Source of the DNA: Chitinophagaceae bacterium
Lineage (GTDB): Bacteria > Bacteroidota > Bacteroidia > Chitinophagales > Chitinophagaceae
Direction: 5' to 3'
DNA: 64,000 nucleotides
NCBI GenBank assembly: GCA_947459295.1
Contig: CANHCY010000008.1
Span: forward strand, 1 to 64,000
The first letter of the stretch is position 1, and each line of letters starts with the position of its first letter. The notes beneath the pieces were generated by a model, which had not been told where the DNA came from, did not search any database, and saw only the letters and a list, made by a program, of their open reading frames with translations. Positions 1-64,000 of the stretch are shown piece by piece. A program made the translations under genes and the position numbers.

Positions 1-117
1 ATTTGTCCTAAACTATGGTATATTGGCATAACAGTGTATTTATTCCGCTGCAATACTAACAATTATTAGTATAAAATAAATTATTATTTTACCTTCGTTT
101 TTCACAATTTATCTTCC

Positions 118-1113
118 ATGAAACTAATCAGCTACCAACTTAACAATACGATTTCTTACGGCGTTCTGGTGAATAACGAACTCTATAGCCTGCCGCAAAT
201 CAATGCTGGTTTACCGGCTAGCATGAATGCCTTTTTAGCCCTCGAAGAAAATGGCATGGAAATGGCCAGCCAAACTGCACAGCAAATTGAAGCTGGAACG
301 CTAGTTGCAACCCCTGTTAGCAATTACGAAATTTTGGCACCTGTGCCGCACCCTACTTCTTGCAGAGACGGATATGCGTTTAGACAACACGTTGAAGCGG
401 CAAGAAAAAATAGAGGCGTAGAAATGATTCCTGAATTTGATCAATACCCGATATTTTATTTTACCAACCATCAGGCCGTAGAAGGACCAGGCCCTGTTTA
501 TTGCATGCCCGATCATTTTCAACAACTCGATTTTGAACTAGAAATAGCCATCGTAATTGGTAAAAAAGGAAGAAATATTAAAGCGAGTGAAGCAGACGCT
601 TACATTGCAGGTTTTACCATCATGAATGACATGAGCGCAAGAAAACTTCAGATGGAAGAAATGCTTTTAAACCTTGGGCCTGCTAAAGGAAAAGATTTTT
701 CTACTATCATTGGACCTTGGCTAGTTACACCTGACGAGCTTGCACACAAAGTAGCCCCTACCAAGCCCGGACATACTGGTCTCAATTACGATTTAGCCAT
801 GAAATGTTTTGTGAATGATGTTATGGTTTCTAGCGGCAACGTAAAAGATATGGACTGGACATTTGCAGAAATTATAGAAAGGTGCTCGTATGGCGTAACG
901 CTATATCCAGGTGATGTTATTGGATCTGGTACCGTAGGCACTGGATGCTTTTTAGAATTAAACGGAACCGGAAAAAGATTAGACCCTAATTATCAACCGC
1001 AGTGGCTACAAAATGGCGACCGCGTTACCATGACTATTGATGCGTTAGGTATTTTAGAAAATCAAATTATTGCAGAAGATACCAACTGGTCTATTTTGTC
1101 GTTAAAGAAATAA
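118..1113 (+). CDS. Fumarylacetoacetate hydrolase (FAH) family protein
   Basis: A 331-residue cytoplasmic protein of the FAH fold; members cleave or decarboxylate beta-diketo acids using a divalent metal. The metal-site pattern is visible as DFELEIA (E140 and E142) followed by MNDMSAR (D171), then GKDFSTIIGPW near 191-201 and a GSGTVGTGC loop near the C-terminus. The length fits the Bacteroidota FAH type. It is followed after 2 bp by a flavin reductase and faces a convergent phenylalanine hydroxylase, so fumarylacetoacetate cleavage at the end of tyrosine degradation is the likely role. That role is inferred from context; other FAH-fold activities remain possible. A weak TAnnTTTG-like box (TACCTTCG, 90-97) lies upstream. 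Confidence 0.85.
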   Translation: MKLISYQLNNTISYGVLVNNELYSLPQINAGLPASMNAFLALEENGMEMASQTAQQIEAGTLVATPVSNYEILAPVPHPTSCRDGYAFRQHVEAARKNRGVEMIPEFDQYPIFYFTNHQAVEGPGPVYCMPDHFQQLDFELEIAIVIGKKGRNIKASEADAYIAGFTIMNDMSARKLQMEEMLLNLGPAKGKDFSTIIGPWLVTPDELAHKVAPTKPGHTGLNYDLAMKCFVNDVMVSSGNVKDMDWTFAEIIERCSYGVTLYPGDVIGSGTVGTGCFLELNGTGKRLDPNYQPQWLQNGDRVTMTIDALGILENQIIAEDTNWSILSLKK

Positions 1114-1115
1114 GC

Positions 1116-1973
1116 ATGCTTACCATCAACACATCAGATATAAGTCCAATCGAACTCCAAGGATATTTGCAAAGCGCCATTGCGCCTAGGCCCATATGTT
1201 TGGCATCTACCATCGACAAAGCAGGTCAAGTAAACCTAAGTCCGTTCAGCTATTTTAATTTATTTAGCATGAACCCGCCTATCTGTATTTTTTCTCCTTC
1301 CAGAAGGGTTAGAGATAATACTACAAAACATACGCTAGAAAATTTAAAAGAAGTTCCTGAGTGCGTGATCAATATTGTGAACTATGCCATGGTGGGACAG
1401 GTTTCATTATCTAGTTGCGAATACAGTAAAGACGTTAATGAATTTACTAAAGCAGGTTTCACGCAAATACCATCTGATTTAGTAGCGCCGCCGCGTGTTG
1501 CCGAATCTCCCATTCAATTAGAATGTACGGTTGCACAAATTATTGCCCTAGGTGAAAAAGCTGGTGCCGGTAATTTAGTACTTGCCGAAATAAAAAGGAT
1601 TCACATTGCAGATTCGGTGCTTAATGCAAACAATAAAATTGATCAAGCAAAACTTGATTTGGTTGCAAGACTTGGTGGCGACTGGTATGCAAGAATTAAC
1701 GAGCAAAATTTATTTGAGGTAACCAAGCCCAACACCCAGCTGGGTATGGGTTTTGACATGCTACCTAAATTTATTAGAGAAAGCGAAGCCCTTAGCAATA
1801 ATGAAAAAGCACAGCTTGCTAATTGCACCACACTCCCTGAATCAATTGCAAAAAATACTAGTATCAGCCTCGATTTTACAGACGCACATATGAATGCTAT
1901 TAAAAAAGAATTAGCAGGGAAAAATGCACAGGCCGCTTGGGCTTTTATTGAAACGTTAATTGTGCATCAATAA
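1116..1973 (+). CDS. Flavin reductase family protein (FMN-binding split barrel)
   Basis: A 285-residue protein of the flavin reductase / DIM6-NTAB family. The N-terminal half carries the typical IAPRPICLAST, NLSPFSYFN and MNPPICIFSPS segments that form the FMN pocket; a further C-terminal section of about 90 residues follows. It starts 2 bp after the FAH-family stop codon, so it is almost certainly co-transcribed. Such genes commonly accompany FAH and homogentisate genes in Bacteroidota, but the substrate is not established. Its last 29 bp overlap the convergent phenylalanine hydroxylase gene. Confidence 0.85.
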   Translation: MLTINTSDISPIELQGYLQSAIAPRPICLASTIDKAGQVNLSPFSYFNLFSMNPPICIFSPSRRVRDNTTKHTLENLKEVPECVINIVNYAMVGQVSLSSCEYSKDVNEFTKAGFTQIPSDLVAPPRVAESPIQLECTVAQIIALGEKAGAGNLVLAEIKRIHIADSVLNANNKIDQAKLDLVARLGGDWYARINEQNLFEVTKPNTQLGMGFDMLPKFIRESEALSNNEKAQLANCTTLPESIAKNTSISLDFTDAHMNAIKKELAGKNAQAAWAFIETLIVHQ

Positions 1974-3726
1974 TAGCCAGACCATCGCCAATTAGCTTTG
2001 TAAATTCCGGCATATTATTTTTTTGAGCTTCCAAATAAGTTCTAACAGTAGCAGCTAATTCAGATGCCACCTCTTCATGCGCTACAATTTCTAAAATTTC
2101 TAGTGCGCAAAGCCAATCATTTTTATGATCAGCGCAAATGCTATTAAAAATAATACCGAGCGTTTCTAATTGCGCTGATGTAAATCCGTGTAATTGTATT
2201 TGCTCTCTTATATTTCTAACTTGTGCCGAGAGTGCATGGTAAGCATAATCGTTATCTGAGTAACTAGGCTGATGCGTCCCTTCCGGAGAAACATACAACT
2301 GATCTTCAAAAGTGCTAATATCGGCAGGTCCATTAAATACCGACACAATAGACGCACCCACTGCCATATCAAATACACCCCAGGCAGGATCAAATAGCAC
2401 AAGCCCTTCTTTATTTGTAACCGTGCAAGATGTGAATGAAAAAATTAAATTTTTATTTTCCTCTTTAGTAATATCTCTTAAAATACCTTGAACGGTAATA
2501 CCAGATTCAAAAGACAAAATCACTTCGTTGTTTAATGCAATGCCTAACTGCTGCAGGTCTTGTTCGGCAAAATCTTCGAGCGGTTTAGTAGCACCTATTA
2601 AATGACCCACTGGCGATCCAAAACCATCTGCGTGGTAATTTTTTCCATGTCCGTGCAACTGTTTGTGGTTAAATGACAATGCCGTTGGACCCGTTGTTTT
2701 TATATATGCCACCGATGACCCAGGCCCTTCTAATACCTGTGTAAACACACCAGACACTTGAAGACCAGAACTATAGGCTGCAGTACAAATATTTTTACAT
2801 TCAACCGCTTTAAGAACACTTTGCAAACCACCCACTCTAAACGCCATGGTGCTTTCAAACTCTTTTAATACATCAATTAAATTCTGAAAGGTAGGTGTTA
2901 CAAAAAGTTGCGGTTGCGGCTTTGTAATATCATAAGAATAAGTAAGTGCATCAATGGTGTATGGTATTTTTTTAACCTCGGGGCGCATGCAAGATGCACT
3001 CTCACCAATAGAAGACAACAAACCTGCGCCATAAATTTTTGGTTGATCAAGTGGACCAATTAAACCATACTCGACGGTCCACCACTGCAACCTACTAAGC
3101 AAAGCCATTTCGGAAGGCTCACCTAAATTTTGTTGCTGTTCAAAAATAGTAGCTTCTGTTTTTTTAATAACAGCTTCATCTATCCCTGGCATTTCTTTTA
3201 AAATAGAAAGCTGTCGGATGGTTTCATATAATTCAAAATCTTTGGAAGAAAATATAGCTTTGGTTCCAATAAAACCTAGGTAACTTAAGTATTGGTTGTA
3301 ATCGGTGTCACTAATGATGGGTGCGTGTCCCGCCGATTCATGAATAATATCTGGTGCACTTGTGTATTCAATATGTTCGATTTGCCTGATATCGGCTGCA
3401 ATAACAAGTACCCTATATGCCTGAAACTCCATAAATGCTGCAGGTGGAATAAATCCATCCACGGTTACAGCGCCCCAACCAATATTAGCAAGCGCATCAT
3501 TAATTTCTTGTAGGCTTGGGATTTTTTCGATGGTTAAACCGGCCATTTTTAGGCCTGGTATATACGGGTAATAAGCGGCGTCTTTGAGATAGCTATAATT
3601 TTGGCGCATCACATATCTCCAAACGGCATGATCAACTGGTGTATACTTTTCGTAATGCTGGTCTACGATGTATTTGGCTAAATGCTCCGGCAAATTTGCC
3701 ACCTGCTCGTTGTTAAAAGTATTCAT
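1945..3726 (-). CDS. Phenylalanine 4-hydroxylase, long Bacteroidota form
   Basis: An aromatic amino acid hydroxylase that converts phenylalanine to tyrosine with a non-haem iron and a pterin cofactor. The iron facial triad is visible: HESAGH gives H129 and H134, and the WWTVEYG segment gives E219. The catalytic domain fills roughly residues 1-330. At 593 residues it is about twice the usual bacterial enzyme; the C-terminal half of about 260 residues has no obvious catalytic motif. It belongs functionally with the convergent FAH-family and flavin reductase genes. A candidate promoter lies at 3749-3779. Family assignment is firm; the C-terminal domain role is unknown. Confidence 0.92.
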   Translation of the reverse strand: MNTFNNEQVANLPEHLAKYIVDQHYEKYTPVDHAVWRYVMRQNYSYLKDAAYYPYIPGLKMAGLTIEKIPSLQEINDALANIGWGAVTVDGFIPPAAFMEFQAYRVLVIAADIRQIEHIEYTSAPDIIHESAGHAPIISDTDYNQYLSYLGFIGTKAIFSSKDFELYETIRQLSILKEMPGIDEAVIKKTEATIFEQQQNLGEPSEMALLSRLQWWTVEYGLIGPLDQPKIYGAGLLSSIGESASCMRPEVKKIPYTIDALTYSYDITKPQPQLFVTPTFQNLIDVLKEFESTMAFRVGGLQSVLKAVECKNICTAAYSSGLQVSGVFTQVLEGPGSSVAYIKTTGPTALSFNHKQLHGHGKNYHADGFGSPVGHLIGATKPLEDFAEQDLQQLGIALNNEVILSFESGITVQGILRDITKEENKNLIFSFTSCTVTNKEGLVLFDPAWGVFDMAVGASIVSVFNGPADISTFEDQLYVSPEGTHQPSYSDNDYAYHALSAQVRNIREQIQLHGFTSAQLETLGIIFNSICADHKNDWLCALEILEIVAHEEVASELAATVRTYLEAQKNNMPEFTKLIGDGLAIIDAQLTFQ

Positions 3727-3748
3727 TGACTCGCTTCAATATGAGGAG

Positions 3749-3779
3749 CTAAAGTAGTACAAAATAAATAAAATAACAA
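3749..3779 (-). promoter_or_regulatory. Candidate promoter of the phenylalanine hydroxylase gene
   Basis: Read on the minus strand, a TTTG (-33 like) is followed by 20 bp and then TACTTTAG, one mismatch from the Bacteroidota -7 consensus TAnnTTTG. The predicted start of transcription would leave a leader of about 18 nt before the ATG at 3726. Position and spacing support it; no experimental evidence is available. Confidence 0.35.
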
Positions 3780-3789
3780 ACGTTAGTTA

Positions 3790-4980
3790 TTAGTTAAAAG
3801 GACTAGCCCACTTTTTATCGATGTACACATTGGTACCCGCCAAGGTTTTTAAAAAGGCCACAACTGCAGCAATTTCGGCGGGCTGTAAATTTAACCGTTG
3901 CACATTAACGCCATTGGGTTTTAAGCGTTGATCTAAATTTCGATTGTCATTGATAAAGCCTCCATAATGCGAAACGGCCGTAGCTAAATCACGTATACCA
4001 CCGGTATGCATTAAGCGTGTATTTAATTCACCCTTATTATTAACGAGGTCTCTAAGTGTAGGGGCCCGGGTTATAGAAACGTCTTGTCCTGCACCTGCTG
4101 CAAGCGCAATAACACCATTATTCCTTGTGTTTGGATCGATATCAAATTCAGGTGCATTGTGACAACCGTTACAGCCAAGTCCACCACCAATTCTATTACT
4201 ACTAGCATCAAAAACAGGGGGTGTTAAAAATAAATCTTTGCCTGCATTTTCTTGTGCCGTAAAATTTGGAAAAGATTGTCTGTCATTATTAACCTGCGCT
4301 CTACCCACATCATATTTTGAATCAAAAGATTGAATACTTCTTACAAATTGTGCCAAACATTCTTGCAAGCGTGGTTCTGTAACAGTAATATCTCCATAAG
4401 TAAATTTAAATAGCTCGTTGTAATAATCAGTAGCCTGTAACTTGGCTAAGAGTGCTGCTATGTTTGCTCTTCCTGTTTGTCCACTAAAACCCATCTCTTT
4501 ATGATCGGCAATGGGTTGTGTGGTTTGACTTTCTAAACTTGCTGCTCTTTCGTCCCAAAAAAACTTTGCTTCTACGCCAAATCTTTCATTAACAAGACGC
4601 ATAGAGTGCCTGTCTGTTAACCCACCTGCAACACCTACACTAATGAGGGCCGTATCCGAAAAAGCAAAAGCTTGTTTATGACAACTTGCGCAAGAAATGG
4701 TATTGTCGATGCTTAATTTTTTATCGTAAAACAAAACCCTACCAAGTGTCGCTTTTGCATTGGTGATAGGATTGTTACCTGTATTATCTTTTGTTATGTA
4801 GGCAGGCTTAGGTTGCGCTGCGTAGTTGGCTAAATTATTGAGGTCTATTTGTGCGCCAAAAGCAGTAGCAACAGCCGCATATACAGTTTGCGTGGCGGGT
4901 GCGTTATCGGCCTTAGAGCAGGCAACTAATAAAACAACAACACCAATGATACCTGAAAAAATGAGGGGGATTTTTCGCAT
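3790..4980 (-). CDS. Di-haem cytochrome c peroxidase (CcpA/MauG family) lipoprotein
   Basis: Two CxxCH haem sites are visible: CASCHK (C97, C100, H101) and CNGCHN (C270, C273, H274), the arrangement of bacterial di-haem peroxidases, which reduce hydrogen peroxide with electrons from small cytochromes or quinols. The N-terminus ends a hydrophobic stretch in LLVACS, so Cys21 is a probable lipidation site and the protein is exported. Its length of 396 residues is normal for the family. It is the last gene of a minus-strand run that begins with a PQQ dehydrogenase, with a 53-bp gap from the nuclease gene upstream. MauG-like protein oxidation cannot be excluded. Confidence 0.88.
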   Translation of the reverse strand: MRKIPLIFSGIIGVVVLLVACSKADNAPATQTVYAAVATAFGAQIDLNNLANYAAQPKPAYITKDNTGNNPITNAKATLGRVLFYDKKLSIDNTISCASCHKQAFAFSDTALISVGVAGGLTDRHSMRLVNERFGVEAKFFWDERAASLESQTTQPIADHKEMGFSGQTGRANIAALLAKLQATDYYNELFKFTYGDITVTEPRLQECLAQFVRSIQSFDSKYDVGRAQVNNDRQSFPNFTAQENAGKDLFLTPPVFDASSNRIGGGLGCNGCHNAPEFDIDPNTRNNGVIALAAGAGQDVSITRAPTLRDLVNNKGELNTRLMHTGGIRDLATAVSHYGGFINDNRNLDQRLKPNGVNVQRLNLQPAEIAAVVAFLKTLAGTNVYIDKKWASPFN

Positions 4981-5033
4981 CGATTATTTTTTTTATGAGA
5001 CCACCGGAAAGAACTAAAGTTTAATGAAGCATA

Positions 5034-5789
5034 TTAATTGAACTGCCAATTGTTTGTTAATACCCTAGATTCAAATTTCGCTTCTTCTATGTCCGAAAGT
5101 GATGCAAAGAAATCTATTCCTGTTAAGGTTTCCAAATAATCTATAGATACCACAAATTGATTAAGAGACAATGAACTTCCTGCATTGGGTAGCATAAACG
5201 CAATGGCTTCCACCCCTGATTTTGTTTGCTTAAATACAATTTTATAATAAGCACACGGAACAGTAATTGAGTTAGATACGACACCGCAACTTTTATTGAG
5301 TAAGGGCCCGGTTACCACATACACCCCATTTTTTTGTAACGCCCAATCCCTCACTTTGTCTTCAAGTTTAGACCATATACCTCTGTTAAATGAGGGTGCC
5401 TGTGGCGACATGTTGGACATATAAAAAGTTTCGTTCATAGAAACATTATTGAGCTTCATGTCGGCGGCAGGGCATAAATGACCCCTGTCATAGCCAGATT
5501 TTGAATAGCTAGAAGGCCCAATAGCATCGGTTATTTTTGGGTCAGCCATAAACTTAGATGCCCTTTTTTGACTACCGTTAATTGACATAGGAGTTAATGA
5601 ATAAGCTACCCATTCAGCCTGTTTATCTTTACCGCTGTATGAAAGGGTGAAGTAGGTGTGTTTAATCGTAAGACCCTTATTGTTTGTGGGTAAGAGGGTG
5701 TCTGAAACTGCTCCTGCACTGTAAAAGCAGCATGTAAAGGCACCAACCCATAAAAAAGAACGTAGGCACTTTATTACATTTTTTCTCAT
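5034..5789 (-). CDS. Exported DNA/RNA non-specific endonuclease (NUC1 family)
   Basis: A 251-residue beta-beta-alpha-metal nuclease. The catalytic DRGHLCP motif places the general base at H104, and the YMSNMSPQ segment about 20 residues on supplies the Mg-binding Asn. An N-terminal hydrophobic segment (about residues 11-28) indicates export, consistent with extracellular or periplasmic nucleic acid degradation. It starts 6 bp after the stop of the PQQ dehydrogenase gene, so the two are likely co-transcribed, although no functional link is evident. Confidence 0.9.
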   Translation of the reverse strand: MRKNVIKCLRSFLWVGAFTCCFYSAGAVSDTLLPTNNKGLTIKHTYFTLSYSGKDKQAEWVAYSLTPMSINGSQKRASKFMADPKITDAIGPSSYSKSGYDRGHLCPAADMKLNNVSMNETFYMSNMSPQAPSFNRGIWSKLEDKVRDWALQKNGVYVVTGPLLNKSCGVVSNSITVPCAYYKIVFKQTKSGVEAIAFMLPNAGSSLSLNQFVVSIDYLETLTGIDFFASLSDIEEAKFESRVLTNNWQFN

Positions 5790-5795
5790 TTATAA

Positions 5796-7952
5796 CTATT
5801 GTAAAGTAAATGCAACATATGCGTCGCTGGATTTACCACCCCATTTAGAACCACCGCAAGCAATAACAACATACTGTTTTCCATTGACTTCATAAATACT
5901 TGGCGTTGCAACACCAGGCGCAGGTAAATCTATTTCACGTAGTATTTTACCAGTGCGCTTGTGTATAATTCTAAATTTTCCATCTGCAGAAGCACCGATA
6001 AATAAAAGACCGCCTTTTGTTACAACTGGACCTCCATAATTTTCTCGACCTGTTACAGGAATACCCTTTGCTTTAAGTGCTTCAAATTCTCCAAATGGAA
6101 TTTTCCAAACATGTGCACCAGTTTTTAAATCAATAGCTGTTAATGAACCCCATGGTGGTCGAATAGCAGGATATCCTTCGGGGGTTAAAAATTTATTGTA
6201 CCCAGTAAATCCATACGTTGTTTTTTGAGGAGGTAATAATTTAGACAGGTCACCGGCATATTTTACTTGCTGTGCATTTTTTACATTCAACACATAAGAT
6301 GCAAGTGCTGTTTTTTCCTGTATGGTTAACACATTATTGCCTGGCATCATTCTTTTCCCAGTAGTTACCAATTGAGAAAAAGAAGTAACAGAATACTTTT
6401 TATCTGCACCAACTATTGATGGATAATTACCGCCCCCTTGCATTTCAGCACCATGACATTTCATACAATTTTGCGTATAAATTATTTTACCAGCTTCATG
6501 ATTTGTCAAAAGTGCTTTATCGTTTTTTTTGTTTTCAACCATATTTAAAAGCCAAGCCATTTCGTTGGTATTGACATATAAAAACTGTGTTTCTGGATCA
6601 AATGAAGGCCCACCCCACTCTGCTCCACCATCATAACCTGGAAGCACAATGGTTCCATTTACAGAAGGCGGTGTAAATATTTTACTAGGTCCATAATTTA
6701 AAAAAGTTTTTTTTATGGAAGCATAACTACTTGCATCTACTATATCATTTAAGTCTGCACTATCAAATGATTGTCGAACAAGAGGCTTAGGAATTACTGG
6801 CATAGGTTGTGTAGGCCATAACTTTTCATTTGCCAGCGTTGTTGCCGTATTTACAGACACTTCCTTAACTGGAAACAGAGGCTTACCCGTTTCACGGTCT
6901 AATAAAAAAACAAAACCCGTTTTGGTTGTTTGTGCTACGGCATCTATTTTTTTTCCTTTATGCGTAACCGTAACAAGGGCTGGCGGAGCTGGCAAATCCA
7001 TGTCCCACACATCATGGTGTACGGATTGGAAATGCCATTTTAATTTGCCCGATACCGCATCTATGGCGAGTAACGAATTGCCATACAATCCCATACCGGT
7101 TCTGTTTCCACCATAAAAATCGTTGGTTGGGTTACCAGTAGGCGCAAATAAAATACCTCTTTTTTCATCTAAACTAAACCCAGCCCAACTATTGGTTGAA
7201 CCCATATGCCTGTAGGCCGTTGTATCATCCCAGGTTTCATAGCCTTTGTCTTGCGGATAAGGTATTGTATGAAAAATCCATTGTTGCTTTCCTGTTAAAA
7301 CATCAAATGCCCTGATGTGGCCAGGCGTTTCTTCGCCAACCAACCCACTTACAAAAAATAAATTTTTAAACACCATTACGGGCGAAGTTGGCGCTACAAA
7401 TAATTTAGTAGGGTCTCGATCTAAACCGTTCACCAAGTTGATACCACCATCGGTTCCAAAACTTGGCACTAATTTTCCGGTTGTTGCATTTACACAAAAT
7501 ACAATGGGGCCAACTGTATAAATAATTCGTTTATCATTTTCTTTTTCCCAATAGGCAACGCCCCTATTCATATTTACACTACTTCTATGCCATGTTTTAT
7601 TGGCGGCAGAATCGGCAGGATTAAAAGTCCATATCTCTTTACCTGTTGCAGCGTTCACTGCAAACAATTTTAATTTAGGCGATACGCCATACATCACGCC
7701 ATTCACCACAATTGGATTGCACTCCATTGGGCCAAATTTGGTGCTATCATTATTTTCGGTGTGGTAGACCCATGCAACACCCAATTTGGCATAATTGGTT
7801 GTGTCAATTTGCTGTAAGGCCGAGTATTTTAAATTTTCACTTCCGCCCCCTGTTTTAGCCCAAGATAAATAGGTGGGTTGCTGAGGGTCGCAAGCAAGTA
7901 CAAGTAGCGACACTGACAAAAAAAGAAGCCATTTATTAGTGGGACTGGTCAT
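5796..7952 (-). CDS. PQQ-dependent dehydrogenase with internal cytochrome c domain
   Basis: An exported quinoprotein of 718 residues. The N-terminal hydrophobic stretch ends LLVLACD, so Cys21 is probably lipidated. Beta-propeller and PQQ-site signatures include VHHDVWDMDLPAPP (about 311-324) and repeated ATGKEIW-like blade ends. A cytochrome c domain with CMKCHG (C496, C499, H500) sits inside the propeller, because further blades (GAHVWKIPFGEF, GGPVVTKGG) follow it. Members oxidise sugars or alcohols and pass electrons to the respiratory chain. The substrate is not determinable here. No PQQ synthesis genes are in the window. It is first in the unit with the nuclease and peroxidase. Confidence 0.88.
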   Translation of the reverse strand: MTSPTNKWLLFLSVSLLVLACDPQQPTYLSWAKTGGGSENLKYSALQQIDTTNYAKLGVAWVYHTENNDSTKFGPMECNPIVVNGVMYGVSPKLKLFAVNAATGKEIWTFNPADSAANKTWHRSSVNMNRGVAYWEKENDKRIIYTVGPIVFCVNATTGKLVPSFGTDGGINLVNGLDRDPTKLFVAPTSPVMVFKNLFFVSGLVGEETPGHIRAFDVLTGKQQWIFHTIPYPQDKGYETWDDTTAYRHMGSTNSWAGFSLDEKRGILFAPTGNPTNDFYGGNRTGMGLYGNSLLAIDAVSGKLKWHFQSVHHDVWDMDLPAPPALVTVTHKGKKIDAVAQTTKTGFVFLLDRETGKPLFPVKEVSVNTATTLANEKLWPTQPMPVIPKPLVRQSFDSADLNDIVDASSYASIKKTFLNYGPSKIFTPPSVNGTIVLPGYDGGAEWGGPSFDPETQFLYVNTNEMAWLLNMVENKKNDKALLTNHEAGKIIYTQNCMKCHGAEMQGGGNYPSIVGADKKYSVTSFSQLVTTGKRMMPGNNVLTIQEKTALASYVLNVKNAQQVKYAGDLSKLLPPQKTTYGFTGYNKFLTPEGYPAIRPPWGSLTAIDLKTGAHVWKIPFGEFEALKAKGIPVTGRENYGGPVVTKGGLLFIGASADGKFRIIHKRTGKILREIDLPAPGVATPSIYEVNGKQYVVIACGGSKWGGKSSDAYVAFTLQ

Positions 7953-8064
7953 ATGGGTTATTTGTGCCTAAAATGTGTGGTAAACTACTTATTTTAACGG
8001 TAATTTGACAATAATTATAGGCTTTAATTGGACCGAATTTTAAAAAATAGGTCCCAAAAATGAG

Positions 8065-8072
8065 TACCTTTG
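8065..8072 (+). promoter_or_regulatory. Candidate -7 box (TACCTTTG)
   Basis: An exact match to the Bacteroidota -7 consensus TAnnTTTG ends only 4 nt before the ATG at 8077. If used, the mRNA would be leaderless or nearly so. No well-spaced TTG -33 element is visible. Confidence 0.4.
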
Positions 8073-8076
8073 TAGA

Positions 8077-8418
8077 ATGCGACTAACACAAACCATAAAA
8101 CAACTTTTAGCCCTGACTATGCTGGTTGTTTTTGCGTTTAGTATTACGCCGCAAAAAACCATTCACGACTTTGTTGCTGGACACGCAGATCCTACCAAAT
8201 GCGAAGTGCACATTAAAGCACCCATCGAGCAGGTTGAAAAAGCGCAACTACATTGCACCTTTGATTTTCAGGTTGCTACAACCCCATTTGTTAGTTACAA
8301 TTTTACAATAGTAGTTCCTACGCCGGTTGAGGCAAGGGCACAAAACGATACGTACAAAGAAACGCAGATTTATACGGTTCATATTTCTAAAGAATCGCGT
8401 GGTCCACCTCGTTGCTAA
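8077..8418 (+). CDS. Small exported His/Cys-containing protein
   Basis: A 113-residue protein with an N-terminal hydrophobic segment (about residues 8-24) suggesting export or one membrane anchor. Potential metal ligands are visible: HDFVAGHADPTKCEVH, a LHC pair near residue 68, and a C-terminal PPRC. It lies just upstream of, and in the same orientation as, a ZnuD-like TonB receptor. The setting suggests a periplasmic accessory protein for metal handling, but I do not recognise a named family and the role is an inference. Confidence 0.6.
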   Translation: MRLTQTIKQLLALTMLVVFAFSITPQKTIHDFVAGHADPTKCEVHIKAPIEQVEKAQLHCTFDFQVATTPFVSYNFTIVVPTPVEARAQNDTYKETQIYTVHISKESRGPPRC

Positions 8419-8469
8419 TATTTTATAGCAGGATTTTATTTTCTTTTTTCGGCATTCAATTTTATTATT

Positions 8470-10770
8470 TTGAACGTAACTAAATGTATTGTGTCATTGT
8501 GCATAATGACATGTCTAACAATTTTTCAAGCCAAGGCCCAAAAATGTAATTTGGTGCTGTCTGGTGTTGTTATGGATGCATCTAACAATGCGCCACTTGA
8601 AAAAGCAGTGGTTGAAATAAAAGAGTTAGGCCTCAAATTTATTACAGATATAGAAGGCCATTACCATTTTTACAATTTATGTAAAGGCAGCTATACTATT
8701 GTAGTAAACCATATGAGCTGCGATAGTATCAAGTATAAATTAACAGTACAGCAAAATATCATTCAAAATTTTAAACTACCACATGCCATTAATGAACTTG
8801 AAAACGTTAGTGTAAACTCCAAAAGAGACCTCAATTTAAACACCATTAAAGAGGTTTTAAGTAGCAAAGTTGTAGATGCCACTAGAGGGCAAAGTTTAGG
8901 GGAGGTATTAAGCCGCGCCAATGGCGTTACCGTTTTACAAACAGGTAGTACCATATTTAAACCTGTAATTCATGGACTTCATAGCCAGCGCGTGCTACTT
9001 ATTAATAATGGTGTAAGGCTAGAGAGTCAACAATGGGGCAGCGATCACGCACCCGAAATTGACCCTTTTATTGCCGAAAAATTTACCATTATTAAAGGCG
9101 CAGGTGCACTCCGTTATGGAAACGATGCCATAGCAGGTGCAGTACTAATTGAACCTAAAGCGTTGCCAAAGGGGGCTCAAACGAATGCTGAATTTAACAC
9201 AGGTTATTTTTCTAACAACAGGCAATATGTTGTGAATGGGATGATTGAATCATCACCGGTTAAATTTCCTGAATTAAGCTACCGTTTACAGGCTACCTAT
9301 AAAAAAGGAGGCAATGCAAGAACGCCTAACTACTGGCTACACAACACTGGGTTACAAGAGTTTAATTATTCGGGCGCTGTAGGTCTGAGAAAAGAAAAAT
9401 ACAACACCGAGTTATTTGTAAGTAGTTTTAATACAGACCTGGGTATTTTTATTGGATCGCATGTAGGTAATTTAAGTGATTTACAAAACGCTATTAATGC
9501 AAGTAAACCTACTCAAAATATTGATGCTTTTAGCTATACTATTGGAAGGCCAAAACAAAATGTACAGCACTACACGATAAAATCTAAATCGCAATTTTAT
9601 TTGCCCAATAACAATAAACTCAATCTCTTGGTGTCTTATCAAAAGAACCTAAGAAAAGAGTTTGACCGGGCAATGCTCTCCAATAGACCAGAATTGGATT
9701 TAGATATATCAACTACCATGGCTGATGTTAATTTTGAAACTGCGCCTACAAAAAAAATAAGTAGCAATATTGGTATAGTGGGTATGCTGCAGGAAAATGT
9801 TTGGGCAGGTAGCCGTTTTTTTGTTCCAAATTTTCGCACACAAAATATAGCTGTGTACAGCATTCATAATTACAATGTAAACAATTGGATGTTTGACGCA
9901 GGTGCTAGATTTGATTATAGACACTTAAGAACCTACCGTAACAAATCGGATAGTGTTACTGCTGCCAACAGAACATGGGGTAATGCTTCTGGAACCCTGG
10001 GTGCAACCTATAAAATAACGCCAAATTTTAAATGGCTTATCAATGGCGCATACGCTTGGAGAGCTCCACAAGTAAATGAACTCTATGTAAACGGCTTACA
10101 CCATGGAACATCGAGTTTTGAAATTGGTAATGCAAATCTTAGAAGTGAAAAGGCCTTAAACTTTTCTACGCAGTTAAAATATCAAACCGATAGTAGCTGG
10201 CAGTTTGACATTAGTGTGTACAATAATTTCATAACTGATTTTATTAACCTAATACCATCCGTTCCGGCCACATTAACATTAAGAGGAGCCTATCCAACTT
10301 TCAGGTATGTTCAAAGTAACGCTGTTTTAAGAGGGATTGATTTTAGTATACACAAAACACTAAACCGCTCTTTTATGGCGGGCGCTAAAACAGCACTTTT
10401 ATGGGCTAAAAATAGTGATACAAAAGAATGGATCATTCAAATGCCTTCCAACAGAATTGAAGGTGATATCACCTATTCTTTTGCCAATAAAATACTGCCA
10501 AATGCAGCTATTGAATTACGCTACATGCATATCATGCAGCAAACTAGAATTCCCACAAGTATTGCCGATTACATTCCACCGCCAAATGCATATAGCCTTC
10601 TAAACTTGGATTTTAGCAGTGATGTAGCAGTTGGCAAAAAGCAAATCAGTGTAGGATTAACGGTTGTTAATTTACTCAATCAAACCTACCGCGATTACAT
10701 GAATAGGTTTAGGTATTTTAATGACGAACCAGGTAGATCTATTAATCTCCGAATTAAATTAAAATTATGA
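8470..10770 (+). CDS. TonB-dependent outer-membrane receptor, ZnuD-like
   Basis: A 766-residue receptor with an N-terminal carboxypeptidase-regulatory-like domain (about 25-105), a plug (about 115-230) and a 22-strand-type barrel ending in LRIKLKL. The plug segment PVIHGLHSQRVLLINNGVR followed by QQWGSDHAPEIDP resembles zinc and copper receptors, which carry a similar SxDHAxxID motif; metal uptake is therefore the preferred guess. The frame opens with TTG at 8470, which gives a complete signal peptide (ending FQAKAQ); the in-frame ATG at 8506 would truncate it. The stop overlaps the ATG of the next gene as ATGA, suggesting translational coupling. Confidence 0.87.
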   Translation: MNVTKCIVSLCIMTCLTIFQAKAQKCNLVLSGVVMDASNNAPLEKAVVEIKELGLKFITDIEGHYHFYNLCKGSYTIVVNHMSCDSIKYKLTVQQNIIQNFKLPHAINELENVSVNSKRDLNLNTIKEVLSSKVVDATRGQSLGEVLSRANGVTVLQTGSTIFKPVIHGLHSQRVLLINNGVRLESQQWGSDHAPEIDPFIAEKFTIIKGAGALRYGNDAIAGAVLIEPKALPKGAQTNAEFNTGYFSNNRQYVVNGMIESSPVKFPELSYRLQATYKKGGNARTPNYWLHNTGLQEFNYSGAVGLRKEKYNTELFVSSFNTDLGIFIGSHVGNLSDLQNAINASKPTQNIDAFSYTIGRPKQNVQHYTIKSKSQFYLPNNNKLNLLVSYQKNLRKEFDRAMLSNRPELDLDISTTMADVNFETAPTKKISSNIGIVGMLQENVWAGSRFFVPNFRTQNIAVYSIHNYNVNNWMFDAGARFDYRHLRTYRNKSDSVTAANRTWGNASGTLGATYKITPNFKWLINGAYAWRAPQVNELYVNGLHHGTSSFEIGNANLRSEKALNFSTQLKYQTDSSWQFDISVYNNFITDFINLIPSVPATLTLRGAYPTFRYVQSNAVLRGIDFSIHKTLNRSFMAGAKTALLWAKNSDTKEWIIQMPSNRIEGDITYSFANKILPNAAIELRYMHIMQQTRIPTSIADYIPPPNAYSLLNLDFSSDVAVGKKQISVGLTVVNLLNQTYRDYMNRFRYFNDEPGRSINLRIKLKL

Positions 10771-11315
10771 AACAAATAAAACTAGGTATCATTTGCGCCG
10801 TGTTTATGATGTTAATGGCAGGTTGCTCTAAAAACGTTAGTAAACCCAATGACGAAAATGAACACGAAGCCATCAACAAAATAGAACTCGTGTTTGCAGA
10901 AACGGGCGGCGCTACCACAAGCTTTGTGATAGAAGATCCGGATGGCGATGGTGGTAACCCACCTTCCCGCATTGACACCATTAAATTAAACAGCAACAAG
11001 CAGTACAATGTAACTGTAAAAATTTACAATATTGCAAATGGTGTTGTTAAAGATGTAAGTGCTACTGTTTTAATGCAAGCTACTTCCCACGAGTTTTATT
11101 TTATTCCATCAGGCGTATCTGTAACGGTTCAAAAAACAGATAAAGACAAAAACGGATACCCTATTGGTTTTTTAAGCAGTTGGCAAACAGCAGGCGCAGG
11201 CAGCGGTAGCATACTGTTTAAACTCATGCACAAAACGGCCCTAAAAGGCCCTAACGACGGACCTAATGTAGGCCACAGCGACATTCAATTAAATTTACCA
11301 ATCACAATTAAGTAA
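10767..11315 (+). CDS. Lipoprotein accompanying TonB receptor
   Basis: A 182-residue lipoprotein: the signal peptide ends LMAGCSK, with Cys20 as lipidation site. An acidic DPDGDGGNPP stretch near residue 58 resembles a cation-binding loop. Proteins of this size and pattern often sit directly after metal-type TonB receptors in Bacteroidota and are sometimes labelled as a type 1 periplasmic-binding fold. It overlaps the receptor stop codon by 4 bp, so the two are produced together. A role in capturing or passing the receptor's ligand is inferred, not shown. Confidence 0.65.
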   Translation: MKQIKLGIICAVFMMLMAGCSKNVSKPNDENEHEAINKIELVFAETGGATTSFVIEDPDGDGGNPPSRIDTIKLNSNKQYNVTVKIYNIANGVVKDVSATVLMQATSHEFYFIPSGVSVTVQKTDKDKNGYPIGFLSSWQTAGAGSGSILFKLMHKTALKGPNDGPNVGHSDIQLNLPITIK

Positions 11316-11326
11316 AAAACAAACCC

Positions 11327-11932
11327 ATGAAAAAGAGTATTATTTTTTTATTGAGCATTTTAATTTCTAGTGCAACATTTGCACAATTTAGTTTTGGATT
11401 AAAAGCTGGTTACAACGCAGCAAGTGTAAAGTCTAATGACGCAGACATTACTGCTGACGGACAAACATTGTCTGGTTTTCATATTGGCTCTGTATTGAGC
11501 GTTCCTTTTAATAAAAGTGTATCGTTTCAAACAGGTCTTAACCTTGGCACCAAAGGTGTAAATGTGGCGCATGATGGACATGGCGATAAATATAAATTTA
11601 CAGCAATTGATATCCCTTTAAATGTTGTTTTAACAAGCAAAAAAGGTTTGTTTGCAGGAACAGGTTTAAACCTTGGCTATAATTTGTCAGGGAAATTAGA
11701 TGCACATGACGACCCAACCGAAAATTATGATTTCGAATTTGGAAGTAATAAAAACTTTACAAGAGCAGATCTAGGCGTAAACTTTTTATTAGGTTACCAA
11801 ACAAAGTCTGGCATTTTTGTAAGCGCTAATAGTTTAGTAAGCTTAACAGATATTGCACCTAGTGCCACTACCTGGAAAAACAATGTAATCAGTGTATCAG
11901 TGGGATATACTTTAAAGTCTTCTAAAAAATAA
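11327..11932 (+). CDS. PorT-type outer-membrane beta-barrel protein
   Basis: A 201-residue protein with a clear signal peptide (cleavage after SSATFA) and alternating hydrophobic/polar strands typical of small eight-stranded barrels: FSFGLKAGYNAAS at the start, FQTGLNLG in the middle and ISVSVGYTLKSSKK at the end. This is the outer-membrane barrel fold common in Bacteroidota. It follows the lipoprotein by 11 bp and closes the unit just before a strong terminator. Its function within the putative metal-uptake unit is unknown. Confidence 0.8.
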   Translation: MKKSIIFLLSILISSATFAQFSFGLKAGYNAASVKSNDADITADGQTLSGFHIGSVLSVPFNKSVSFQTGLNLGTKGVNVAHDGHGDKYKFTAIDIPLNVVLTSKKGLFAGTGLNLGYNLSGKLDAHDDPTENYDFEFGSNKNFTRADLGVNFLLGYQTKSGIFVSANSLVSLTDIAPSATTWKNNVISVSVGYTLKSSKK

Positions 11933-11960
11933 GAGGGTTCGAGAAAATTTTAGTGTTTTA

Positions 11961-11995
11961 CAAAGGCCGCCCTTCGGGCGGCCTTTGTTTTTTTT
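11961..11995 (+). terminator. Strong rho-independent terminator
   Basis: A perfect 12-bp GC-rich stem (CAAAGGCCGCCC / GGGCGGCCTTTG) with a 3-nt TTC loop is followed by eight T residues. It ends the unit of receptor, lipoprotein and barrel, 28 nt after the last stop codon. Confidence 0.95.
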
Positions 11996-12047
11996 AAGTA
12001 TGCCTTATTTTTTTATTGAAAAATAGTATATTTAGTCAAACAAATGT

Positions 12048-13835
12048 ATGGCGCTTACCCAACTACAACCCCGCTATGTATTGGCCATTTGCCTAATGGC
12101 CATGGTTTGCACCAGTTGCTTGAACGAAAAAAAAGGTGACTTGTTTTTACCTGACGGTTTCGAAGCCATTGTGGTGGTGGATAGTTTACCAGGTAGGGCT
12201 AGACATTTGGCGGTAAATGACAATGGCGATATTTATGTGAAAGCCAACAAGCCCATTGAAGGAGGCATGAACTATGTTTTAAGGGACGAAAACAATGATG
12301 GCCGCGCCGATATCATTAAAAATTTTGGACCTACCGCAAGTGAAGGGGCATACGCCACCGGAATGCGCATTCATAACGGATACCTTTATACCAGTTCAGA
12401 AATGCTAGTGTACCGTTATAAATTAAAGCAGGGCGAGATGGTACCTTCTAGCAAAGCAGAATTTATTGTAATTGACAGCGGGCAACCACGTGAGCATGAT
12501 GGTAAGCCATTAGCGTTTGATGGCAAGGGTCATATTTTTGTTCCATTTGGTGCCCCTTCTGATGCCTGTCAAGAAGAAAATAGACTGCCGGGTTCACCAG
12601 GCATGAAGCCCTGTCCTATTTTAGATTCTAATGCAGGTGTTTGGATGTTTGATGAAAATAAAGTCAATCAATTTAGAACCACAGATGGCATTAAAGTTGC
12701 AACGGGCTTGCGCAGTCTCGTTGCTATGACATGGAACACACAAGACAATACGCTTTATTGTGTAGGTCACGGCAGAGATGGACTTTCGAGTAGTTGGCCT
12801 CAGTTTTACAACGAATGGCAGAGTGCCGTTTTACCTTCCGAAGCGTTTTATAAATTAAAGCCTGGCGCCAATGCAGGTTGGCCATATTATTACTTTGATC
12901 AAATGAAAGGCAAAGTGATGGTGAATCCCGAATATGGCGGCGATGGTACAATCGAAAACACAGATAAAAATATTGAAACACCGATTGTAGGTTTTCCGGG
13001 GCATTATGCACCCAATGATTTACTTTTTTATACTGGCGATCAGTTTCCTGCGCGTTATAAAAATGGAGCATTTATTGCGTTTCATGGATCTACCATTCGT
13101 GCTCCATACCCGCAAGCAGGTTATATTGTAGCGTTTGTTCCTTTTGTAAATGGTAAGCCACAAAAATGGGAAGTATTTGCAGATGGTTTTACAGGAAAAG
13201 ATACACTTGTAAATACCAGTGATAGTAAGCACCGCCCCATGGGACTTGCACAAGGCCCTGATGGCTCATTGTATATTTCTGATTCTAAAAAAGGGAAGAT
13301 TTGGAAAATTCAATACAAAGGAAATAAAGAATCGTTTTCAGAAAAAAATCTAGCGCAAATGAAAGCTAGAGAAAACAGAACCAATATAAAAAATCCGGAC
13401 ATTATAAAAGATAATTTAGAAAAAGATAAAGTAGTGCTTGGTGGCGAAAAACTCTATCAAATAAACTGCCGCGTTTGTCATCAACAAAATGGACAAGGTG
13501 ATGGAATTAGGTTCCCAACCATTGCAAAAACAGATTGGGTAAACGGAAACAAGGATACCCTCATTGGCGTTCTATTAAAAGGACTAGAAGGACCTATAAA
13601 AATTAATGGTCAGCCTTTTCATGGAGCGATGCCTAAATTTTCGCAACTACCGGATAGAGACATAGCAAGTATCCTTACGTATATCAGACAAAACTTTGGG
13701 AACAAATCAGACTCGATCTCTAAAACGTCTGTAACCATTGTACGCCAACGGCTTCGCCTGTTAAAACGAAAAGAAATGCAATTGCAAAAAGAAGCGGAAG
13801 CCAAACAAAAAAATGCGACTACTTTACGTAAATAG
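12048..13835 (+). CDS. Soluble-type quinoprotein sugar dehydrogenase fused to cytochrome c
   Basis: A 595-residue exported protein. The N-terminal two thirds (about 30-440) form a six-bladed propeller of the soluble glucose/sorbosone dehydrogenase type, recognisable from LPDGFEAIVVVDSLPG, the LRSLVAMTWN segment and PMGLAQGPDGSLYISD. A C-terminal cytochrome c domain has CRVCHQ (C474, C477, H478) and ends in a charged Lys/Arg-rich tail. It probably oxidises an aldose or polyol with PQQ and transfers electrons through its own haem. The start has a hydrophobic segment ending in CTSC, so lipidation is possible. The gene is free-standing and overlaps the convergent deacetylase gene by 17 bp. Confidence 0.82.
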   Translation: MALTQLQPRYVLAICLMAMVCTSCLNEKKGDLFLPDGFEAIVVVDSLPGRARHLAVNDNGDIYVKANKPIEGGMNYVLRDENNDGRADIIKNFGPTASEGAYATGMRIHNGYLYTSSEMLVYRYKLKQGEMVPSSKAEFIVIDSGQPREHDGKPLAFDGKGHIFVPFGAPSDACQEENRLPGSPGMKPCPILDSNAGVWMFDENKVNQFRTTDGIKVATGLRSLVAMTWNTQDNTLYCVGHGRDGLSSSWPQFYNEWQSAVLPSEAFYKLKPGANAGWPYYYFDQMKGKVMVNPEYGGDGTIENTDKNIETPIVGFPGHYAPNDLLFYTGDQFPARYKNGAFIAFHGSTIRAPYPQAGYIVAFVPFVNGKPQKWEVFADGFTGKDTLVNTSDSKHRPMGLAQGPDGSLYISDSKKGKIWKIQYKGNKESFSEKNLAQMKARENRTNIKNPDIIKDNLEKDKVVLGGEKLYQINCRVCHQQNGQGDGIRFPTIAKTDWVNGNKDTLIGVLLKGLEGPIKINGQPFHGAMPKFSQLPDRDIASILTYIRQNFGNKSDSISKTSVTIVRQRLRLLKRKEMQLQKEAEAKQKNATTLRK

Positions 13836-15072
13836 GCGTTGCCAAACCATTTAAATCGTACACTACTTTGCCACCTTTAATGGTAAGCTCGCATTCAAAT
13901 TTTTCGGTTCCATTTACTTTGTATCCAGTTTTATCATAGAAGCCAAAGTTGCCTTTTCTGATGTTTAAAATAGCGATATCCGCTTCTGCGCCTTCAGTTA
14001 AATGTCCAAGGTTGGTTCTATTAATTACTTGTGCAGGCTTCCAGGTACTTGCTTTAATCACTTCAAAAAGTGGCATCCCTAAATTCATAAATTTAGACAT
14101 CACACTTAGTTGATCTTTCATAGAACTATTCATACTACCGGTATGCAAATCAGTACTAATGGTATTAGGAAACAAACCAGCTTTTAATGCGGGAATTGCT
14201 TGGGTGTAATTAAAACTCGCACCACCATAACCAACATCAAATATGATACCTCTTTTTTGCGCTTCTAAAACAAAAGGTTTTAATACGCCATTGGTTCCAA
14301 CAATTTCTTCTCTAGCTCCATTTAAGGCTGCATAAGTATGCGTGTAAATATCGCCTGGGCGTAATTGTTTAAAAAATAATTCTTGAATCGATAAATTGGG
14401 TTGAGAGCCTCCAAAGTCAATAATAACAGGCAGTTCAGCGATAGTACCCGCTTCTACTGCACGCATGGTTGGTGTCCAATCGGCACCATTAAAGTGCGCT
14501 AATTTAAACCCTACTATATGATCTTTATACTGCTTTGCTGCACTTGCTGCAAACTTTGGATTCATGTCTGCAATGTCCTGTTCATAATTGCCACCGCGCA
14601 TGCCCTCTCCAACAATATTTAAAAAAGATAATACCCGTGTTTGAGAAATATCAATTACATTTTTTTTAAACGTTGAAAAATTTCTCCAACCCGCACCACC
14701 ACAATCAACCACGGTGGTAACCCCAACTCTAAATGTATAACCATCTGGCATGAGCGCACTTAAACCATCACTTAAATAATGATCGGGTTGTGTGCCGGCA
14801 AAAACGTGTGCGTGCATATCAATAATACCTGGCACTACTTTTAATCCGCTAGCATCCACCACTTGCCTAGCATCTGCAGCAGAGAGGTTTTTACCCACCT
14901 TAACTATTTTACCTGCTTTAATGGCAATATCCATTACTGCATCAATGCCATTTTTAGGGTCAATCACATGGCCCCCTTTTATTAACACATCAAAACTATT
15001 GGCCGCTGTTTGAGCTTTCAATTGAAACGTTAGCGCTACAAACAAGGTAATTATGAGTAGGTTCTTATTCAT
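13819..15072 (-). CDS. Exported amidohydrolase/deacetylase (EF_0837-like)
   Basis: A 417-residue metal-dependent amidohydrolase with a signal peptide (cleavage after QLKA). Metal ligands of the TIM-barrel family are visible: DMHAH (H87, H89), GFKLAH (candidate carbamylated K190), YTHTY (H245) and STDLH (D308). It resembles the deacetylase/dihydroorotase-like group that co-occurs elsewhere with SelA-like PLP enzymes, exactly the neighbour found here across a 133-bp divergent region. The likely substrate is an N-acyl amino acid or amino sugar acid; this is inferred. The signal peptide is noteworthy because relatives are usually cytoplasmic. Confidence 0.8.
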   Translation of the reverse strand: MNKNLLIITLFVALTFQLKAQTAANSFDVLIKGGHVIDPKNGIDAVMDIAIKAGKIVKVGKNLSAADARQVVDASGLKVVPGIIDMHAHVFAGTQPDHYLSDGLSALMPDGYTFRVGVTTVVDCGGAGWRNFSTFKKNVIDISQTRVLSFLNIVGEGMRGGNYEQDIADMNPKFAASAAKQYKDHIVGFKLAHFNGADWTPTMRAVEAGTIAELPVIIDFGGSQPNLSIQELFFKQLRPGDIYTHTYAALNGAREEIVGTNGVLKPFVLEAQKRGIIFDVGYGGASFNYTQAIPALKAGLFPNTISTDLHTGSMNSSMKDQLSVMSKFMNLGMPLFEVIKASTWKPAQVINRTNLGHLTEGAEADIAILNIRKGNFGFYDKTGYKVNGTEKFECELTIKGGKVVYDLNGLATPIYVK

Positions 15073-15205
15073 ACTTTAAAAGTTTAAATTAGGATTGTAC
15101 GTAATTTAAAGAAAATATGCAGAAAGTGTATAAAATATAGGTAAGCAGATTTAGTTTTCTGCCATTAATTCATTAATTTCTCATTCAAATTTATAACTGA
15201 TTGCC

Positions 15206-16771
15206 ATGAATCTAATTGCTACTTTCCTTGTCAGCAACCTTATGCATTTTTTGCCCGCCGACACCAGTCATTACCCGCTTGTTGTAGGCTCTTATACCAA
15301 AAAAGGAAACCCAGGTATTGAAGTATATGGCGTGAATGCCGTAACAGGTAAACCAAAACTCCTCTATACCAAAGAAAATCAAAACGCGTCTTATCTAACC
15401 GTTTCGCCAGAGGGTAAATTCATGTATGCCGTTTCTGAAGGTGCCAAAGACGCATCCTTTGTTAGCGCTTATCATTTAGACGCCAATAATCAGTTTCAAA
15501 AATTAAATCAAGAACCTATTAAAGGAGCAGCACCCTGCTTTATTACTTTCAGACCCGAAAGCAAAACGGTGTACACCGCTAATTATACATCCGGCAGTGT
15601 TAGTGTTTTTAAAACACTCGATAATGGTGCACTACTTCCAATTGCACAAGAAATAAATTACAACGGATCTAGTATTCATAAAGCCAGACAGGAAGCGTCG
15701 CATGCGCACAACGTGGTATTAACGCCCAATCATGAGCAGCTTTTAGTGACCGATCTTGGTGCCGATAAAATTTACATGCATAAAATATATGCAAGCGGAC
15801 TACTCGACGAAAAGTATACCAGCGTATCCATCACGCCAGGCAACGGTCCTAGACATTTTGTGTTTAATAAACAAAATACACGTGGCTATTTAATCAACGA
15901 ATTATCTGGCACTGTCGACGTTTTTGCTATCCTTCCTAATGCACTAGAAAAAATACAAACCATTGTTGCTGATACCGCAAACGTTACTACCACAAAAGGA
16001 AGTGGCGATATTCATATTTCTCCAAGTGGCAAATGGCTTATTACCACCAACCGCGTAACATCGGAGGAGTTAACGGTATTTAAAATTGAAAATGATGGTA
16101 AACTCACAAAAATATTACATCAGCCGGTTGCGCAAAGGCCCCGAAATTTTAGTTTTTCGCCTAACGGACAATTTGTTTTTGTAGCGAGTCAAACCGAAGA
16201 CAAGGTTCAAATTTTTTCGTTTGATGATGCGACTGGTAAATTAACCAATACCAATCAAGACCTTGCCGTTAAAGGCCCCGTTTGTTTAGTGTTTGGCAAC
16301 GATCCCATCGAAGTCAATCCCGAAGAACGCATCAAGCAATTAAACATTCAATTAATTCCTGTAGTACCCCCAATTGCAAACTATGTGAAGCAGGTACAAG
16401 TGGGTAATTTGGTATACTTATCGGGGCATGGACCCGACAAGCCGGGTGGTGGTCAAATGTTTGGTCATTTAGGAAAAGATGTAACCATCGAAGAAGGCCA
16501 ATTGGCAGCAAGACTTACCGGTATATCTATGATCTCTACTTTAAAAGCCTATATCGGTGATTTAAATAAAGTAAAACGTATTGTAAAAGTATTAGGCCTT
16601 GTAAACTCGGAGCCCAACTTTACGCAGCAGCCACAAGTGATGAATGGCTTTTCTAATTTAATGGTAGAAATTTTTGGAGAAAGAGGAAAGCATGCAAGAT
16701 CTGCACTTGGTGTGGCCGCATTACCCAATAATATTTCGGTAGAAATAGAAATGATTGTTGAACTCAAGTAA
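15206..16771 (+). CDS. Lactonase beta-propeller fused to a RidA domain
   Basis: A 521-residue two-domain protein. Residues about 25-365 match the seven-bladed lactonase (6-phosphogluconolactonase-like) family: YPLVVGSYTKKGNPGIEVY, GAAPCFITFRPE, EASHAHNVVLTPN and GPRHFVFN. From about residue 372 a complete RidA/YjgF domain follows, with the LVYLSGHGP strand, GQLAARLTGISMIS helix and the conserved Arg (HARS, R498). The reading frame is uninterrupted. RidA proteins hydrolyse reactive enamines/imines released by PLP enzymes, and a PLP enzyme lies two genes on. The N-terminus is only weakly signal-like. It leads a five-gene operon. Confidence 0.82.
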   Translation: MNLIATFLVSNLMHFLPADTSHYPLVVGSYTKKGNPGIEVYGVNAVTGKPKLLYTKENQNASYLTVSPEGKFMYAVSEGAKDASFVSAYHLDANNQFQKLNQEPIKGAAPCFITFRPESKTVYTANYTSGSVSVFKTLDNGALLPIAQEINYNGSSIHKARQEASHAHNVVLTPNHEQLLVTDLGADKIYMHKIYASGLLDEKYTSVSITPGNGPRHFVFNKQNTRGYLINELSGTVDVFAILPNALEKIQTIVADTANVTTTKGSGDIHISPSGKWLITTNRVTSEELTVFKIENDGKLTKILHQPVAQRPRNFSFSPNGQFVFVASQTEDKVQIFSFDDATGKLTNTNQDLAVKGPVCLVFGNDPIEVNPEERIKQLNIQLIPVVPPIANYVKQVQVGNLVYLSGHGPDKPGGGQMFGHLGKDVTIEEGQLAARLTGISMISTLKAYIGDLNKVKRIVKVLGLVNSEPNFTQQPQVMNGFSNLMVEIFGERGKHARSALGVAALPNNISVEIEMIVELK

Positions 16772-16807
16772 AAAGTAAAATAAATTTTTAAATTAAAATA
16801 AACCGCT

Positions 16808-17281
16808 ATGAAAACAAACAACCGCCGCTCTATTTTTAGAAGAATGTTTGCAGGCATTTTGGGTGTTACAGGTACAGCCATGGCTGCAAACGCCGCTAGC
16901 AATAACAACGATGCTAGTCCACAAAAAGAAGTATTCAATGTCGAGTACGATCAGGATGTTCCGCTATTTTCAGGATCTACAAAATTTGGAGGCATGGTAT
17001 TCGTAGCGGGCAAAGGCGCGCATTTTGAGGGAGATATCAAAGCGCATACCGATCACGTGTTAAAAGAATTAGAAAAAGAATTGATTAAAGCTGGATCCTC
17101 GATGGAAAAGGTTTTAAAAGTAAATGTATACCTAGCCGATTTAAATGATTACAAACAAATGAATGAAGTATACAAAGGTCGCTTTGGCGCAAACCCACCT
17201 GTAAGAACAACGGTGGCTACCTATGGCGGTGTACCTGGTAATTCACTTGTTGAAATGGATTGTATCGCAATTGCTAATTAA
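16808..17281 (+). CDS. Exported RidA-family enamine/imine deaminase
   Basis: A 157-residue RidA protein with an added N-terminal segment of about 30 residues: twin arginines (RRSIFRRMF) and a hydrophobic run ending AANAAS, resembling a Tat or Sec signal. The RidA core spans about 40-155; the substrate carboxylate-binding Arg is R133 in PPVRTTV, and E148-type C-terminal residues precede MDCIAIAN. Canonical RidA is cytosolic and about 130 residues, so the leader is unusual. It sits 36 bp after the lactonase-RidA gene and 14 bp before the PLP enzyme, whose unstable products it probably hydrolyses. Confidence 0.82.
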   Translation: MKTNNRRSIFRRMFAGILGVTGTAMAANAASNNNDASPQKEVFNVEYDQDVPLFSGSTKFGGMVFVAGKGAHFEGDIKAHTDHVLKELEKELIKAGSSMEKVLKVNVYLADLNDYKQMNEVYKGRFGANPPVRTTVATYGGVPGNSLVEMDCIAIAN

Positions 17282-17295
17282 TAAAAACAAAACCT

Positions 17296-18519
17296 ATGAA
17301 ACGTAGAGATCTCATCAAATATATTTCAATTTCACCGCTAGCTGGTGGTGCCATTGCAAGCGGCTTAGCCAATGCCGCACCAAAATCTACACCAATCGAA
17401 GTTGCTAAAAAACGCGACTTATTTAGTGAACTAGGTGTGCGCACATTTATCAATGCAGCAGGTACCTATACCGCAATGACAGCAACGCTGATGCGCCCTG
17501 CAACTGTAGAAGCCATTAGACAAGCTTCGCATAAATTTTGCATGCTTGATGATTTACATGATAAAGTAGGTGAAAGACTCGCTGAAATTACAAGAGCCGA
17601 AGCTGTTGTTGTTACAAGTGGTGCATTTGCTGCACTCACACTTGGCATGGCAGGTATTTTAACAGGCATGGATCCCGTTAAAGTAAAACAGCTTCCAAAA
17701 TTAGAAGGCACAGGCATGAAAACAGAAGTGATTTGTCAAAAATCACATGCAATTGGTTACAACCAAGCCTTAACCAATACGGGTGTTAAAATTGTAATGG
17801 TAGAAACACTCGACGAATTAATTAAAGCCATCAATCCTAACACAGCAGCCATGCACTTTTTACATGTGCAATCTGATAAAGGACAAATTCAGCACGAAGA
17901 GTGGGTAGCTATTGGAAAAAAATATGGTATCCCTACCACTATCGATATCGCTGCCGATGTACCACCGGTAAGCAACTTATGGCGCTTTAATGAAATGGGT
18001 TTTGATTTTGTTGCCATTTCTGGCGGTAAGGCATTACGTGGCCCACAAAGTGCGGGTTTATTAATGGGTAAAAAAGATTTGATTAAAGCAGCAAGATTAT
18101 CGATGCCGCCGCGTGGTGAAACCATTGGTAGAGGTATGAAAGTAAACAAAGAAGAAATTTTAGGTATGATGGTTGCCGTAGAAGAGTTTGTAAAAATTGA
18201 CCACGACGCAGAAGCACTTGTTTTCTTAGAAAGAATTAAAAAAATACAAGCAGCCGCGGAATCGGTTCCGGGTATTACCACAAAAATTTCTACGCCGGTA
18301 CTTGGTAACGTGACCCCTACATTAAACATCAGTTTTGATTATAGCAAAATTGGTAAAACTGGCGAGCAATTACGCCTAGACCTTCGTGACGGATCGCCAT
18401 CTATCGAATCGGTGGGCGGTAAAGACAATATTGGTATGACGGCCTGGTCTTTACAAGAAGGAGAAGATGTAATTGTTGCTAAACGTTTAAAAGAAGTTTT
18501 AGAAGCTGCTGTAAAATAA
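17296..18519 (+). CDS. Exported SelA-like PLP-dependent lyase/aminotransferase-fold enzyme
   Basis: A 407-residue fold type I PLP enzyme of the SelA / D-glucosaminate-6-phosphate ammonia-lyase group. Visible motifs: FINAAGTYT, LDDLHDKVGERLAEIT, VVTSGAFAALTL (cofactor phosphate site), DIAADVPP (pyridine-binding Asp) and SGGKALRGPQSAG with the Schiff-base Lys245. The N-terminus MKRRDLIKYISISPLAGG with a hydrophobic run ending ANAAPKS looks like a twin-arginine leader, which would allow export after cofactor loading. Beta-elimination of ammonia from an amino acid or amino sugar acid is the likely chemistry, which fits the adjoining RidA genes. The substrate is unknown. Confidence 0.82.
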   Translation: MKRRDLIKYISISPLAGGAIASGLANAAPKSTPIEVAKKRDLFSELGVRTFINAAGTYTAMTATLMRPATVEAIRQASHKFCMLDDLHDKVGERLAEITRAEAVVVTSGAFAALTLGMAGILTGMDPVKVKQLPKLEGTGMKTEVICQKSHAIGYNQALTNTGVKIVMVETLDELIKAINPNTAAMHFLHVQSDKGQIQHEEWVAIGKKYGIPTTIDIAADVPPVSNLWRFNEMGFDFVAISGGKALRGPQSAGLLMGKKDLIKAARLSMPPRGETIGRGMKVNKEEILGMMVAVEEFVKIDHDAEALVFLERIKKIQAAAESVPGITTKISTPVLGNVTPTLNISFDYSKIGKTGEQLRLDLRDGSPSIESVGGKDNIGMTAWSLQEGEDVIVAKRLKEVLEAAVK

Positions 18520-18524
18520 TATGT

Positions 18525-19442
18525 ATGAAAAAAATTGGACTTTGTGTATTGTTGCTTACTTGTTGTATTTTTTCGAATGCACAACAATTTTCTAGTTCAG
18601 AACTTATCTACCTGACCAGCCAATGGAAGGGTGAAAGATTTGAAGATGGTAGACCTAAAATAAGTGATGACCTTATTGCTAGAGCCAGGAAAATTGGTAT
18701 CGAAGAAGCCTGGCAAGTACTTTACAATGAAGGTTATAAAAATCAATTTGAAGGCAACTGGAAAATGGTACATGATAATGTTCCCGTTGTTGGAAGAGTT
18801 GTTACAGCGCGCTATAGCCCTTCAAGACCTGACATCGAAGCACTTATTAAAGAAAGAGGAAAAACAGAAGGACGCACCGGAAATACCAATGCATGGCCCA
18901 TTCAAGTATTGCAAAAAGGCGACGTGTATGTAGCCGAAGCATTTGGCAAAATTGCACAAGGCACTTTAATTGGTGACAATTTAGGCGCGTCTATCTTTAA
19001 TAAAACCGGTAATGGTGTCATTTTTGATGGTGCCGCCAGAGATTTATCAGGTCTTGCGCAAATCAGTGGCTTTAATGCTTACGTTAGAGATTTTCATCCT
19101 TCTTTTTTAGAAGAAGTGGTACTGATTGGACTTAATAGTCCTATCAGAATTGGCGCTGCTATTGTAATGCCTGGTGATTTGGTTTTATCAGAAAGAGAAG
19201 GCGTTTTATTTATTCCTGCGCATATGGCAGAAAAAGTAATTGCCACCGCCGAGTTTATTGCAGTTAGAGACCGTTTTTCAAAAGACGTATTAAAGGCTGG
19301 CACTTTTACTGCTGGTCAAATTGATAGCCAGTGGAGTGAAACTATAAAAACTGCTTTTTTAACTTGGATAGAAAAACATCCGAATGAACCTCAAATCACA
19401 AAAGCATCTCTCGAAAAATTTTTAGAAAAAAGAACCTGGTAA
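18525..19442 (+). CDS. Exported RraA-family protein (aldolase/decarboxylase-like)
   Basis: A 305-residue protein with a signal peptide (cleavage after FSNA). The RraA / HMG aldolase core occupies about 35-235: GDNLG (150-154) and GVIFDGAARDLSG with D168, R172 and D173, the residues that bind the divalent metal and substrate in 4-hydroxy-4-methyl-2-oxoglutarate aldolases. About 70 extra C-terminal residues follow. It begins 5 bp after the PLP enzyme gene, implying action on the keto acid made by that enzyme. The RNase E inhibitor role of E. coli RraA is unlikely for an exported protein in this context. Confidence 0.8.
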   Translation: MKKIGLCVLLLTCCIFSNAQQFSSSELIYLTSQWKGERFEDGRPKISDDLIARARKIGIEEAWQVLYNEGYKNQFEGNWKMVHDNVPVVGRVVTARYSPSRPDIEALIKERGKTEGRTGNTNAWPIQVLQKGDVYVAEAFGKIAQGTLIGDNLGASIFNKTGNGVIFDGAARDLSGLAQISGFNAYVRDFHPSFLEEVVLIGLNSPIRIGAAIVMPGDLVLSEREGVLFIPAHMAEKVIATAEFIAVRDRFSKDVLKAGTFTAGQIDSQWSETIKTAFLTWIEKHPNEPQITKASLEKFLEKRTW

Positions 19443-19460
19443 TTAATAAAAAATGCTGCT

Positions 19461-20534
19461 ATGAATTCGTATAAAACACTTTTGTATACTTCTGTTCTAA
19501 TGTTTGTAGTATCGGGTATACTCTATGCTATGGGACTTACCCATTATGTAGGATTTAGTGTAGCTGCTGCATTTTTACTATTAAGTATTGCCGTAAAATA
19601 TACCACCAACTACAAAGGATTTAGTTTTACACTTGTTATTTTTTCGGCAGTATCCCTTTCTTTATTTCAACCACAATTATTTACAGTTTGGGGTGGCTAC
19701 AAGCTAACAGGGCTGATAGTTCCGCTGATACAGTTGATCATGTTTGGCATGGGTACATCTATGAGCATGAAAGATTTTGCACTGGTGGTAAAAACACCAA
19801 AGGGAGTCATTATTGGTGTAGTAAGTCAGTTTGCTATTATGCCAACATTAGGTTTTTTACTAGCCTCCATCTCTAATTTACCGCCAGAAATTGCGGCTGG
19901 AGTTATATTAATTGGATGTTCACCAAGTGGGCTTGCTTCCAATGTAATGTCTTATTTAGCCAAAGCAAATCTTGCTTTATCCATTACCATTACTTCTATT
20001 ACAACCTTAATTGCCCCATTTGTTACACCCTTACTCATGAAACTTTTTGCAGGCGAATTGGTAGAAATAGATGTTACTAAAATGATGTGGGATATTAATA
20101 AAATGATTCTTTTACCAATTGGTGCTGGACTTATTTTCAATCAATTTTTAAAAGGTAAATTAAAATGGATGGATAGCGCTATGCCCATTGTTTCAATGGC
20201 TGGTATTGCTGCAATTATCACCATTATTACTGCGTCAGGTAGAGACAACTTACTTACGATTGGACCTATCCTTATTGGGATAGTGCTGATACACAACACC
20301 CTTGGATATTTGCTTGGTTATTGGAGCGGTAAACTATTTAAAATGCCTGAACAAGATTGCAGAACCATTGCTATCGAAGTGGGTATGCAAAATGGAGGTC
20401 TCGCTTCTGGCCTTGCACAACAATTAGGCAAAGCGGCTACTATGGGACTCGCGCCAGCCGTATTTGGACCCTTCATGAATATTACAGGATCTATTTTAGC
20501 ATCCTATTGGCATAAGCGGGAACCAAAAAATTAA
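19461..20534 (+). CDS. BASS-family sodium:organic anion symporter
   Basis: A 357-residue inner-membrane protein with about ten hydrophobic helices. The family signature is clear: MFGMGTSMSMKDF, the LGFLLAS region, GCSPSGLASNVMSYLAKAN and the late EVGMQNGGLASGLA segment, which builds the sodium sites. Bile acid:sodium symporter family members import keto acids, pantoate or bile acids. As the last gene of the lactonase-RidA operon it likely brings the end product of the exported pathway into the cell. The first two helices lie in an N-terminal extension of about 65 residues. Confidence 0.88.
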   Translation: MNSYKTLLYTSVLMFVVSGILYAMGLTHYVGFSVAAAFLLLSIAVKYTTNYKGFSFTLVIFSAVSLSLFQPQLFTVWGGYKLTGLIVPLIQLIMFGMGTSMSMKDFALVVKTPKGVIIGVVSQFAIMPTLGFLLASISNLPPEIAAGVILIGCSPSGLASNVMSYLAKANLALSITITSITTLIAPFVTPLLMKLFAGELVEIDVTKMMWDINKMILLPIGAGLIFNQFLKGKLKWMDSAMPIVSMAGIAAIITIITASGRDNLLTIGPILIGIVLIHNTLGYLLGYWSGKLFKMPEQDCRTIAIEVGMQNGGLASGLAQQLGKAATMGLAPAVFGPFMNITGSILASYWHKREPKN

Positions 20535-20540
20535 GACTGT

Positions 20541-21269
20541 TTAGTTAAACTGAATCACACCGTACTTTTCAAATTCGTGAAAGCTTTTTACAATGGGTGA
20601 CCATGCCCATTTAACCATTTTTGTATCGTCGTAATCGAGTCTGTAAAAGTTTGCATTCCAGCAAACTCCTTTTTTGACATCTAGGTTTTGTAAGGGTATA
20701 AATAATTTAAACGGAAAGTAAAGCTCGGCAGTCCATTTGTACATTTCGTTGTTTTGCTCATGCACTTTTACTTTTTTTACCACTTTTTTCTTGCCTGTAT
20801 ATTTCCAGGGCGCCCATCCAAATGTTTTTTTACTCAAATTTGGCACTAACAATACAAGCTCTGCATTATAGGCGTTGATTTCGTATTCTAAATAAATAGG
20901 CGTGCTAGGTTCGGGATGAAAAAAAACTTCAAACACATCGGCTCTAAACAAATCTTCAAAATCATTTTTATACGGCGACGTTATTTTTTTATCAAGTCCC
21001 GAAAACAAAACATATACCCCACTATCGGCGTATAGAATTTTAAATTTTGAAGGGTATTGCAAACTGCTTGAATCAAGTTGAATTAGATTTACCCAGTTGG
21101 TAGCATTCCAGCTGGCATTTGTTCCTGCGCCGTCAATTTCAAAAGGCAGAACCTTATTTACTCGAAGCGTATCCTGCACATTTACTGTATAAGCCATGGC
21201 CGTTGTAGCAGTGGCAAATAAAATACTAAAAATAAGCGCCTGTAACTTTGTCCGGTGCATGATGTGCAA
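20541..21269 (-). CDS. Exported CBM9-like carbohydrate-binding protein
   Basis: A 242-residue protein with a signal peptide (cleavage after TAMA). The remaining sequence matches the family 9-like carbohydrate-binding sandwich: an early strand with EIDG, NWVNLIQLDS, the VYVLFSGLDKKI strand, an EVFFHPEP segment and WTAELYFPF, which is typical of DOMON/CBM9-like domains. No catalytic domain is attached. It converges on the BASS transporter gene (6-bp gap) and diverges from a GH95 fucosidase, so binding of plant or algal glycans at the cell surface is plausible. An alternative start at the fourth codon is possible. Confidence 0.78.
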   Translation of the reverse strand: MHIMHRTKLQALIFSILFATATTAMAYTVNVQDTLRVNKVLPFEIDGAGTNASWNATNWVNLIQLDSSSLQYPSKFKILYADSGVYVLFSGLDKKITSPYKNDFEDLFRADVFEVFFHPEPSTPIYLEYEINAYNAELVLLVPNLSKKTFGWAPWKYTGKKKVVKKVKVHEQNNEMYKWTAELYFPFKLFIPLQNLDVKKGVCWNANFYRLDYDDTKMVKWAWSPIVKSFHEFEKYGVIQFN

Positions 21270-21385
21270 GCTTTTTATGGTATACTAAATGTAAGAAAAT
21301 AACAAAACATGGCCCTTTTTTATTTGAGCAATTGTGCCAACTTATTTTTACTTTTAAGGATAGTTCTAAACGCTTAATTATTAAT

Positions 21386-23875
21386 ATGATACGCAGGGTT
21401 ATACTATTTGCAATATTTATCACAACTAGTTTTGCAGGATTGGCTCAAAAAAAACCAGCTACAAAAAAAAGCGCCAAGCCTGGCAGCAATAAAGTATCTG
21501 CTGCTTCAAACGGCGCAACAAATGCAAGCACAGCTCAAAACGCAACCATCAACGCACCGTTAAAATTATGGTACGATAGCCCAGCTAAATATTTTGAAGA
21601 AGCGCTTGTACTTGGTAATGGCCAACACGGCGCTACCGTTTTTGGTGGCATATCGCAAGAGAAAATATTTTTAAATGACGCGACCCTCTGGTCTGGCGAA
21701 CCCGTAAACGCCAACATGAACCCCAATGCATATAAAAATTTACCGGCTGTTAGAGAAGCATTGGCAGAAAACAATTATAAAAAAGCGCAAACACTTATTA
21801 AAAAATTACAAGGAAAATTTTCGGAGTCATATGCACCACTCGGCACACTTTTGCTAAGTTTTAATAACGATCCATTTATTAGCAACTACTACCGTGAACT
21901 TGATATACATGAGGCGGTAGCCACCGTTAAAACCGAATCGGCAACCAATACCATCGAAAGAGAATACCTGATTTCTCACCCTGATAAAATTTTTGCCATC
22001 AAATTACAATCCAAGCAAAAAGGTGGACTCAGCTATACCATTGGATTTGAATCACTGCTTCGGTACACCACTAAAACAACAAATAATGTTTTAGAAGTAA
22101 GCGGTATTGCGCCTATTAAAGCAGATCCAAGCTATTTAGGAAAAAAACAAAATTCCGTGGTATTTGATACTAAAAAAGGAACGCGTTTTTCGACACAAAT
22201 TCAGGTGGTAACAAACGATGGTAAAATAACGTACACTGATTCTAGCATTCAAGTATCAAATGCAACAGCTACAACAATTTACGTATCGATGGCAACAAGC
22301 TTTAATGGATTTGATAAAAATCCTGCCACAGAGGGTCGCGACCAGTATGCTACCGCTAAAGCGCAACTTAATAGTGCAGTAAAAACAGGTTGGGACGCTA
22401 TCAAAAAAAGACATACCAAAGATTATCAAAATTATTTTGATAGGGTTTCTTTACAATTAGAGGGTACAAACGCGCCACATCTTCCTACAAACGAAAGATT
22501 GCAACGCTACGCCAAAGGAGAGGCAGACCCCTATCTAGAAACTTTATATTTTCAGTTTGGTCGTTACCTCTTAATTAGCAGTTCTAGAACACCAGGTGTT
22601 CCGGCAAATTTACAAGGCATCTGGAATTCTTATTTGCAGCCACCTTGGTCTAGCAATTATACCATGAACATTAATGCCGAAGAAAATTATTGGCTAGCAG
22701 AAAACACCAATTTACCTGAAATGCACCTGCCGTTTTTACAATTTGTAAAAAATGTATCAACTACCGGAAAAATTACTGCAAAAACATTTTACAATATGCC
22801 AGGATGGGTGTCGCATCATAATTCTGATATATGGGCAATGTCTAACCCTGTGGGTAATTTTGGAGACGGAGATCCTAGTTGGGCTAATTGGCCCATGGGT
22901 GGCACTTGGGCCTCTGTTCACGCCTGGGAACATTATTTATTTACACAAGACACAGCCTACTTACAAAAAGAAGGCTACCCAGTGATGCGAGGTGCCGCCG
23001 AATTTTGTTTGGCATGGATGATTCCGGACAAAAACGGCAAACTCATTACCTCACCTTCTACTTCGCCAGAAAATTATTTTGTTACGCCAACCGGTTTTAA
23101 GGGAAGCACACTATATGGTGGTACCGCTGACCTTGCCATGATTCGTGAATTATTTTTAGCCGTTATTGCCGCACAGGAAGTGCTTAACAACGATGCTGCA
23201 TTTACAAATAGTATTAAAGCAGCACTCGAAAAACTGCATCCTTATCAGGTGGGTAAAGCAGGTAATTTACAAGAATGGTATTACGACTGGGAAGATGCCG
23301 AACCCATCCACAGACATCAAAGCCATTTATATGGACTTTACCCTGGCACGCACGTAACACTTTCGCAAACACCAGCTATTGCTAATGCTGCAAAAAAAAC
23401 ATTAGAAATTAAAGGGGATGAAACTACCGGCTGGTCTAAAGGGTGGCGGATTAATTTATGGGCTAGGTTAAAAGACGGAGAACACGCATACAAAATGTAC
23501 CGTGAACTTTTAAAATTTGTTCCGCCCGATGAAACCAAAGAAAATTATACCAACATGGGTGGAACGTATCCAAATTTACTCGATGCACATCCCCCTTTTC
23601 AGATAGATGGCAATTTTGGTGGCGCTGCTGCAGTTGCTGAAATGCTGGTTCAATCGCATTCTGGTTACATAGAACTGTTACCTGCAATATCAAAAGCTTG
23701 GAGCACAGGCGCTGTCAATGGCCTTAAAGCAAGAGGCAACTATGAGATAGATATGAAATGGACAAAAGGGCGCGTAACAAGTTTGCACATTAAGTCAAAG
23801 ACAAAAAAACAAGCTAGTATTTATTGTAACGGAAAGCTTCAAACTGTTGCTACCAATACGCAATTAACTTTTTAA
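21386..23875 (+). CDS. GH95 alpha-L-fucosidase (or alpha-galactosidase-type GH95)
   Basis: An exported glycoside hydrolase of about 829 residues. The ATG at 21386 is chosen because it begins a standard signal peptide (MIRRVILFAIF, cleavage after GLA); the frame is open further upstream. A Lys/Ala/Ser/Asn-rich linker of about 35 residues follows. The GH95 hallmarks are LWYDSPAKYFEEALVLGNG, LNDATLWSGEP, NLQGIWN, MNINAEENYWLAENTNL and FGDGDPSW. GH95 enzymes remove terminal alpha-1,2-linked fucose by inversion. A GH29 gene follows after 21 bp, so the pair probably defucosylates one glycan. Confidence 0.9.
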   Translation: MIRRVILFAIFITTSFAGLAQKKPATKKSAKPGSNKVSAASNGATNASTAQNATINAPLKLWYDSPAKYFEEALVLGNGQHGATVFGGISQEKIFLNDATLWSGEPVNANMNPNAYKNLPAVREALAENNYKKAQTLIKKLQGKFSESYAPLGTLLLSFNNDPFISNYYRELDIHEAVATVKTESATNTIEREYLISHPDKIFAIKLQSKQKGGLSYTIGFESLLRYTTKTTNNVLEVSGIAPIKADPSYLGKKQNSVVFDTKKGTRFSTQIQVVTNDGKITYTDSSIQVSNATATTIYVSMATSFNGFDKNPATEGRDQYATAKAQLNSAVKTGWDAIKKRHTKDYQNYFDRVSLQLEGTNAPHLPTNERLQRYAKGEADPYLETLYFQFGRYLLISSSRTPGVPANLQGIWNSYLQPPWSSNYTMNINAEENYWLAENTNLPEMHLPFLQFVKNVSTTGKITAKTFYNMPGWVSHHNSDIWAMSNPVGNFGDGDPSWANWPMGGTWASVHAWEHYLFTQDTAYLQKEGYPVMRGAAEFCLAWMIPDKNGKLITSPSTSPENYFVTPTGFKGSTLYGGTADLAMIRELFLAVIAAQEVLNNDAAFTNSIKAALEKLHPYQVGKAGNLQEWYYDWEDAEPIHRHQSHLYGLYPGTHVTLSQTPAIANAAKKTLEIKGDETTGWSKGWRINLWARLKDGEHAYKMYRELLKFVPPDETKENYTNMGGTYPNLLDAHPPFQIDGNFGGAAAVAEMLVQSHSGYIELLPAISKAWSTGAVNGLKARGNYEIDMKWTKGRVTSLHIKSKTKKQASIYCNGKLQTVATNTQLTF

Positions 23876-23896
23876 TTCAGGTAACAAATTTAATAA

Positions 23897-25276
23897 ATGA
23901 GACATTACATTCTTCTGCTTTTCACACTTTGTAGCATCAGTTTTAGTTTTGCGCAAGAAATAAATCAACCAAAACCTTCTGCTCCTCAACTTGCTTGGCA
24001 AAAAGCAGAAATTGGTGTACTCATTTCTTATGATTTACCGGTGTTTCAGGGCACGCCTTACAATCAGGCGCAAAACAGAATTACGCCTTTTAATAATGCT
24101 AATATTTTTAACCCAACACAGTTAAACACAGATCAGTGGATACACGCTGCTAAAGCAGGTGGAGCAAAATTTGCTGTGCTCACCGTTACGCATGAAACAG
24201 GATTTGCACTATACCAAAGTGATGTAAACCCATACTGCATGAAAGCGCTTACATTTCAAAATGGCAAAGGCGATATTGTGCGAGATTTTGTAAACTCTTG
24301 TCGTAAATATGGCATTGAGCCTGGCATTTATGTGGGTATTAGATGGAACTCTTATTTAGGCATTCATGATTTTAAAGTAGAAGGAACAAGTGAATTTGCA
24401 AAGCGCAGACAAGCGGCTTATAAAAATATGTGTGAAGGGATGGTGACCGAACTTTGTACCCGATATGGAAAATTATTTATGATTTGGTTTGATGGCGGCG
24501 CAGATGATCCTTCTAAAAACGGACCAAACATTTTACCAATAGTCACCAAGTATCAACCCAATTGTCTCTTTTACCACAACGCTCAAAAAGCAGATTTTAG
24601 ATGGGGCGGCTCCGAATCTGGAACAGTACCCTACCCTTCATGGTCTACTTTCCCCTTTGTGTTTTCACATGCAGTTAAACAAGACACTATTTTTGCCAAT
24701 AATTTTGCGCTGTTAAAAACAGGATCACCCACTGGCAAATATTGGATGCCCGCCATGAGTGACGCGCCACTTCGCGGACACAAAGGCGGTCATGATTGGT
24801 TTTGGAACCCCAACGAAGACCATCATGTAAACCCATTAGATAAAATGATGAATATGTATTACGGTTCGGTGGGACATAATTCTACGCTTATTCTTGGTAT
24901 TACGCCAGACAACAGGGGCCTTATTCCAAACACAGACGTGCAGAGGCTTACCGAGTGGGGCGATAGCGTTAAAAAAGTATTTAAAACACCAATAGCAAAT
25001 TGGTCAACTAAAAATAAAGATTACACCATTAATATTCCATCACAAAAAGTGTTTAGCAAAATTGTATTGCAAGAAAATATAGAAGAAGGAGAACGCGTTC
25101 GCTCTTTTATAGTAGAAGCAAATATAAATAGCGAATGGAAAACGGTAAAAGAAGGTACTTGCATTGGCCACAAATACATTGGACTATTAGAAAAACCTAT
25201 TACAGCTAGTAGTATAAGATTAAAAATATTGGCATCGACCTCCGAACCACTCATTCAAACTTTTTCAGTGTATTAA
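23897..25276 (+). CDS. GH29 alpha-L-fucosidase
   Basis: A 459-residue exported enzyme with a signal peptide ending SFAQ. The GH29 barrel is recognised from AKAGGAKFAVLTVTHETGFALY, YGIEPGIYVGIRWN and LFMIWFDGGADDP, in which D199 is the expected nucleophile. A C-terminal beta-sandwich of about 95 residues (F5/8-like, from about 365) completes the usual two-domain layout. It acts on fucose by a retaining mechanism and is co-directional with GH95 upstream. The acid/base residue, which varies within GH29, could not be fixed by eye. Confidence 0.9.
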   Translation: MRHYILLLFTLCSISFSFAQEINQPKPSAPQLAWQKAEIGVLISYDLPVFQGTPYNQAQNRITPFNNANIFNPTQLNTDQWIHAAKAGGAKFAVLTVTHETGFALYQSDVNPYCMKALTFQNGKGDIVRDFVNSCRKYGIEPGIYVGIRWNSYLGIHDFKVEGTSEFAKRRQAAYKNMCEGMVTELCTRYGKLFMIWFDGGADDPSKNGPNILPIVTKYQPNCLFYHNAQKADFRWGGSESGTVPYPSWSTFPFVFSHAVKQDTIFANNFALLKTGSPTGKYWMPAMSDAPLRGHKGGHDWFWNPNEDHHVNPLDKMMNMYYGSVGHNSTLILGITPDNRGLIPNTDVQRLTEWGDSVKKVFKTPIANWSTKNKDYTINIPSQKVFSKIVLQENIEEGERVRSFIVEANINSEWKTVKEGTCIGHKYIGLLEKPITASSIRLKILASTSEPLIQTFSVY

Positions 25277-25310
25277 TACATCAAGACATACCTTTCAGCA
25301 AATAAGTTAG

Positions 25311-26255
25311 ATGTATTTTGAAATTGTATTATCACTAATTGCTGGCCTTGTTCTTTTTTTATTTTCTATAAAAAGTCTTTCAGAAGAAATAAAAGAAGCC
25401 ATCAGCGAAAAAATTAACAGCGGTATACAAAAATTTACTTCAACTACGTTTAGCAGTCTTATTGTTGGGATTCTAGCTACCGCAATATTAGATTCTTCGT
25501 CTGCAGTAATCATTATTACTATTATTTTAATTAATTCCAAAGTGCTGCAATTTAAACAAGCCATGGGGATTGTGTTAGGCGCCAATATTGGAACCACATT
25601 TAATAGCCAAATTATTGCATTGCAAATTGGTAATTACTCAGCTATACTATTGCTAATTGGGTTTGCGCTATATTTTATAGCTAGATCAAAAAAACTAATT
25701 AGTATAGGTAAAATAGTGTTTTACTTTGGCCTTCTATTTTTTGGCATGCATGCCATGGAACATGCTGTAGAACCATTAAAAGACCTTTCAAACTTTAGCG
25801 CTTGGATAAAAAATACAGAGCAACCGCTGTTTGGTGTATTCGTGGGAGCTATTGCAACCCTGATAACACAATCCTCTTCGGCAACAGTAGGCATGGCTAT
25901 TATTCTTGCCAAAAAAGGAATGCTTGCTTTGGGAGGGGGTGTTGCAATTATGCTTGGTGCAGAACTTGGAACATGCAGTGATACTTTACTAGCAACCATT
26001 AAAGGAAGTAGACAAGCACTAAAAACGGGCATCTTTCACATTAGCTTTAATGTCTTATCTATAATACTAGGATTGCTATTTTTTGACTCATTTTTAGAAC
26101 TTGTAAACTATGTAAGCCATGGAAAAACGATAGAACACGCTATCGCCAACGCACACATGCTATTTAATATAACAGGTGTTCTGATTTTTGTATGGACCTT
26201 GCCTGTTTTTGAAAAAATTCTGAATAAAATTTTACCGGACGCTAAGCCAAGCTAA
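25311..26255 (+). CDS. Na/Pi cotransporter family protein
   Basis: A 314-residue inner-membrane protein of the NptA/YjbB type with two inverted repeats. The repeat signatures are LDSSSAVIIITIIL and TQSSSATVGMAIIL, the QSSS-type motifs that bind sodium and phosphate, each followed by a GANIGTT or GAELGTC element. It lacks the cytoplasmic PhoU-like domain found in longer bacterial relatives. It is separated from the fucosidase gene by 34 bp and may be read through from it, but a functional link is not evident. It probably moves phosphate, with direction uncertain. Confidence 0.87.
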   Translation: MYFEIVLSLIAGLVLFLFSIKSLSEEIKEAISEKINSGIQKFTSTTFSSLIVGILATAILDSSSAVIIITIILINSKVLQFKQAMGIVLGANIGTTFNSQIIALQIGNYSAILLLIGFALYFIARSKKLISIGKIVFYFGLLFFGMHAMEHAVEPLKDLSNFSAWIKNTEQPLFGVFVGAIATLITQSSSATVGMAIILAKKGMLALGGGVAIMLGAELGTCSDTLLATIKGSRQALKTGIFHISFNVLSIILGLLFFDSFLELVNYVSHGKTIEHAIANAHMLFNITGVLIFVWTLPVFEKILNKILPDAKPS

Positions 26256-26290
26256 AGGAATTGTAAAATGTGTAGTAATCGATATAAATA

Positions 26291-26575
26291 TCACTGCCTC
26301 TTCCCTTCTAGTTTGTTCACATAATCCAAACTACCCAGCCTAAACCTAAAAGGGACTTTTGTGCGTTTTTCAAACTGAAATTCTTGCCTACAAAAAAATG
26401 GAAGTCCTTTTACATAATTATTAGGTGCAATTAATTGAACGGGGCTAGCTTTTAGACTGTCTACTTTATTTATTTTATTGATAGCCATGGGTTTTACCTG
26501 AAAACGAAGTTGACTACTGGCTAAGTTAGAAACCAGTACCATCCCAAAAAATAAAGTCAAATACTTGATAGGCAT
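26291..26575 (-). CDS. Small secreted protein of unknown function
   Basis: A protein of about 94 residues if started at the ATG at 26575, which gives a clean signal peptide ([11 protein letters not shown], cleavage near ASS). An upstream in-frame ATG at 26593 would add six residues. The mature part is basic and contains repeated short hydrophobic runs but no family motif I recognise. It is monocistronic, convergent with the Na/Pi transporter gene. Confidence 0.5.
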
Positions 26576-26767
26576 GTTATAAAAGTAGGTCAAATCATTT
26601 CAAGAAAATAAAATTGACAATCTGTTAAACAAAATGCCAATAAAAGCGTTTTTATAGTAGACAATTTTAAATTATGCCCAACAAACCAAACACCTACAGC
26701 ATAATTAGCTGGGAATCATACCTTTCGGACTTAGAGTTCGAATAGCCGTCTTTTATTACCTTTAAGC

Positions 26768-27517
26768 ATGTGTTATTTTAATAGCCTTGTAGCTCCAAAT
26801 GGGGCATCGATTAACCTAAAAGGTAATACCCAAAAACTAGCTCCAACGCACATACCCCTTCAAAGTGGTTTTAGTTATAGCAATTGGCCTATAATTAAAG
26901 GCAGTACCGTAGATTTTGCCATCGAAAATGCTCATTGGGAACTCATTGCCCCATGGGTAAAAACTATAAAAGAAGCCGAGGCTGGTCGCGAAAAATTTAA
27001 TACCCTCAACGCCACTTGCGAAAGGCTGTTCGAAAGTAAATTGTTTAAACCAGCAGTACTAGAACATAGATGCCTCGTACTTTCTACCGGATTTTTTGAA
27101 TGGCGCCATTACAAACCCATAGGCGCCAAAAAAGAAATTGCCTACCCTTATTTTATTTCACTAAAAGATCAGCCGCTTTTTTACATGGCGGGTATTTACC
27201 AGCCTTGGACCGACAAAGAAACTGGTGAAACCATGGATACTTTTTCTATTGTTACAACAAAGGCAAATGGCCTCATGGAACAAATTCATAACAAGAAAAA
27301 AAGAATGCCTGCCATATTAAATGAAGTACAGGCTAATGAGTGGTTACAGCCACACTTATCTGAAGCCAAAATAATAGAGCTCGCATCTAGCACATATAAT
27401 GCGTCTTGCATGAGCGCCTACACTATAGATAAAAGTTTTAGAACATCGAGTGATCCATTAGAACAATTTGAATACCCTGATTTACCTAGGCTCTTTTTTT
27501 CCGATGAGCGTTTTTAA
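26768..27517 (+). CDS. SOS-response-associated peptidase (HMCES/YedK family)
   Basis: A 249-residue protein of the SRAP family, which forms a covalent DNA-protein crosslink at abasic sites through Cys2. The Met-Cys start (MCYF) fixes the start codon. Other active-site segments are visible: STGFFEW with the catalytic Glu, MAGIYQPW and IHNKKKRMPAIL with the catalytic His. The usual NAR-x-E motif reads NATCER here, so one normally conserved Arg seems changed. The start lies 3 nt after a TACCTTTA box. The 3' end overlaps the convergent DJ-1-like gene by 36 bp. Confidence 0.9.
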   Translation: MCYFNSLVAPNGASINLKGNTQKLAPTHIPLQSGFSYSNWPIIKGSTVDFAIENAHWELIAPWVKTIKEAEAGREKFNTLNATCERLFESKLFKPAVLEHRCLVLSTGFFEWRHYKPIGAKKEIAYPYFISLKDQPLFYMAGIYQPWTDKETGETMDTFSIVTTKANGLMEQIHNKKKRMPAILNEVQANEWLQPHLSEAKIIELASSTYNASCMSAYTIDKSFRTSSDPLEQFEYPDLPRLFFSDERF

Positions 27518-28177
27518 AAGTAGTTGAGCAACCGCCTCTGATGATGCAGGATTTTGCCCAGTAATTAACAAGCCATCATGCTCTGTGTATGAAGCCCAGT
27601 CGGCACCTTTACTAAAATGTGCACCCAATTTTACCAACTCTTCTTCCAACAAAAAAGGAACAACTTTAGTTAAACCAACCCCTTCTTCTTCTGTATTAGA
27701 AAAGCAAGTAAGTTTTTTTCCTTTCACTAGTGGATGACCATTTTCGGCTTTCGCTTTTAATAATGCAGCAGGCGCATGACACACAAAAGCAATTGGTTTT
27801 TGCGTATTATAAAATCCTTCAATTAATGCAATAGAATCTTTATCATTTGCTAAATCCCATAAAGGACCATGGCCACCAGGATAAAATACAGCATCGTAAT
27901 CATCCCATTTAATCTCGCATAGTTTTTTTGAGTGCGCCACTTTATCAATAGCATCTTCATCGGCATAAAATCTTTTTGTGGTCAGTGTTTGCGCCTCTTT
28001 AGATTCACTTTTAGGATCTATAGGAGGCTGCCCACCTGCAGGCGAAGCAATGGTTAATACTGCTCCAGCATCTTGCAATACATAATAGGGAGCCGTAAAT
28101 TCTTCTACCCAAAAACCTGTTTTTTCACCCGTAGTTCCTAGCGCACTATGTGATGTTAATACCATTAAAATTCTCAT
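27482..28177 (-). CDS. DJ-1/PfpI family protein (class I glutamine amidotransferase-like)
   Basis: A 231-residue protein of the DJ-1 superfamily, of the Hsp31/KDGA-like glyoxalase branch. The nucleophile elbow is FVCHAPAAL (C133, H134), the conserved acid lies in WVEEF (E25/E26), and the YPGGHGPLWDL loop (100-109) is characteristic. Likely roles are protein or nucleotide deglycation, or cofactor-independent glyoxalase III activity; the sequence does not decide. It is cytosolic and monocistronic. Confidence 0.88.
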   Translation of the reverse strand: MRILMVLTSHSALGTTGEKTGFWVEEFTAPYYVLQDAGAVLTIASPAGGQPPIDPKSESKEAQTLTTKRFYADEDAIDKVAHSKKLCEIKWDDYDAVFYPGGHGPLWDLANDKDSIALIEGFYNTQKPIAFVCHAPAALLKAKAENGHPLVKGKKLTCFSNTEEEGVGLTKVVPFLLEEELVKLGAHFSKGADWASYTEHDGLLITGQNPASSEAVAQLLLKTLIGKKEPR

Positions 28178-28397
28178 GATGTAAATATTGAAATGTGATT
28201 TTATAAAGAGGAAAGGTCTGAAGTAAATACGGCTATTAGTTATAAAGTGCTACATAATATTTACATAATCCACTGATTTATAAGACCCAAACGTAGAAAT
28301 GATAAAGTAGAAATTTTTAAATGAGAAAAGAAAGGTGAAAAATTGAAAAAATCATTAAATTCAACTTTATACTTAACACTAAACATTTAAACAAATC

Positions 28398-28817
28398 ATG
28401 AAAAAGATTTTACTACTCAACGCAATGTTGTTATTATCAACATGCATGTTTGCACAAACGCTCAAAAAAGGCAGTTTATTAGGTCTTCACAAAGGCACTG
28501 TAACCTTAAGTCCAAATGTGACTATGGAACAGTTTAAAAAATATTATTTTAATGAATATGCTACCGAATTCATCAAACTATTTAAGGTAAAATTAGTTGA
28601 AGTGACTGCTGCTCGTGGCGCAGATGTCAAAAAAAATGACACTGAAATGGCTATACTTTATATTTTTGAACCGAAAGCAAGAGATAAATTTTTTAATGCC
28701 GATGGTAAATTAAATCAATTAGGTACTGACTTGTTTGCTAAATTAAAACCGAATTCAGATGAATTAGCTAAACTAGGTAAGTTTACCTCTACCTTTACCG
28801 ATTGGGAAATTCAATAA
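28398..28817 (+). CDS. Small secreted protein of unknown function
   Basis: A 139-residue protein with a clear signal peptide (MKKILLLNAMLLLSTCMFAQ). The mature part contains a segment TMEQFKKYYFNEYATEFIKLFKVKLVEVTAARG reminiscent of a ferredoxin-like stress or dabb fold, and ends in FTDWEIQ. No catalytic motif is seen. It stands alone and is followed by a hairpin terminator at 28853. Expression as an independent unit is well supported; function is not. Confidence 0.7.
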   Translation: MKKILLLNAMLLLSTCMFAQTLKKGSLLGLHKGTVTLSPNVTMEQFKKYYFNEYATEFIKLFKVKLVEVTAARGADVKKNDTEMAILYIFEPKARDKFFNADGKLNQLGTDLFAKLKPNSDELAKLGKFTSTFTDWEIQ

Positions 28818-28852
28818 GCAAATTAATATTTTCATAATCCAATAATACTACT

Positions 28853-28880
28853 GAGGCCCCTAGCAATAGGGACCTCTTTT
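28853..28880 (+). terminator. Rho-independent terminator
   Basis: An imperfect 10-bp hairpin, GAGGCCCCTA / TAGGGACCTC with one C-A mismatch and a GCAA loop, is followed by TTTT. It lies 35 nt after the stop of the preceding small secreted protein gene. The remaining stretch to 29067 shows nothing recognisable. Confidence 0.75.
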
Positions 28881-29067
28881 ACCCTTGCGTATGGAAGGAA
28901 GAAAATATATACAAAACCCTGGATTATTAGCTGCAGGCCTTTACCACTCGCCAATTAAAGCAATTACCGAATTTATTTAACTAATTTGAAAAAATTAAAT
29001 CGTATTTAATATACCAAGTCTAAATCAAAAGATTTTCTTAAAATAAGCCAACATATAGCAACTTCCT

Positions 29068-29096
29068 TTGTTAAGATTGGGAACTCGCTAATTTCG
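29068..29096 (+). promoter_or_regulatory. Candidate promoter ahead of the RND efflux region
   Basis: TTG at 29068-29070, an 18-bp spacer and TAATTTCG at 29089-29096 (one mismatch from TAnnTTTG). The next ATG is only 8 nt downstream, so a leaderless start for the 106-residue frame is suggested. Confidence 0.35.
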
Positions 29097-29104
29097 CGGC
29101 ACAA

Positions 29105-29425
29105 ATGGCTAGCACTCAACCAAGCAACTGGATAAAAATGACTCTCATGTTACTCTGCATGCAAATGCTCAGTAACGGTATTGTCCTTCCCTACCTTGAT
29201 ACAGCAACTTCCATAACAAAACTAGTTTCTACCAATCAAGAAGAGGCACCAACCGAATCTGAAGATAACGGTATAGAAAAATCCACGTCTATTGACGCCA
29301 TTGAAATTGCTAAAAAAGATCCAGTATATCCAAATACAAAAGGACTCAAAATTGTCCCCCTAGATAATACAGCTGCTTCCTTGTATCAGCCCGAGTTACA
29401 TACACCCCCACCCAAACAAGCATAG
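29105..29425 (+). CDS. Hypothetical protein upstream of RND efflux operon
   Basis: A 106-residue frame with a weak N-terminal hydrophobic stretch (MTLMLLCMQMLSNGIVL) and an acidic, Thr/Glu-rich remainder ending in Pro-rich TPPPKQA. I do not recognise a family. Support comes from a promoter-like element just upstream, co-orientation with the efflux genes 65 bp downstream, and normal codon content. It could instead be a leader region with a fortuitous frame. Confidence 0.4.
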   Translation: MASTQPSNWIKMTLMLLCMQMLSNGIVLPYLDTATSITKLVSTNQEEAPTESEDNGIEKSTSIDAIEIAKKDPVYPNTKGLKIVPLDNTAASLYQPELHTPPPKQA

Positions 29426-29490
29426 CCATTGTTAGCATCTTGCCAACCCGTTTATCCATTTATTTTATTGCTTCAAGTAAATTTTAATCA

Positions 29491-30582
29491 ATGACTAAGA
29501 TTGCATTGTCTATTCTACTATTATTGACTTTAACGTCCTGTTCTGAAAATACGCCTACTCCCGAAATCAAATCGTATCAAGTAGTAAATCCCATCATTAC
29601 GGATACAACTTATGAACGCGAGTATGCCACCAATATCAACTCTTTACAAAACGTTGAAATCAGAAACAAAGTAAGAGGTTTTATTGAAGAAATTTATGTT
29701 GATGAGGGTCAAAAAGTACAAACCGGACAAATTCTATTTGCACTCAATAGTAAAGAACTTGAACAACAAATACACAAGGCAGAAGCAACCCTACAAAGTG
29801 CGCAAGCAGAATTAAAAGGAGTCGAAATTGAATACGACAATACAAAAAAATTATTTGATAAAAACATTGTTGCAAAATCTGAACTTGATTTATGGGCCAC
29901 TAAAGTAGCGCTTCAAAAAGCTAAATTAAGTGCCGCGAGGGTTGAAAAAGAGCAAGCAACGCTTCACTTTCAGTTCACCAAAATAAGAGCTCCTTTTAAT
30001 GGCGTTATCAATAGAATTCCATTTAAAAAAGGAAGTCTAGTAGATGAAGGAGCCCTACTAACATCTATTTCAAACAATGAATTTGTATACGCTTATTACA
30101 ACGTTTCAGAAATAGATTATTTAGAATATGCACAGGACAATAACAAATCAAATAACAAGGTTAAACTAGTTTTAGCCAACAATACCCTATACCCCCAACA
30201 AGGTGTAATTGAAACCACCGAATCAGAATTTGATGCTTCGACCGGAAACATCGCATTTAGGGCCAAATTTCCAAATGAGGGCCGGCTACTAAAACAAGGA
30301 TCTAGTGGTAAAATATTAGCGCCATCGCATTTTAAAAATGCAATATTAATTCCTCAAAAAGCCACATTTGAAGTACAAGGAAATATTTACGTATACATTG
30401 TTGATAAACAAAATAAAGTGGGTATTAAAAAAATTAACCCGGTTGTAAGGTTATCTAATTTTTTTGTTTTAGACATAGGCCTAGAAAAAACAGATGCTAT
30501 CATTTTAGAGGGTATTCAATCTGTTAAAGAAGGTGACATTATAAAGCCGCAGCTCGTTAAAATGCCTTCATTTTCGAAATAA
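29491..30582 (+). CDS. RND efflux periplasmic adaptor subunit (membrane fusion protein)
   Basis: A 363-residue lipoprotein: the signal peptide ends LTSCSE. The family layout is visible: a barrel-hybrid start (VRGFIEEIYVDEGQKVQTGQILF, the half lipoyl motif), an alpha-hairpin at about 95-150, the returning lipoyl half (IRAPFNGVINRIPFKKGSLV), then beta-barrel and membrane-proximal domains. It links the inner-membrane pump to the outer-membrane channel. The pump gene follows after 14 bp and the channel gene is next, so all three components of one pump are encoded together. Confidence 0.93.
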   Translation: MTKIALSILLLLTLTSCSENTPTPEIKSYQVVNPIITDTTYEREYATNINSLQNVEIRNKVRGFIEEIYVDEGQKVQTGQILFALNSKELEQQIHKAEATLQSAQAELKGVEIEYDNTKKLFDKNIVAKSELDLWATKVALQKAKLSAARVEKEQATLHFQFTKIRAPFNGVINRIPFKKGSLVDEGALLTSISNNEFVYAYYNVSEIDYLEYAQDNNKSNNKVKLVLANNTLYPQQGVIETTESEFDASTGNIAFRAKFPNEGRLLKQGSSGKILAPSHFKNAILIPQKATFEVQGNIYVYIVDKQNKVGIKKINPVVRLSNFFVLDIGLEKTDAIILEGIQSVKEGDIIKPQLVKMPSFSK

Positions 30583-30596
30583 AGAAAGAAATTAAA

Positions 30597-33500
30597 ATGA
30601 ATTTAAAATTTACAAATAGGCCCATATTATCCATTGTTATTTCAATATTTATTTTGTTATTGGGCGTTATTGCAATGACGCAATTACCCATTACACAGTT
30701 CCCAAATATTGCGCCACCAGAAGTTACCGTTACCACTAAATATACGGGAGCAAATGCAGAGACCTGCGTTAAGGCGGTAGTAACACCACTAGAAAGAGCC
30801 ATTAATGGTGTACCGGGAATGTCTTACATGTCATCGGTATCGGGTAATGATGGAACCAGCGTTATTTCAATTGTTTTTAAAGCTGGAACTGATCCTGAAT
30901 TAGCAGCGGTGAATGTTCAAAACAGGGTATCCTCCGCACTAGATGAACTTCCGCAAGAAGCAGTAAAAGCAGGGGTTATTGTTGAAAAAGTACAAAATAG
31001 TATGTTACTCTATATTAACTTATTGAGTAACGATTCAACCATCGATGAAAAGTTCTTGTACAACTTTGCCGACATCAATATATTACCTGAACTTAAAAGA
31101 ATTGAGGGAGTAGGTTTTGCGGATATTATGGGAATGCGGGAATATTCAATGCGCGTTTGGTTGAACCCGGTTAAAATGACTGCTTATAATGTGTCTAGTC
31201 AAGACGTTATCGAAAGCCTACAGCAACAAAATATTGAAGCTGCTCCGGGTAAAGTAGGTGAAAGCTCTGGAAAAAATGCACAATCCTTACAATATGTATT
31301 AAAATACATTGGGAAATTTAATACAGAAGAGCAGTACAAAAACATTATCGTAAAAAGTACCGTAACTGGTGAAGTTTTAAAGTTAAAAGATATTGCTGAT
31401 GTAGAATTAGGCTCGCAAGAATATGACGTTATCTCAAAAGAAAATGGAAAGCCTTCTGCGGCCATCCTATTAAAACAAAGGCCGGGCACGAATGCAAATG
31501 AGGTCATTCAAAATATCAAAAAGAGAATGGATGAGCTCAAAGAAGGGTTCACCGCAGATATAGATTATACCGTTAGCTACGATATCTCAAATTTTTTAAA
31601 CGCCTCCATGAAAGTGGTTTATAAAACCCTATTGGAAGCGTTCATTCTCGTATCACTGGTTGTATTTATTTTCTTACAGGATTGGAGATCTACCCTTATT
31701 CCTGCTTTAACAGTACCCGTTTCACTTGTAGGAACTTTTTTGTTTATGCAGTTATTTGGATTTTCAATCAACCTAATTACACTATTTGCACTCGTACTTG
31801 CCATTGGTATAGTGGTAGATAATGCCATTGTAGTTGTGGAAGCTGTGCACTATAAGATGGCCACCTTTAACTTGAGCCCATTAAAAGCAACCGACGAGGC
31901 CATGCAAGAAATCACTGGGGCCATTATTGCTATTACGCTTGTGATGTCGGCGGTATTTATTCCGGTATCCTTTATACCTGGACCAACCGGTATTTTTTAT
32001 AGGGAATTTTCACTCACCATGGCAGTTGCCATTGTATTATCTGGCGTTGTAGCCCTTACATTAACGCCTGCGTTATGCGTTATGCTTTTAAAGCCGCACC
32101 AACATGGGCATGCACCAAAAAATTGGTTAGATAAATTTTTATTTGGATTTAATAAACGCTATGATGGTGTTGAAAATAAATTTCAAAAGATCATTGAAAA
32201 AATCTCGCCAAAACGCTTTTTCATTTTTGGTATTTTACTTGTATTTAGTTTTTCTACAGGACTACTGGGCAAAATTATTCCGGGCGGATTTATTCCTAAC
32301 GAAGACCAAGGCACCATATATGTAAACGTTACTTCGCCTTCAGGTGCTACCCTAGAAAGGACAGAAAAAGTAGTAGACGAAATTCAACGCGTGGCCAATG
32401 GGTTAGACATGGTTTCCTCTGTTTCTACACTGGCAGGCTTTAACGTATTAACAGATGGAACGGGCGCCAACTTTGGAATGAATTTAATTGGCCTCAAGAA
32501 CTGGGACCAAAGAAAATATTCTGACCAACAAATTATTGCTATACTAAGAGAAAAAACAAGTCATATTAAAGACGCAAAAATCGAATTTTTTACGCCGCCG
32601 CCAGTTCCTGGGTATGGTAATGCAAGTGGTTTTGAACTCCGACTTCTAGACAAAACAGGAAAAGGAGATTTAAAAGCATTTGAAAAAGTAACCAATGATT
32701 TTGTAGCGGAACTGAATAAAAATGAAGCCATCACCAATACCTTCACTTCATTTGACGCGTCATACCCGCAGTTCATGGTAAATATAGATTACTTGAAAGC
32801 TGCACAAAAAAATATTGTAGTAGAAGATATCTTAAATACCCTACAAACTTACTTGGGTAGTGATTACGCAACCAACTTTATCAAATTTGGGCAGCTGTAT
32901 AGAGTAATGGTACAGGCGGCTCCTGAATTTAGAGCACATCCTGAAGATGTATTAAAATTAACGGTAAAAAATATCAATGGAGAAATGGTTCCTGTTGCAA
33001 CATTTGCAACCATCGAAAAAATTTATGGGTCAGAGCAAGTGACGCGTTACAACATGTATCCATCTGCTATCATTAATGGTGAGCCAGAAAAAAAGTTTAG
33101 TAGTGGTCAGGCAATTGATGCCATTAAAGCAACCGCAAAAACTAAACTACCCAAAGGTTATGATTTTGACTGGGCAGGATCCTCCAAAGATCAAGCCAAT
33201 CAGGGCAGCGAATCTATTATCATCTTTTTAATTAGTTTACTTTTTATTTATTTACTATTATCTGCACAATATGAAAGCTTCTGGCTTCCTATGCCTGTTA
33301 TTCTTTCACTACCTACTGGTGCAGCAGGCGCTTTCTTATTTTTATTGATGATGGGATTAGAAAATAATATTTATGCGCAAATAGCCATTGTCATGCTCAT
33401 TGGACTACTTGGCAAAAATGCAATTCTAATTGTTGAATTTGCAGCCTTAAAAGAGAAAGAGGGTAAAACACCATTAGAAGCTGCTATTGAGGCAGCTAAA

Positions 33501-33743
33501 TTAAGGCTCCGTCCAATTTTAATGACATCCTTTGCGTTTGTTGCAGGCTTAATACCACTTCTAATTGCAACAGGAGCTGGCGCCATTGGCAATAAAACCA
33601 TTGGTGCTACTGCAACAGGCGGCATGCTATTTGGAACCATATTTGGCGTACTAATTATACCTGGATTATATGTCGTGTTTGCAAAACTAGAAGCCAAACG
33701 CCATCGTAAAAAACAGGAATTGCCAATTACTGAAAAAATATAA
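30597..33743 (+). CDS. RND efflux permease, HAE1 (AcrB-like) type
   Basis: A full-length 1048-residue proton-driven multidrug pump. The start (FTNRPILSIVISIFILLLGVIAM), the porter-domain segment VQNSMLLYINLLS, and helix 4 with AIGIVVDNAIVVVEAV carrying the proton-relay Asp are clear; the second-half equivalents (MLIGLLGKNAILIVEFA, RLRPILMTS) complete the twelve-helix layout. It sits between adaptor and channel genes. The export substrate cannot be predicted from sequence. Confidence 0.95.
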   Translation: MNLKFTNRPILSIVISIFILLLGVIAMTQLPITQFPNIAPPEVTVTTKYTGANAETCVKAVVTPLERAINGVPGMSYMSSVSGNDGTSVISIVFKAGTDPELAAVNVQNRVSSALDELPQEAVKAGVIVEKVQNSMLLYINLLSNDSTIDEKFLYNFADINILPELKRIEGVGFADIMGMREYSMRVWLNPVKMTAYNVSSQDVIESLQQQNIEAAPGKVGESSGKNAQSLQYVLKYIGKFNTEEQYKNIIVKSTVTGEVLKLKDIADVELGSQEYDVISKENGKPSAAILLKQRPGTNANEVIQNIKKRMDELKEGFTADIDYTVSYDISNFLNASMKVVYKTLLEAFILVSLVVFIFLQDWRSTLIPALTVPVSLVGTFLFMQLFGFSINLITLFALVLAIGIVVDNAIVVVEAVHYKMATFNLSPLKATDEAMQEITGAIIAITLVMSAVFIPVSFIPGPTGIFYREFSLTMAVAIVLSGVVALTLTPALCVMLLKPHQHGHAPKNWLDKFLFGFNKRYDGVENKFQKIIEKISPKRFFIFGILLVFSFSTGLLGKIIPGGFIPNEDQGTIYVNVTSPSGATLERTEKVVDEIQRVANGLDMVSSVSTLAGFNVLTDGTGANFGMNLIGLKNWDQRKYSDQQIIAILREKTSHIKDAKIEFFTPPPVPGYGNASGFELRLLDKTGKGDLKAFEKVTNDFVAELNKNEAITNTFTSFDASYPQFMVNIDYLKAAQKNIVVEDILNTLQTYLGSDYATNFIKFGQLYRVMVQAAPEFRAHPEDVLKLTVKNINGEMVPVATFATIEKIYGSEQVTRYNMYPSAIINGEPEKKFSSGQAIDAIKATAKTKLPKGYDFDWAGSSKDQANQGSESIIIFLISLLFIYLLLSAQYESFWLPMPVILSLPTGAAGAFLFLLMMGLENNIYAQIAIVMLIGLLGKNAILIVEFAALKEKEGKTPLEAAIEAAKLRLRPILMTSFAFVAGLIPLLIATGAGAIGNKTIGATATGGMLFGTIFGVLIIPGLYVVFAKLEAKRHRKKQELPITEKI

Positions 33744-33745
33744 TC

Positions 33746-35167
33746 ATGCAACGTTACCGTTTATATATACTTAGCTTATTTGTTTTATTGATTGGATGTA
33801 GTACTCCTTCTACGCTAGTAGAACTAAAAAATACTATAACAACTCCACCAAAGTTTTTTGACGTTGAAGCGAATACAAAACAAGATAGCTTGCAATGGGA
33901 TCTTATCATCAATGATCCTATTTTAAAGGCTTTGATTGATACAGCGATACAAAATAACAAATCGCTTCAAATGGCCTACCAAAAAATTGAACTCGCCCGC
34001 AGTCAACGTCAATTTACAAAAGGCAACCTGCTACCTCAACTAAATGTAACAACAAGTGGCGCTGTAAGAAAATTTGGATTATATACCATGGATGGCGCCG
34101 GTAATATTGCCACAGAAATTATCCCAGGTAAAATGGTACCTATCGATTTACCGGATATGTATTTGGGTATACAAACCACATGGGAGGCAGATATTCGAGG
34201 TCGTTTAAAAAATCTAGATAAGGCCGCGCTGTCAAAATTTTTTGCGAGCCAGGAGGGCTTTAAATTTGTAGTAAGCAGTTTGGCAGCTGATGTAGCACTC
34301 TCCTACTATGAACTTCTAGCACTCGACAATGAACTAATTGTAACAAGAGAAAATGCTAAAAAAGAAAATGAAGTATTAGCATTTATTAAAGCCCAAAAAG
34401 AAGTAGGCAAGGTAAACGAACTTGCCGTACAGCAGTTTACGGCTCAATATTACACGCTAACCATACTAGAAAAAGAAATCTTACAAAATATTAGAAAAGA
34501 AGAAAATAGACTTAACTTTTTATTAGGGAGGTATCCAACAACCATTGCAAGAAATGGAGCTAGCCTATATATGCAAAGTCAGTTTCTTTCTAAAGGTATT
34601 CCATCCAATATTTTAGAAAATAGGCCTGATATTAAAGCAGCGGAACTACAAATTACAGCAAGTAAATTTGACCTAAATGCTGCTAAAGCCGCTTTTTATC
34701 CTTCCTTTACTATAAACCTTGGATATGGACTCCAAGCCTTTAATCCCAGCTTCTTTTTTAGAAGCCCTGAATCTATTGCGTATAATACGATCGGTAGTCT
34801 AGTAGCGCCGCTCGTCAATAAAGCTGCAATTAAATCGCAATTCAATACTGCTAAAACCAACCAATTAGAAGCGATGCTAAATTATCAGCAAACTATTTTA
34901 AATGCTTATGTAGATGTGGTTAATGACTTTACAGAAATAGACCATTTAGAAGAAATTAAACAGTTAACGAGCCTCAAGTCTAACTCTTTTGAAAAGGCTG
35001 TTGAAAGTTCATTTGATTTATACAAAGCAGCGAGGGTACCCTACTATGATGTCCTTTTGAGCCAACAAAATGCATTACAAACTAATATCGAATTAATCCT
35101 GATACATAAGCGAAGCAAAAGTAGCTTGGTTAAATTATTTAAAAACCTAGGAGGACGCTGGCAATAG
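33746..35167 (+). CDS. RND efflux outer-membrane channel (TolC/OprM family)
   Basis: A 473-residue outer-membrane factor with a lipoprotein signal (LLIGCSTPS). Two internally related halves show the helical-hairpin features of the NodT subfamily: AYQKIELARSQRQFTKGNLLPQLNV in the first half and ENRPDIKAAELQITASKFDLNAAKAAFYPSF in the second. The gene begins 2 bp after the pump stop codon, consistent with coupled translation. It converges on a LysR gene 8 bp away without a visible terminator. Confidence 0.92.
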   Translation: MQRYRLYILSLFVLLIGCSTPSTLVELKNTITTPPKFFDVEANTKQDSLQWDLIINDPILKALIDTAIQNNKSLQMAYQKIELARSQRQFTKGNLLPQLNVTTSGAVRKFGLYTMDGAGNIATEIIPGKMVPIDLPDMYLGIQTTWEADIRGRLKNLDKAALSKFFASQEGFKFVVSSLAADVALSYYELLALDNELIVTRENAKKENEVLAFIKAQKEVGKVNELAVQQFTAQYYTLTILEKEILQNIRKEENRLNFLLGRYPTTIARNGASLYMQSQFLSKGIPSNILENRPDIKAAELQITASKFDLNAAKAAFYPSFTINLGYGLQAFNPSFFFRSPESIAYNTIGSLVAPLVNKAAIKSQFNTAKTNQLEAMLNYQQTILNAYVDVVNDFTEIDHLEEIKQLTSLKSNSFEKAVESSFDLYKAARVPYYDVLLSQQNALQTNIELILIHKRSKSSLVKLFKNLGGRWQ

Positions 35168-35175
35168 AATTAGAA

Positions 35176-36078
35176 CTACAACGAAAACTTACTTATGATA
35201 TTTTTCTTTTCTAATTCCAGGTATTTTAGATAAGATTCTGCTATTGGCGTTAACCGTTTTTCTTTAAGCCATATTAACTGCCAGGTTGTTTTTAAAGGAA
35301 GGCCTTTAATCGGAATAATTTTAAGCAATCCGTTTTGTATTTCATTACGAATCCCAATGAGTGGCATTATGGAGTAGCCAAGTCCAGAAATAATCGCATG
35401 CTTGACCGCTTCATTAGATGTGAGCTCTAACTTTTTTTTAATTTTAATTTTGTTTTTAGCAATAAATTTTTTCATAACCTGCCTAGTACCAGAACCCTTT
35501 TCTCTGAATATAAATGGAGTTGAGGCAAGCTGTTCTTCAATTTTAATTTCTGGACCAACCTCTTTGTTACCTACTAAATACAGCTCATTTGGTATGAGGT
35601 TAAATTTTTCTACTTGGATATCATCTGGGAGTATTGATACAAGTGCAAAATCAATTTCATTATCTAAAAGACTTTGAATCACTTTTGATTTGTTTGTAAC
35701 ATCCATGGTTAAATCGATGTTCACATTATTTTTTAAAAAATCAGATAAAAAATAAGGCATGATATACTTACCAGTTGAAACAATAGATATGCGCAAATGG
35801 CCCGCTAAATTATTTTTAAAATTTTGTGATCTATAATTGATATTATCAATCTCACTAATGATACTTTCTGCTGCTAATGCAATTTCTTTTCCAAGCGCAG
35901 TAACATGTATTCTTCGTTGAATGATTTCAATTAAAGGATAGTCAAACTGTTGTTGGAAATTTTTTAACTGTATAGAGATGGCGGGTTGGGTTAAGTTAAG
36001 CTGCTCTGCCGATTTTGTGATACTCAAGGTTTGTGTGATTTTCAAGTATATCCTTAACTGATTGAGGGTATAGTTCAT
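35176..36078 (-). CDS. LysR-family transcriptional regulator (CbbR/CcmR-like context)
   Basis: A 300-residue regulator with an N-terminal winged helix-turn-helix (residues 1-60; TKSAEQLNLTQPAISIQLKNF is the recognition region) and a two-lobed effector domain from about 88 (GHLRISIVSTGKYIMPYFL). It diverges from a 62-residue membrane protein and an SbtA-type transporter across 85 bp that contain a perfect inverted repeat. Regulators of this type control carbon-uptake genes in autotrophs; control of the neighbouring bicarbonate transporter is the simplest inference. The ATG at 36078 directly abuts the repeat, implying autoregulation. Confidence 0.9.
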   Translation of the reverse strand: MNYTLNQLRIYLKITQTLSITKSAEQLNLTQPAISIQLKNFQQQFDYPLIEIIQRRIHVTALGKEIALAAESIISEIDNINYRSQNFKNNLAGHLRISIVSTGKYIMPYFLSDFLKNNVNIDLTMDVTNKSKVIQSLLDNEIDFALVSILPDDIQVEKFNLIPNELYLVGNKEVGPEIKIEEQLASTPFIFREKGSGTRQVMKKFIAKNKIKIKKKLELTSNEAVKHAIISGLGYSIMPLIGIRNEIQNGLLKIIPIKGLPLKTTWQLIWLKEKRLTPIAESYLKYLELEKKNIISKFSL

Positions 36079-36080
36079 AA

Positions 36081-36103
36081 ATTATATTTATCCCAAATAT
36101 AAT
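36081..36103. promoter_or_regulatory. Candidate LysR operator (9-bp inverted repeat)
   Basis: ATTATATTT and AAATATAAT form a perfect 9-bp inverted repeat around the 5-bp centre ATCCC. It contains T-N11-A pairs typical of LysR-type sites and lies 2 bp from the LysR start codon and 60 bp from the divergent small gene. Confidence 0.55.
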
Positions 36104-36163
36104 AACAATAAATAATAGTTATAATGTAAAATAAAGGAGTTTTGCTGCCATCAAACGCAGCCT

Positions 36164-36352
36164 ATGCATGTTTTAGTTTATTACTTACTTTTTATTGGCA
36201 TCCTACTTTTTGGTAGCAGCTCATACGCAAGCAGTTACACTAATGATGACATAGAAGCACTTACCAAACTTATTGCAAACCCAATACTGCTTGTTCCAAT
36301 AGCACTGGTTTCAATTCTTTACCTAGCCATAAAGCGCTTTAAAAAAAATTAG
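36164..36352 (+). CDS. 62-residue membrane peptide next to bicarbonate transporter
   Basis: A small protein with an N-terminal hydrophobic segment (VYYLLFIGILLFGSSSYA, signal peptide or helix), a short polar stretch (SYTNDDIEALTKLI) and a second hydrophobic segment (ILLVPIALVSILYLAI) followed by basic KRFKKN, giving a cytoplasmic C-terminus. It lies 25 bp before the SbtA-type gene and shares its orientation and presumed LysR control. It does not resemble the PII-like SbtB. A role as an accessory subunit is a guess. Confidence 0.6.
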   Translation: MHVLVYYLLFIGILLFGSSSYASSYTNDDIEALTKLIANPILLVPIALVSILYLAIKRFKKN

Positions 36353-36377
36353 CACATATACGCATTTAAATACAGCC

Positions 36378-37334
36378 ATGAATTTTAGCTTACTATTAGA
36401 GAATTTAACAAATCCAGCACTACTCTTCTTTATTCTAGGTATCGTATCGGTACTCATAAAAAGCGACCTGTCCATACCAGATCATACTTCTAAATTTATT
36501 TCTTTGTATTTACTGTTCTCGATTGGATTTAAAGGAGGGCAAGAATTATCACACGAAAACTTTGATCAGGCGCTAGTTATCAAATTATTTTTTGGATTTG
36601 CACTGTCGATATTCATCCCACTTTATACTTTTTTTTTACTTAAACGTAAACTTAATATATACGATGCCGCAGCGATTGCAGCGGCCTATGGCAGTGTGAG
36701 CGCCGTTACGTTTGTTACCGCTGTAACGTATATTGAACTTAAAGGCTATCCGGTTAGCGGCCACATGGTTGCTATTATGGCATTAATGGAGTTTCCGGCA
36801 ATTATAATTTCGATCTTTTTAATGTCCATTTTTGATCAACAAAAAGAACAACGAATAGGCGGTCTTGTCAAACATGCTTTAACAAATGGAAGCGTTGTGA
36901 TGATTTTAGGAAGTTTAATTATTGGGTTTTTAGCCAATCCACTTCAAGCCGAAGGTATTAGACCCTTTACAACCGACATATTTAAAGGATTTTTATCGAT
37001 TTTTCTTTTAAACATGGGCATCGTAAGTGGAAGCAAATTAAAAGATTTGTTCAATTATGGCGTTACTCCTTTCTTATTTGCAACCATCGTGCCACTTTTT
37101 AACGGCTGCGTTGTAGCTTACATTAGCCACTTTATAACACGTGACACTTCTGATCAATTTATATTTTCAATATTGGCTGCCAGCGCCTCCTATATTGCTG
37201 TTCCAGCCGCCATGAAAATTGCTGCCCCTAAATCAAATCCAGGCTTATTTATTCCAATGGCCCTAGCCATCACTTTCCCAATTAATATAACAATCGGCAT
37301 GCCTTTGTATTATTTTATCATTAGCGTGTTCTAA
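36378..37334 (+). CDS. Sodium-dependent bicarbonate transporter (SbtA-type permease)
   Basis: A 318-residue inner-membrane protein with about ten helices. Family features include the SIGFKGGQEL segment, AAAIAAAYGSVSAVTFVTA (the substrate-binding first repeat) and its counterpart LAASASYIAVPAAMKIAAPKSNPGLFIPMALAITFP near the C-terminus. In cyanobacteria SbtA imports bicarbonate with sodium. Related genes occur in heterotrophs, where they may feed anaplerotic carboxylases. The divergent LysR gene is its likely regulator. No SbtB-like gene is present nearby. Confidence 0.85.
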   Translation: MNFSLLLENLTNPALLFFILGIVSVLIKSDLSIPDHTSKFISLYLLFSIGFKGGQELSHENFDQALVIKLFFGFALSIFIPLYTFFLLKRKLNIYDAAAIAAAYGSVSAVTFVTAVTYIELKGYPVSGHMVAIMALMEFPAIIISIFLMSIFDQQKEQRIGGLVKHALTNGSVVMILGSLIIGFLANPLQAEGIRPFTTDIFKGFLSIFLLNMGIVSGSKLKDLFNYGVTPFLFATIVPLFNGCVVAYISHFITRDTSDQFIFSILAASASYIAVPAAMKIAAPKSNPGLFIPMALAITFPINITIGMPLYYFIISVF

Positions 37335-37386
37335 TTATAAAATAAAAATTAACTTGTATTCAAGAAATCACTTGAAACAAGCCCAT

Positions 37387-38709
37387 ATGAAAAAGTTGAT
37401 ATTTACCGGTCTACTATTTTTATGCGTACAACTAAATGCGCAAGTACTTCCACTCCGCCAGCAAGCTACCGTAATTGATGAAGTCCTTTCTGATCGACTC
37501 AATAATTTATTGCCGTTACTCATGGAAAAGAATGGTATAGATATGTGGGTGCTTATTACTAGAGAGTACAACGAAGACCCGATTGTAAAAACCATGTTAC
37601 CAGCCACCTGGATTAGCGCGAGAAGAAGGACAATCCTTGTTTTTTATTATAATCCTCAAACTAAAACCTATAAAAAGCTAGCAGTAGCACGCTATAGTGT
37701 TGGAAACGAAATTAAAGCAGCCTGGGACATGAAAGCCCATCCAGACCAGTGGGATGCATTAACAGCAATCGTTACGCAGTATCAACCTAAAAAAATTGGA
37801 ATCAATACCTCCACTGATTTTGGCCACGCCGATGGTTTAGACCACACCGAATATGAAACATTTAAACAAAAAATACCTGCAAGCTATCAATCTAAACTTG
37901 TTTCGTCAGAACCATTAGCGGTTGCATGGCTAGAAACTAGAACCGAAAGAGAAATGCAGTTTTATCCGCAGCTTATTAAAATGAGTAAGGATATTATTGC
38001 CAAGGGTTTTAGCAGCAAAGTAATTACCCCAGGCATTACCACCACCGAAGACCTAGTATGGTGGTACCGTCAAGAAATTATTAAAAGAGGTTTTACAACT
38101 TGGTTTCACCCTTCTGTAGAAATACAACGCAATGATTCGGTAGCATTTGATCACTTAACAGCCTTTACCAGCAAGGGCTACAATGGTAAAGACATTATTA
38201 TGCAAGGTGATTTACTACACGTAGACTTTGGTATTACTTATTTGCGCTTAAATACAGATATTCAGGAGCACGCTTACGTTTTAAAACCTAATGAAACAAA
38301 CGCTCCCCTTTATTTACAAAAAGCATTGGAAACCGGCAACCGTTTACAAGATATTTTAACTAGTCAGTTTCAAGAAAATAAAACAGGCAATCAAATTTTA
38401 GCAAGCGCTCTAGCACAAGCTAAAAAAGAAAATATCAATGCTACTATTTACACACACCCTATTGGCTTTCATGGTCACGCAGCAGGACCTGCTATTGGTA
38501 TGTGGGATATGCAAGAAGGTGTGCCGGGTACTGGCGATTTTCCCATGCACTTAAAAACAGCTTATTCTATTGAACTAAATGCAGCTGTTGAAATTAAAGA
38601 ATGGAAAAAAACCATTCGCATCATGCTAGAACAAGATGGTTATTTTGATGAAAATGGATTTAGATATATTGGTGGCAGACAAACCAAATTGCACCTTGTA
38701 GGAAAATAA
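37387..38709 (+). CDS. Exported M24-family metallopeptidase (Xaa-Pro aminopeptidase-like)
   Basis: A protein of about 440 residues with a signal peptide (MKKLIFTGLLFLCVQLNAQ). The ATG at 37387 is preferred to an in-frame TTG at 37354 because it begins that signal exactly. The pita-bread metal site is traceable: HVDFGITYLRLNTD gives two Asp ligands, HPIGFHGHAAGP the His, and SIELNAAVEIKEW plus the later region the Glu residues. An N-terminal creatinase-like domain precedes it. It probably trims proline-containing peptides in the periplasm. It abuts the convergent PepSY gene with no gap. Confidence 0.85.
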   Translation: MKKLIFTGLLFLCVQLNAQVLPLRQQATVIDEVLSDRLNNLLPLLMEKNGIDMWVLITREYNEDPIVKTMLPATWISARRRTILVFYYNPQTKTYKKLAVARYSVGNEIKAAWDMKAHPDQWDALTAIVTQYQPKKIGINTSTDFGHADGLDHTEYETFKQKIPASYQSKLVSSEPLAVAWLETRTEREMQFYPQLIKMSKDIIAKGFSSKVITPGITTTEDLVWWYRQEIIKRGFTTWFHPSVEIQRNDSVAFDHLTAFTSKGYNGKDIIMQGDLLHVDFGITYLRLNTDIQEHAYVLKPNETNAPLYLQKALETGNRLQDILTSQFQENKTGNQILASALAQAKKENINATIYTHPIGFHGHAAGPAIGMWDMQEGVPGTGDFPMHLKTAYSIELNAAVEIKEWKKTIRIMLEQDGYFDENGFRYIGGRQTKLHLVGK

Positions 38710-39480
38710 TTAGGAAGTCTGCTTTTTTCTAAATCTTTTCGATGAGGTAAAATAAAGCAAGAATCCTGACAAAACTGTTACAAGTCCAAAAATTGAAAAG
38801 GCCCTTAACAGTATATTTCCAAAATTATCTCTGCCGTTATAGTCCATGGTGTGAAGCATCCATAAAAAGTCAAATACACGCCACTTATCATTTCTAAATT
38901 TTTGAACTGTACCAAGTTCGGAAGCTACATAAACAGTAGTTTTAGAAGCATGCTCAAAACTTATTGCGTATGCAGGTAATTCACCAGAACGGTATTCGTG
39001 ATGGGGATGAATACTATCGACTTTTTCTACCTTAACTACTTTGGCGTCATCGGCAAAATGTCTTTTGGCAACAGCGACGGCTTCATCTTTAGAGAGTGGT
39101 GCACGCAAAATGCCTGTTTGAGCATCTGCCAAATGATTCATTAATTGAGCATGATTAGTATGCGTACCCATATCATGTAATGCAGAAACACACCTAATTT
39201 GATAAAAGGGTTTTCCTAAAATATCTATGAGTTGAATAGATACCAGCGAATCAATTTTATGATTTTGCTTAATTGCATCAAGTGCTATAGTTGGCGAAAC
39301 CAGTTGAATACCCGAACTAAGCAGTGGCACTCTTTTGCGAAGCATATCACCGTGCACTTCATCTATATTATTCCAACTAAAATATAAACCGCCAATTGTC
39401 CAAAGCATAAATTGAATACCAAGTAATACTCCAAGTATTCTGTGTGATTTTCTGATGTAATACTGCTTACTTTTTGCCAT
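38710..39480 (-). CDS. PepSY-associated membrane protein
   Basis: A 256-residue membrane protein with one N-terminal helix (ILGVLLGIQFMLWTIGGLYFSW), a periplasmic region holding a PepSY-like stretch (about 130-195; KDEAVAVAKRHFADDAKVVKVEKVD) and a C-terminal helix (IFGLVTVLSGFLLYF). This is the PepSY-TM arrangement often found with iron or redox functions. It is the last gene of a minus-strand unit that starts with an exported methyltransferase and a zinc alcohol dehydrogenase. Its specific role is unknown. Confidence 0.78.
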   Translation of the reverse strand: MAKSKQYYIRKSHRILGVLLGIQFMLWTIGGLYFSWNNIDEVHGDMLRKRVPLLSSGIQLVSPTIALDAIKQNHKIDSLVSIQLIDILGKPFYQIRCVSALHDMGTHTNHAQLMNHLADAQTGILRAPLSKDEAVAVAKRHFADDAKVVKVEKVDSIHPHHEYRSGELPAYAISFEHASKTTVYVASELGTVQKFRNDKWRVFDFLWMLHTMDYNGRDNFGNILLRAFSIFGLVTVLSGFLLYFTSSKRFRKKQTS

Positions 39481-39506
39481 TTTACTAATTTACAAATTTT
39501 TGATTA

Positions 39507-40520
39507 CTATTCAAAAACAACCATAGCCTTTACTACCCCAGTAGCTGGATTAAGCCAGCTTTCAAAATGATCGGCGACCTCTGTAAATGACACTTTGTGT
39601 GTTATAAGGCTAGACGGCTTTACAAGCCCTTTTTGAATACAATCAATAACGTAATTAAAATCTTGTGTATTGGCATTTCTGCTACTCATTAAAGTAGCTT
39701 CTCTTTTATGAAATTCGGGATGACTAAAACTAATATGCTCTTTTTGTAAACCCACTAGCACATAACGTCCGCCATGTGCTAAATAAGCAAAGGCGTTGTT
39801 TATTGCGTTTAAATTACCTGTTGCATCCATAACAACGGTAGGCATGTCGTTACCCGTAATTTGTTTACAAACATCCTCTACATTTTGGGTTAACGGATTA
39901 ATCGTATGTTTTATATCTAGTAGATTTTTACAAAAATCTAACCTGCTATCATTTACATCTACCATAATTACCTGAGCCCCATCAATTTTAGCAAACGCTG
40001 CGATACCAAGGCCTATAGGGCCTGCGCCCATTACATAAACAAATTCGTTAGGCGCAATATTTGCTCTTTTTACAGCATGCGCACCAATAGCCAGTGGCTC
40101 TACAAGTGCTAATTCGTCTAGGCTTAAACCACCGCTTTTTACAAGTGCATTATCAGGTACAGTAACAAACTCACGCATGCCTCCGTCTATATGAACACCA
40201 AAAACTTTCATTTTAACGCAGCAGTTATACTTACCTGTTTTACAGGCAATACACTGTCCACAATGCATATAAGGAATTATAGTAACCTTATCGCCCGCAG
40301 TAAATCCAACCGCTTTTGTTTCAACGATAGTAGCTGCAAGTTCATGTCCTAAAATTCGCGGATAATTAAAATAAGGTTGCGTGCCTTCGTACGCATGCAA
40401 ATCTGTTCCACAAATCCCAATACGCTCTATTTTTAAAAGTGTTTCTCCCTCACATGCTACAGGCATTGAAGCGACAGTGTAATCAAATTGATGCGGTGTT
40501 GTACAAACGAGGGCTTTCAT
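39507..40520 (-). CDS. Zinc-dependent alcohol/polyol dehydrogenase (MDR superfamily)
   Basis: A 337-residue medium-chain dehydrogenase. The catalytic zinc ligands are visible as GICGTD (C37) and GHE (H59, E60); the structural zinc loop is CGQCIACKTGKYNCC; and the nucleotide-binding glycine motif is GAGPIGLG near 165. A D-acidic residue at the end of the next strand (VMVDVNDSR) suggests NAD preference. The closest functional group is L-gulonate, galactitol or sorbitol-type dehydrogenases. It is cytosolic and lies 9 bp downstream of the methyltransferase gene. Confidence 0.88.
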   Translation of the reverse strand: MKALVCTTPHQFDYTVASMPVACEGETLLKIERIGICGTDLHAYEGTQPYFNYPRILGHELAATIVETKAVGFTAGDKVTIIPYMHCGQCIACKTGKYNCCVKMKVFGVHIDGGMREFVTVPDNALVKSGGLSLDELALVEPLAIGAHAVKRANIAPNEFVYVMGAGPIGLGIAAFAKIDGAQVIMVDVNDSRLDFCKNLLDIKHTINPLTQNVEDVCKQITGNDMPTVVMDATGNLNAINNAFAYLAHGGRYVLVGLQKEHISFSHPEFHKREATLMSSRNANTQDFNYVIDCIQKGLVKPSSLITHKVSFTEVADHFESWLNPATGVVKAMVVFE

Positions 40521-40529
40521 ATACTTACA

Positions 40530-41234
40530 TTACTGTTTTGTAAACACCATACAGTGTTGCCATGGAAGGTTGTCCATATTTTTTTCAAATATAAAGCCTG
40601 CCGCTTTTAATTCTTTAACGGACTGCTTTTCACTCATTTTATGAATGGTTTTAATTGGCACAGTAAGGTCTTCGGCTCTAAATTCTACAAGTACCAATTT
40701 GCCGCCAGGCTTTAAAGCGGAGCGCATAGACAATGCCATTTCATAAGGAAAAGAAAACTCGTGGTAAACGTCAACCAATAAAATAATGTCGACCGTATTT
40801 TCAGGTAGCGCAACATTTTTTTCTGTACTTAATACCGGCACAATGCGGGATAGTTTTTCCTGCTTAATTCTTGCGTTTAAATAGGCAATCATTTCTGGTT
40901 CCACATCCACTGCAAACACTTTACCATTCCCTACCATTTTTGAAATTAAAGTACTATGGTAGCCGCTACCCGCGCCAATATCTGCAACAACCATACCTGG
41001 TTTTACCGATAAATTTTTTAAAAGTTGCGTTGTATTCTCTTCCATTTCGCGCTCCTCTCTTTCAAGCCAATCAATACCGTAATGACTCATTACTTGGGCA
41101 ATTTGCCTACCCATATACCATTTATTTATTCCATTTGGATCACCTGGCTTTATGGTATAACGTTCCTGACATTTTAAACTTATAGAAAACTGCAAAGCAG
41201 CAAAAAACAATACAAAAAAAACAGATTTTTTCAT
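40530..41234 (-). CDS. Class I SAM-dependent methyltransferase with signal peptide
   Basis: A 234-residue Rossmann-fold methyltransferase. Motif I is VADIGAGSGYHS (about 83-94), the acidic motif II residue follows in FAVDVEPEM, and post-I elements (NTVDIILLVDVYHEF; LKPGGKLVLVEFR) are complete. Unusually, the N-terminus MKKSVFFVLFFAALQFSISL is a good export signal. Such proteins recur in Bacteroidota and Proteobacteria with no assigned substrate. SAM is normally cytosolic, so the enzyme may instead be membrane-anchored facing inside. It heads the unit with the dehydrogenase and PepSY genes. Confidence 0.82.
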   Translation of the reverse strand: MKKSVFFVLFFAALQFSISLKCQERYTIKPGDPNGINKWYMGRQIAQVMSHYGIDWLEREEREMEENTTQLLKNLSVKPGMVVADIGAGSGYHSTLISKMVGNGKVFAVDVEPEMIAYLNARIKQEKLSRIVPVLSTEKNVALPENTVDIILLVDVYHEFSFPYEMALSMRSALKPGGKLVLVEFRAEDLTVPIKTIHKMSEKQSVKELKAAGFIFEKNMDNLPWQHCMVFTKQ

Positions 41235-41407
41235 AAGGACCTTGATTACAATAATTCAACAAATAAATATGATATTCAATCGATTAGAGCTGAAAATATT
41301 AAATCGAAAGATTAACAACTATTAGATATGAATATACAATGAAAAGTGCATTCTAATATACAATTTAATTTTTATATAAGATTTTACGTATATTCATTGA
41401 AAAAATT

Positions 41408-42547
41408 ATGAAAAAGTTTTTTAACAACATGGAAGAACGCTTCGTTTTTCCAATTGGAAGAAGATCATGGCAAATTCTATCATTACTTGGTTTAATTGTA
41501 TTATCACTTAGTGTCTTATATTTTGTCGTGAACTCAACGCCAACATCAAGAGAAAACGTGAGTGTAAGCAAAGCTGAAGTTATAGGAGATAAAGTTGATA
41601 CCGCTTCAACAGTAGTTGAAAGCAAAACTGCAATATGCTCCGACCAAGATTATAAAATATGGCTAGACACACTAAAAAAAGATTTACCTAACAGTGAATG
41701 GGTAAAATTAGGCGACTCAACTGAACCATACCTTGAATATGTTAAAGACGAATACGGATCTTACATTCAAGACAGTGAGGGTAATTTTCAATCTTATGAA
41801 AAAAGAGACTTTACACCAAATCCAATGGCAATACCAAATGTATTAGAAGCAATCTATACAAGTAAAGGATTTGACTCTAGTAGTTATTGTGAAAAAATTG
41901 AAATTATAAAAGCATTACACTTTTTAAATAAAAAAACAGAAAAAAATTTCCTAGAAAAAGAAGGGATATACTATTATGGATCAGGTATCGCTGAATTACC
42001 CTCAACGAATTTGATCATTTTAGAAAAATCTTTTGTCTTAAAAACCGCGATTGAATTATCGGATAAAAAAATAAGTAATCTAGACGATTTGAATGAAGCT
42101 TGGCGATATATTAGATACATATCAACAAACAGTGTTTCGGATAAACACGTAGATCTAGCAATTACTACAATTAAAGCACATAGCGAACTAAAAAAGAAAG
42201 AGTATCCGTCAAATAAATATTTTGACATTGCAGAAATGGTTTTCAATTCTAATTTAAAAATCGAAGACTTGTCATCTGCTATTGAAGACTTTAATAAAGA
42301 AATCGCTTTTTATGATACCAATGATTTATATAATTCATTAAGGAAATTCTTAAAATTATATGAAGAAAAAGTTGAAAGAGCAGAAGAGAAAAAAGAAATG
42401 AAAAGAATCGAAAAAAGTCTTCATAGAACACAGTCGTTAACTTATGCAGCTGGTGCATTTTTAGCAATTGTTGCTATCGCCTCCATACTGCTGTTATTTT
42501 CAATTCAATCTTTATTAAAAAATCACGTGGGCAAAAAACCTGAATAA
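41408..42547 (+). CDS. Membrane protein of unknown function with two terminal helices
   Basis: A 379-residue AT-rich gene. One hydrophobic helix lies near the N-terminus (about 24-42, ILSLLGLIVLSLSVLYFVV) and one near the C-terminus (about 347-368, AGAFLAIVAIASILLLFSI), with a charged helical stretch rich in Glu/Lys before the latter that could be a coiled coil. The roughly 300 residues between are mostly polar and acidic and would face the periplasm. No family is recognised. It stands alone and ends at a clear terminator. Base composition resembles the 47-58 kb block more than its neighbours. Confidence 0.7.
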   Translation: MKKFFNNMEERFVFPIGRRSWQILSLLGLIVLSLSVLYFVVNSTPTSRENVSVSKAEVIGDKVDTASTVVESKTAICSDQDYKIWLDTLKKDLPNSEWVKLGDSTEPYLEYVKDEYGSYIQDSEGNFQSYEKRDFTPNPMAIPNVLEAIYTSKGFDSSSYCEKIEIIKALHFLNKKTEKNFLEKEGIYYYGSGIAELPSTNLIILEKSFVLKTAIELSDKKISNLDDLNEAWRYIRYISTNSVSDKHVDLAITTIKAHSELKKKEYPSNKYFDIAEMVFNSNLKIEDLSSAIEDFNKEIAFYDTNDLYNSLRKFLKLYEEKVERAEEKKEMKRIEKSLHRTQSLTYAAGAFLAIVAIASILLLFSIQSLLKNHVGKKPE

Positions 42548-42557
42548 TATCTTAGTT

Positions 42558-42585
42558 AAAAAGCGAGGGAATTCCCTCGCTTTTT
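42558..42585. terminator. Rho-independent terminator, palindromic
   Basis: A perfect 12-bp stem AAAAAGCGAGGG / CCCTCGCTTTTT around an AATT loop, 10 nt after the stop codon of the preceding gene. The A and T tracts flanking the GC-rich core would let it act in both directions. Confidence 0.92.
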
Positions 42586-42701
42586 ATTTATAGCAATAAT
42601 TCGCATAAATTCCTAAGCAAAAGACTCAAGAACATATTTAAGGCTAGAACATAAAGTATCGATTTATACCGATTTTCAGCACGATTTTCGTAATTTGTAA
42701 T

Positions 42702-44156
42702 ATGTCTAATTACAAATATGCCTCTATATTTAGGGCACTTACTCTACTCCCTTTTTTAATCCTGTCTATTATTGCTAATGGGCAAAAACCCAATATCATT
42801 TATATCCTAACCGACGACCTTGGTTATGGTGATGTTAGCGCTTACAATAACAAATCTAAAATTGCAACTCCGTGGATTGATGCATTAGCAAAAGAAGGCA
42901 TGCTTTTTACAGATGCGCATTCTAATTCGTCGGTATGTACGCCTACTAGATATGGTATACTAACGGGCCAATATGCATGGCGAACCAGTTTAAAAAATGG
43001 TGTTTTATGGAGTTATGACAAGCCCTTAATTACACCGGATCAATTAACAGTAGCACAATTATTAAAAAATAACGGATACCAAACAGCATGCATTGGTAAA
43101 TGGCATTTAGGTTTAGACTGGACTAAACAAACGAGTGGAGAAATTGATTTTACAAAGCCCGTTAATGGCGGCCCCACACAAATTGGATTTGATTATTTTT
43201 ATGGCATAACGGCCTCACTAGATATCCCACCCTATTTTTATATTGATGGTAATAAAATTACGGCTACCCGCATAGACAGCATTCAAGAACAAGGTGGGCA
43301 AGGGTTTTGGCGCGCAGGACCTATTGGTAATGATTTTAAACACCAAGACGTACTAGATACTTTTGTAAGTAAATCTATTCAGTACATTAGCAAAGCTTCT
43401 AAACAAAAAGATCCTTTTTTTTTGTATTTAGCACTTGCGTCTCCACATACGCCTATACTTCCTTCTAGTAATTATAAAAGTACAACTGCTACCAATGCCT
43501 ATGGCGATTTTGTAAAAATGACAGATGCTAAAATTGGTGAAATACTTCAGTATTTAAAAGACAATAACCTAGATAAAAATACAATGATTATTTTTACCAG
43601 TGATAATGGATGTTCTCCATCTGCAAATTTTAAAGAATTACGTGAAAAAGGACATGACCCAAGTGCCGGATTTAGAGGTGCTAAAGCTGATATCTACGAG
43701 GGTGGCCACCGTGTTCCCTTTATTGTAAAATGGCCTGGTCATGTAAAAGCAACCAGCATAAACAATGCCACTATTTGTCTTACCGATTTTATGGCTACCT
43801 GTTCGGACTTACTAAACACAAATTTGCAAAACAACGCGGGTCAAGATAGCTATAGCCTTCTTCCATTACTTACTCCATCCAAAAAAACGGCTTACCAAAG
43901 AACCAGCACTGTTCATCACTCTATAGATGGCTATTTTGCCATCAGAAAAGGAGATTGGAAACTAGCTATTTGCAGAGGTTCCGGCGGATGGAGTGCGCCA
44001 ACAGAAAATCAGGCGACAAAAAATAATATGCCAGCTGTACAACTATATAATTTAAAAGAAGATCCTTCCGAACAAAATAATGTGTATGCAAAATATCCAG
44101 AAATGGTGCGCGCACTAACCGAGGAGCTTGAAAAAATAAAAGGAATTAAAAAGTAA
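42702..44156 (+). CDS. Exported S1-family sulfatase
   Basis: A 484-residue sulfatase with a signal peptide (cleavage after IIANG). The formylglycine motif is SVCTPTRYGILTGQ with C79 as the residue matured to formylglycine. Metal ligands are seen in ILTDDLGYGD (D38, D39) and IFTSDNG near 300. GKWHLG supplies the usual Lys/His pair. It removes sulfate esters, most likely from a polysaccharide, since a GH43/117-like gene, an SGNH esterase and an alpha/beta esterase follow in one operon. The substrate position is not predictable. A maturase gene is not in the window. Confidence 0.92.
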   Translation: MSNYKYASIFRALTLLPFLILSIIANGQKPNIIYILTDDLGYGDVSAYNNKSKIATPWIDALAKEGMLFTDAHSNSSVCTPTRYGILTGQYAWRTSLKNGVLWSYDKPLITPDQLTVAQLLKNNGYQTACIGKWHLGLDWTKQTSGEIDFTKPVNGGPTQIGFDYFYGITASLDIPPYFYIDGNKITATRIDSIQEQGGQGFWRAGPIGNDFKHQDVLDTFVSKSIQYISKASKQKDPFFLYLALASPHTPILPSSNYKSTTATNAYGDFVKMTDAKIGEILQYLKDNNLDKNTMIIFTSDNGCSPSANFKELREKGHDPSAGFRGAKADIYEGGHRVPFIVKWPGHVKATSINNATICLTDFMATCSDLLNTNLQNNAGQDSYSLLPLLTPSKKTAYQRTSTVHHSIDGYFAIRKGDWKLAICRGSGGWSAPTENQATKNNMPAVQLYNLKEDPSEQNNVYAKYPEMVRALTEELEKIKGIKK

Positions 44157-44165
44157 AAGACAGCA

Positions 44166-45338
44166 ATGAAACCATACCTAACATTATTCGTTTTATGTTG
44201 TACACTATTGAATGCGATTGCTCAAAAAAAGAGTACAGATAACCTCAATATAAATAGCAGCATTACCCCTATTGATTCGTCCAATATTTTTATTGACCCT
44301 GGCTATTATATTTGGTGCGGCAGTAGTATTTTAGGTGAAGATGGCAAGTACTATTTATTTTATGCCCGCTGGCCACACGGACCAAGAGCAAAAGATGATG
44401 ATAGCCTAAACCATATTTTTGATGGATTTAAAGGTTGGCAAAAGTATTCCGAAATTGCAATTGCTGTTTCAGAAAAACCTACTGGCCCTTACAAACATGT
44501 TAAAACAATTTTGAAAGGAAATTTTAACCAACAAAGATGGGACAGGTATACTTTTCACAATCCTCAAGTGAATTATTTTAATGGTCAATATTATTTGTAC
44601 TTTATTAGCAACAGTTTTAATGATAATATGCATTTTACTAAAACACTTGCTACAGAGCAGCTTCACTGGTACAAGTACAATTGCACACAACGCATTGGTA
44701 TGGCATCTTCACCTAGTATTGCAGGTTTTTTAAATGGATCCTTTTATCAAAAACCAGAACATCTCGTAATGCCAGATAGCATTAGAACTTTTGAAGTTAC
44801 TGTTAACCCCTCGATATGCAAAGGACCAGATGGCCGTTATTATATGATGTATAAATCAAGAAAGCCCGACTTAGGGCATATGACTTTTTGGATGGCCGTA
44901 GCAAACAAGCCAGAAGGACCGTTTACCTATTATAGTGAAGTGAGTTCTAGTGCAGAAATGGCATCCGAAGACCCTTATTTATGGTATGATAAAAAACGTA
45001 AAAGATTTTATGCCATTGCGAAATACTTTTCTGCAAAAGGAAAAGCCAATACCGAATTTGGTTCTCTTATTTTACTTACCTCTATAGATGGAAAAGATTG
45101 GAGTATGGCCAATTCATTTTTAGTATCGCCACGCAAGCTAAGTTTTAACAACGGAACAGAAATAAAACTCGCACATTTAGAAAGACCGTTTTTATTATTT
45201 GATAAAAAAGGAAATATGCAAGGCTTATTTGGTGCTGCAGCAGTTAAAAGCCCGTTCAATAATAAAACAACACTGGTTAAACCAGAAGAAAATACTTTTA
45301 ATGTACATATCCCTTTACAATTAAATATACTTCAATGA
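44166..45338 (+). CDS. Exported five-bladed propeller glycosidase (GH43/GH117-like)
   Basis: A 390-residue protein with a signal peptide (cleavage after NAIAQ). The blades repeat short YYLFYARW, YYLYFISN, YYMMYKSR and RFYAIAKYF segments, characteristic of the GH-F/GH-J propeller group. Candidate catalytic acids lie in NIFIDPGYYIWCGSS, the typical N-terminal base position, and in a DPYLWYD segment. Action on alpha-linked sugars of plant or algal polysaccharides is likely; the exact family needs a profile search. It starts 9 bp after the sulfatase and overlaps the next gene by 4 bp. Confidence 0.72.
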   Translation: MKPYLTLFVLCCTLLNAIAQKKSTDNLNINSSITPIDSSNIFIDPGYYIWCGSSILGEDGKYYLFYARWPHGPRAKDDDSLNHIFDGFKGWQKYSEIAIAVSEKPTGPYKHVKTILKGNFNQQRWDRYTFHNPQVNYFNGQYYLYFISNSFNDNMHFTKTLATEQLHWYKYNCTQRIGMASSPSIAGFLNGSFYQKPEHLVMPDSIRTFEVTVNPSICKGPDGRYYMMYKSRKPDLGHMTFWMAVANKPEGPFTYYSEVSSSAEMASEDPYLWYDKKRKRFYAIAKYFSAKGKANTEFGSLILLTSIDGKDWSMANSFLVSPRKLSFNNGTEIKLAHLERPFLLFDKKGNMQGLFGAAAVKSPFNNKTTLVKPEENTFNVHIPLQLNILQ

Positions 45339-46438
45339 AATACATACTAGCGCTCCTACTCATCACAAATATTACATACGGGCAAAGCAGTAACATTAAA
45401 TGGATGGATCCTACAAAAATGACGGAACAGTGCATTGATGGCCGCGGATGGAATGATGGATATACTTTTCCGTACGATAGACTGCCGCAAAAAGCACAAA
45501 GTATGGTAAGGCCTGTGCTTTGGGACTTATCTAAACACACTGCTGGCGAGTATATCAATTTTACCACCAACAGTAGCACTATTTATGTAAGGCTCAAGGT
45601 TAAAGGTGCGCAAGCCATGGCGCAAATGCCAGCTACTGGCGTAAGTGGTGTAGACTTATATAGCAAAGGCCCTTTAGGTGGATGGAACTGGACCAAAGCG
45701 ACCGTTAATTTTAAAGATACCATTACCTATAAATTTGAAAATATTAAAGATGCTGCAAGCTTTGATTTTTTTAGACTGTACCTCCCACTATGTAATGCTG
45801 TATCATGGTTAGAAATTGGCGTTCCTGAAAATTCTACCTGCACTTTATTACCCGCTCAAAATGTAAAGCCAATTGTTGCTTATGGCACTTCTATTATGCA
45901 TGGTGCTTATGCAAGTAGGCCTGGGCTTGGATGGACTAATATTTTAGGCAGAAAACTGAATTCAAAAATGATTAACCTCGGATTTTCTGGAAATGGTCAG
46001 CTCGAGCCAGCCATGATCGACCTCGTTAATGAAATTGATGCTAAACTCTATATTTTAGACTGTATGCCCAACCTTTGGGACAAAACAAGGTTTAGTGCCG
46101 AAGAAATAGAGAAAAGAATGCGTCATGCAGAATCAGAAATCCATAAAAAACATCCGGGTGTTCCAATCATATTTACAGAGCATTGCAGCGGTAAAGACGG
46201 TATTAATTTAGATACGGTTATGGCGCAAAAATATATTGCCGTTAGTGAAATTTCGGCGGCAGTATTTAAAAAAATGAAAAAAGAAGGCATCAAAGATATT
46301 TACGAGCTAACCGCACGTCAAATTGGTTTTGATACGGAGAGTACGCTAGATGGTACGCACCCCAACGATATTGGGATGATGCAATATGCAAATGCATATT
46401 ATCAATTGATAACACGTAAAATTGGTTTATCGAAATAA
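45335..46438 (+). CDS. Exported SGNH/GDSL hydrolase with N-terminal sandwich domain
   Basis: A 367-residue protein with a signal peptide (cleavage after TYG). Residues about 20-170 form a beta-sandwich of the SGNH N-terminal type; the hydrolase domain begins near 178. The nucleophile is S186 in the variant YGTSIMHG box (GTS replacing GDS), and the Asp/His pair is in LDGTHPND near the C-terminus. Carbohydrate deacetylation or a related ester cleavage is likely. The ATG overlaps the preceding stop as ATGA, indicating translational coupling. Confidence 0.85.
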   Translation: MKYILALLLITNITYGQSSNIKWMDPTKMTEQCIDGRGWNDGYTFPYDRLPQKAQSMVRPVLWDLSKHTAGEYINFTTNSSTIYVRLKVKGAQAMAQMPATGVSGVDLYSKGPLGGWNWTKATVNFKDTITYKFENIKDAASFDFFRLYLPLCNAVSWLEIGVPENSTCTLLPAQNVKPIVAYGTSIMHGAYASRPGLGWTNILGRKLNSKMINLGFSGNGQLEPAMIDLVNEIDAKLYILDCMPNLWDKTRFSAEEIEKRMRHAESEIHKKHPGVPIIFTEHCSGKDGINLDTVMAQKYIAVSEISAAVFKKMKKEGIKDIYELTARQIGFDTESTLDGTHPNDIGMMQYANAYYQLITRKIGLSK

Positions 46439-46450
46439 ACGCTTCATTCC

Positions 46451-47293
46451 ATGAAAAAAAGATATTTTTTTATACTACTCTTGTTATGCATAGCTCACTT
46501 AGCGAGTTACGCCCAAGCACAAATACTATATAAAACAGTAGACACGACTCAACTGTATTTAACTGTATACCCTTCTGCAATAAAAGTGCCAGACAATAAA
46601 TCAGCAGCCATGGTTTTCTTTTTTGGTGGCGGATGGAATAGTGGCACTGTTAAACAATTTGAGCCACAAGCTATCTATTTTAGCCAAAGAGGCATGACTT
46701 GTATTCTAGTAGATTATCGGGTAAAAGAAAAGCATAAAGTCACTCCATTCGAATCTTTAAAAGACGCAAAATCAGCTATCAGATATATTAGAGCGCACGC
46801 CAAAGATTTACAAATTGATCCTTCAAAAATTGTAGCTGCTGGTGGATCGGCGGGCGGACATTTAGCAGCTGCCACAGCACTAATTACAGATTACAATGAA
46901 AGCACAGACAATACGTCCGTTAGTTGCATTCCTGACGCACTAGTATTATTTAATCCTGTATTTGATAACGGCCCCGGCGGTTATGGCTATGAAAGAATTG
47001 GAGATGCCTACAAACAGTTTTCGCCACTACACAACATAGTAAGTGGCGCACCACCTACCATTGTTTTTTTGGGAGAAAAAGACCATTTAGTTCCCGTAGA
47101 AACGGCCAAATACTATAAAACTGTTATGGAAAAAGTAAAAAGTAGATGCGACCTATATTTATACGAAGGTCAAGGTCATGGCTTTTTTAATTTCAAGAAT
47201 TTAGAATACTATAAACAAACGGTTTTCGAAGCAGATACATTTTTACAATCCATTGGGTTTTTAAGTAAGGAGCCAATAATCGAAATAAAGTAA
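46451..47293 (+). CDS. Exported alpha/beta-hydrolase esterase (acetyl-esterase-like)
   Basis: A 280-residue enzyme with a signal peptide (cleavage near SYAQ). The oxyanion segment FFFGGGWNSG is followed by the nucleophile elbow GGSAGG (S133); the acid is the Asp of LGEKDHLVP and the base the His of GQGHGFFN. This resembles carbohydrate esterases of the BD-FAE/Axe group. With the sulfatase, propeller glycosidase and SGNH genes it forms a compact four-gene glycan processing unit. It could remove acetyl or feruloyl groups. Confidence 0.87.
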   Translation: MKKRYFFILLLLCIAHLASYAQAQILYKTVDTTQLYLTVYPSAIKVPDNKSAAMVFFFGGGWNSGTVKQFEPQAIYFSQRGMTCILVDYRVKEKHKVTPFESLKDAKSAIRYIRAHAKDLQIDPSKIVAAGGSAGGHLAAATALITDYNESTDNTSVSCIPDALVLFNPVFDNGPGGYGYERIGDAYKQFSPLHNIVSGAPPTIVFLGEKDHLVPVETAKYYKTVMEKVKSRCDLYLYEGQGHGFFNFKNLEYYKQTVFEADTFLQSIGFLSKEPIIEIK

Positions 47294-47426
47294 CGACTGG
47301 TGCAGTGAATATTTGCGGCAAATGTTACATCTAGTAGAATCATTTAGAATAAAATAGTGAAAATGCTACACATATATCTAAATTTCAATATATTTACTCC
47401 CCCATTAAACTTTTTAAACAGATTTT

Positions 47427-47927
47427 ATGAATCGAGTAATTTTGTTTTGCCTTTTAGCAATGGTCAGCTGTTCCAATGAAAGCAATAGTTCTAAAGAACA
47501 AGTAGATCCTAATCAACAAAAAACAGAAATCAATTCGAGTGAAAATTCAAAATCACTTGAAGTTAAGTATTTGGGTATATACCATGGAATACAAGCTCCG
47601 TATTACATGAAAAATCAATTTGGAGACGATATGATCATCAATGGAAAAAAAGTTCCAGTACCAGGCATTGATTACAAATTTATTTTAAAAGAAGAAGGTA
47701 TTGTGAATTTACAACAATCTAGTCTAGAAGATAATACGAGGTATTATTATGATGGAAAGTATTCAATTATTGATGAAGATGAAAATTTTATAAGTATTGC
47801 TTGTAAATTATCAGATGGAAAATCATCGAATCCAGCATATAATTTAAAGATTGCCAAAAGAAATTTAAAAAGTACATGCAAAGGATCTAATGACCCCGAA
47901 TTTGAAATTGAAAAAATAAATAATTAA
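47427..47927 (+). CDS. Lipoprotein of unknown function
   Basis: A 166-residue lipoprotein: the signal peptide ends LAMVSCSNE with Cys16 as probable lipidation site. A Ser/Asn/Lys-rich linker of about 30 residues is followed by a small beta-rich domain (VKYLGIYHGIQAPYYMKN; FILKEEGIVNLQQSS). No family is recognised. The next gene, an NlpC/P60-like hydrolase, begins 1 bp after its stop codon, so the two are likely made together. A modulating or protective role toward that enzyme is a speculative possibility. Confidence 0.6.
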   Translation: MNRVILFCLLAMVSCSNESNSSKEQVDPNQQKTEINSSENSKSLEVKYLGIYHGIQAPYYMKNQFGDDMIINGKKVPVPGIDYKFILKEEGIVNLQQSSLEDNTRYYYDGKYSIIDEDENFISIACKLSDGKSSNPAYNLKIAKRNLKSTCKGSNDPEFEIEKINN

Positions 47928-47928
47928 T

Positions 47929-48477
47929 ATGAATATTACACAGCTATTAAAAATTTGCTTGACTTGCTTTGGTCTGGTTTGTTTCACAATAGCAAATTCG
48001 CAAACAAATAAGCAATTAGAAAAAAGTTCAAATAATTATTGTTCTTGTCAAAATCAAGACTCAACCAATTATGTAGTGAATGAAAACTTTGGAAGCAATA
48101 GAGTATTAGAGATTGGTATGGATATGGCACTTTTTTCAAAAACAATTGTTATTGGTTCATGCTGGGATTTTGTTAATGAGGTATATAAACGCGCTGGTGT
48201 AGCAGCTTCAAAAAAGACGATTTTTAAATCAAAACTCAAAGGCCCCTATGCAAACCAAAACCTTGTAAAGCCTGGTGATTGGATTTATCATATAAATAAA
48301 AGTTATAATAACATAGAGCATAGTGCAATATTTGTATGTTGGAAAGACTTTAAAAATAAAATTGCTATTACACTTAGTTACGCTGGGATGAACCGGTCTG
48401 TACCTGCAAATTATGGTACATACGATTTAAGCAATATATTTGCCATTTTCCGACCTGTAATGGAACTAAAACAATAA
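47929..48477 (+). CDS. Exported NlpC/P60- or CHAP-like cysteine hydrolase
   Basis: A 182-residue protein with a signal peptide (cleavage near IANSQ). The papain-like arrangement of cell-wall amidases is visible: nucleophile C78 in IGSCWDFVNEVYKRAG, then a PGDWIYH strand and the base H131 in NNIEHSAIFV. Two extra Cys residues (NYCSC) lie before the domain. Peptide bonds in peptidoglycan stems are the likely substrate. It sits between a lipoprotein gene and an L,D-transpeptidase gene. The family is inferred from motif order only. Confidence 0.65.
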   Translation: MNITQLLKICLTCFGLVCFTIANSQTNKQLEKSSNNYCSCQNQDSTNYVVNENFGSNRVLEIGMDMALFSKTIVIGSCWDFVNEVYKRAGVAASKKTIFKSKLKGPYANQNLVKPGDWIYHINKSYNNIEHSAIFVCWKDFKNKIAITLSYAGMNRSVPANYGTYDLSNIFAIFRPVMELKQ

Positions 48478-48488
48478 ATAAGCTTACC

Positions 48489-50183
48489 ATGAATAACAAA
48501 TTTCTATCGAAAATATTTATTGTTTCGTTACTTATTTCGAGTATAATTTCCTGTAAATCAAATGATAAAAGTCAGACCACAAGTACTAAACTTATTGCCA
48601 CGGAAATAAAAAACCTATTTGAAAATCAAAAAGAGCCAAAAACTTCAATCGAAGATTCATCAATATTGACAACCCCTAACGAAACTATAGATGCTTATAA
48701 AGATGCCAATTATGAGCCATTATGGATAAAAGATGAAGGCCTGACAAATAATGGCCAAACGCTGATAAATTTCATTACGAATGCAAGAAGCTATGGATTA
48801 ATTCCAGAAGCATATAACGTGCAAAAAATTACAAGTCACTATAACAAACTTCAATTAGATTCACTTTGGGAAAATGAAAGAAAAAATCCAAAAAACTGGG
48901 CTAGAATAGACATCCTATTAACAGATGCTTTTTTATCAATCACTCGAAATTTAGATCGAGGATATATACCATTAGATAGCCTATCAAAAGATGCAACTTA
49001 CAGTGCTGCAAAATACAAAGAGGCATTAATCAATACTAGCAAGACAGATAATTTACTTCAAATTTTAGAATCATTTGAACCAAAATCAAAATCTTATATA
49101 GATCTAAAAAAACTACTTCCTAATTTTTTATCTTCTGCTGATTTTTCAAAGAAGTATACATTTATTGACTACCCAATAACCAATAAAAATAAGTTTATTG
49201 CTCAAATTATTAAAAGATCAAAAGAAGAAAACTTGTTGCCAAATGATGTAACAAATTTAGATTCAATTGAATTAAGTAACCTAGTTAAAAAAATTCAAGA
49301 GAAAAAGAATTTAGAAATTGATGGTAAATATGGAAGACAATTAATTTTGGCATTAAATAATACTGACAGCGAGAAATTTTTAAAGATTGTTATTAATATG
49401 GATAGACTTCGCCGGAATAGAGAAGAGTATCCAAACAGATACCTTTGGGTAAATTTGCCGTCTTTTTATCTACAAGTATTTGAAAATGGTGAAACTAAAA
49501 TCGAGTCGAAAGTAATTATTGGGAAGCCAAATACAAGAACACCTTTAATTACCAGTAAAATCAATCAAATTACGACCTACCCAACTTGGACTATTCCAAC
49601 AAGTATAATTTCAAAAGAAATTTTACCAAACATCAAAAAAAATAATAACTATTTAAACAGAAAAGGGTATTCGATTTTTGATGCAAGCGGCCAAAAGGTA
49701 AACCCCGACTCTGTCAATTGGAGTAGTTACGAGAAAGGAATACCATTTAAGGTTGTTCAGCCCGGTGGTGACGCAAACTCCTTAGGAATTATGAAATTTA
49801 ACTTCCCAAATAAGCACTCCGTATACTTACATGATACAAATCAAAGAGGCTTATTTAATAATAGTTTTAGATCATTAAGCCACGGCTGTGTTAGAGTTCA
49901 AAACTGGGATTCTTTATACCAATATATAATCTTATCAGATAAAAGAGCAAATGCTGACGACATAGCCTCAAATAGCGTTGTAGTAGATTCAGTTAAAACT
50001 TGGCTCAATGCAAAAAAAAGAAGGACAATATCTATAATAAATGAACTTCCAATTTATATTAGGTATTATACAGCTGCATCAAAAAATGGGAAAATCGAAT
50101 TCTACGAAGACGTCTACGGAGAAGATAACAAGATTCGAAATTTAATAATGAAATCAATAAACCCTATAGCAACATTAAACTAA
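48489..50183 (+). CDS. L,D-transpeptidase, YcbB-like, lipoprotein
   Basis: A 564-residue enzyme of the YkuD superfamily in the large YcbB-like form. The signal peptide ends SIISCKS, so Cys22 is probably lipidated. An N-terminal scaffold (YKDANYEPLWIKDEGLTNNGQ) and a peptidoglycan-binding-like stretch precede the catalytic domain (about 315-500), where SHGCVRVQN supplies C467 and YLHDTN the conserved His. Such enzymes make 3-3 crosslinks or attach molecules to peptidoglycan. It ends 1 bp before the convergent CapA-like gene. Confidence 0.9.
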   Translation: MNNKFLSKIFIVSLLISSIISCKSNDKSQTTSTKLIATEIKNLFENQKEPKTSIEDSSILTTPNETIDAYKDANYEPLWIKDEGLTNNGQTLINFITNARSYGLIPEAYNVQKITSHYNKLQLDSLWENERKNPKNWARIDILLTDAFLSITRNLDRGYIPLDSLSKDATYSAAKYKEALINTSKTDNLLQILESFEPKSKSYIDLKKLLPNFLSSADFSKKYTFIDYPITNKNKFIAQIIKRSKEENLLPNDVTNLDSIELSNLVKKIQEKKNLEIDGKYGRQLILALNNTDSEKFLKIVINMDRLRRNREEYPNRYLWVNLPSFYLQVFENGETKIESKVIIGKPNTRTPLITSKINQITTYPTWTIPTSIISKEILPNIKKNNNYLNRKGYSIFDASGQKVNPDSVNWSSYEKGIPFKVVQPGGDANSLGIMKFNFPNKHSVYLHDTNQRGLFNNSFRSLSHGCVRVQNWDSLYQYIILSDKRANADDIASNSVVVDSVKTWLNAKKRRTISIINELPIYIRYYTAASKNGKIEFYEDVYGEDNKIRNLIMKSINPIATLN

Positions 50184-50184
50184 C

Positions 50185-51342
50185 CTATTGCTCTAGTGCC
50201 GTAAATCCAACATTCATGTTTGTCATGTGTTTGTTTGTTTCATTCCAAACTTCCTTAATTCTAGTTTGTTCAATGATACTACTGGTATAAGATAAATGGT
50301 TTACGTTTTTATTGTTGATAGATTCAATAGCATCATACACAGGTAAAATGCGGAATCCATTTTGTGTACTAACATATGTAGGAACAAAATTAGCTTTACT
50401 CACTGATACCTCATTTGTAGCCAAATTTTTAATCAATTTCATTTTCACAATAATACCACAGTCGGTATACTGTTTACGCTGAGCCGAAATAAAGTTCCCC
50501 ATTGAAAAAATTGTAAAGCCAGTTTTATAATCATTAGAAGCATTAACGGGTTGCAAAACATGTGGATGAGAGCCAAATACTAGTAGACCTCCATTTTTAC
50601 GAATATAATTCTCTAACGATTTTTGAGAATCATTAGGAAATCTTTGGTATTCATTACCCCAATGAAGAAAAATCAAAACAACATCTGCTCCAGATTGCTT
50701 AGACTTTAAAATATCTTGTTTTATTTGTAAAGTATCAATAAGATTGACGCAAAAAACTTTGCCGTCTGGAATTTTAATCCCGTTTGTTCCATAGGTGTAA
50801 GCCAATACACCCAATTTGGTATTATTTTTTGTAAGAATTAATGAATTATTTCGTTCATCTAATGAACGAGCCGTACCTGTATGTAAAAAACCTCTATTGT
50901 TAAGCTCAACAATTGTCTTTTCTACTCCAACAAATCCACGGTCTAATGAGTGATTATTCGCTGTCGTTAAAACGTCAAAACCAGCATTTTTTAGTGCATC
51001 CAAATACTGAACTGGCGTATTAAACATTGGGTAACCTGTATAATTCAGCGCAGCCCCTGCTGTAACTGTTTCAAGATTACCGAATGTAAAATCAGCACTC
51101 TCTAAATATTTTTTTACGGGGGCAAAAGCTGGATTAAAATCGTAACCAGTATCTTTTTTAGCTTGATTGAACTGCTGAGAATGACACATTAAATCTCCAA
51201 CAATAGCTAAAGAAACAGTGTCATATAATTCTCCTTTTTTTTGATTGCTTAAATTCGTGTTCCTAGAAGAAATTTCTGAACAAGAAATGATTACAAAAAA
51301 AATTGAGCAAAAAAATAAGTTCCGCGTTATTAAATTATTCAT
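50185..51342 (-). CDS. CapA-family (PGA_cap) metallophosphatase-like lipoprotein
   Basis: A 385-residue lipoprotein (signal peptide ending FVIISCSE). The CapA family fold is recognised by AIVGDLMCHSQQ, FGNLETV, TTANNHSLDRG, LHWGNEYQRFPND and FGSHPHVLQP, the phosphodiesterase-like metal motifs. Relatives act in poly-gamma-glutamate capsule assembly, yet no capsule synthase genes (CapB/C) are nearby, so a different cell-surface role is likely. It is the last gene of a seven-gene minus-strand run, 5 bp after the PBP-like gene. Confidence 0.88.
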   Translation of the reverse strand: MNNLITRNLFFCSIFFVIISCSEISSRNTNLSNQKKGELYDTVSLAIVGDLMCHSQQFNQAKKDTGYDFNPAFAPVKKYLESADFTFGNLETVTAGAALNYTGYPMFNTPVQYLDALKNAGFDVLTTANNHSLDRGFVGVEKTIVELNNRGFLHTGTARSLDERNNSLILTKNNTKLGVLAYTYGTNGIKIPDGKVFCVNLIDTLQIKQDILKSKQSGADVVLIFLHWGNEYQRFPNDSQKSLENYIRKNGGLLVFGSHPHVLQPVNASNDYKTGFTIFSMGNFISAQRKQYTDCGIIVKMKLIKNLATNEVSVSKANFVPTYVSTQNGFRILPVYDAIESINNKNVNHLSYTSSIIEQTRIKEVWNETNKHMTNMNVGFTALEQ

Positions 51343-51347
51343 AAATA

Positions 51348-52307
51348 TTATTTACAGGCTTCGTTTAAAATATCTTTAAAAACTGGACCAGCCACAGATG
51401 CACCGTAATATTGTGGAGCATTTTTCTGGCACTTAATTAAAACGATACAAGAATATTTAGGGTTTGCTGCTGGAGCATACCCAACCATGGAAGATATGTA
51501 TTGTTTTGATTTATAACCATCCTTATTTAAAGCTAAAATAGTTCCTGTTTTGCTAGCTATATCAGTTTTCGAATTATATAAAAGTTGTTTTGAAGTGCCA
51601 TTTTTTGAAACGCCCTGCAATACATCCTTTAATTGCTGCAGTGTACTTGTCTTCTTAAATAAAGATGGATCACCAATTGCCACTCTATTATAAAAATTCA
51701 AAATTTGCATCGGCGACATCATTAATCCGTAACCAAAAGAAATAAATGGTATGGTCATCAAAGAAACTTCATTCTTACCAAATACATCATTTACATTAAA
51801 ATATGTATTTATAGTATTCTTAAAATGATCAATTTCTTGTTCTTTAAGCGTAGCATTAAATTGTTTAGCAACTCCAACATTACTTGATATCTCAACAATA
51901 TTTTTTAATGAAGTGTAGCGTAGTCCAAAATCCTCACTATCGTATACCTTTAAATTTCCAATTGTTGTTGAACCACTTTCAATATCTACTGAATCCAATA
52001 AACTTAGATTGGCATCATCTAATAAATAACCAACAGAAACGGGTATCATAAGTCCACCTGGCTCAATCACACTTGCATAAAGCGAGCTATCTTTTTCGTA
52101 TACAAGCCCATTTTTAGACTTTTTCGAAACAAACGACGATTTTGCTAGAATTTTACCTGTCGCAACTTCCTTTAAAATAATTAACCCATTATCGGCCTGC
52201 TGGGTTTTTAACATTGCTAACAAGCGATTATCAGCAAATGATTGCAGCGAATTTTGGCCGTAACTAAAAAGTGTTATAAAAAGTAAAGGGATAAAATACA
52301 GTTTCAT
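51348..52307 (-). CDS. Penicillin-binding protein homologue lacking catalytic Ser/Lys
   Basis: A 319-residue exported protein consisting only of a transpeptidase-like domain. The usual EPGSTFK box reads EPGGLMI (residues 82-88), so the acylated Ser is Gly85 and the Lys is Ile88. The other motifs persist: SSN (141-143), KTGT (253-256) and the FGYGLMMSPMQI segment. The N-terminal dimerisation domain of class B PBPs is absent. It is therefore probably a pseudoenzyme, perhaps binding stem peptides or a partner. The signal peptide ends FSYGQ. It is flanked by a zincin and CapA-like gene. Confidence 0.8.
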   Translation of the reverse strand: MKLYFIPLLFITLFSYGQNSLQSFADNRLLAMLKTQQADNGLIILKEVATGKILAKSSFVSKKSKNGLVYEKDSSLYASVIEPGGLMIPVSVGYLLDDANLSLLDSVDIESGSTTIGNLKVYDSEDFGLRYTSLKNIVEISSNVGVAKQFNATLKEQEIDHFKNTINTYFNVNDVFGKNEVSLMTIPFISFGYGLMMSPMQILNFYNRVAIGDPSLFKKTSTLQQLKDVLQGVSKNGTSKQLLYNSKTDIASKTGTILALNKDGYKSKQYISSMVGYAPAANPKYSCIVLIKCQKNAPQYYGASVAGPVFKDILNEACK

Positions 52308-52367
52308 GTAAATAATTGAATTAAATTATATTGTAATATTAACGAATACTTTTTATTATACATTCAA

Positions 52368-52850
52368 TTATTTTTTGACAATAATTCCCATCTTACACAA
52401 ATCACTAAGACATTGTTTTGAATAGGTATTTTCAAAATCCCTTGCCTCTCGTTCAATACGGTAATTGTAATAGCCATATTTATTATAGTTTAATAGCTTT
52501 CTAAATTCGGGATCCTTCTTTGACTGAATGTGATGTTTAATTTCGTGGAGTACAGTAGAACATATCTCTGAAAGATTGCCTTCGTGACTTTTTAGATAAA
52601 TTACAATAGAGTTGGTTGAAGGAATGTAAACACCCATTTTAGGCGACTTTTTGTTGTACCTAACAGTTATTGAAGGATAATACTTTACACCATGAGCAAC
52701 TAAAATAGGTCCTGTCCACTTCATCACCTCTCTACAAAACTGCACATATGAGGTATTTAGCTTGTACGTATCTTCCGAACCAAAAAGATATGCTACAAAA
52801 GCAACAATAAAACATAAAATAGAAAAATATAACAACCAATCTGGATTCAT
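52368..52850 (-). CDS. Small membrane-anchored zincin-like protein
   Basis: A 160-residue protein with one N-terminal helix (about 5-23, WLLYFSILCFIVAFVAYLF). The remainder carries HEIKH (H102, E103, H106), a zinc metallopeptidase HExxH motif, and a RIEREARDFEN helix about 30 residues on with candidate third ligands (E133, E135, E140). The short size fits minimal zincins. I do not recognise a named family. It lies 12 bp after a lipoprotein gene and 60 bp before the PBP-like gene. Confidence 0.65.
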   Translation of the reverse strand: MNPDWLLYFSILCFIVAFVAYLFGSEDTYKLNTSYVQFCREVMKWTGPILVAHGVKYYPSITVRYNKKSPKMGVYIPSTNSIVIYLKSHEGNLSEICSTVLHEIKHHIQSKKDPEFRKLLNYNKYGYYNYRIEREARDFENTYSKQCLSDLCKMGIIVKK

Positions 52851-52862
52851 ACTATCTAGCTA

Positions 52863-54164
52863 TTATTTATAAGTATTTGCAGGCCTCTCAACCGTATTAA
52901 AATAAAGCGAAGCATTTCCATTATTTATCATTGCATTAACCTCCTTAGCATCAACTACTGCAACTTTATTATCAGGTAAAACAGCTACTAAAGAATTTCG
53001 CTTTGTTTTTGAAAGTTTAACTTTTTTCCAATCCTTCGGCAAGTAATATACAACAGAATTATCCTCTTCAAACAAGACGAATAACTTTACATTATTAACC
53101 AATGGATCTAATTTTTTCTCGAAATCGAAAGTAACAGACACTTCAGTCAAGTCGCTATTTTTCATTAATTTATCGATATTCCAAATTCCCATTTTTCTAA
53201 TTTGGAAACTACTTACCATATCCGCCTCCGCCTGCAAACGAATTTTTTCATCTTTCATACTTGCAACTCTATTCTCATAATCCAACAATTGCTTTGTAAA
53301 CGAAGTATCTGAAGTAATTACAGGACTTGCAATTATAGACAATGAACGATTTTCTACTCCAGCTCCCTTCACTGTAATTGATCTAGTAAAAGTAAGCTGG
53401 TACTTATTTGTTTTTTTATTAACCGGATTTACAACAACATCATCCCAATTTAAACGCATGAATTTTTCAACAATTTCAGGATCAGTACCATCTACAATTT
53501 TCCATTTTTGATTTTGAAAAGATTTCAAATGGGGCGATTCCTTCAAATCAGCAACAAGTTCAAACTCATTGCTAGCTAATTGCGGTTTTTTAACAAAAGG
53601 CTTCTTAAGAAAATCCATTATTTTATTCAGCGCATTTGTCTTTCGCTCGTTTTGCTTTACAATAAATGTATCACTCACCTGCCAATTTTGATTGTCTTGT
53701 AACTGATATAAACTAAATCCAGTTGCCGGTGAAAAATTTGCAAGCTCAACGCCTATACTTTTACCATTGGCGATAAATAGCTCTTCTTTATTATCAAATG
53801 CCCTAATTTCTATCATTCCTCCAGACTGCAAAAAACCATTTCTAGTGGCATCAACACTCATGGGAATTCCAGACTTAAATATATCTTGTGCAGTATGCAT
53901 CTCCCTAATCTTTATCATTATTTGATTAGAAACTGGAGTCCCATCCAAATGTGCAAAAGTGTTTGGCTCAATATTTACAGCTGTTCCATGGGAAGTAGTA
54001 ATTGTAATGCTCGTATCCTGTTTATATAAAAACAAATTGAAGGGTACGCCATTTGATGCAATAGGCGCTTCTACTTTTTGGGTATAAGAAAGCTTCTTAC
54101 TAGAACAACCCAATACTAAGAAAAATAAAACAAAATATAAAGTGTAATTATTGATAGTTTTCAT
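52863..54164 (-). CDS. Large lipoprotein of unknown function
   Basis: A 433-residue lipoprotein with signal peptide ending LVLGCSSK. The first half (about 45-175) carries a pattern seen in several Bacteroidota surface proteins: a SHGTAVNIEPNTF strand, MIKIREMHTAQDIFKSGIPM and GMIEIRAFDN, likely a beta-rich scaffold. The second half includes a possible helical segment (ENRVASMKDEKIRLQAEAD). No catalytic residues are apparent. It starts 5 bp after the FG-GAP propeller gene and probably forms a surface complex with its neighbours; that is inferred. Confidence 0.6.
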   Translation of the reverse strand: MKTINNYTLYFVLFFLVLGCSSKKLSYTQKVEAPIASNGVPFNLFLYKQDTSITITTSHGTAVNIEPNTFAHLDGTPVSNQIMIKIREMHTAQDIFKSGIPMSVDATRNGFLQSGGMIEIRAFDNKEELFIANGKSIGVELANFSPATGFSLYQLQDNQNWQVSDTFIVKQNERKTNALNKIMDFLKKPFVKKPQLASNEFELVADLKESPHLKSFQNQKWKIVDGTDPEIVEKFMRLNWDDVVVNPVNKKTNKYQLTFTRSITVKGAGVENRSLSIIASPVITSDTSFTKQLLDYENRVASMKDEKIRLQAEADMVSSFQIRKMGIWNIDKLMKNSDLTEVSVTFDFEKKLDPLVNNVKLFVLFEEDNSVVYYLPKDWKKVKLSKTKRNSLVAVLPDNKVAVVDAKEVNAMINNGNASLYFNTVERPANTYK

Positions 54165-54169
54165 GTTTT

Positions 54170-55513
54170 TTAAGGTTTAACTTTTAAATCATAGCAATAC
54201 AAATAACCGTTATAACAATTAAGTAGTAAATCTAAATTTCCATCTTTATTGATATCTGCAATCATGGGAGGAAACTCGGACGCCATTGGCAAACCAAGTC
54301 GATCAAGTACTTTATGCGCTGTTAATGAATAAATTTCAATAAATCCATATTCATAATTTGCATGATCGTGCTGATTTAAAATAATTACACAGCTTGAATC
54401 ACCTTTGTAAGAAAATGTTCTGTTTGAAATAAGAGACTCATATGCATTTCGTTCTTCAATCACATTTTTACCTAAATAATCTACAGTAGGATAAAGATTG
54501 GAACGACTATAGGTCTTATATTGCCCTCGATTATCAATTTCAATTAAAGAATCACGTTGAGCGATGAAATAATTGTTTAATGCAAGTGCATTAACACCCA
54601 TTCCATAAGTACTATTGGATATATCCTTTACAGCAATTTGTTTGCCGTATTTATTTAAAGTAATCAAATGTCTTGTAGCTTTAAATTTATCGTCATAGGT
54701 TTTATTAAAAAAGCTAAAAGATGGCTCTGCTTTAAATCCAGTTTGCATTAAAACAATTTCGGGACTTTCGTACTGTTCATTTAACCACAATAGTTTACCC
54801 GAAGCGCCATTAATTGCATAAAGTTTAGCGTTATACGTTAAGTATACTAAATCCAAAACACCGTCATTTGTTAAATCGACTACAACAGGCTTGGTATAAA
54901 AAGAGCTAGAGTTCGTAAAAAAAGATTTTACTTTAAAAATACCCCTATTATCACCCGGCTTCCAACCCTCAAAATCAGGGGTATAGTAACTCCATATTGC
55001 TTTTCCTGTGATTGGATTAATTGCCTTTACCTCTCCCATTTCTGTTGCATAAATAATTTGCTGAGTGCCCTTATTATTTATCAGCACTGGCTCATGCTCA
55101 ATATCTCCTGATGTTGGGTTCCGAAAAATAATCTTACCATCAAGCGACGTACATAAAAACTCCTCATTATCATTGCCAAAATATAATCGGTTATTATGCA
55201 ACAACAATCCATTGACATCCATATCTCCAAAAGACTCATTGGCGAAATGATTAATAATTGATCCCGCTTTGCGATCAATAGTGTATACTCCAGATTCTTT
55301 GTCTGAAATATAATAATCCATAAAATCAGACCCATTTGATCCGATAATTAAATTATCGTTGGTAATAATTAGATTGGATTTAAAGCTTGCAGAGCCCATT
55401 TGGGTACTCCAATGTAAATCAAATTGTTTATCAATTGGAGGGTATTTGTCAGGCTTTTCGGAACCAAAAAATGAAATAGGCAGAAAAGAAAGCACAAGAA
55501 GAGTGAAACGCAT
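54170..55513 (-). CDS. Exported PQQ/FG-GAP-type beta-propeller protein
   Basis: A 447-residue protein with a signal peptide (cleavage near SFFG). Blade-like repeats are visible: VYTIDRKAGSI, MGEVKAINPITGKAIWSYY and LYAINGASGKLLWLNEQ, together with calcium-loop motifs VVDLTNDGVLDLVYL and IADINKDGNLDLLLN typical of FG-GAP/VCBS propellers. It has no haem site and no clear quinone-binding residues, so a binding rather than enzymatic role is likely. It is the third gene of the minus-strand peptidoglycan-related run. Confidence 0.7.
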   Translation of the reverse strand: MRFTLLVLSFLPISFFGSEKPDKYPPIDKQFDLHWSTQMGSASFKSNLIITNDNLIIGSNGSDFMDYYISDKESGVYTIDRKAGSIINHFANESFGDMDVNGLLLHNNRLYFGNDNEEFLCTSLDGKIIFRNPTSGDIEHEPVLINNKGTQQIIYATEMGEVKAINPITGKAIWSYYTPDFEGWKPGDNRGIFKVKSFFTNSSSFYTKPVVVDLTNDGVLDLVYLTYNAKLYAINGASGKLLWLNEQYESPEIVLMQTGFKAEPSFSFFNKTYDDKFKATRHLITLNKYGKQIAVKDISNSTYGMGVNALALNNYFIAQRDSLIEIDNRGQYKTYSRSNLYPTVDYLGKNVIEERNAYESLISNRTFSYKGDSSCVIILNQHDHANYEYGFIEIYSLTAHKVLDRLGLPMASEFPPMIADINKDGNLDLLLNCYNGYLYCYDLKVKP

Positions 55514-55622
55514 AGTAAAAGTAATTATTAATTAGGAATACTGTTAATAGGGGATCCTAAAAGTATTTCGTTAATTAATAAAATAGCGTTAAGAGAAAGT
55601 TGGCATATCGTTAAATAACAAT

Positions 55623-56366
55623 TTATTTTTTTTGCTTGTACTTATTCCACCTGGCTGCACGACCTCGCACATCCATATGCAAAACCATTGTTCCAGGATA
55701 AAATCCAACACCACCTTTGTTTGCAATAACAGAAGAATCTAAAATATTACGAACAATATTTTTATCGTGAACATCTGCTTTTCTATCTCGATTAATATCC
55801 CCAATGCTTAAATCAAGGGCTGTACCATAAAGGTGTTGGCTCAATGGAGCACCTCCAGCAAGTTGATTGTGACGAGGTGACCGAAATCCGGAGTTAATAT
55901 ATAAAGCATATGGATCATAGCCTGCTTTAAGCAAGCTATCAGATAAATGAAATGCAGACTCGATAAGTTTATCATTGATACACAGATACGCACTACCTGA
56001 TTGCATATGCCATAATCCGGAAATTCGATGCTCTTTAGTAGCTAGCTGAAGTAGCCGATTATTAAAATATATTTTTTTATACAAATCCTTTTTAGGAATT
56101 ACATAAAAGAATTTACTCTTATTAGCTGTGTGATTTTGAAAAGAGAAGCCACTTTGAATACTTTGTGGTAAATCAGAAAATACAACTTTAGGATACTGAT
56201 CAAAAATAAATCTTGCCTCTTTGTATGAAACGACAGCTTTATTACTATTTATCAAATCATAACTCCAGAAAACAAGCTTATGCCTAAAAAGAAAAACAGA
56301 AATTACAATTGACAAAATGCCAAAAAGTACAAATAACAACAATTTTGTCTTAGGCTTTATAAGCAT
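55623..56366 (-). CDS. Membrane-anchored M15-like D,D-/L,D-peptidase
   Basis: A 247-residue protein with one N-terminal helix (about 9-27). The zinc site of the M15/DUF882 fold is seen as SQHLYGTALDLS (H178, D185) and LHMDVRG (H230), and SGFRSPRHN supplies the usual upstream Arg (R162). These enzymes cleave D-Ala-D-Ala or crosslink peptides of peptidoglycan. It follows a muramidase-like gene by 9 bp, so glycan and peptide cleavage are encoded together. Confidence 0.82.
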   Translation of the reverse strand: MLIKPKTKLLLFVLFGILSIVISVFLFRHKLVFWSYDLINSNKAVVSYKEARFIFDQYPKVVFSDLPQSIQSGFSFQNHTANKSKFFYVIPKKDLYKKIYFNNRLLQLATKEHRISGLWHMQSGSAYLCINDKLIESAFHLSDSLLKAGYDPYALYINSGFRSPRHNQLAGGAPLSQHLYGTALDLSIGDINRDRKADVHDKNIVRNILDSSVIANKGGVGFYPGTMVLHMDVRGRAARWNKYKQKK

Positions 56367-56375
56367 ATGCTACAA

Positions 56376-56993
56376 TCAATTTTTACTAAAATACTCCATA
56401 TATCTAATACCTCTTGGGATATAGCTCTTATCGTGCGTCAAATATCTACCAATGAGCGGGACTACTCTTCCGGTATTATGAAAATGGAACGCATCCTTAT
56501 ACCTTTTAGACCTAATTAAATGGCCATATGATTGAGAAATCCATCTCACACTATGATCCACCGAATTATCGCCTTTTAAATCATTAACTTTTATACCTAA
56601 TTCTAAGCATTTATAACCCATTAACTGAAAAGGACCCCATGAAGTTGCTAGATTTCTTAATGCCTTATCTGAAGCATTTCTCAAATCTGCCGTTACCAGA
56701 AACTCATATTTAGCTATCTCTGCTCGCTTTAATTGACTCAATTTTTCATAAACTTTTGGTTCAAACCGATAACCAGGACTTCTTTTTCCAGAAGATTCTA
56801 AGGCACAAAGTGATTTCAAATAAGAAGCGTCCACATTATATTTTTTTGCGGCGTTATCTATCTCTGTTCCATAATTATAAATAACACTCTGATAATTTCC
56901 AACCCTTCCTTTTACGAATGTTGTATAAAGAAAATATAACCCAGCTAATGAAAGCAGCACAATTAATAGTGAAAATTGAATTTTTCGATTCAT
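56376..56993 (-). CDS. Membrane-anchored muramidase/lytic transglycosylase-like protein
   Basis: A 205-residue protein with an N-terminal anchor (about 8-26). The lysozyme-like segment ASYLKSLCALESSGK places a likely catalytic Glu at 66, followed by RFEPKVYEKL and the conserved SWGPFQLMGYKCLELG region, as in N-acetylmuramidase and SLT-type domains. It is the first gene of the seven-gene minus-strand run. Together with the M15-like protein it could open peptidoglycan. The exact hydrolase family was not resolved by eye. Confidence 0.75.
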   Translation of the reverse strand: MNRKIQFSLLIVLLSLAGLYFLYTTFVKGRVGNYQSVIYNYGTEIDNAAKKYNVDASYLKSLCALESSGKRSPGYRFEPKVYEKLSQLKRAEIAKYEFLVTADLRNASDKALRNLATSWGPFQLMGYKCLELGIKVNDLKGDNSVDHSVRWISQSYGHLIRSKRYKDAFHFHNTGRVVPLIGRYLTHDKSYIPRGIRYMEYFSKN

Positions 56994-57245
56994 ATAATAA
57001 ATTTAAAGAATAAAGTTATACAAAAGAATTAAACAATATAGTGTGTGCTAAATTTATTAGAACATACTATATATATATATATTATTATCTTAGAATATGT
57101 TTATTTGGACTTACAAGTTTGTAGAGAAAGTTTTATAATTTAAACAATTAGTTAAATATTGACATAAATGACAGAATTGGCGTATTAGAAAATAGTTAGT
57201 AGGAATTTAGTATATTAGCATGTATAACTTAAATTATAATTAATT
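56994..57245. other. Divergent intergenic region with (TA)n tract
   Basis: A 252-bp, very AT-rich region between divergent peptidoglycan-related genes. It holds a (TA) dinucleotide run at 57068-57082 and must carry promoters for both directions. A weak TATATTAG (57211-57218) resembles a -7 box for the rightward gene, but no well-spaced -33 element was found. No RNA gene is seen. Confidence 0.4.
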
Positions 57246-57761
57246 ATGAAAAAAATCACGTGGATTATAGTTACATCGATTTTTCTAGTTGCAATAGCCT
57301 ATTATTTTTATTCCGACAAAGAAATCGGAAACGGTATCAAAATTGACAAAATTATTGTTTACAAGTCAAAAAGAGAGTTATCAACATACGCAAATGGCTC
57401 ATTAATCAAAACTTTCAAAATTTCTATTGGAAAAAATTCGACCGGTAAAAAAGAATTTGAGGGCGACTATAAAACACCCGAAGGCAAGTATTTAATCTCA
57501 TCAAAAGCGCCACATCCATTATATCATAAATACCTTTACGTCTCTTATCCAAATAAAAGCGACATATTAAATGCCAAAAAGTTAAAAAAGGATGTTGGAG
57601 GTCAAATACTAATTCATGGCCTGCACAAAAAATATACCTTAATAGGTAATTTTCATAGATTTTGGGATTGGACAAAGGGGTGTATGGCACTAACAAATAA
57701 TGAAATAGACGATTTATATGATGCAGTCAATGTGAAAACACCCATCGAAATATATCCATAA
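57246..57761 (+). CDS. Small exported L,D-transpeptidase (YkuD/ErfK family)
   Basis: A 171-residue enzyme with an N-terminal helix (about 5-21) and the YkuD domain filling the rest. Catalytic residues are visible: H124 in ILIHGLHKK and C146 in DWTKGCMALTN. No LysM or peptidoglycan-binding domain is attached. It would exchange D-amino acids, make 3-3 crosslinks or act as an L,D-carboxypeptidase. It is co-directional with the YiiX-like gene 12 bp downstream and divergent from the muramidase gene. Confidence 0.9.
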   Translation: MKKITWIIVTSIFLVAIAYYFYSDKEIGNGIKIDKIIVYKSKRELSTYANGSLIKTFKISIGKNSTGKKEFEGDYKTPEGKYLISSKAPHPLYHKYLYVSYPNKSDILNAKKLKKDVGGQILIHGLHKKYTLIGNFHRFWDWTKGCMALTNNEIDDLYDAVNVKTPIEIYP

Positions 57762-57773
57762 TAAACAAATACT

Positions 57774-58397
57774 ATGAAAACAAGGTTATTTCTAATTCTA
57801 CTTATTGGAATCTTAGTTATCGGAAGCCTTAGGGCATATAAACCTAATGCTGTTGAAATTAAGGATGGAGATATTATTTTTCAAACCTCAAAATCAGAAC
57901 AAAGCAAACCCATTCAAATCGCAACAAAGTCAATATACTCCCATTGTGGCATTATTTACAAAAAAGGAAATGACTTATTTGTTTATGAGGCGGTTGGACC
58001 AGTAAAACTTACACCGCTTAAACAATGGATTGCTCGTGGAAAAAATAATAGTTATGTGATAAAGCGACTAAAAAATGGTGAAAAATTAATTACGCCTGAT
58101 GTATTATCCAAAATGAAAAAAGTTGGAGACCAACTAAAAGGCAAGCCTTATGATACTACTTTTGAATGGTCTGATAACAAGATATATTGCTCAGAACTTG
58201 TTTGGAAAATATATCAACGTGGTGCTGGTATTGAAATTGGAAAATTACAGCGCCTGAAAGAATTTGATTTGTCGAATGCGATTGTAAAAGCTATCATGAA
58301 AAAACGTTACCGCGGCAAAATACCTACAGACGAAATTGTGATTTCACCGGGTTCATTATTCGATAGTGAACTATTGGTAACAATTTTAAATAAATAA
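57774..58397 (+). CDS. YiiX/YebB-like permuted NlpC/P60 cysteine hydrolase
   Basis: A 207-residue exported or anchored protein (hydrophobic residues 4-18). The circularly permuted papain-like order is clear: DGDIIFQTS near 31, H57 in YSHCGIIYK, an acidic residue in YEAVGPV (E72), and the nucleophile C139 in KIYCSELVWKIYQ. These enzymes cleave amide or ester bonds in peptidoglycan or lipids. It forms a two-gene operon with the L,D-transpeptidase and converges on the S9 peptidase gene. Confidence 0.87.
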   Translation: MKTRLFLILLIGILVIGSLRAYKPNAVEIKDGDIIFQTSKSEQSKPIQIATKSIYSHCGIIYKKGNDLFVYEAVGPVKLTPLKQWIARGKNNSYVIKRLKNGEKLITPDVLSKMKKVGDQLKGKPYDTTFEWSDNKIYCSELVWKIYQRGAGIEIGKLQRLKEFDLSNAIVKAIMKKRYRGKIPTDEIVISPGSLFDSELLVTILNK

Positions 58398-58418
58398 CGA
58401 GTTGTTTTAAACTCCCTC

Positions 58419-60836
58419 CTATTTCCCTTTCAAATACGTATCCAACCAACGACCTTGTTCATATAACAAGTGCAGCACATTTTCTTTTCCTCTATAGCCA
58501 TGCGCTTCATAAGGCAAGTATACAAAACGTACCGTACCTCCATGACCTTTAATTGCTGCATATAAACGCTCACTATTAATAGGGAATGTTCCGGTGTTGT
58601 CATCCATTTCACCGTGGGTTAATAAAATTGGTGTTTTAATTTTATTGGCGTGTGCAAACGGACTCATATCGAGATATAGTTGAGGTGCTTGCCAAAAAGT
58701 GCGGTCTTCATTTTGAAAACCAAAAGGTGTTAGCGTTCTATTATAAGCACCACTGCGGGCAATACCTGCTTTAAACAAATTAGAGTGCGCTAATAAATTA
58801 GCTGTCATAAAAGCGCCATAACTATGTCCACCAACAGCCATTTTATTTCTATCACTAACGCCCATACTCACGAGCTTATCAATAGCCGCATTCGCATTTA
58901 AGATTAACTGATTTACAAAATCATCATTTGGCTTTTTATCCGGAGATGTAGCTACAATTGGCATTTCAGCATTGTCTAATATGGCATACCCCTGTGTTAC
59001 ATAAAACACTGGAGAACCCCAGCTTAACAATGTAAATTTATGCTGATTGCCTCTAATTTGGCTTGCATCGGCAGCGCTCGTAAACTCGCGCGGATATGCC
59101 CAAAGTAATGTAGGCAATGGGCCATCTTTTTCTTTGTTATACCCTTTAGGTAAATACAAATCGCCGGTTAAGTCTACGCCATCTGCTCTTTTGTACTTAA
59201 TTTTTTGTTTTGATACACCTTCCATACTTGCATATGGATTGCTAAAACTAGTGATTGCAACAGAAGTGTTTGCTTGTAAAGATTTTAAATAATAGTTAGG
59301 CACTTCTTTTTCAGTTTCTCTACGGGTAATTATTTTTAAGGCAGAAGCGTCTAATACATCAACTACATATTCGAAACAATCTTCTTTACTGCGCCAGATA
59401 ATCTCATTGGCTTTGGAATCTAAATTATAAATAGATAAATACGGCAAGTCTCCTTTGTCAGAAGCTCCCGTTGTGTTGTTCATTAAAACTGAACGGCCAT
59501 TATTTACGGTAGCAATAACACTTTTGCCAAATTTATTTTTTTGCGTTACAGGGTTACCCAAATTGCTGTAAGCATCCGTTAAACTTCTTTCGTATAAAGT
59601 GGTTAAACTACCCGCTTTATGATTGTAGACGCTTACTTTATAACGCTGCTTGGTTCTTAAAACTTCTGTAACAAGTGCCAGTGTTTCATCGCCCCAGCTG
59701 ATATTAGAAAAACGCGCAGCTGTTTTAAATAATTCGCGAGGCGCTTCCGTAAAAGGAGCCTCAATGGCCATCACAGCATCATGAAAAGGCACTGCTTTTT
59801 TAATTAAACCACTATCAAGTGGCATCGCATACACAATGGTAGCCGCTTCGTCATCTTTCCACTCAAAACCACGTGGTGCATTTTGTACGTTATCATACCC
59901 ACTCGCTGTTCCTTCGGAAGAAGGTAATTCAGCAATCTTTTTTACAAGCACGCCGTTTTTATCAAGCACTTGCATAGAAGATGCAAAACCTCCCGCGGTT
60001 ACCAAATAAGAAAAAGGTTTATTTAATGTTCTGGTAAGTATATAATTTTTATCCGGAGAAATACTAAAGCTATTCATCAAAGCAGGTGCTCCTATCTTTG
60101 TTTCAACCCCGCTTTTATTTTTTACGAGTTGGCTTTTTGCTAAAAATTCAAACACATATTCGTCATAAGGCGATTTAATTAAATCTTGATAAGTAACACT
60201 TGGGGCCGCTTTTCCTAAGTTTTCTTGAACGGTAGGGCCCTTAGGCGTAACAGGTCTTTTAGCTAAATCGTTTGCCTTATTTACATTTACTTTATACAGT
60301 AGTGTTGCATCATCTTGCCATACTAAACCACCACCTAAAATTAAATTGGCAGCAGTCTTATTTATTTTTTGACAAGTTAAAGTTGCCAAATCAATCACAT
60401 AAACATCAACCGCATTTTCTGACACATTGTAAAATGCAATTTTATTTTCTGAAGGATTCCAGGTAGGATTAAGCGCCGCAATACTTGCAGGCAATCCTTT
60501 AACGGCTAATACTTTTCCAGTAGCAACCTCTTTAACTGTAAGGCCCTTAATATAGCTCTGACGGGTAGGAGAAAAATTATTAGGGTTTAAACGTAAGCCT
60601 GCAATTTTAAATTCGGCTTGGCCTAGTTCTTCTACTAATGGATAAGAAGGACGCTCCATAATAAGCATATGCTTTGCTTTACCATCCACACTAATAGAAG
60701 GCGTTGGTGGCGCTAACAATAAATCTGCAATTTGTTTTGGCGGAAGCTGATAAGCAGTAGCTTCTTGCGCCATGCTTTGTAAGCTTATCATTAATAGCGC
60801 AACAAGGCTAAGGATAGAACAAGCAACTTTTTTCAT
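58419..60836 (-). CDS. Exported S9-family prolyl oligopeptidase-like peptidase
   Basis: An 805-residue serine peptidase with a signal peptide (cleavage after QSMAQ). An N-terminal propeller precedes the alpha/beta-hydrolase domain. The catalytic triad can be placed at S672 (GGHSYGAF), D745 (HGEMDDNTG) and H779 (YEAHGYRGK). The gene lacks the DPP4-type double Glu motif that I could recognise, so an acylaminoacyl- or glutamyl-endopeptidase type within S9 is more likely. It lies 48 bp after an M28 peptidase gene on the same strand, suggesting joint peptide degradation. Confidence 0.9.
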   Translation of the reverse strand: MKKVACSILSLVALLMISLQSMAQEATAYQLPPKQIADLLLAPPTPSISVDGKAKHMLIMERPSYPLVEELGQAEFKIAGLRLNPNNFSPTRQSYIKGLTVKEVATGKVLAVKGLPASIAALNPTWNPSENKIAFYNVSENAVDVYVIDLATLTCQKINKTAANLILGGGLVWQDDATLLYKVNVNKANDLAKRPVTPKGPTVQENLGKAAPSVTYQDLIKSPYDEYVFEFLAKSQLVKNKSGVETKIGAPALMNSFSISPDKNYILTRTLNKPFSYLVTAGGFASSMQVLDKNGVLVKKIAELPSSEGTASGYDNVQNAPRGFEWKDDEAATIVYAMPLDSGLIKKAVPFHDAVMAIEAPFTEAPRELFKTAARFSNISWGDETLALVTEVLRTKQRYKVSVYNHKAGSLTTLYERSLTDAYSNLGNPVTQKNKFGKSVIATVNNGRSVLMNNTTGASDKGDLPYLSIYNLDSKANEIIWRSKEDCFEYVVDVLDASALKIITRRETEKEVPNYYLKSLQANTSVAITSFSNPYASMEGVSKQKIKYKRADGVDLTGDLYLPKGYNKEKDGPLPTLLWAYPREFTSAADASQIRGNQHKFTLLSWGSPVFYVTQGYAILDNAEMPIVATSPDKKPNDDFVNQLILNANAAIDKLVSMGVSDRNKMAVGGHSYGAFMTANLLAHSNLFKAGIARSGAYNRTLTPFGFQNEDRTFWQAPQLYLDMSPFAHANKIKTPILLTHGEMDDNTGTFPINSERLYAAIKGHGGTVRFVYLPYEAHGYRGKENVLHLLYEQGRWLDTYLKGK

Positions 60837-60884
60837 TCGATATAATTTTAGTAATTAGAATTTTAATTTGGAGTATTATGCTAT

Positions 60885-62459
60885 TTAGTTTGTTGGTGCA
60901 ATAGGACCCATTCGCATTGCTTTTACTTGTGTAGGCCATTTTGCAGGCTGTCCATTAGGAAGGGTGGCTTTATCTCTTGGAAAGGTTGCGTTGTCTTCAC
61001 AAGCCATATAAACAAGCATTGCCGTAAGCATCGCATTGTTTTTTACATCATCAAAAATGATTTTATCATAGGTATCTCTGTTGGTATGCCAGGTATAATT
61101 AAAATAAGACCAGTTTAAAGCACCCAATGAAAAACCTGGCGCTCCTACTCCAATAAATGAAGCATGATCACTTCCTCCACCACCAGGCGTACCAGGGAAA
61201 GTTGTTTTGATAGAATCTTTTAAACTATTTGGTACGGCAGCCAACCATCTTGTTAAAAATTCACCAGCATATTTAAATCCTTGTCCAGAAATATTTACAA
61301 TTCGGCCGGTTCCATTGTCTTGGTTAAACAATGCTTGTAATTTATTTACCACTTCTGGATGATCTTCCACAAATGCTCTTGATCCATTTAAGCCTTGCTC
61401 TTCACTACCCCAATGTCCTACTAAAATGGTACGCTTAGGATTAGGATACACCAACTTTAAAATGCGCATCGCTTCCATCATGGTTAGTGTTCCTGTTCCA
61501 TTATCGGTAGCACCTTGGCCTGCATCCCAAGAATCAAAATGCGCAGAAAGCATTACATATTCATCGGGCTTTTCTGTCCCTTTAATTTCTGCTATGGTAT
61601 TAAAATTTGGCACAGTGCCTAAATCTTTAGAACTCGTTTCAATGCTAATGATTGGATTGGCGCCAGACTCTACCAGGCGGTATAATGATCCATAATCTTC
61701 TAGTGCAATATCTACTGTTGGAACTTTTGAAGTGTATGCATTAAATATTTTATCAACGCCCCAACCGTTAGACCAACCATTGGTTAAAATGCCTACTGCT
61801 CCGGCCTTTTCTAAAATAATAGGAAGCATTCGTGAAGAATATCCTGTTTTACTTAAACGCTTGCGCCATGCATCTGTTTGCTCGGCACGTTCTTTTTTTA
61901 ATTTATCAAAAGATGCAGGTGTTGCAAATTGTTGCCAATTATCATCGGGTCTACCTGTTGGCTGATTCATAGAAATCATTACAAATTTACCTTTAACGTT
62001 AGGGAGCCAATTAGCAAACGCTAGTGAGTCTGCGAGATCCGGAATAATTACGATTTGGGCTTTAACAGCTTTCCCTTTTGTAGATGGGCTCCATGATAAC
62101 TGCGTTCCTTCTAAACTTTTTACCCTTGGTGAAAGCATATCAATATGTGTGATGCCTCGCTCCCAACCTTTCCACTCACCCCACTGTTCGTTGCGCGCCG
62201 TAATACCCCAGCTCGCATATTTTTCTACCGCCCAGTCATTGGCTTTTTTCATTTGCGGTGTGCCTACAAGTCTTGGCCCAATGCCATCAAATAATTCGTG
62301 CGCCAATTTTTGTAACTGAGAATTATTGGTTTCTTCCTGCACTATTTTTTCAATGACTGTTTGTGCAGATAAATGATTCACTGTAAACAAACAGGCCATC
62401 ATAAAAAGCTTTGCGATACTACCAGTATAACCAAAGCGAAAAGGTTGGATACGTTTCAT
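60885..62459 (-). CDS. Exported M28-family metallopeptidase (carboxypeptidase Q-like)
   Basis: A 524-residue protein with a signal peptide (cleavage near LSAQ). A PA-like insertion spans about 130-290. The di-zinc site is visible: H307 in SAHFDSW, D319 in GATDNGTG, E353/E354 in GSEEQGLNG (general base and ligand) and D381 in FNQDNGTG. It is an aminopeptidase or dipeptidase acting in the periplasm or outside, upstream of the S9 gene in the same unit. Confidence 0.92.
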   Translation of the reverse strand: MKRIQPFRFGYTGSIAKLFMMACLFTVNHLSAQTVIEKIVQEETNNSQLQKLAHELFDGIGPRLVGTPQMKKANDWAVEKYASWGITARNEQWGEWKGWERGITHIDMLSPRVKSLEGTQLSWSPSTKGKAVKAQIVIIPDLADSLAFANWLPNVKGKFVMISMNQPTGRPDDNWQQFATPASFDKLKKERAEQTDAWRKRLSKTGYSSRMLPIILEKAGAVGILTNGWSNGWGVDKIFNAYTSKVPTVDIALEDYGSLYRLVESGANPIISIETSSKDLGTVPNFNTIAEIKGTEKPDEYVMLSAHFDSWDAGQGATDNGTGTLTMMEAMRILKLVYPNPKRTILVGHWGSEEQGLNGSRAFVEDHPEVVNKLQALFNQDNGTGRIVNISGQGFKYAGEFLTRWLAAVPNSLKDSIKTTFPGTPGGGGSDHASFIGVGAPGFSLGALNWSYFNYTWHTNRDTYDKIIFDDVKNNAMLTAMLVYMACEDNATFPRDKATLPNGQPAKWPTQVKAMRMGPIAPTN

Positions 62460-62607
62460 ATTTTTAAATTTATGTAAAATCGTGCGGAGAAACCAAAAAG
62501 GAGGTAGAATTTACTATAAAAAATTGATTTTCAACAGGTAACATAATTTTAGGTGTTTTATCATCACTGAATCGTTTGAGTACTTTTTTAGGTAATTTCA
62601 AGTGTCA

Positions 62608-63330
62608 ATGAAAAACTACATTCTTATACCTTTTTGCTTTTGGCTATTTATTTCATGCACCAAGCCCAATTGGGGCGCGTCCAATACAGCTCCAACAACA
62701 AGGGTTACCAGTTTTAAAGACTCTATACATTATTTAGCACTCGGTGATTCTTATACCATTGGTGCATCTGTAGAAAGAGATGACAATTTTCCCAATCAAA
62801 CTTTTCAATTATTAAAATCTGCTGGATTTAAAACAAGTTCAATTCAAATCATTGCTAAAAATGGATGGACCGCAGAGGATTTAATAACTGCAGTAGCCAC
62901 TACAAATAAAAGAAGTAATTATCAGGTTGTAACGCTATTAATTGGCGTTAACAATCAATACCAAGGCAAATCAAGCAAAGAATTTGAGGCTTCTTTTTTA
63001 CCCTTACTAAAATCGGCAATTACCTTAACTGGCAATAGACCAAAAAGAGTTTTTGTAATTAGCATTCCGGATTGGGGTATAACACCTTTTGCATCTGGGC
63101 GAGATAGAAAAGAAATTGCCAACGAAATAGATGCGTATAATTTGGTTTGTGAAAAAAACGCAAAAGCAGAGGGCGCTAATTTTATCAATATTACTGATGC
63201 CTACCGCATAGATGGATCAAAGCCAGATTATTTATCGGGTGATGGACTGCACCCTTCTAAACTCGAATATACCAAGTGGGCTATTAAGTTAACCCAGCAA
63301 ATAGTGAATGTATTGGAAGCAGGTGGGTAA
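62608..63330 (+). CDS. SGNH/GDSL hydrolase lipoprotein
   Basis: A protein of about 240 residues. The ATG at 62608 is preferred to the in-frame GTG at 62602 because it starts a lipoprotein signal ending LFISCTK (Cys17). The SGNH blocks are ALGDSYTIG (nucleophile S48), the LIGVNNQYQG block III with Asn, and GDGLHPSKLEY with the Asp/His pair. Lipid or carbohydrate ester hydrolysis is likely. A TAATTTCA box ends 7 nt before the ATG. The gene converges on a glycosyltransferase gene with 16 bp between. Confidence 0.88.
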   Translation: MKNYILIPFCFWLFISCTKPNWGASNTAPTTRVTSFKDSIHYLALGDSYTIGASVERDDNFPNQTFQLLKSAGFKTSSIQIIAKNGWTAEDLITAVATTNKRSNYQVVTLLIGVNNQYQGKSSKEFEASFLPLLKSAITLTGNRPKRVFVISIPDWGITPFASGRDRKEIANEIDAYNLVCEKNAKAEGANFINITDAYRIDGSKPDYLSGDGLHPSKLEYTKWAIKLTQQIVNVLEAGG

Positions 63331-63346
63331 TAAATTATTGGTTGAT

Positions 63347-64000
63347 CTAATCATTTTTTACAACCTCGTAGTGCGCATATTTCTTTTTGGCTCTTTTTGT
63401 GGTGTTTTCAAGTATGCCCAACCAGTATAATAAATAGATAATGGGGGTTATTGGAAAGCGAAGTAAATCATAAAAATACCGTTCTCTTATATAGGTGATT
63501 TTTACTAGTTTCTCCAGAAAAAAATCGGCATGTTTTTTTGCTAAATAGCGGTGTATCATTACCGTTCTTTCTTTGTTATCAAACGCTGAAATCATTGAAT
63601 TTGGCACGATACGATAATAGTATAATTTTTCATTTATAAAATGAAAGACAAAATTATTTTTTGATGCAGCAATCCAAAAATCCCAGTCTTCGAAACCATA
63701 TGATGGCATAAACGCATCGTAACCACCATTTTTAATCCATACCTCTTTTCTAAAAATTGCACAAGCGTCTGCGCAGTTTCCTGTAACAAGTCCTAAATCA
63801 TCAAATGGACGCACTTTAAATTGACGATTTTTTATTGAAGTATCACCAAAAAATACTGGAGCCGCATATACAATATCGGCCTGATTTTTTTCGAGTATAG
63901 GGACCGCTTTATTTATATAATCAGGATTTAACTTATTATCCGCATCTAATGGTAAAATGTATTTCCCAACTGCTATTTCGATACCTGTATTACGCGCCTT
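63347..64000 (-). CDS. Family 2 glycosyltransferase, truncated by the window edge
   Basis: The frame is open to position 64000, so the gene continues beyond the window; only the C-terminal 218 residues are seen. Reading inward from the edge, KARNTGIEIAVGKYILPLDADN shows the GT-A arrangement with the DxD-like metal motif, followed by the acceptor-side GFEDWDFWIA, a Glu-Asp pair characteristic of GT2. A GTG at 63814 is an internal codon and not the start. It probably transfers a sugar to surface polysaccharide or lipid. No membrane segment lies in the visible part. Confidence 0.88.
   Translation of the reverse strand, partial: KARNTGIEIAVGKYILPLDADNKLNPDYINKAVPILEKNQADIVYAAPVFFGDTSIKNRQFKVRPFDDLGLVTGNCADACAIFRKEVWIKNGGYDAFMPSYGFEDWDFWIAASKNNFVFHFINEKLYYYRIVPNSMISAFDNKERTVMIHRYLAKKHADFFLEKLVKITYIRERYFYDLLRFPITPIIYLLYWLGILENTTKRAKKKYAHYEVVKND

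Follow-up and report, generated by a model that had tools for sequence, protein, structure and literature searches.

Studies of enzymes that remodel the bacterial cell wall usually treat them as housekeeping functions encoded at scattered places on the chromosome. A described counterpart of the locus reported here comes from E. coli: cells growing on YcbB as the sole active transpeptidase are proposed, in the parts of two reports drawn on here, to need a beta-lactam-insensitive endopeptidase, and the endopeptidase that cuts 3-3 links for YcbB is possibly or probably MepK (PMC9249393, PMC12729407). A further point of reference is the ZU5 domain, which, in the sections of the source used here, frequently occurs together with SpvB and beta-propeller domains in polymorphic toxins and has CxH as its autopeptidase motif (PMC3482391).

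Layout and composition of the block

The window, i.e. the whole 64,000-nucleotide stretch that was analysed, is contig C8 of a 2.3-Mb Chitinophagaceae genome (G000) that is 83% complete. An initial annotation had described twelve consecutive genes at 47427-58397, and all twelve are present there as consecutive open reading frames (ORFs), with g01-g03 on the plus strand, g04-g10 as a seven-gene run on the minus strand, and g11-g12 on the plus strand again.

46451..47293, plus strand: left boundary gene, alpha/beta hydrolase (abhydrolase), taken as native flank, outside the block
47294..58418, no strand: putative inserted segment, flanked by the stop codons of the abhydrolase and S9-peptidase genes; block-free sites in G752 and G213
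47427..47927, plus strand: g01, small lipoprotein with lipobox MVSC; weakly NlpE-like (E 0.095, sub-threshold)
47929..48477, plus strand: g02, NlpC/P60-like and exported, with SCWDF and HSAIF as its Cys and His motifs; conserved in G202
48489..50183, plus strand: g03, YcbB-type L,D-transpeptidase, lipoprotein with lipobox
50185..51342, minus strand: g04, CapA/PGA_cap lipoprotein (PGA_cap 1.2e-67)
51348..52307, minus strand: g05, stand-alone FtsI-related pseudo-transpeptidase (Transpeptidase 1.2e-23)
52368..52850, minus strand: g06, membrane-anchored zincin, HEIKH; HExxH at residue 102
52863..54164, minus strand: g07, ZU5-fold lipoprotein, partner of g08; no Pfam match
54170..55513, minus strand: g08, secreted PQQ/FG-GAP beta-propeller; PQQ_2 27.7 versus a cut-off of 27.6, a bare pass
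55623..56366, minus strand: g09, membrane-anchored M15 peptidase, weakly MepK-like (Peptidase_M15_3 7.9e-11)
56376..56993, minus strand: g10, membrane-anchored muramidase with a lysozyme/lytic-transglycosylase fold
57246..57761, plus strand: g11, small YkuD L,D-transpeptidase (YkuD 1.7e-20); KGCMAL motif
57774..58397, plus strand: g12, C92 YiiX-like papain-fold hydrolase (Peptidase_C92 9.5e-30); HCGII and YCSEL

Six of these proteins clearly pass the curated Pfam cut-offs (g03 with Scaffold and YkuD, g04 with PGA_cap, g05 with Transpeptidase, g09 with M15_3, g11 with YkuD, and g12 with C92), and g02 as NlpC/P60 (15.8 versus 23), g10 as muramidase (17.6 versus 22.3) and the zincin g06 score under theirs. 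Using a simple heuristic, an N-terminal hydrophobic segment was found in all twelve proteins and a lipobox in four, in agreement with the original description of every product as apparently exported or anchored; however, the segment is shared by all four flank genes put through the identical test, and export therefore does not set the block apart.

The block had also been called more AT-rich than its flanks, and this holds: its GC content is 0.315, compared with 0.374 on each flank. Mean GC3 is 0.249 for the 12 block genes and 0.297 for the 41 other window ORFs of at least 120 aa (one-sided Mann-Whitney p = 1.7e-4), and the block mean is the lowest among the 42 contiguous 12-gene runs in the window. 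The distributions overlap, with 22 of the 41 other ORFs at or under the highest block value, and single kilobases elsewhere in the window (28-29, 35-36, and 41-43 kb) are comparably AT-rich (0.30-0.32). The related block in a second genome, G202, is AT-rich too (GC 0.313 versus 0.361).

Distribution and history in related genomes

Of the 147 genus genomes, 8 have a match to the GDSL gene that lies left of the block, and the locus was read in seven of them, including G000; G204, whose GDSL match is 51% identical, is outside the seven. The slot contains the block in G000 and G202, is empty in G752 and G213, and holds another ORF in G784, G763, and G726. In G752 (54% complete), the abhydrolase and S9-peptidase stop codons lie 1 bp apart, with no block, and in G213 (98% complete) the GDSL gene sits against S9, with neither block nor abhydrolase. 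The abhydrolase is present without the block in G752, G784, G763, and G726. An ORF of ~266 aa occupies the slot in G784, G763, and G726 (L144, L145, L146), followed by a 348-aa ORF in G726; the slot in G726 holds further genes, and the G763 contig stops before S9.

In G202 (97% complete), nine genes, g02-g10, are found in identical order and orientation, attached to the same abhydrolase-GDSL-sulfatase left flank. The linkage check proposed for the seven minus-strand genes therefore came out positive and extends to g03-g02. Genes g01, g11, and g12 have no counterpart in the G202 block (L116), and are for that reason maybe chance additions. The S9 ortholog was not found in G202, so the right boundary differs there. 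Among the 147 genus genomes, g10 (E<=1e-3) and g04 (E<=1e-60) are found only in G000 and G202. The propeller gene g08 is more widely spread, occurring in 4 of the 147 genus genomes, 3 of 394 family genomes (E<=1e-20), and 20 of 396 order genomes (E<=1e-3), where the matches in G528, G155, and G532, like the window copy, are full-length and strong, and that in G273 is weaker. Ten genus loci anchored on S9 (L094-L102, L107), several of them short or without the left flank, contained no block gene.

The left side of the window is itself variable at two further places. An AT-rich 379-aa ORF at 41408-42547 is present in G202 and missing at that place in G213, G784, G763, and G726, and a GH43-type gene at 44166-45338, between the sulfatase and GDSL genes, is missing there in G213, G202, G784, G763, G726, and G752.

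Comparing G000 with G202, the proportion of synonymous differences (pS) ranges from 0.60 to 0.73 in the nine common block genes and from 0.45 to 0.57 in eight flank genes, without overlap, in values so near saturation that only their ranking is to be trusted. AT-richness does not account for the high block pS, because among the flank genes pS is lowest in the one whose GC3 is also lowest (379 aa). The excess of synonymous divergence over the flanks suggests that the block has its own history and disfavours simple vertical inheritance with the flanks. At the level of codon comparison, dN/dS values of 0.03-0.27 show the nine common genes to be under purifying selection. In a tree built from 24 of the best 120 g08 proteins and 9 copies from the loci, a single 11-row clade with support of 99/99 unites the window, G202, and three metagenomic copies. 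Block linkage is known or deduced for these five rows and not for the other six; the G800 and G784 copies lie outside this clade. For the metagenomic copies, linkage of g08, g10, and g05 was deduced from identical longest-contig sizes (185185, 387734, 183996, and 9141).

Taken together, the empty sites in two close relatives, the restriction of g04 and g10 to the same 2 of 147 genomes, the nine-gene order kept in G202, and the synonymous divergence above the flanks support the transfer reading, and with it the initial suggestion of a transferred wall-remodelling system. Related bacteria seem to pass the block among themselves as one unit. Uniform composition with dispersed orthologues, named beforehand as the outcome that would count against this, was not seen. 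Alternatively, the pattern may reflect an ancient gain, losses in G752 and G213, plus recombination. Insertion guided by a transposon or tRNA was rejected, as no tRNA was found in the window and no detected repeat could be tied to both boundaries. No description of the block was found in the open-licence literature searched.

Wall enzymes, the pseudo-transpeptidase, and the g08-g07 pair

Judged by residue patterns that we take to mark the active sites, including H-x6-D ... H for the M15 zinc ligands, most block enzymes appear to keep their catalytic motifs, namely both L,D-transpeptidase types, the M15 peptidase, the lysozyme-fold muramidase, and the papain-like proteins. In g03, Scaffold (92.9 bits, 3.6e-26) and YkuD (87.3 bits, 1.9e-24) both score over the Pfam cut-offs, and the catalytic SHGC motif is present (SHGCVR at residue 464). 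As g03 is under the NCBIfam cut-off for the LdtD equivalog (PRK10594; 189 versus 425 bits), it is by sequence a relative of the YcbB/LdtD family rather than an equivalog. A second YcbB relative, 30% identical to g03, is encoded elsewhere in the genome, and g03 is therefore an extra, diverged copy. The M15 pattern is seen in g09 as HxxxxxxD at 178 and LHMD at 229. This protein is far under the NCBIfam MepK equivalog cut-off (27.8 versus 185 bits), so any specificity for 3-3 links is a guess.

The muramidase call for g10, despite its sub-cut-off Pfam score, is supported by a predicted lysozyme-type fold with an invariant Glu; fold and catalytic Glu together place it in the lysozyme/lytic transglycosylase superfamily. 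Phage endolysins are among its fold matches, and a sequence search against solved structures gave no match. There are 501 homologues at E<=1e-3, and of the 120 shown, 119 have no Pfam domain, the sole exception being P0153, which bears FHA domains only. The homologues P0121-P0240 make up a family of small membrane-anchored muramidases, and those few with a source name are from Bacteroidota.

The initial annotation had read g05 as a PBP pseudoenzyme, and the SxxK motif is indeed absent: where FtsI-type relatives read EPGSTFKL or similar, g05 reads EPGGLMIP, with GLMI at the SxxK site, so that both the serine and the lysine are missing in the window copy. We compared 53 g05-like matches plus the window copy with 67 FtsI-type relatives, taken from the best 120 of 218 homologues and divided by rank at an identity gap. 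After dropping rows gapped at the motif (2 of 54 and 15 of 67, respectively), the SxxK lysine is found in 0 of 52 rows of the g05 group and the serine in 26 of 52, whereas 51 of 52 FtsI-type rows have both residues. SSN and KTG are present in the window copy; across the g05 group, SSNVG occurs in 47 of 54 rows, SxN in nearly all, and KTG in most, with KTA instead in some. A PASTA domain is listed for 62 of the 67 FtsI-type relatives and not for the other 5. The dN/dS of g05 between G000 and G202, 0.27, is the highest in the block and well below 1. Since the lysine is gone, SxN and KTG are mostly retained, and dN/dS is well below 1, g05 is, on this alignment evidence, a maintained, non-catalytic family beside FtsI.

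Wherever g08 and g07 were both read in a locus, they lie next to each other. Outside the block, their neighbours include other exported enzymes of wall type, such as M23 and CAP proteins in L034, with close homologues in L114, and DUF5715, M54, and YkuD_2 proteins in L037, with homologues in L036 and L039. Near the pair in L039 are homologues of g12 and g09, the g12 homologue, 58% identical, adjoining one of g06. The zincin gene g06 is no more than a few kb away from g07 in L037, L039, and L114, and is present in L129 on a stretch from which g07 is absent; its HExxH is invariant across three sequences. The neighbours of the pair in L038, L103, L105, and L106, viewed without a Pfam scan, include no recognised wall enzyme, and those in L104, viewed likewise, include nothing beyond a CAP-like protein. 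The association of g08-g07 with wall enzymes is thus frequent, but not universal. The fold test assigns a ZU5 fold to g07, which found two weak matches only in the solved-structure sequence search. An alignment of nine sequences contains no invariant Cys or His, indicating that g07 lacks the C-terminal CxH autopeptidase motif.

Homologues of g08-g07 and/or g06 also occur on accessory-looking contigs of G806, G800, G784, and G803 (L037, L114, L115, L128-L131). These carry a DnaB-like helicase and an Eco57I-type methylase by Pfam, an SbcD-like protein by PHROG, and very large ORFs that are presumably RecBCD-subunit-like; no viral structural gene was noticed there, most of the ORFs being without a scan.

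Proposed role and comparison with known systems

We propose, with a probability of about 0.5, that the block forms an exchangeable module whose envelope-anchored products would remodel the cell's own peptidoglycan. Its mode of action is probably 3-3 cross-linking by an L,D-transpeptidase together with an endopeptidase. The muramidase g10 would open glycan strands, g09 (M15), g02 (NlpC-like), and g12 (C92) would cut stem peptides or cross-links, and g03, plus g11 in the window genome, would re-join stems through 3-3 bonds. The result would be a wall that depends less on D,D-transpeptidases and is tougher under envelope or wall-targeting stress, analogous to the proposed working of the E. coli YcbB-MepK pair. 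That logic is plausible here given the YcbB relationship of g03 and the weak MepK similarity of the M15 peptidase g09. In this scheme, g05 would probably bind stems or a divisome partner without any catalysis, and g08-g07 may serve as an envelope scaffold or sensor that is reused with different wall enzymes assembled next to it. We also put forward, tentatively and at rather long odds, a bolder idea: a mobile, self-contained kit whose cutting enzymes and L,D-transpeptidases would convert the wall from PBP-made to 3-3 cross-links, in which a captured and disarmed FtsI transpeptidase domain, retained family-wide without the SxxK lysine, competes with or gates the native divisome and swappable wall enzymes sit beside a reusable platform of propeller and ZU5 lipoprotein.

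That the site holds other ORFs in G784, G763, and G726, that g01, g11, and g12 set G000 apart from G202, and that g08-g07 stand without recognised wall enzymes in several loci would each suit an accessory-gene slot without common function, where unrelated AT-rich exported genes collect and the apparent wall theme comes from chance and lenient annotation. We regard this as unlikely, since the two diverged copies agree in how nine genes are ordered and oriented, g04 and g10 are found together in the same two of 147 genus genomes, and wall enzymes recur beside g08-g07 at other loci. Protection against wall attack, also raised by the initial annotation, with altered cross-links or turnover defeating foreign amidases, muramidases, or beta-lactams and the pseudo-PBP as a decoy, is in our judgement quite unlikely. 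It would fit the patchy distribution of g08 within the genus, the conservation of the inactive PBP domain, and the beta-lactam resistance that PBP bypass by YcbB gives in E. coli, as described in part of PMC9249393. However, no immunity-type inhibitor gene was recognised, and C. difficile reportedly shows beta-lactam resistance without a need for canonical L,D-transpeptidases, in the portion of PMC10792238 used here. A PADLOC scan of 10 of the 12 proteins (all but g01 and g11) gave just one weak match (g05, E 0.0096), which also speaks against filing the block as a known defence system.

A role of the hydrolases as effectors or endolysins, possibly left over from a degraded prophage, we consider very improbable. 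In a scan that covered all proteins but g01 and g04, PHROG profiles match g06, g09, g10, g11, and g12; those matched by g09 (8.2e-13) and g10 (1.5e-5) are of endolysins, and that matched by g06 (2e-5) is of a phage metallo-protease. Given these matches, the block genes may have a distant phage link. The endolysins among the g10 fold matches and the frequent ZU5 and beta-propeller combinations in polymorphic toxins, noted in the consulted part of PMC3482391, also speak for an effector or endolysin role. Against this, IMG/VR scans with a few short patterns each yielded no confirmed relative of g05, g06, g07, g08, or g10, and a search of 50,697 phage records, run with g08 and g10 and not g09, gave no match. 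On these searches, a phage origin appears unlikely. Plasmid records gave no match for g08. Pfam recognised no delivery gene, toxin-immunity pair, or phage structural gene in the 12 block genes. The enzymes appear to be tethered to the envelope of the cell that makes them, and the activity of L,D-transpeptidases is to build wall, not to lyse it. These points disfavour antagonism or phage lysis, and the antagonism locus offered by the initial annotation becomes less likely; the initial interpretation as a whole is partly supported.

If a module remodelling the cell's own wall is exchanged as a unit, wall chemistry itself would be a horizontally traded trait in these Bacteroidota. The g05 family, for its part, offers a defined set of conserved pseudo-PBPs for asking what a non-catalytic transpeptidase domain does.

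Compared with known proteins, g10 differs from goose-type lysozymes, lytic transglycosylases, and phage endolysins by its N-terminal hydrophobic anchor. The next relatives of g05 are the mostly PASTA-bearing FtsI-type class B PBPs, with which it has SxN and KTG in common; unlike them, it is stand-alone, without PASTA and, in 52 of 52 group rows, without the SxxK lysine. With the ZU5-superfamily surface proteins and polymorphic toxins described in the part of PMC3482391 considered here, g07 has a ZU5-type fold in common; unlike those proteins, it has no CxH motif, and g07 and g08 are separate genes. The E. coli YcbB (LdtD)-MepK pathway shares with the block a Scaffold plus YkuD transpeptidase with SHGC and an M15-type peptidase, here weakly MepK-like. 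Unlike in E. coli, g03 and g09 are both under the equivalog cut-offs, and the enzymes are gathered, along with a muramidase, a pseudo-PBP, a propeller, and a ZU5-fold lipoprotein, in one apparently exchangeable block.
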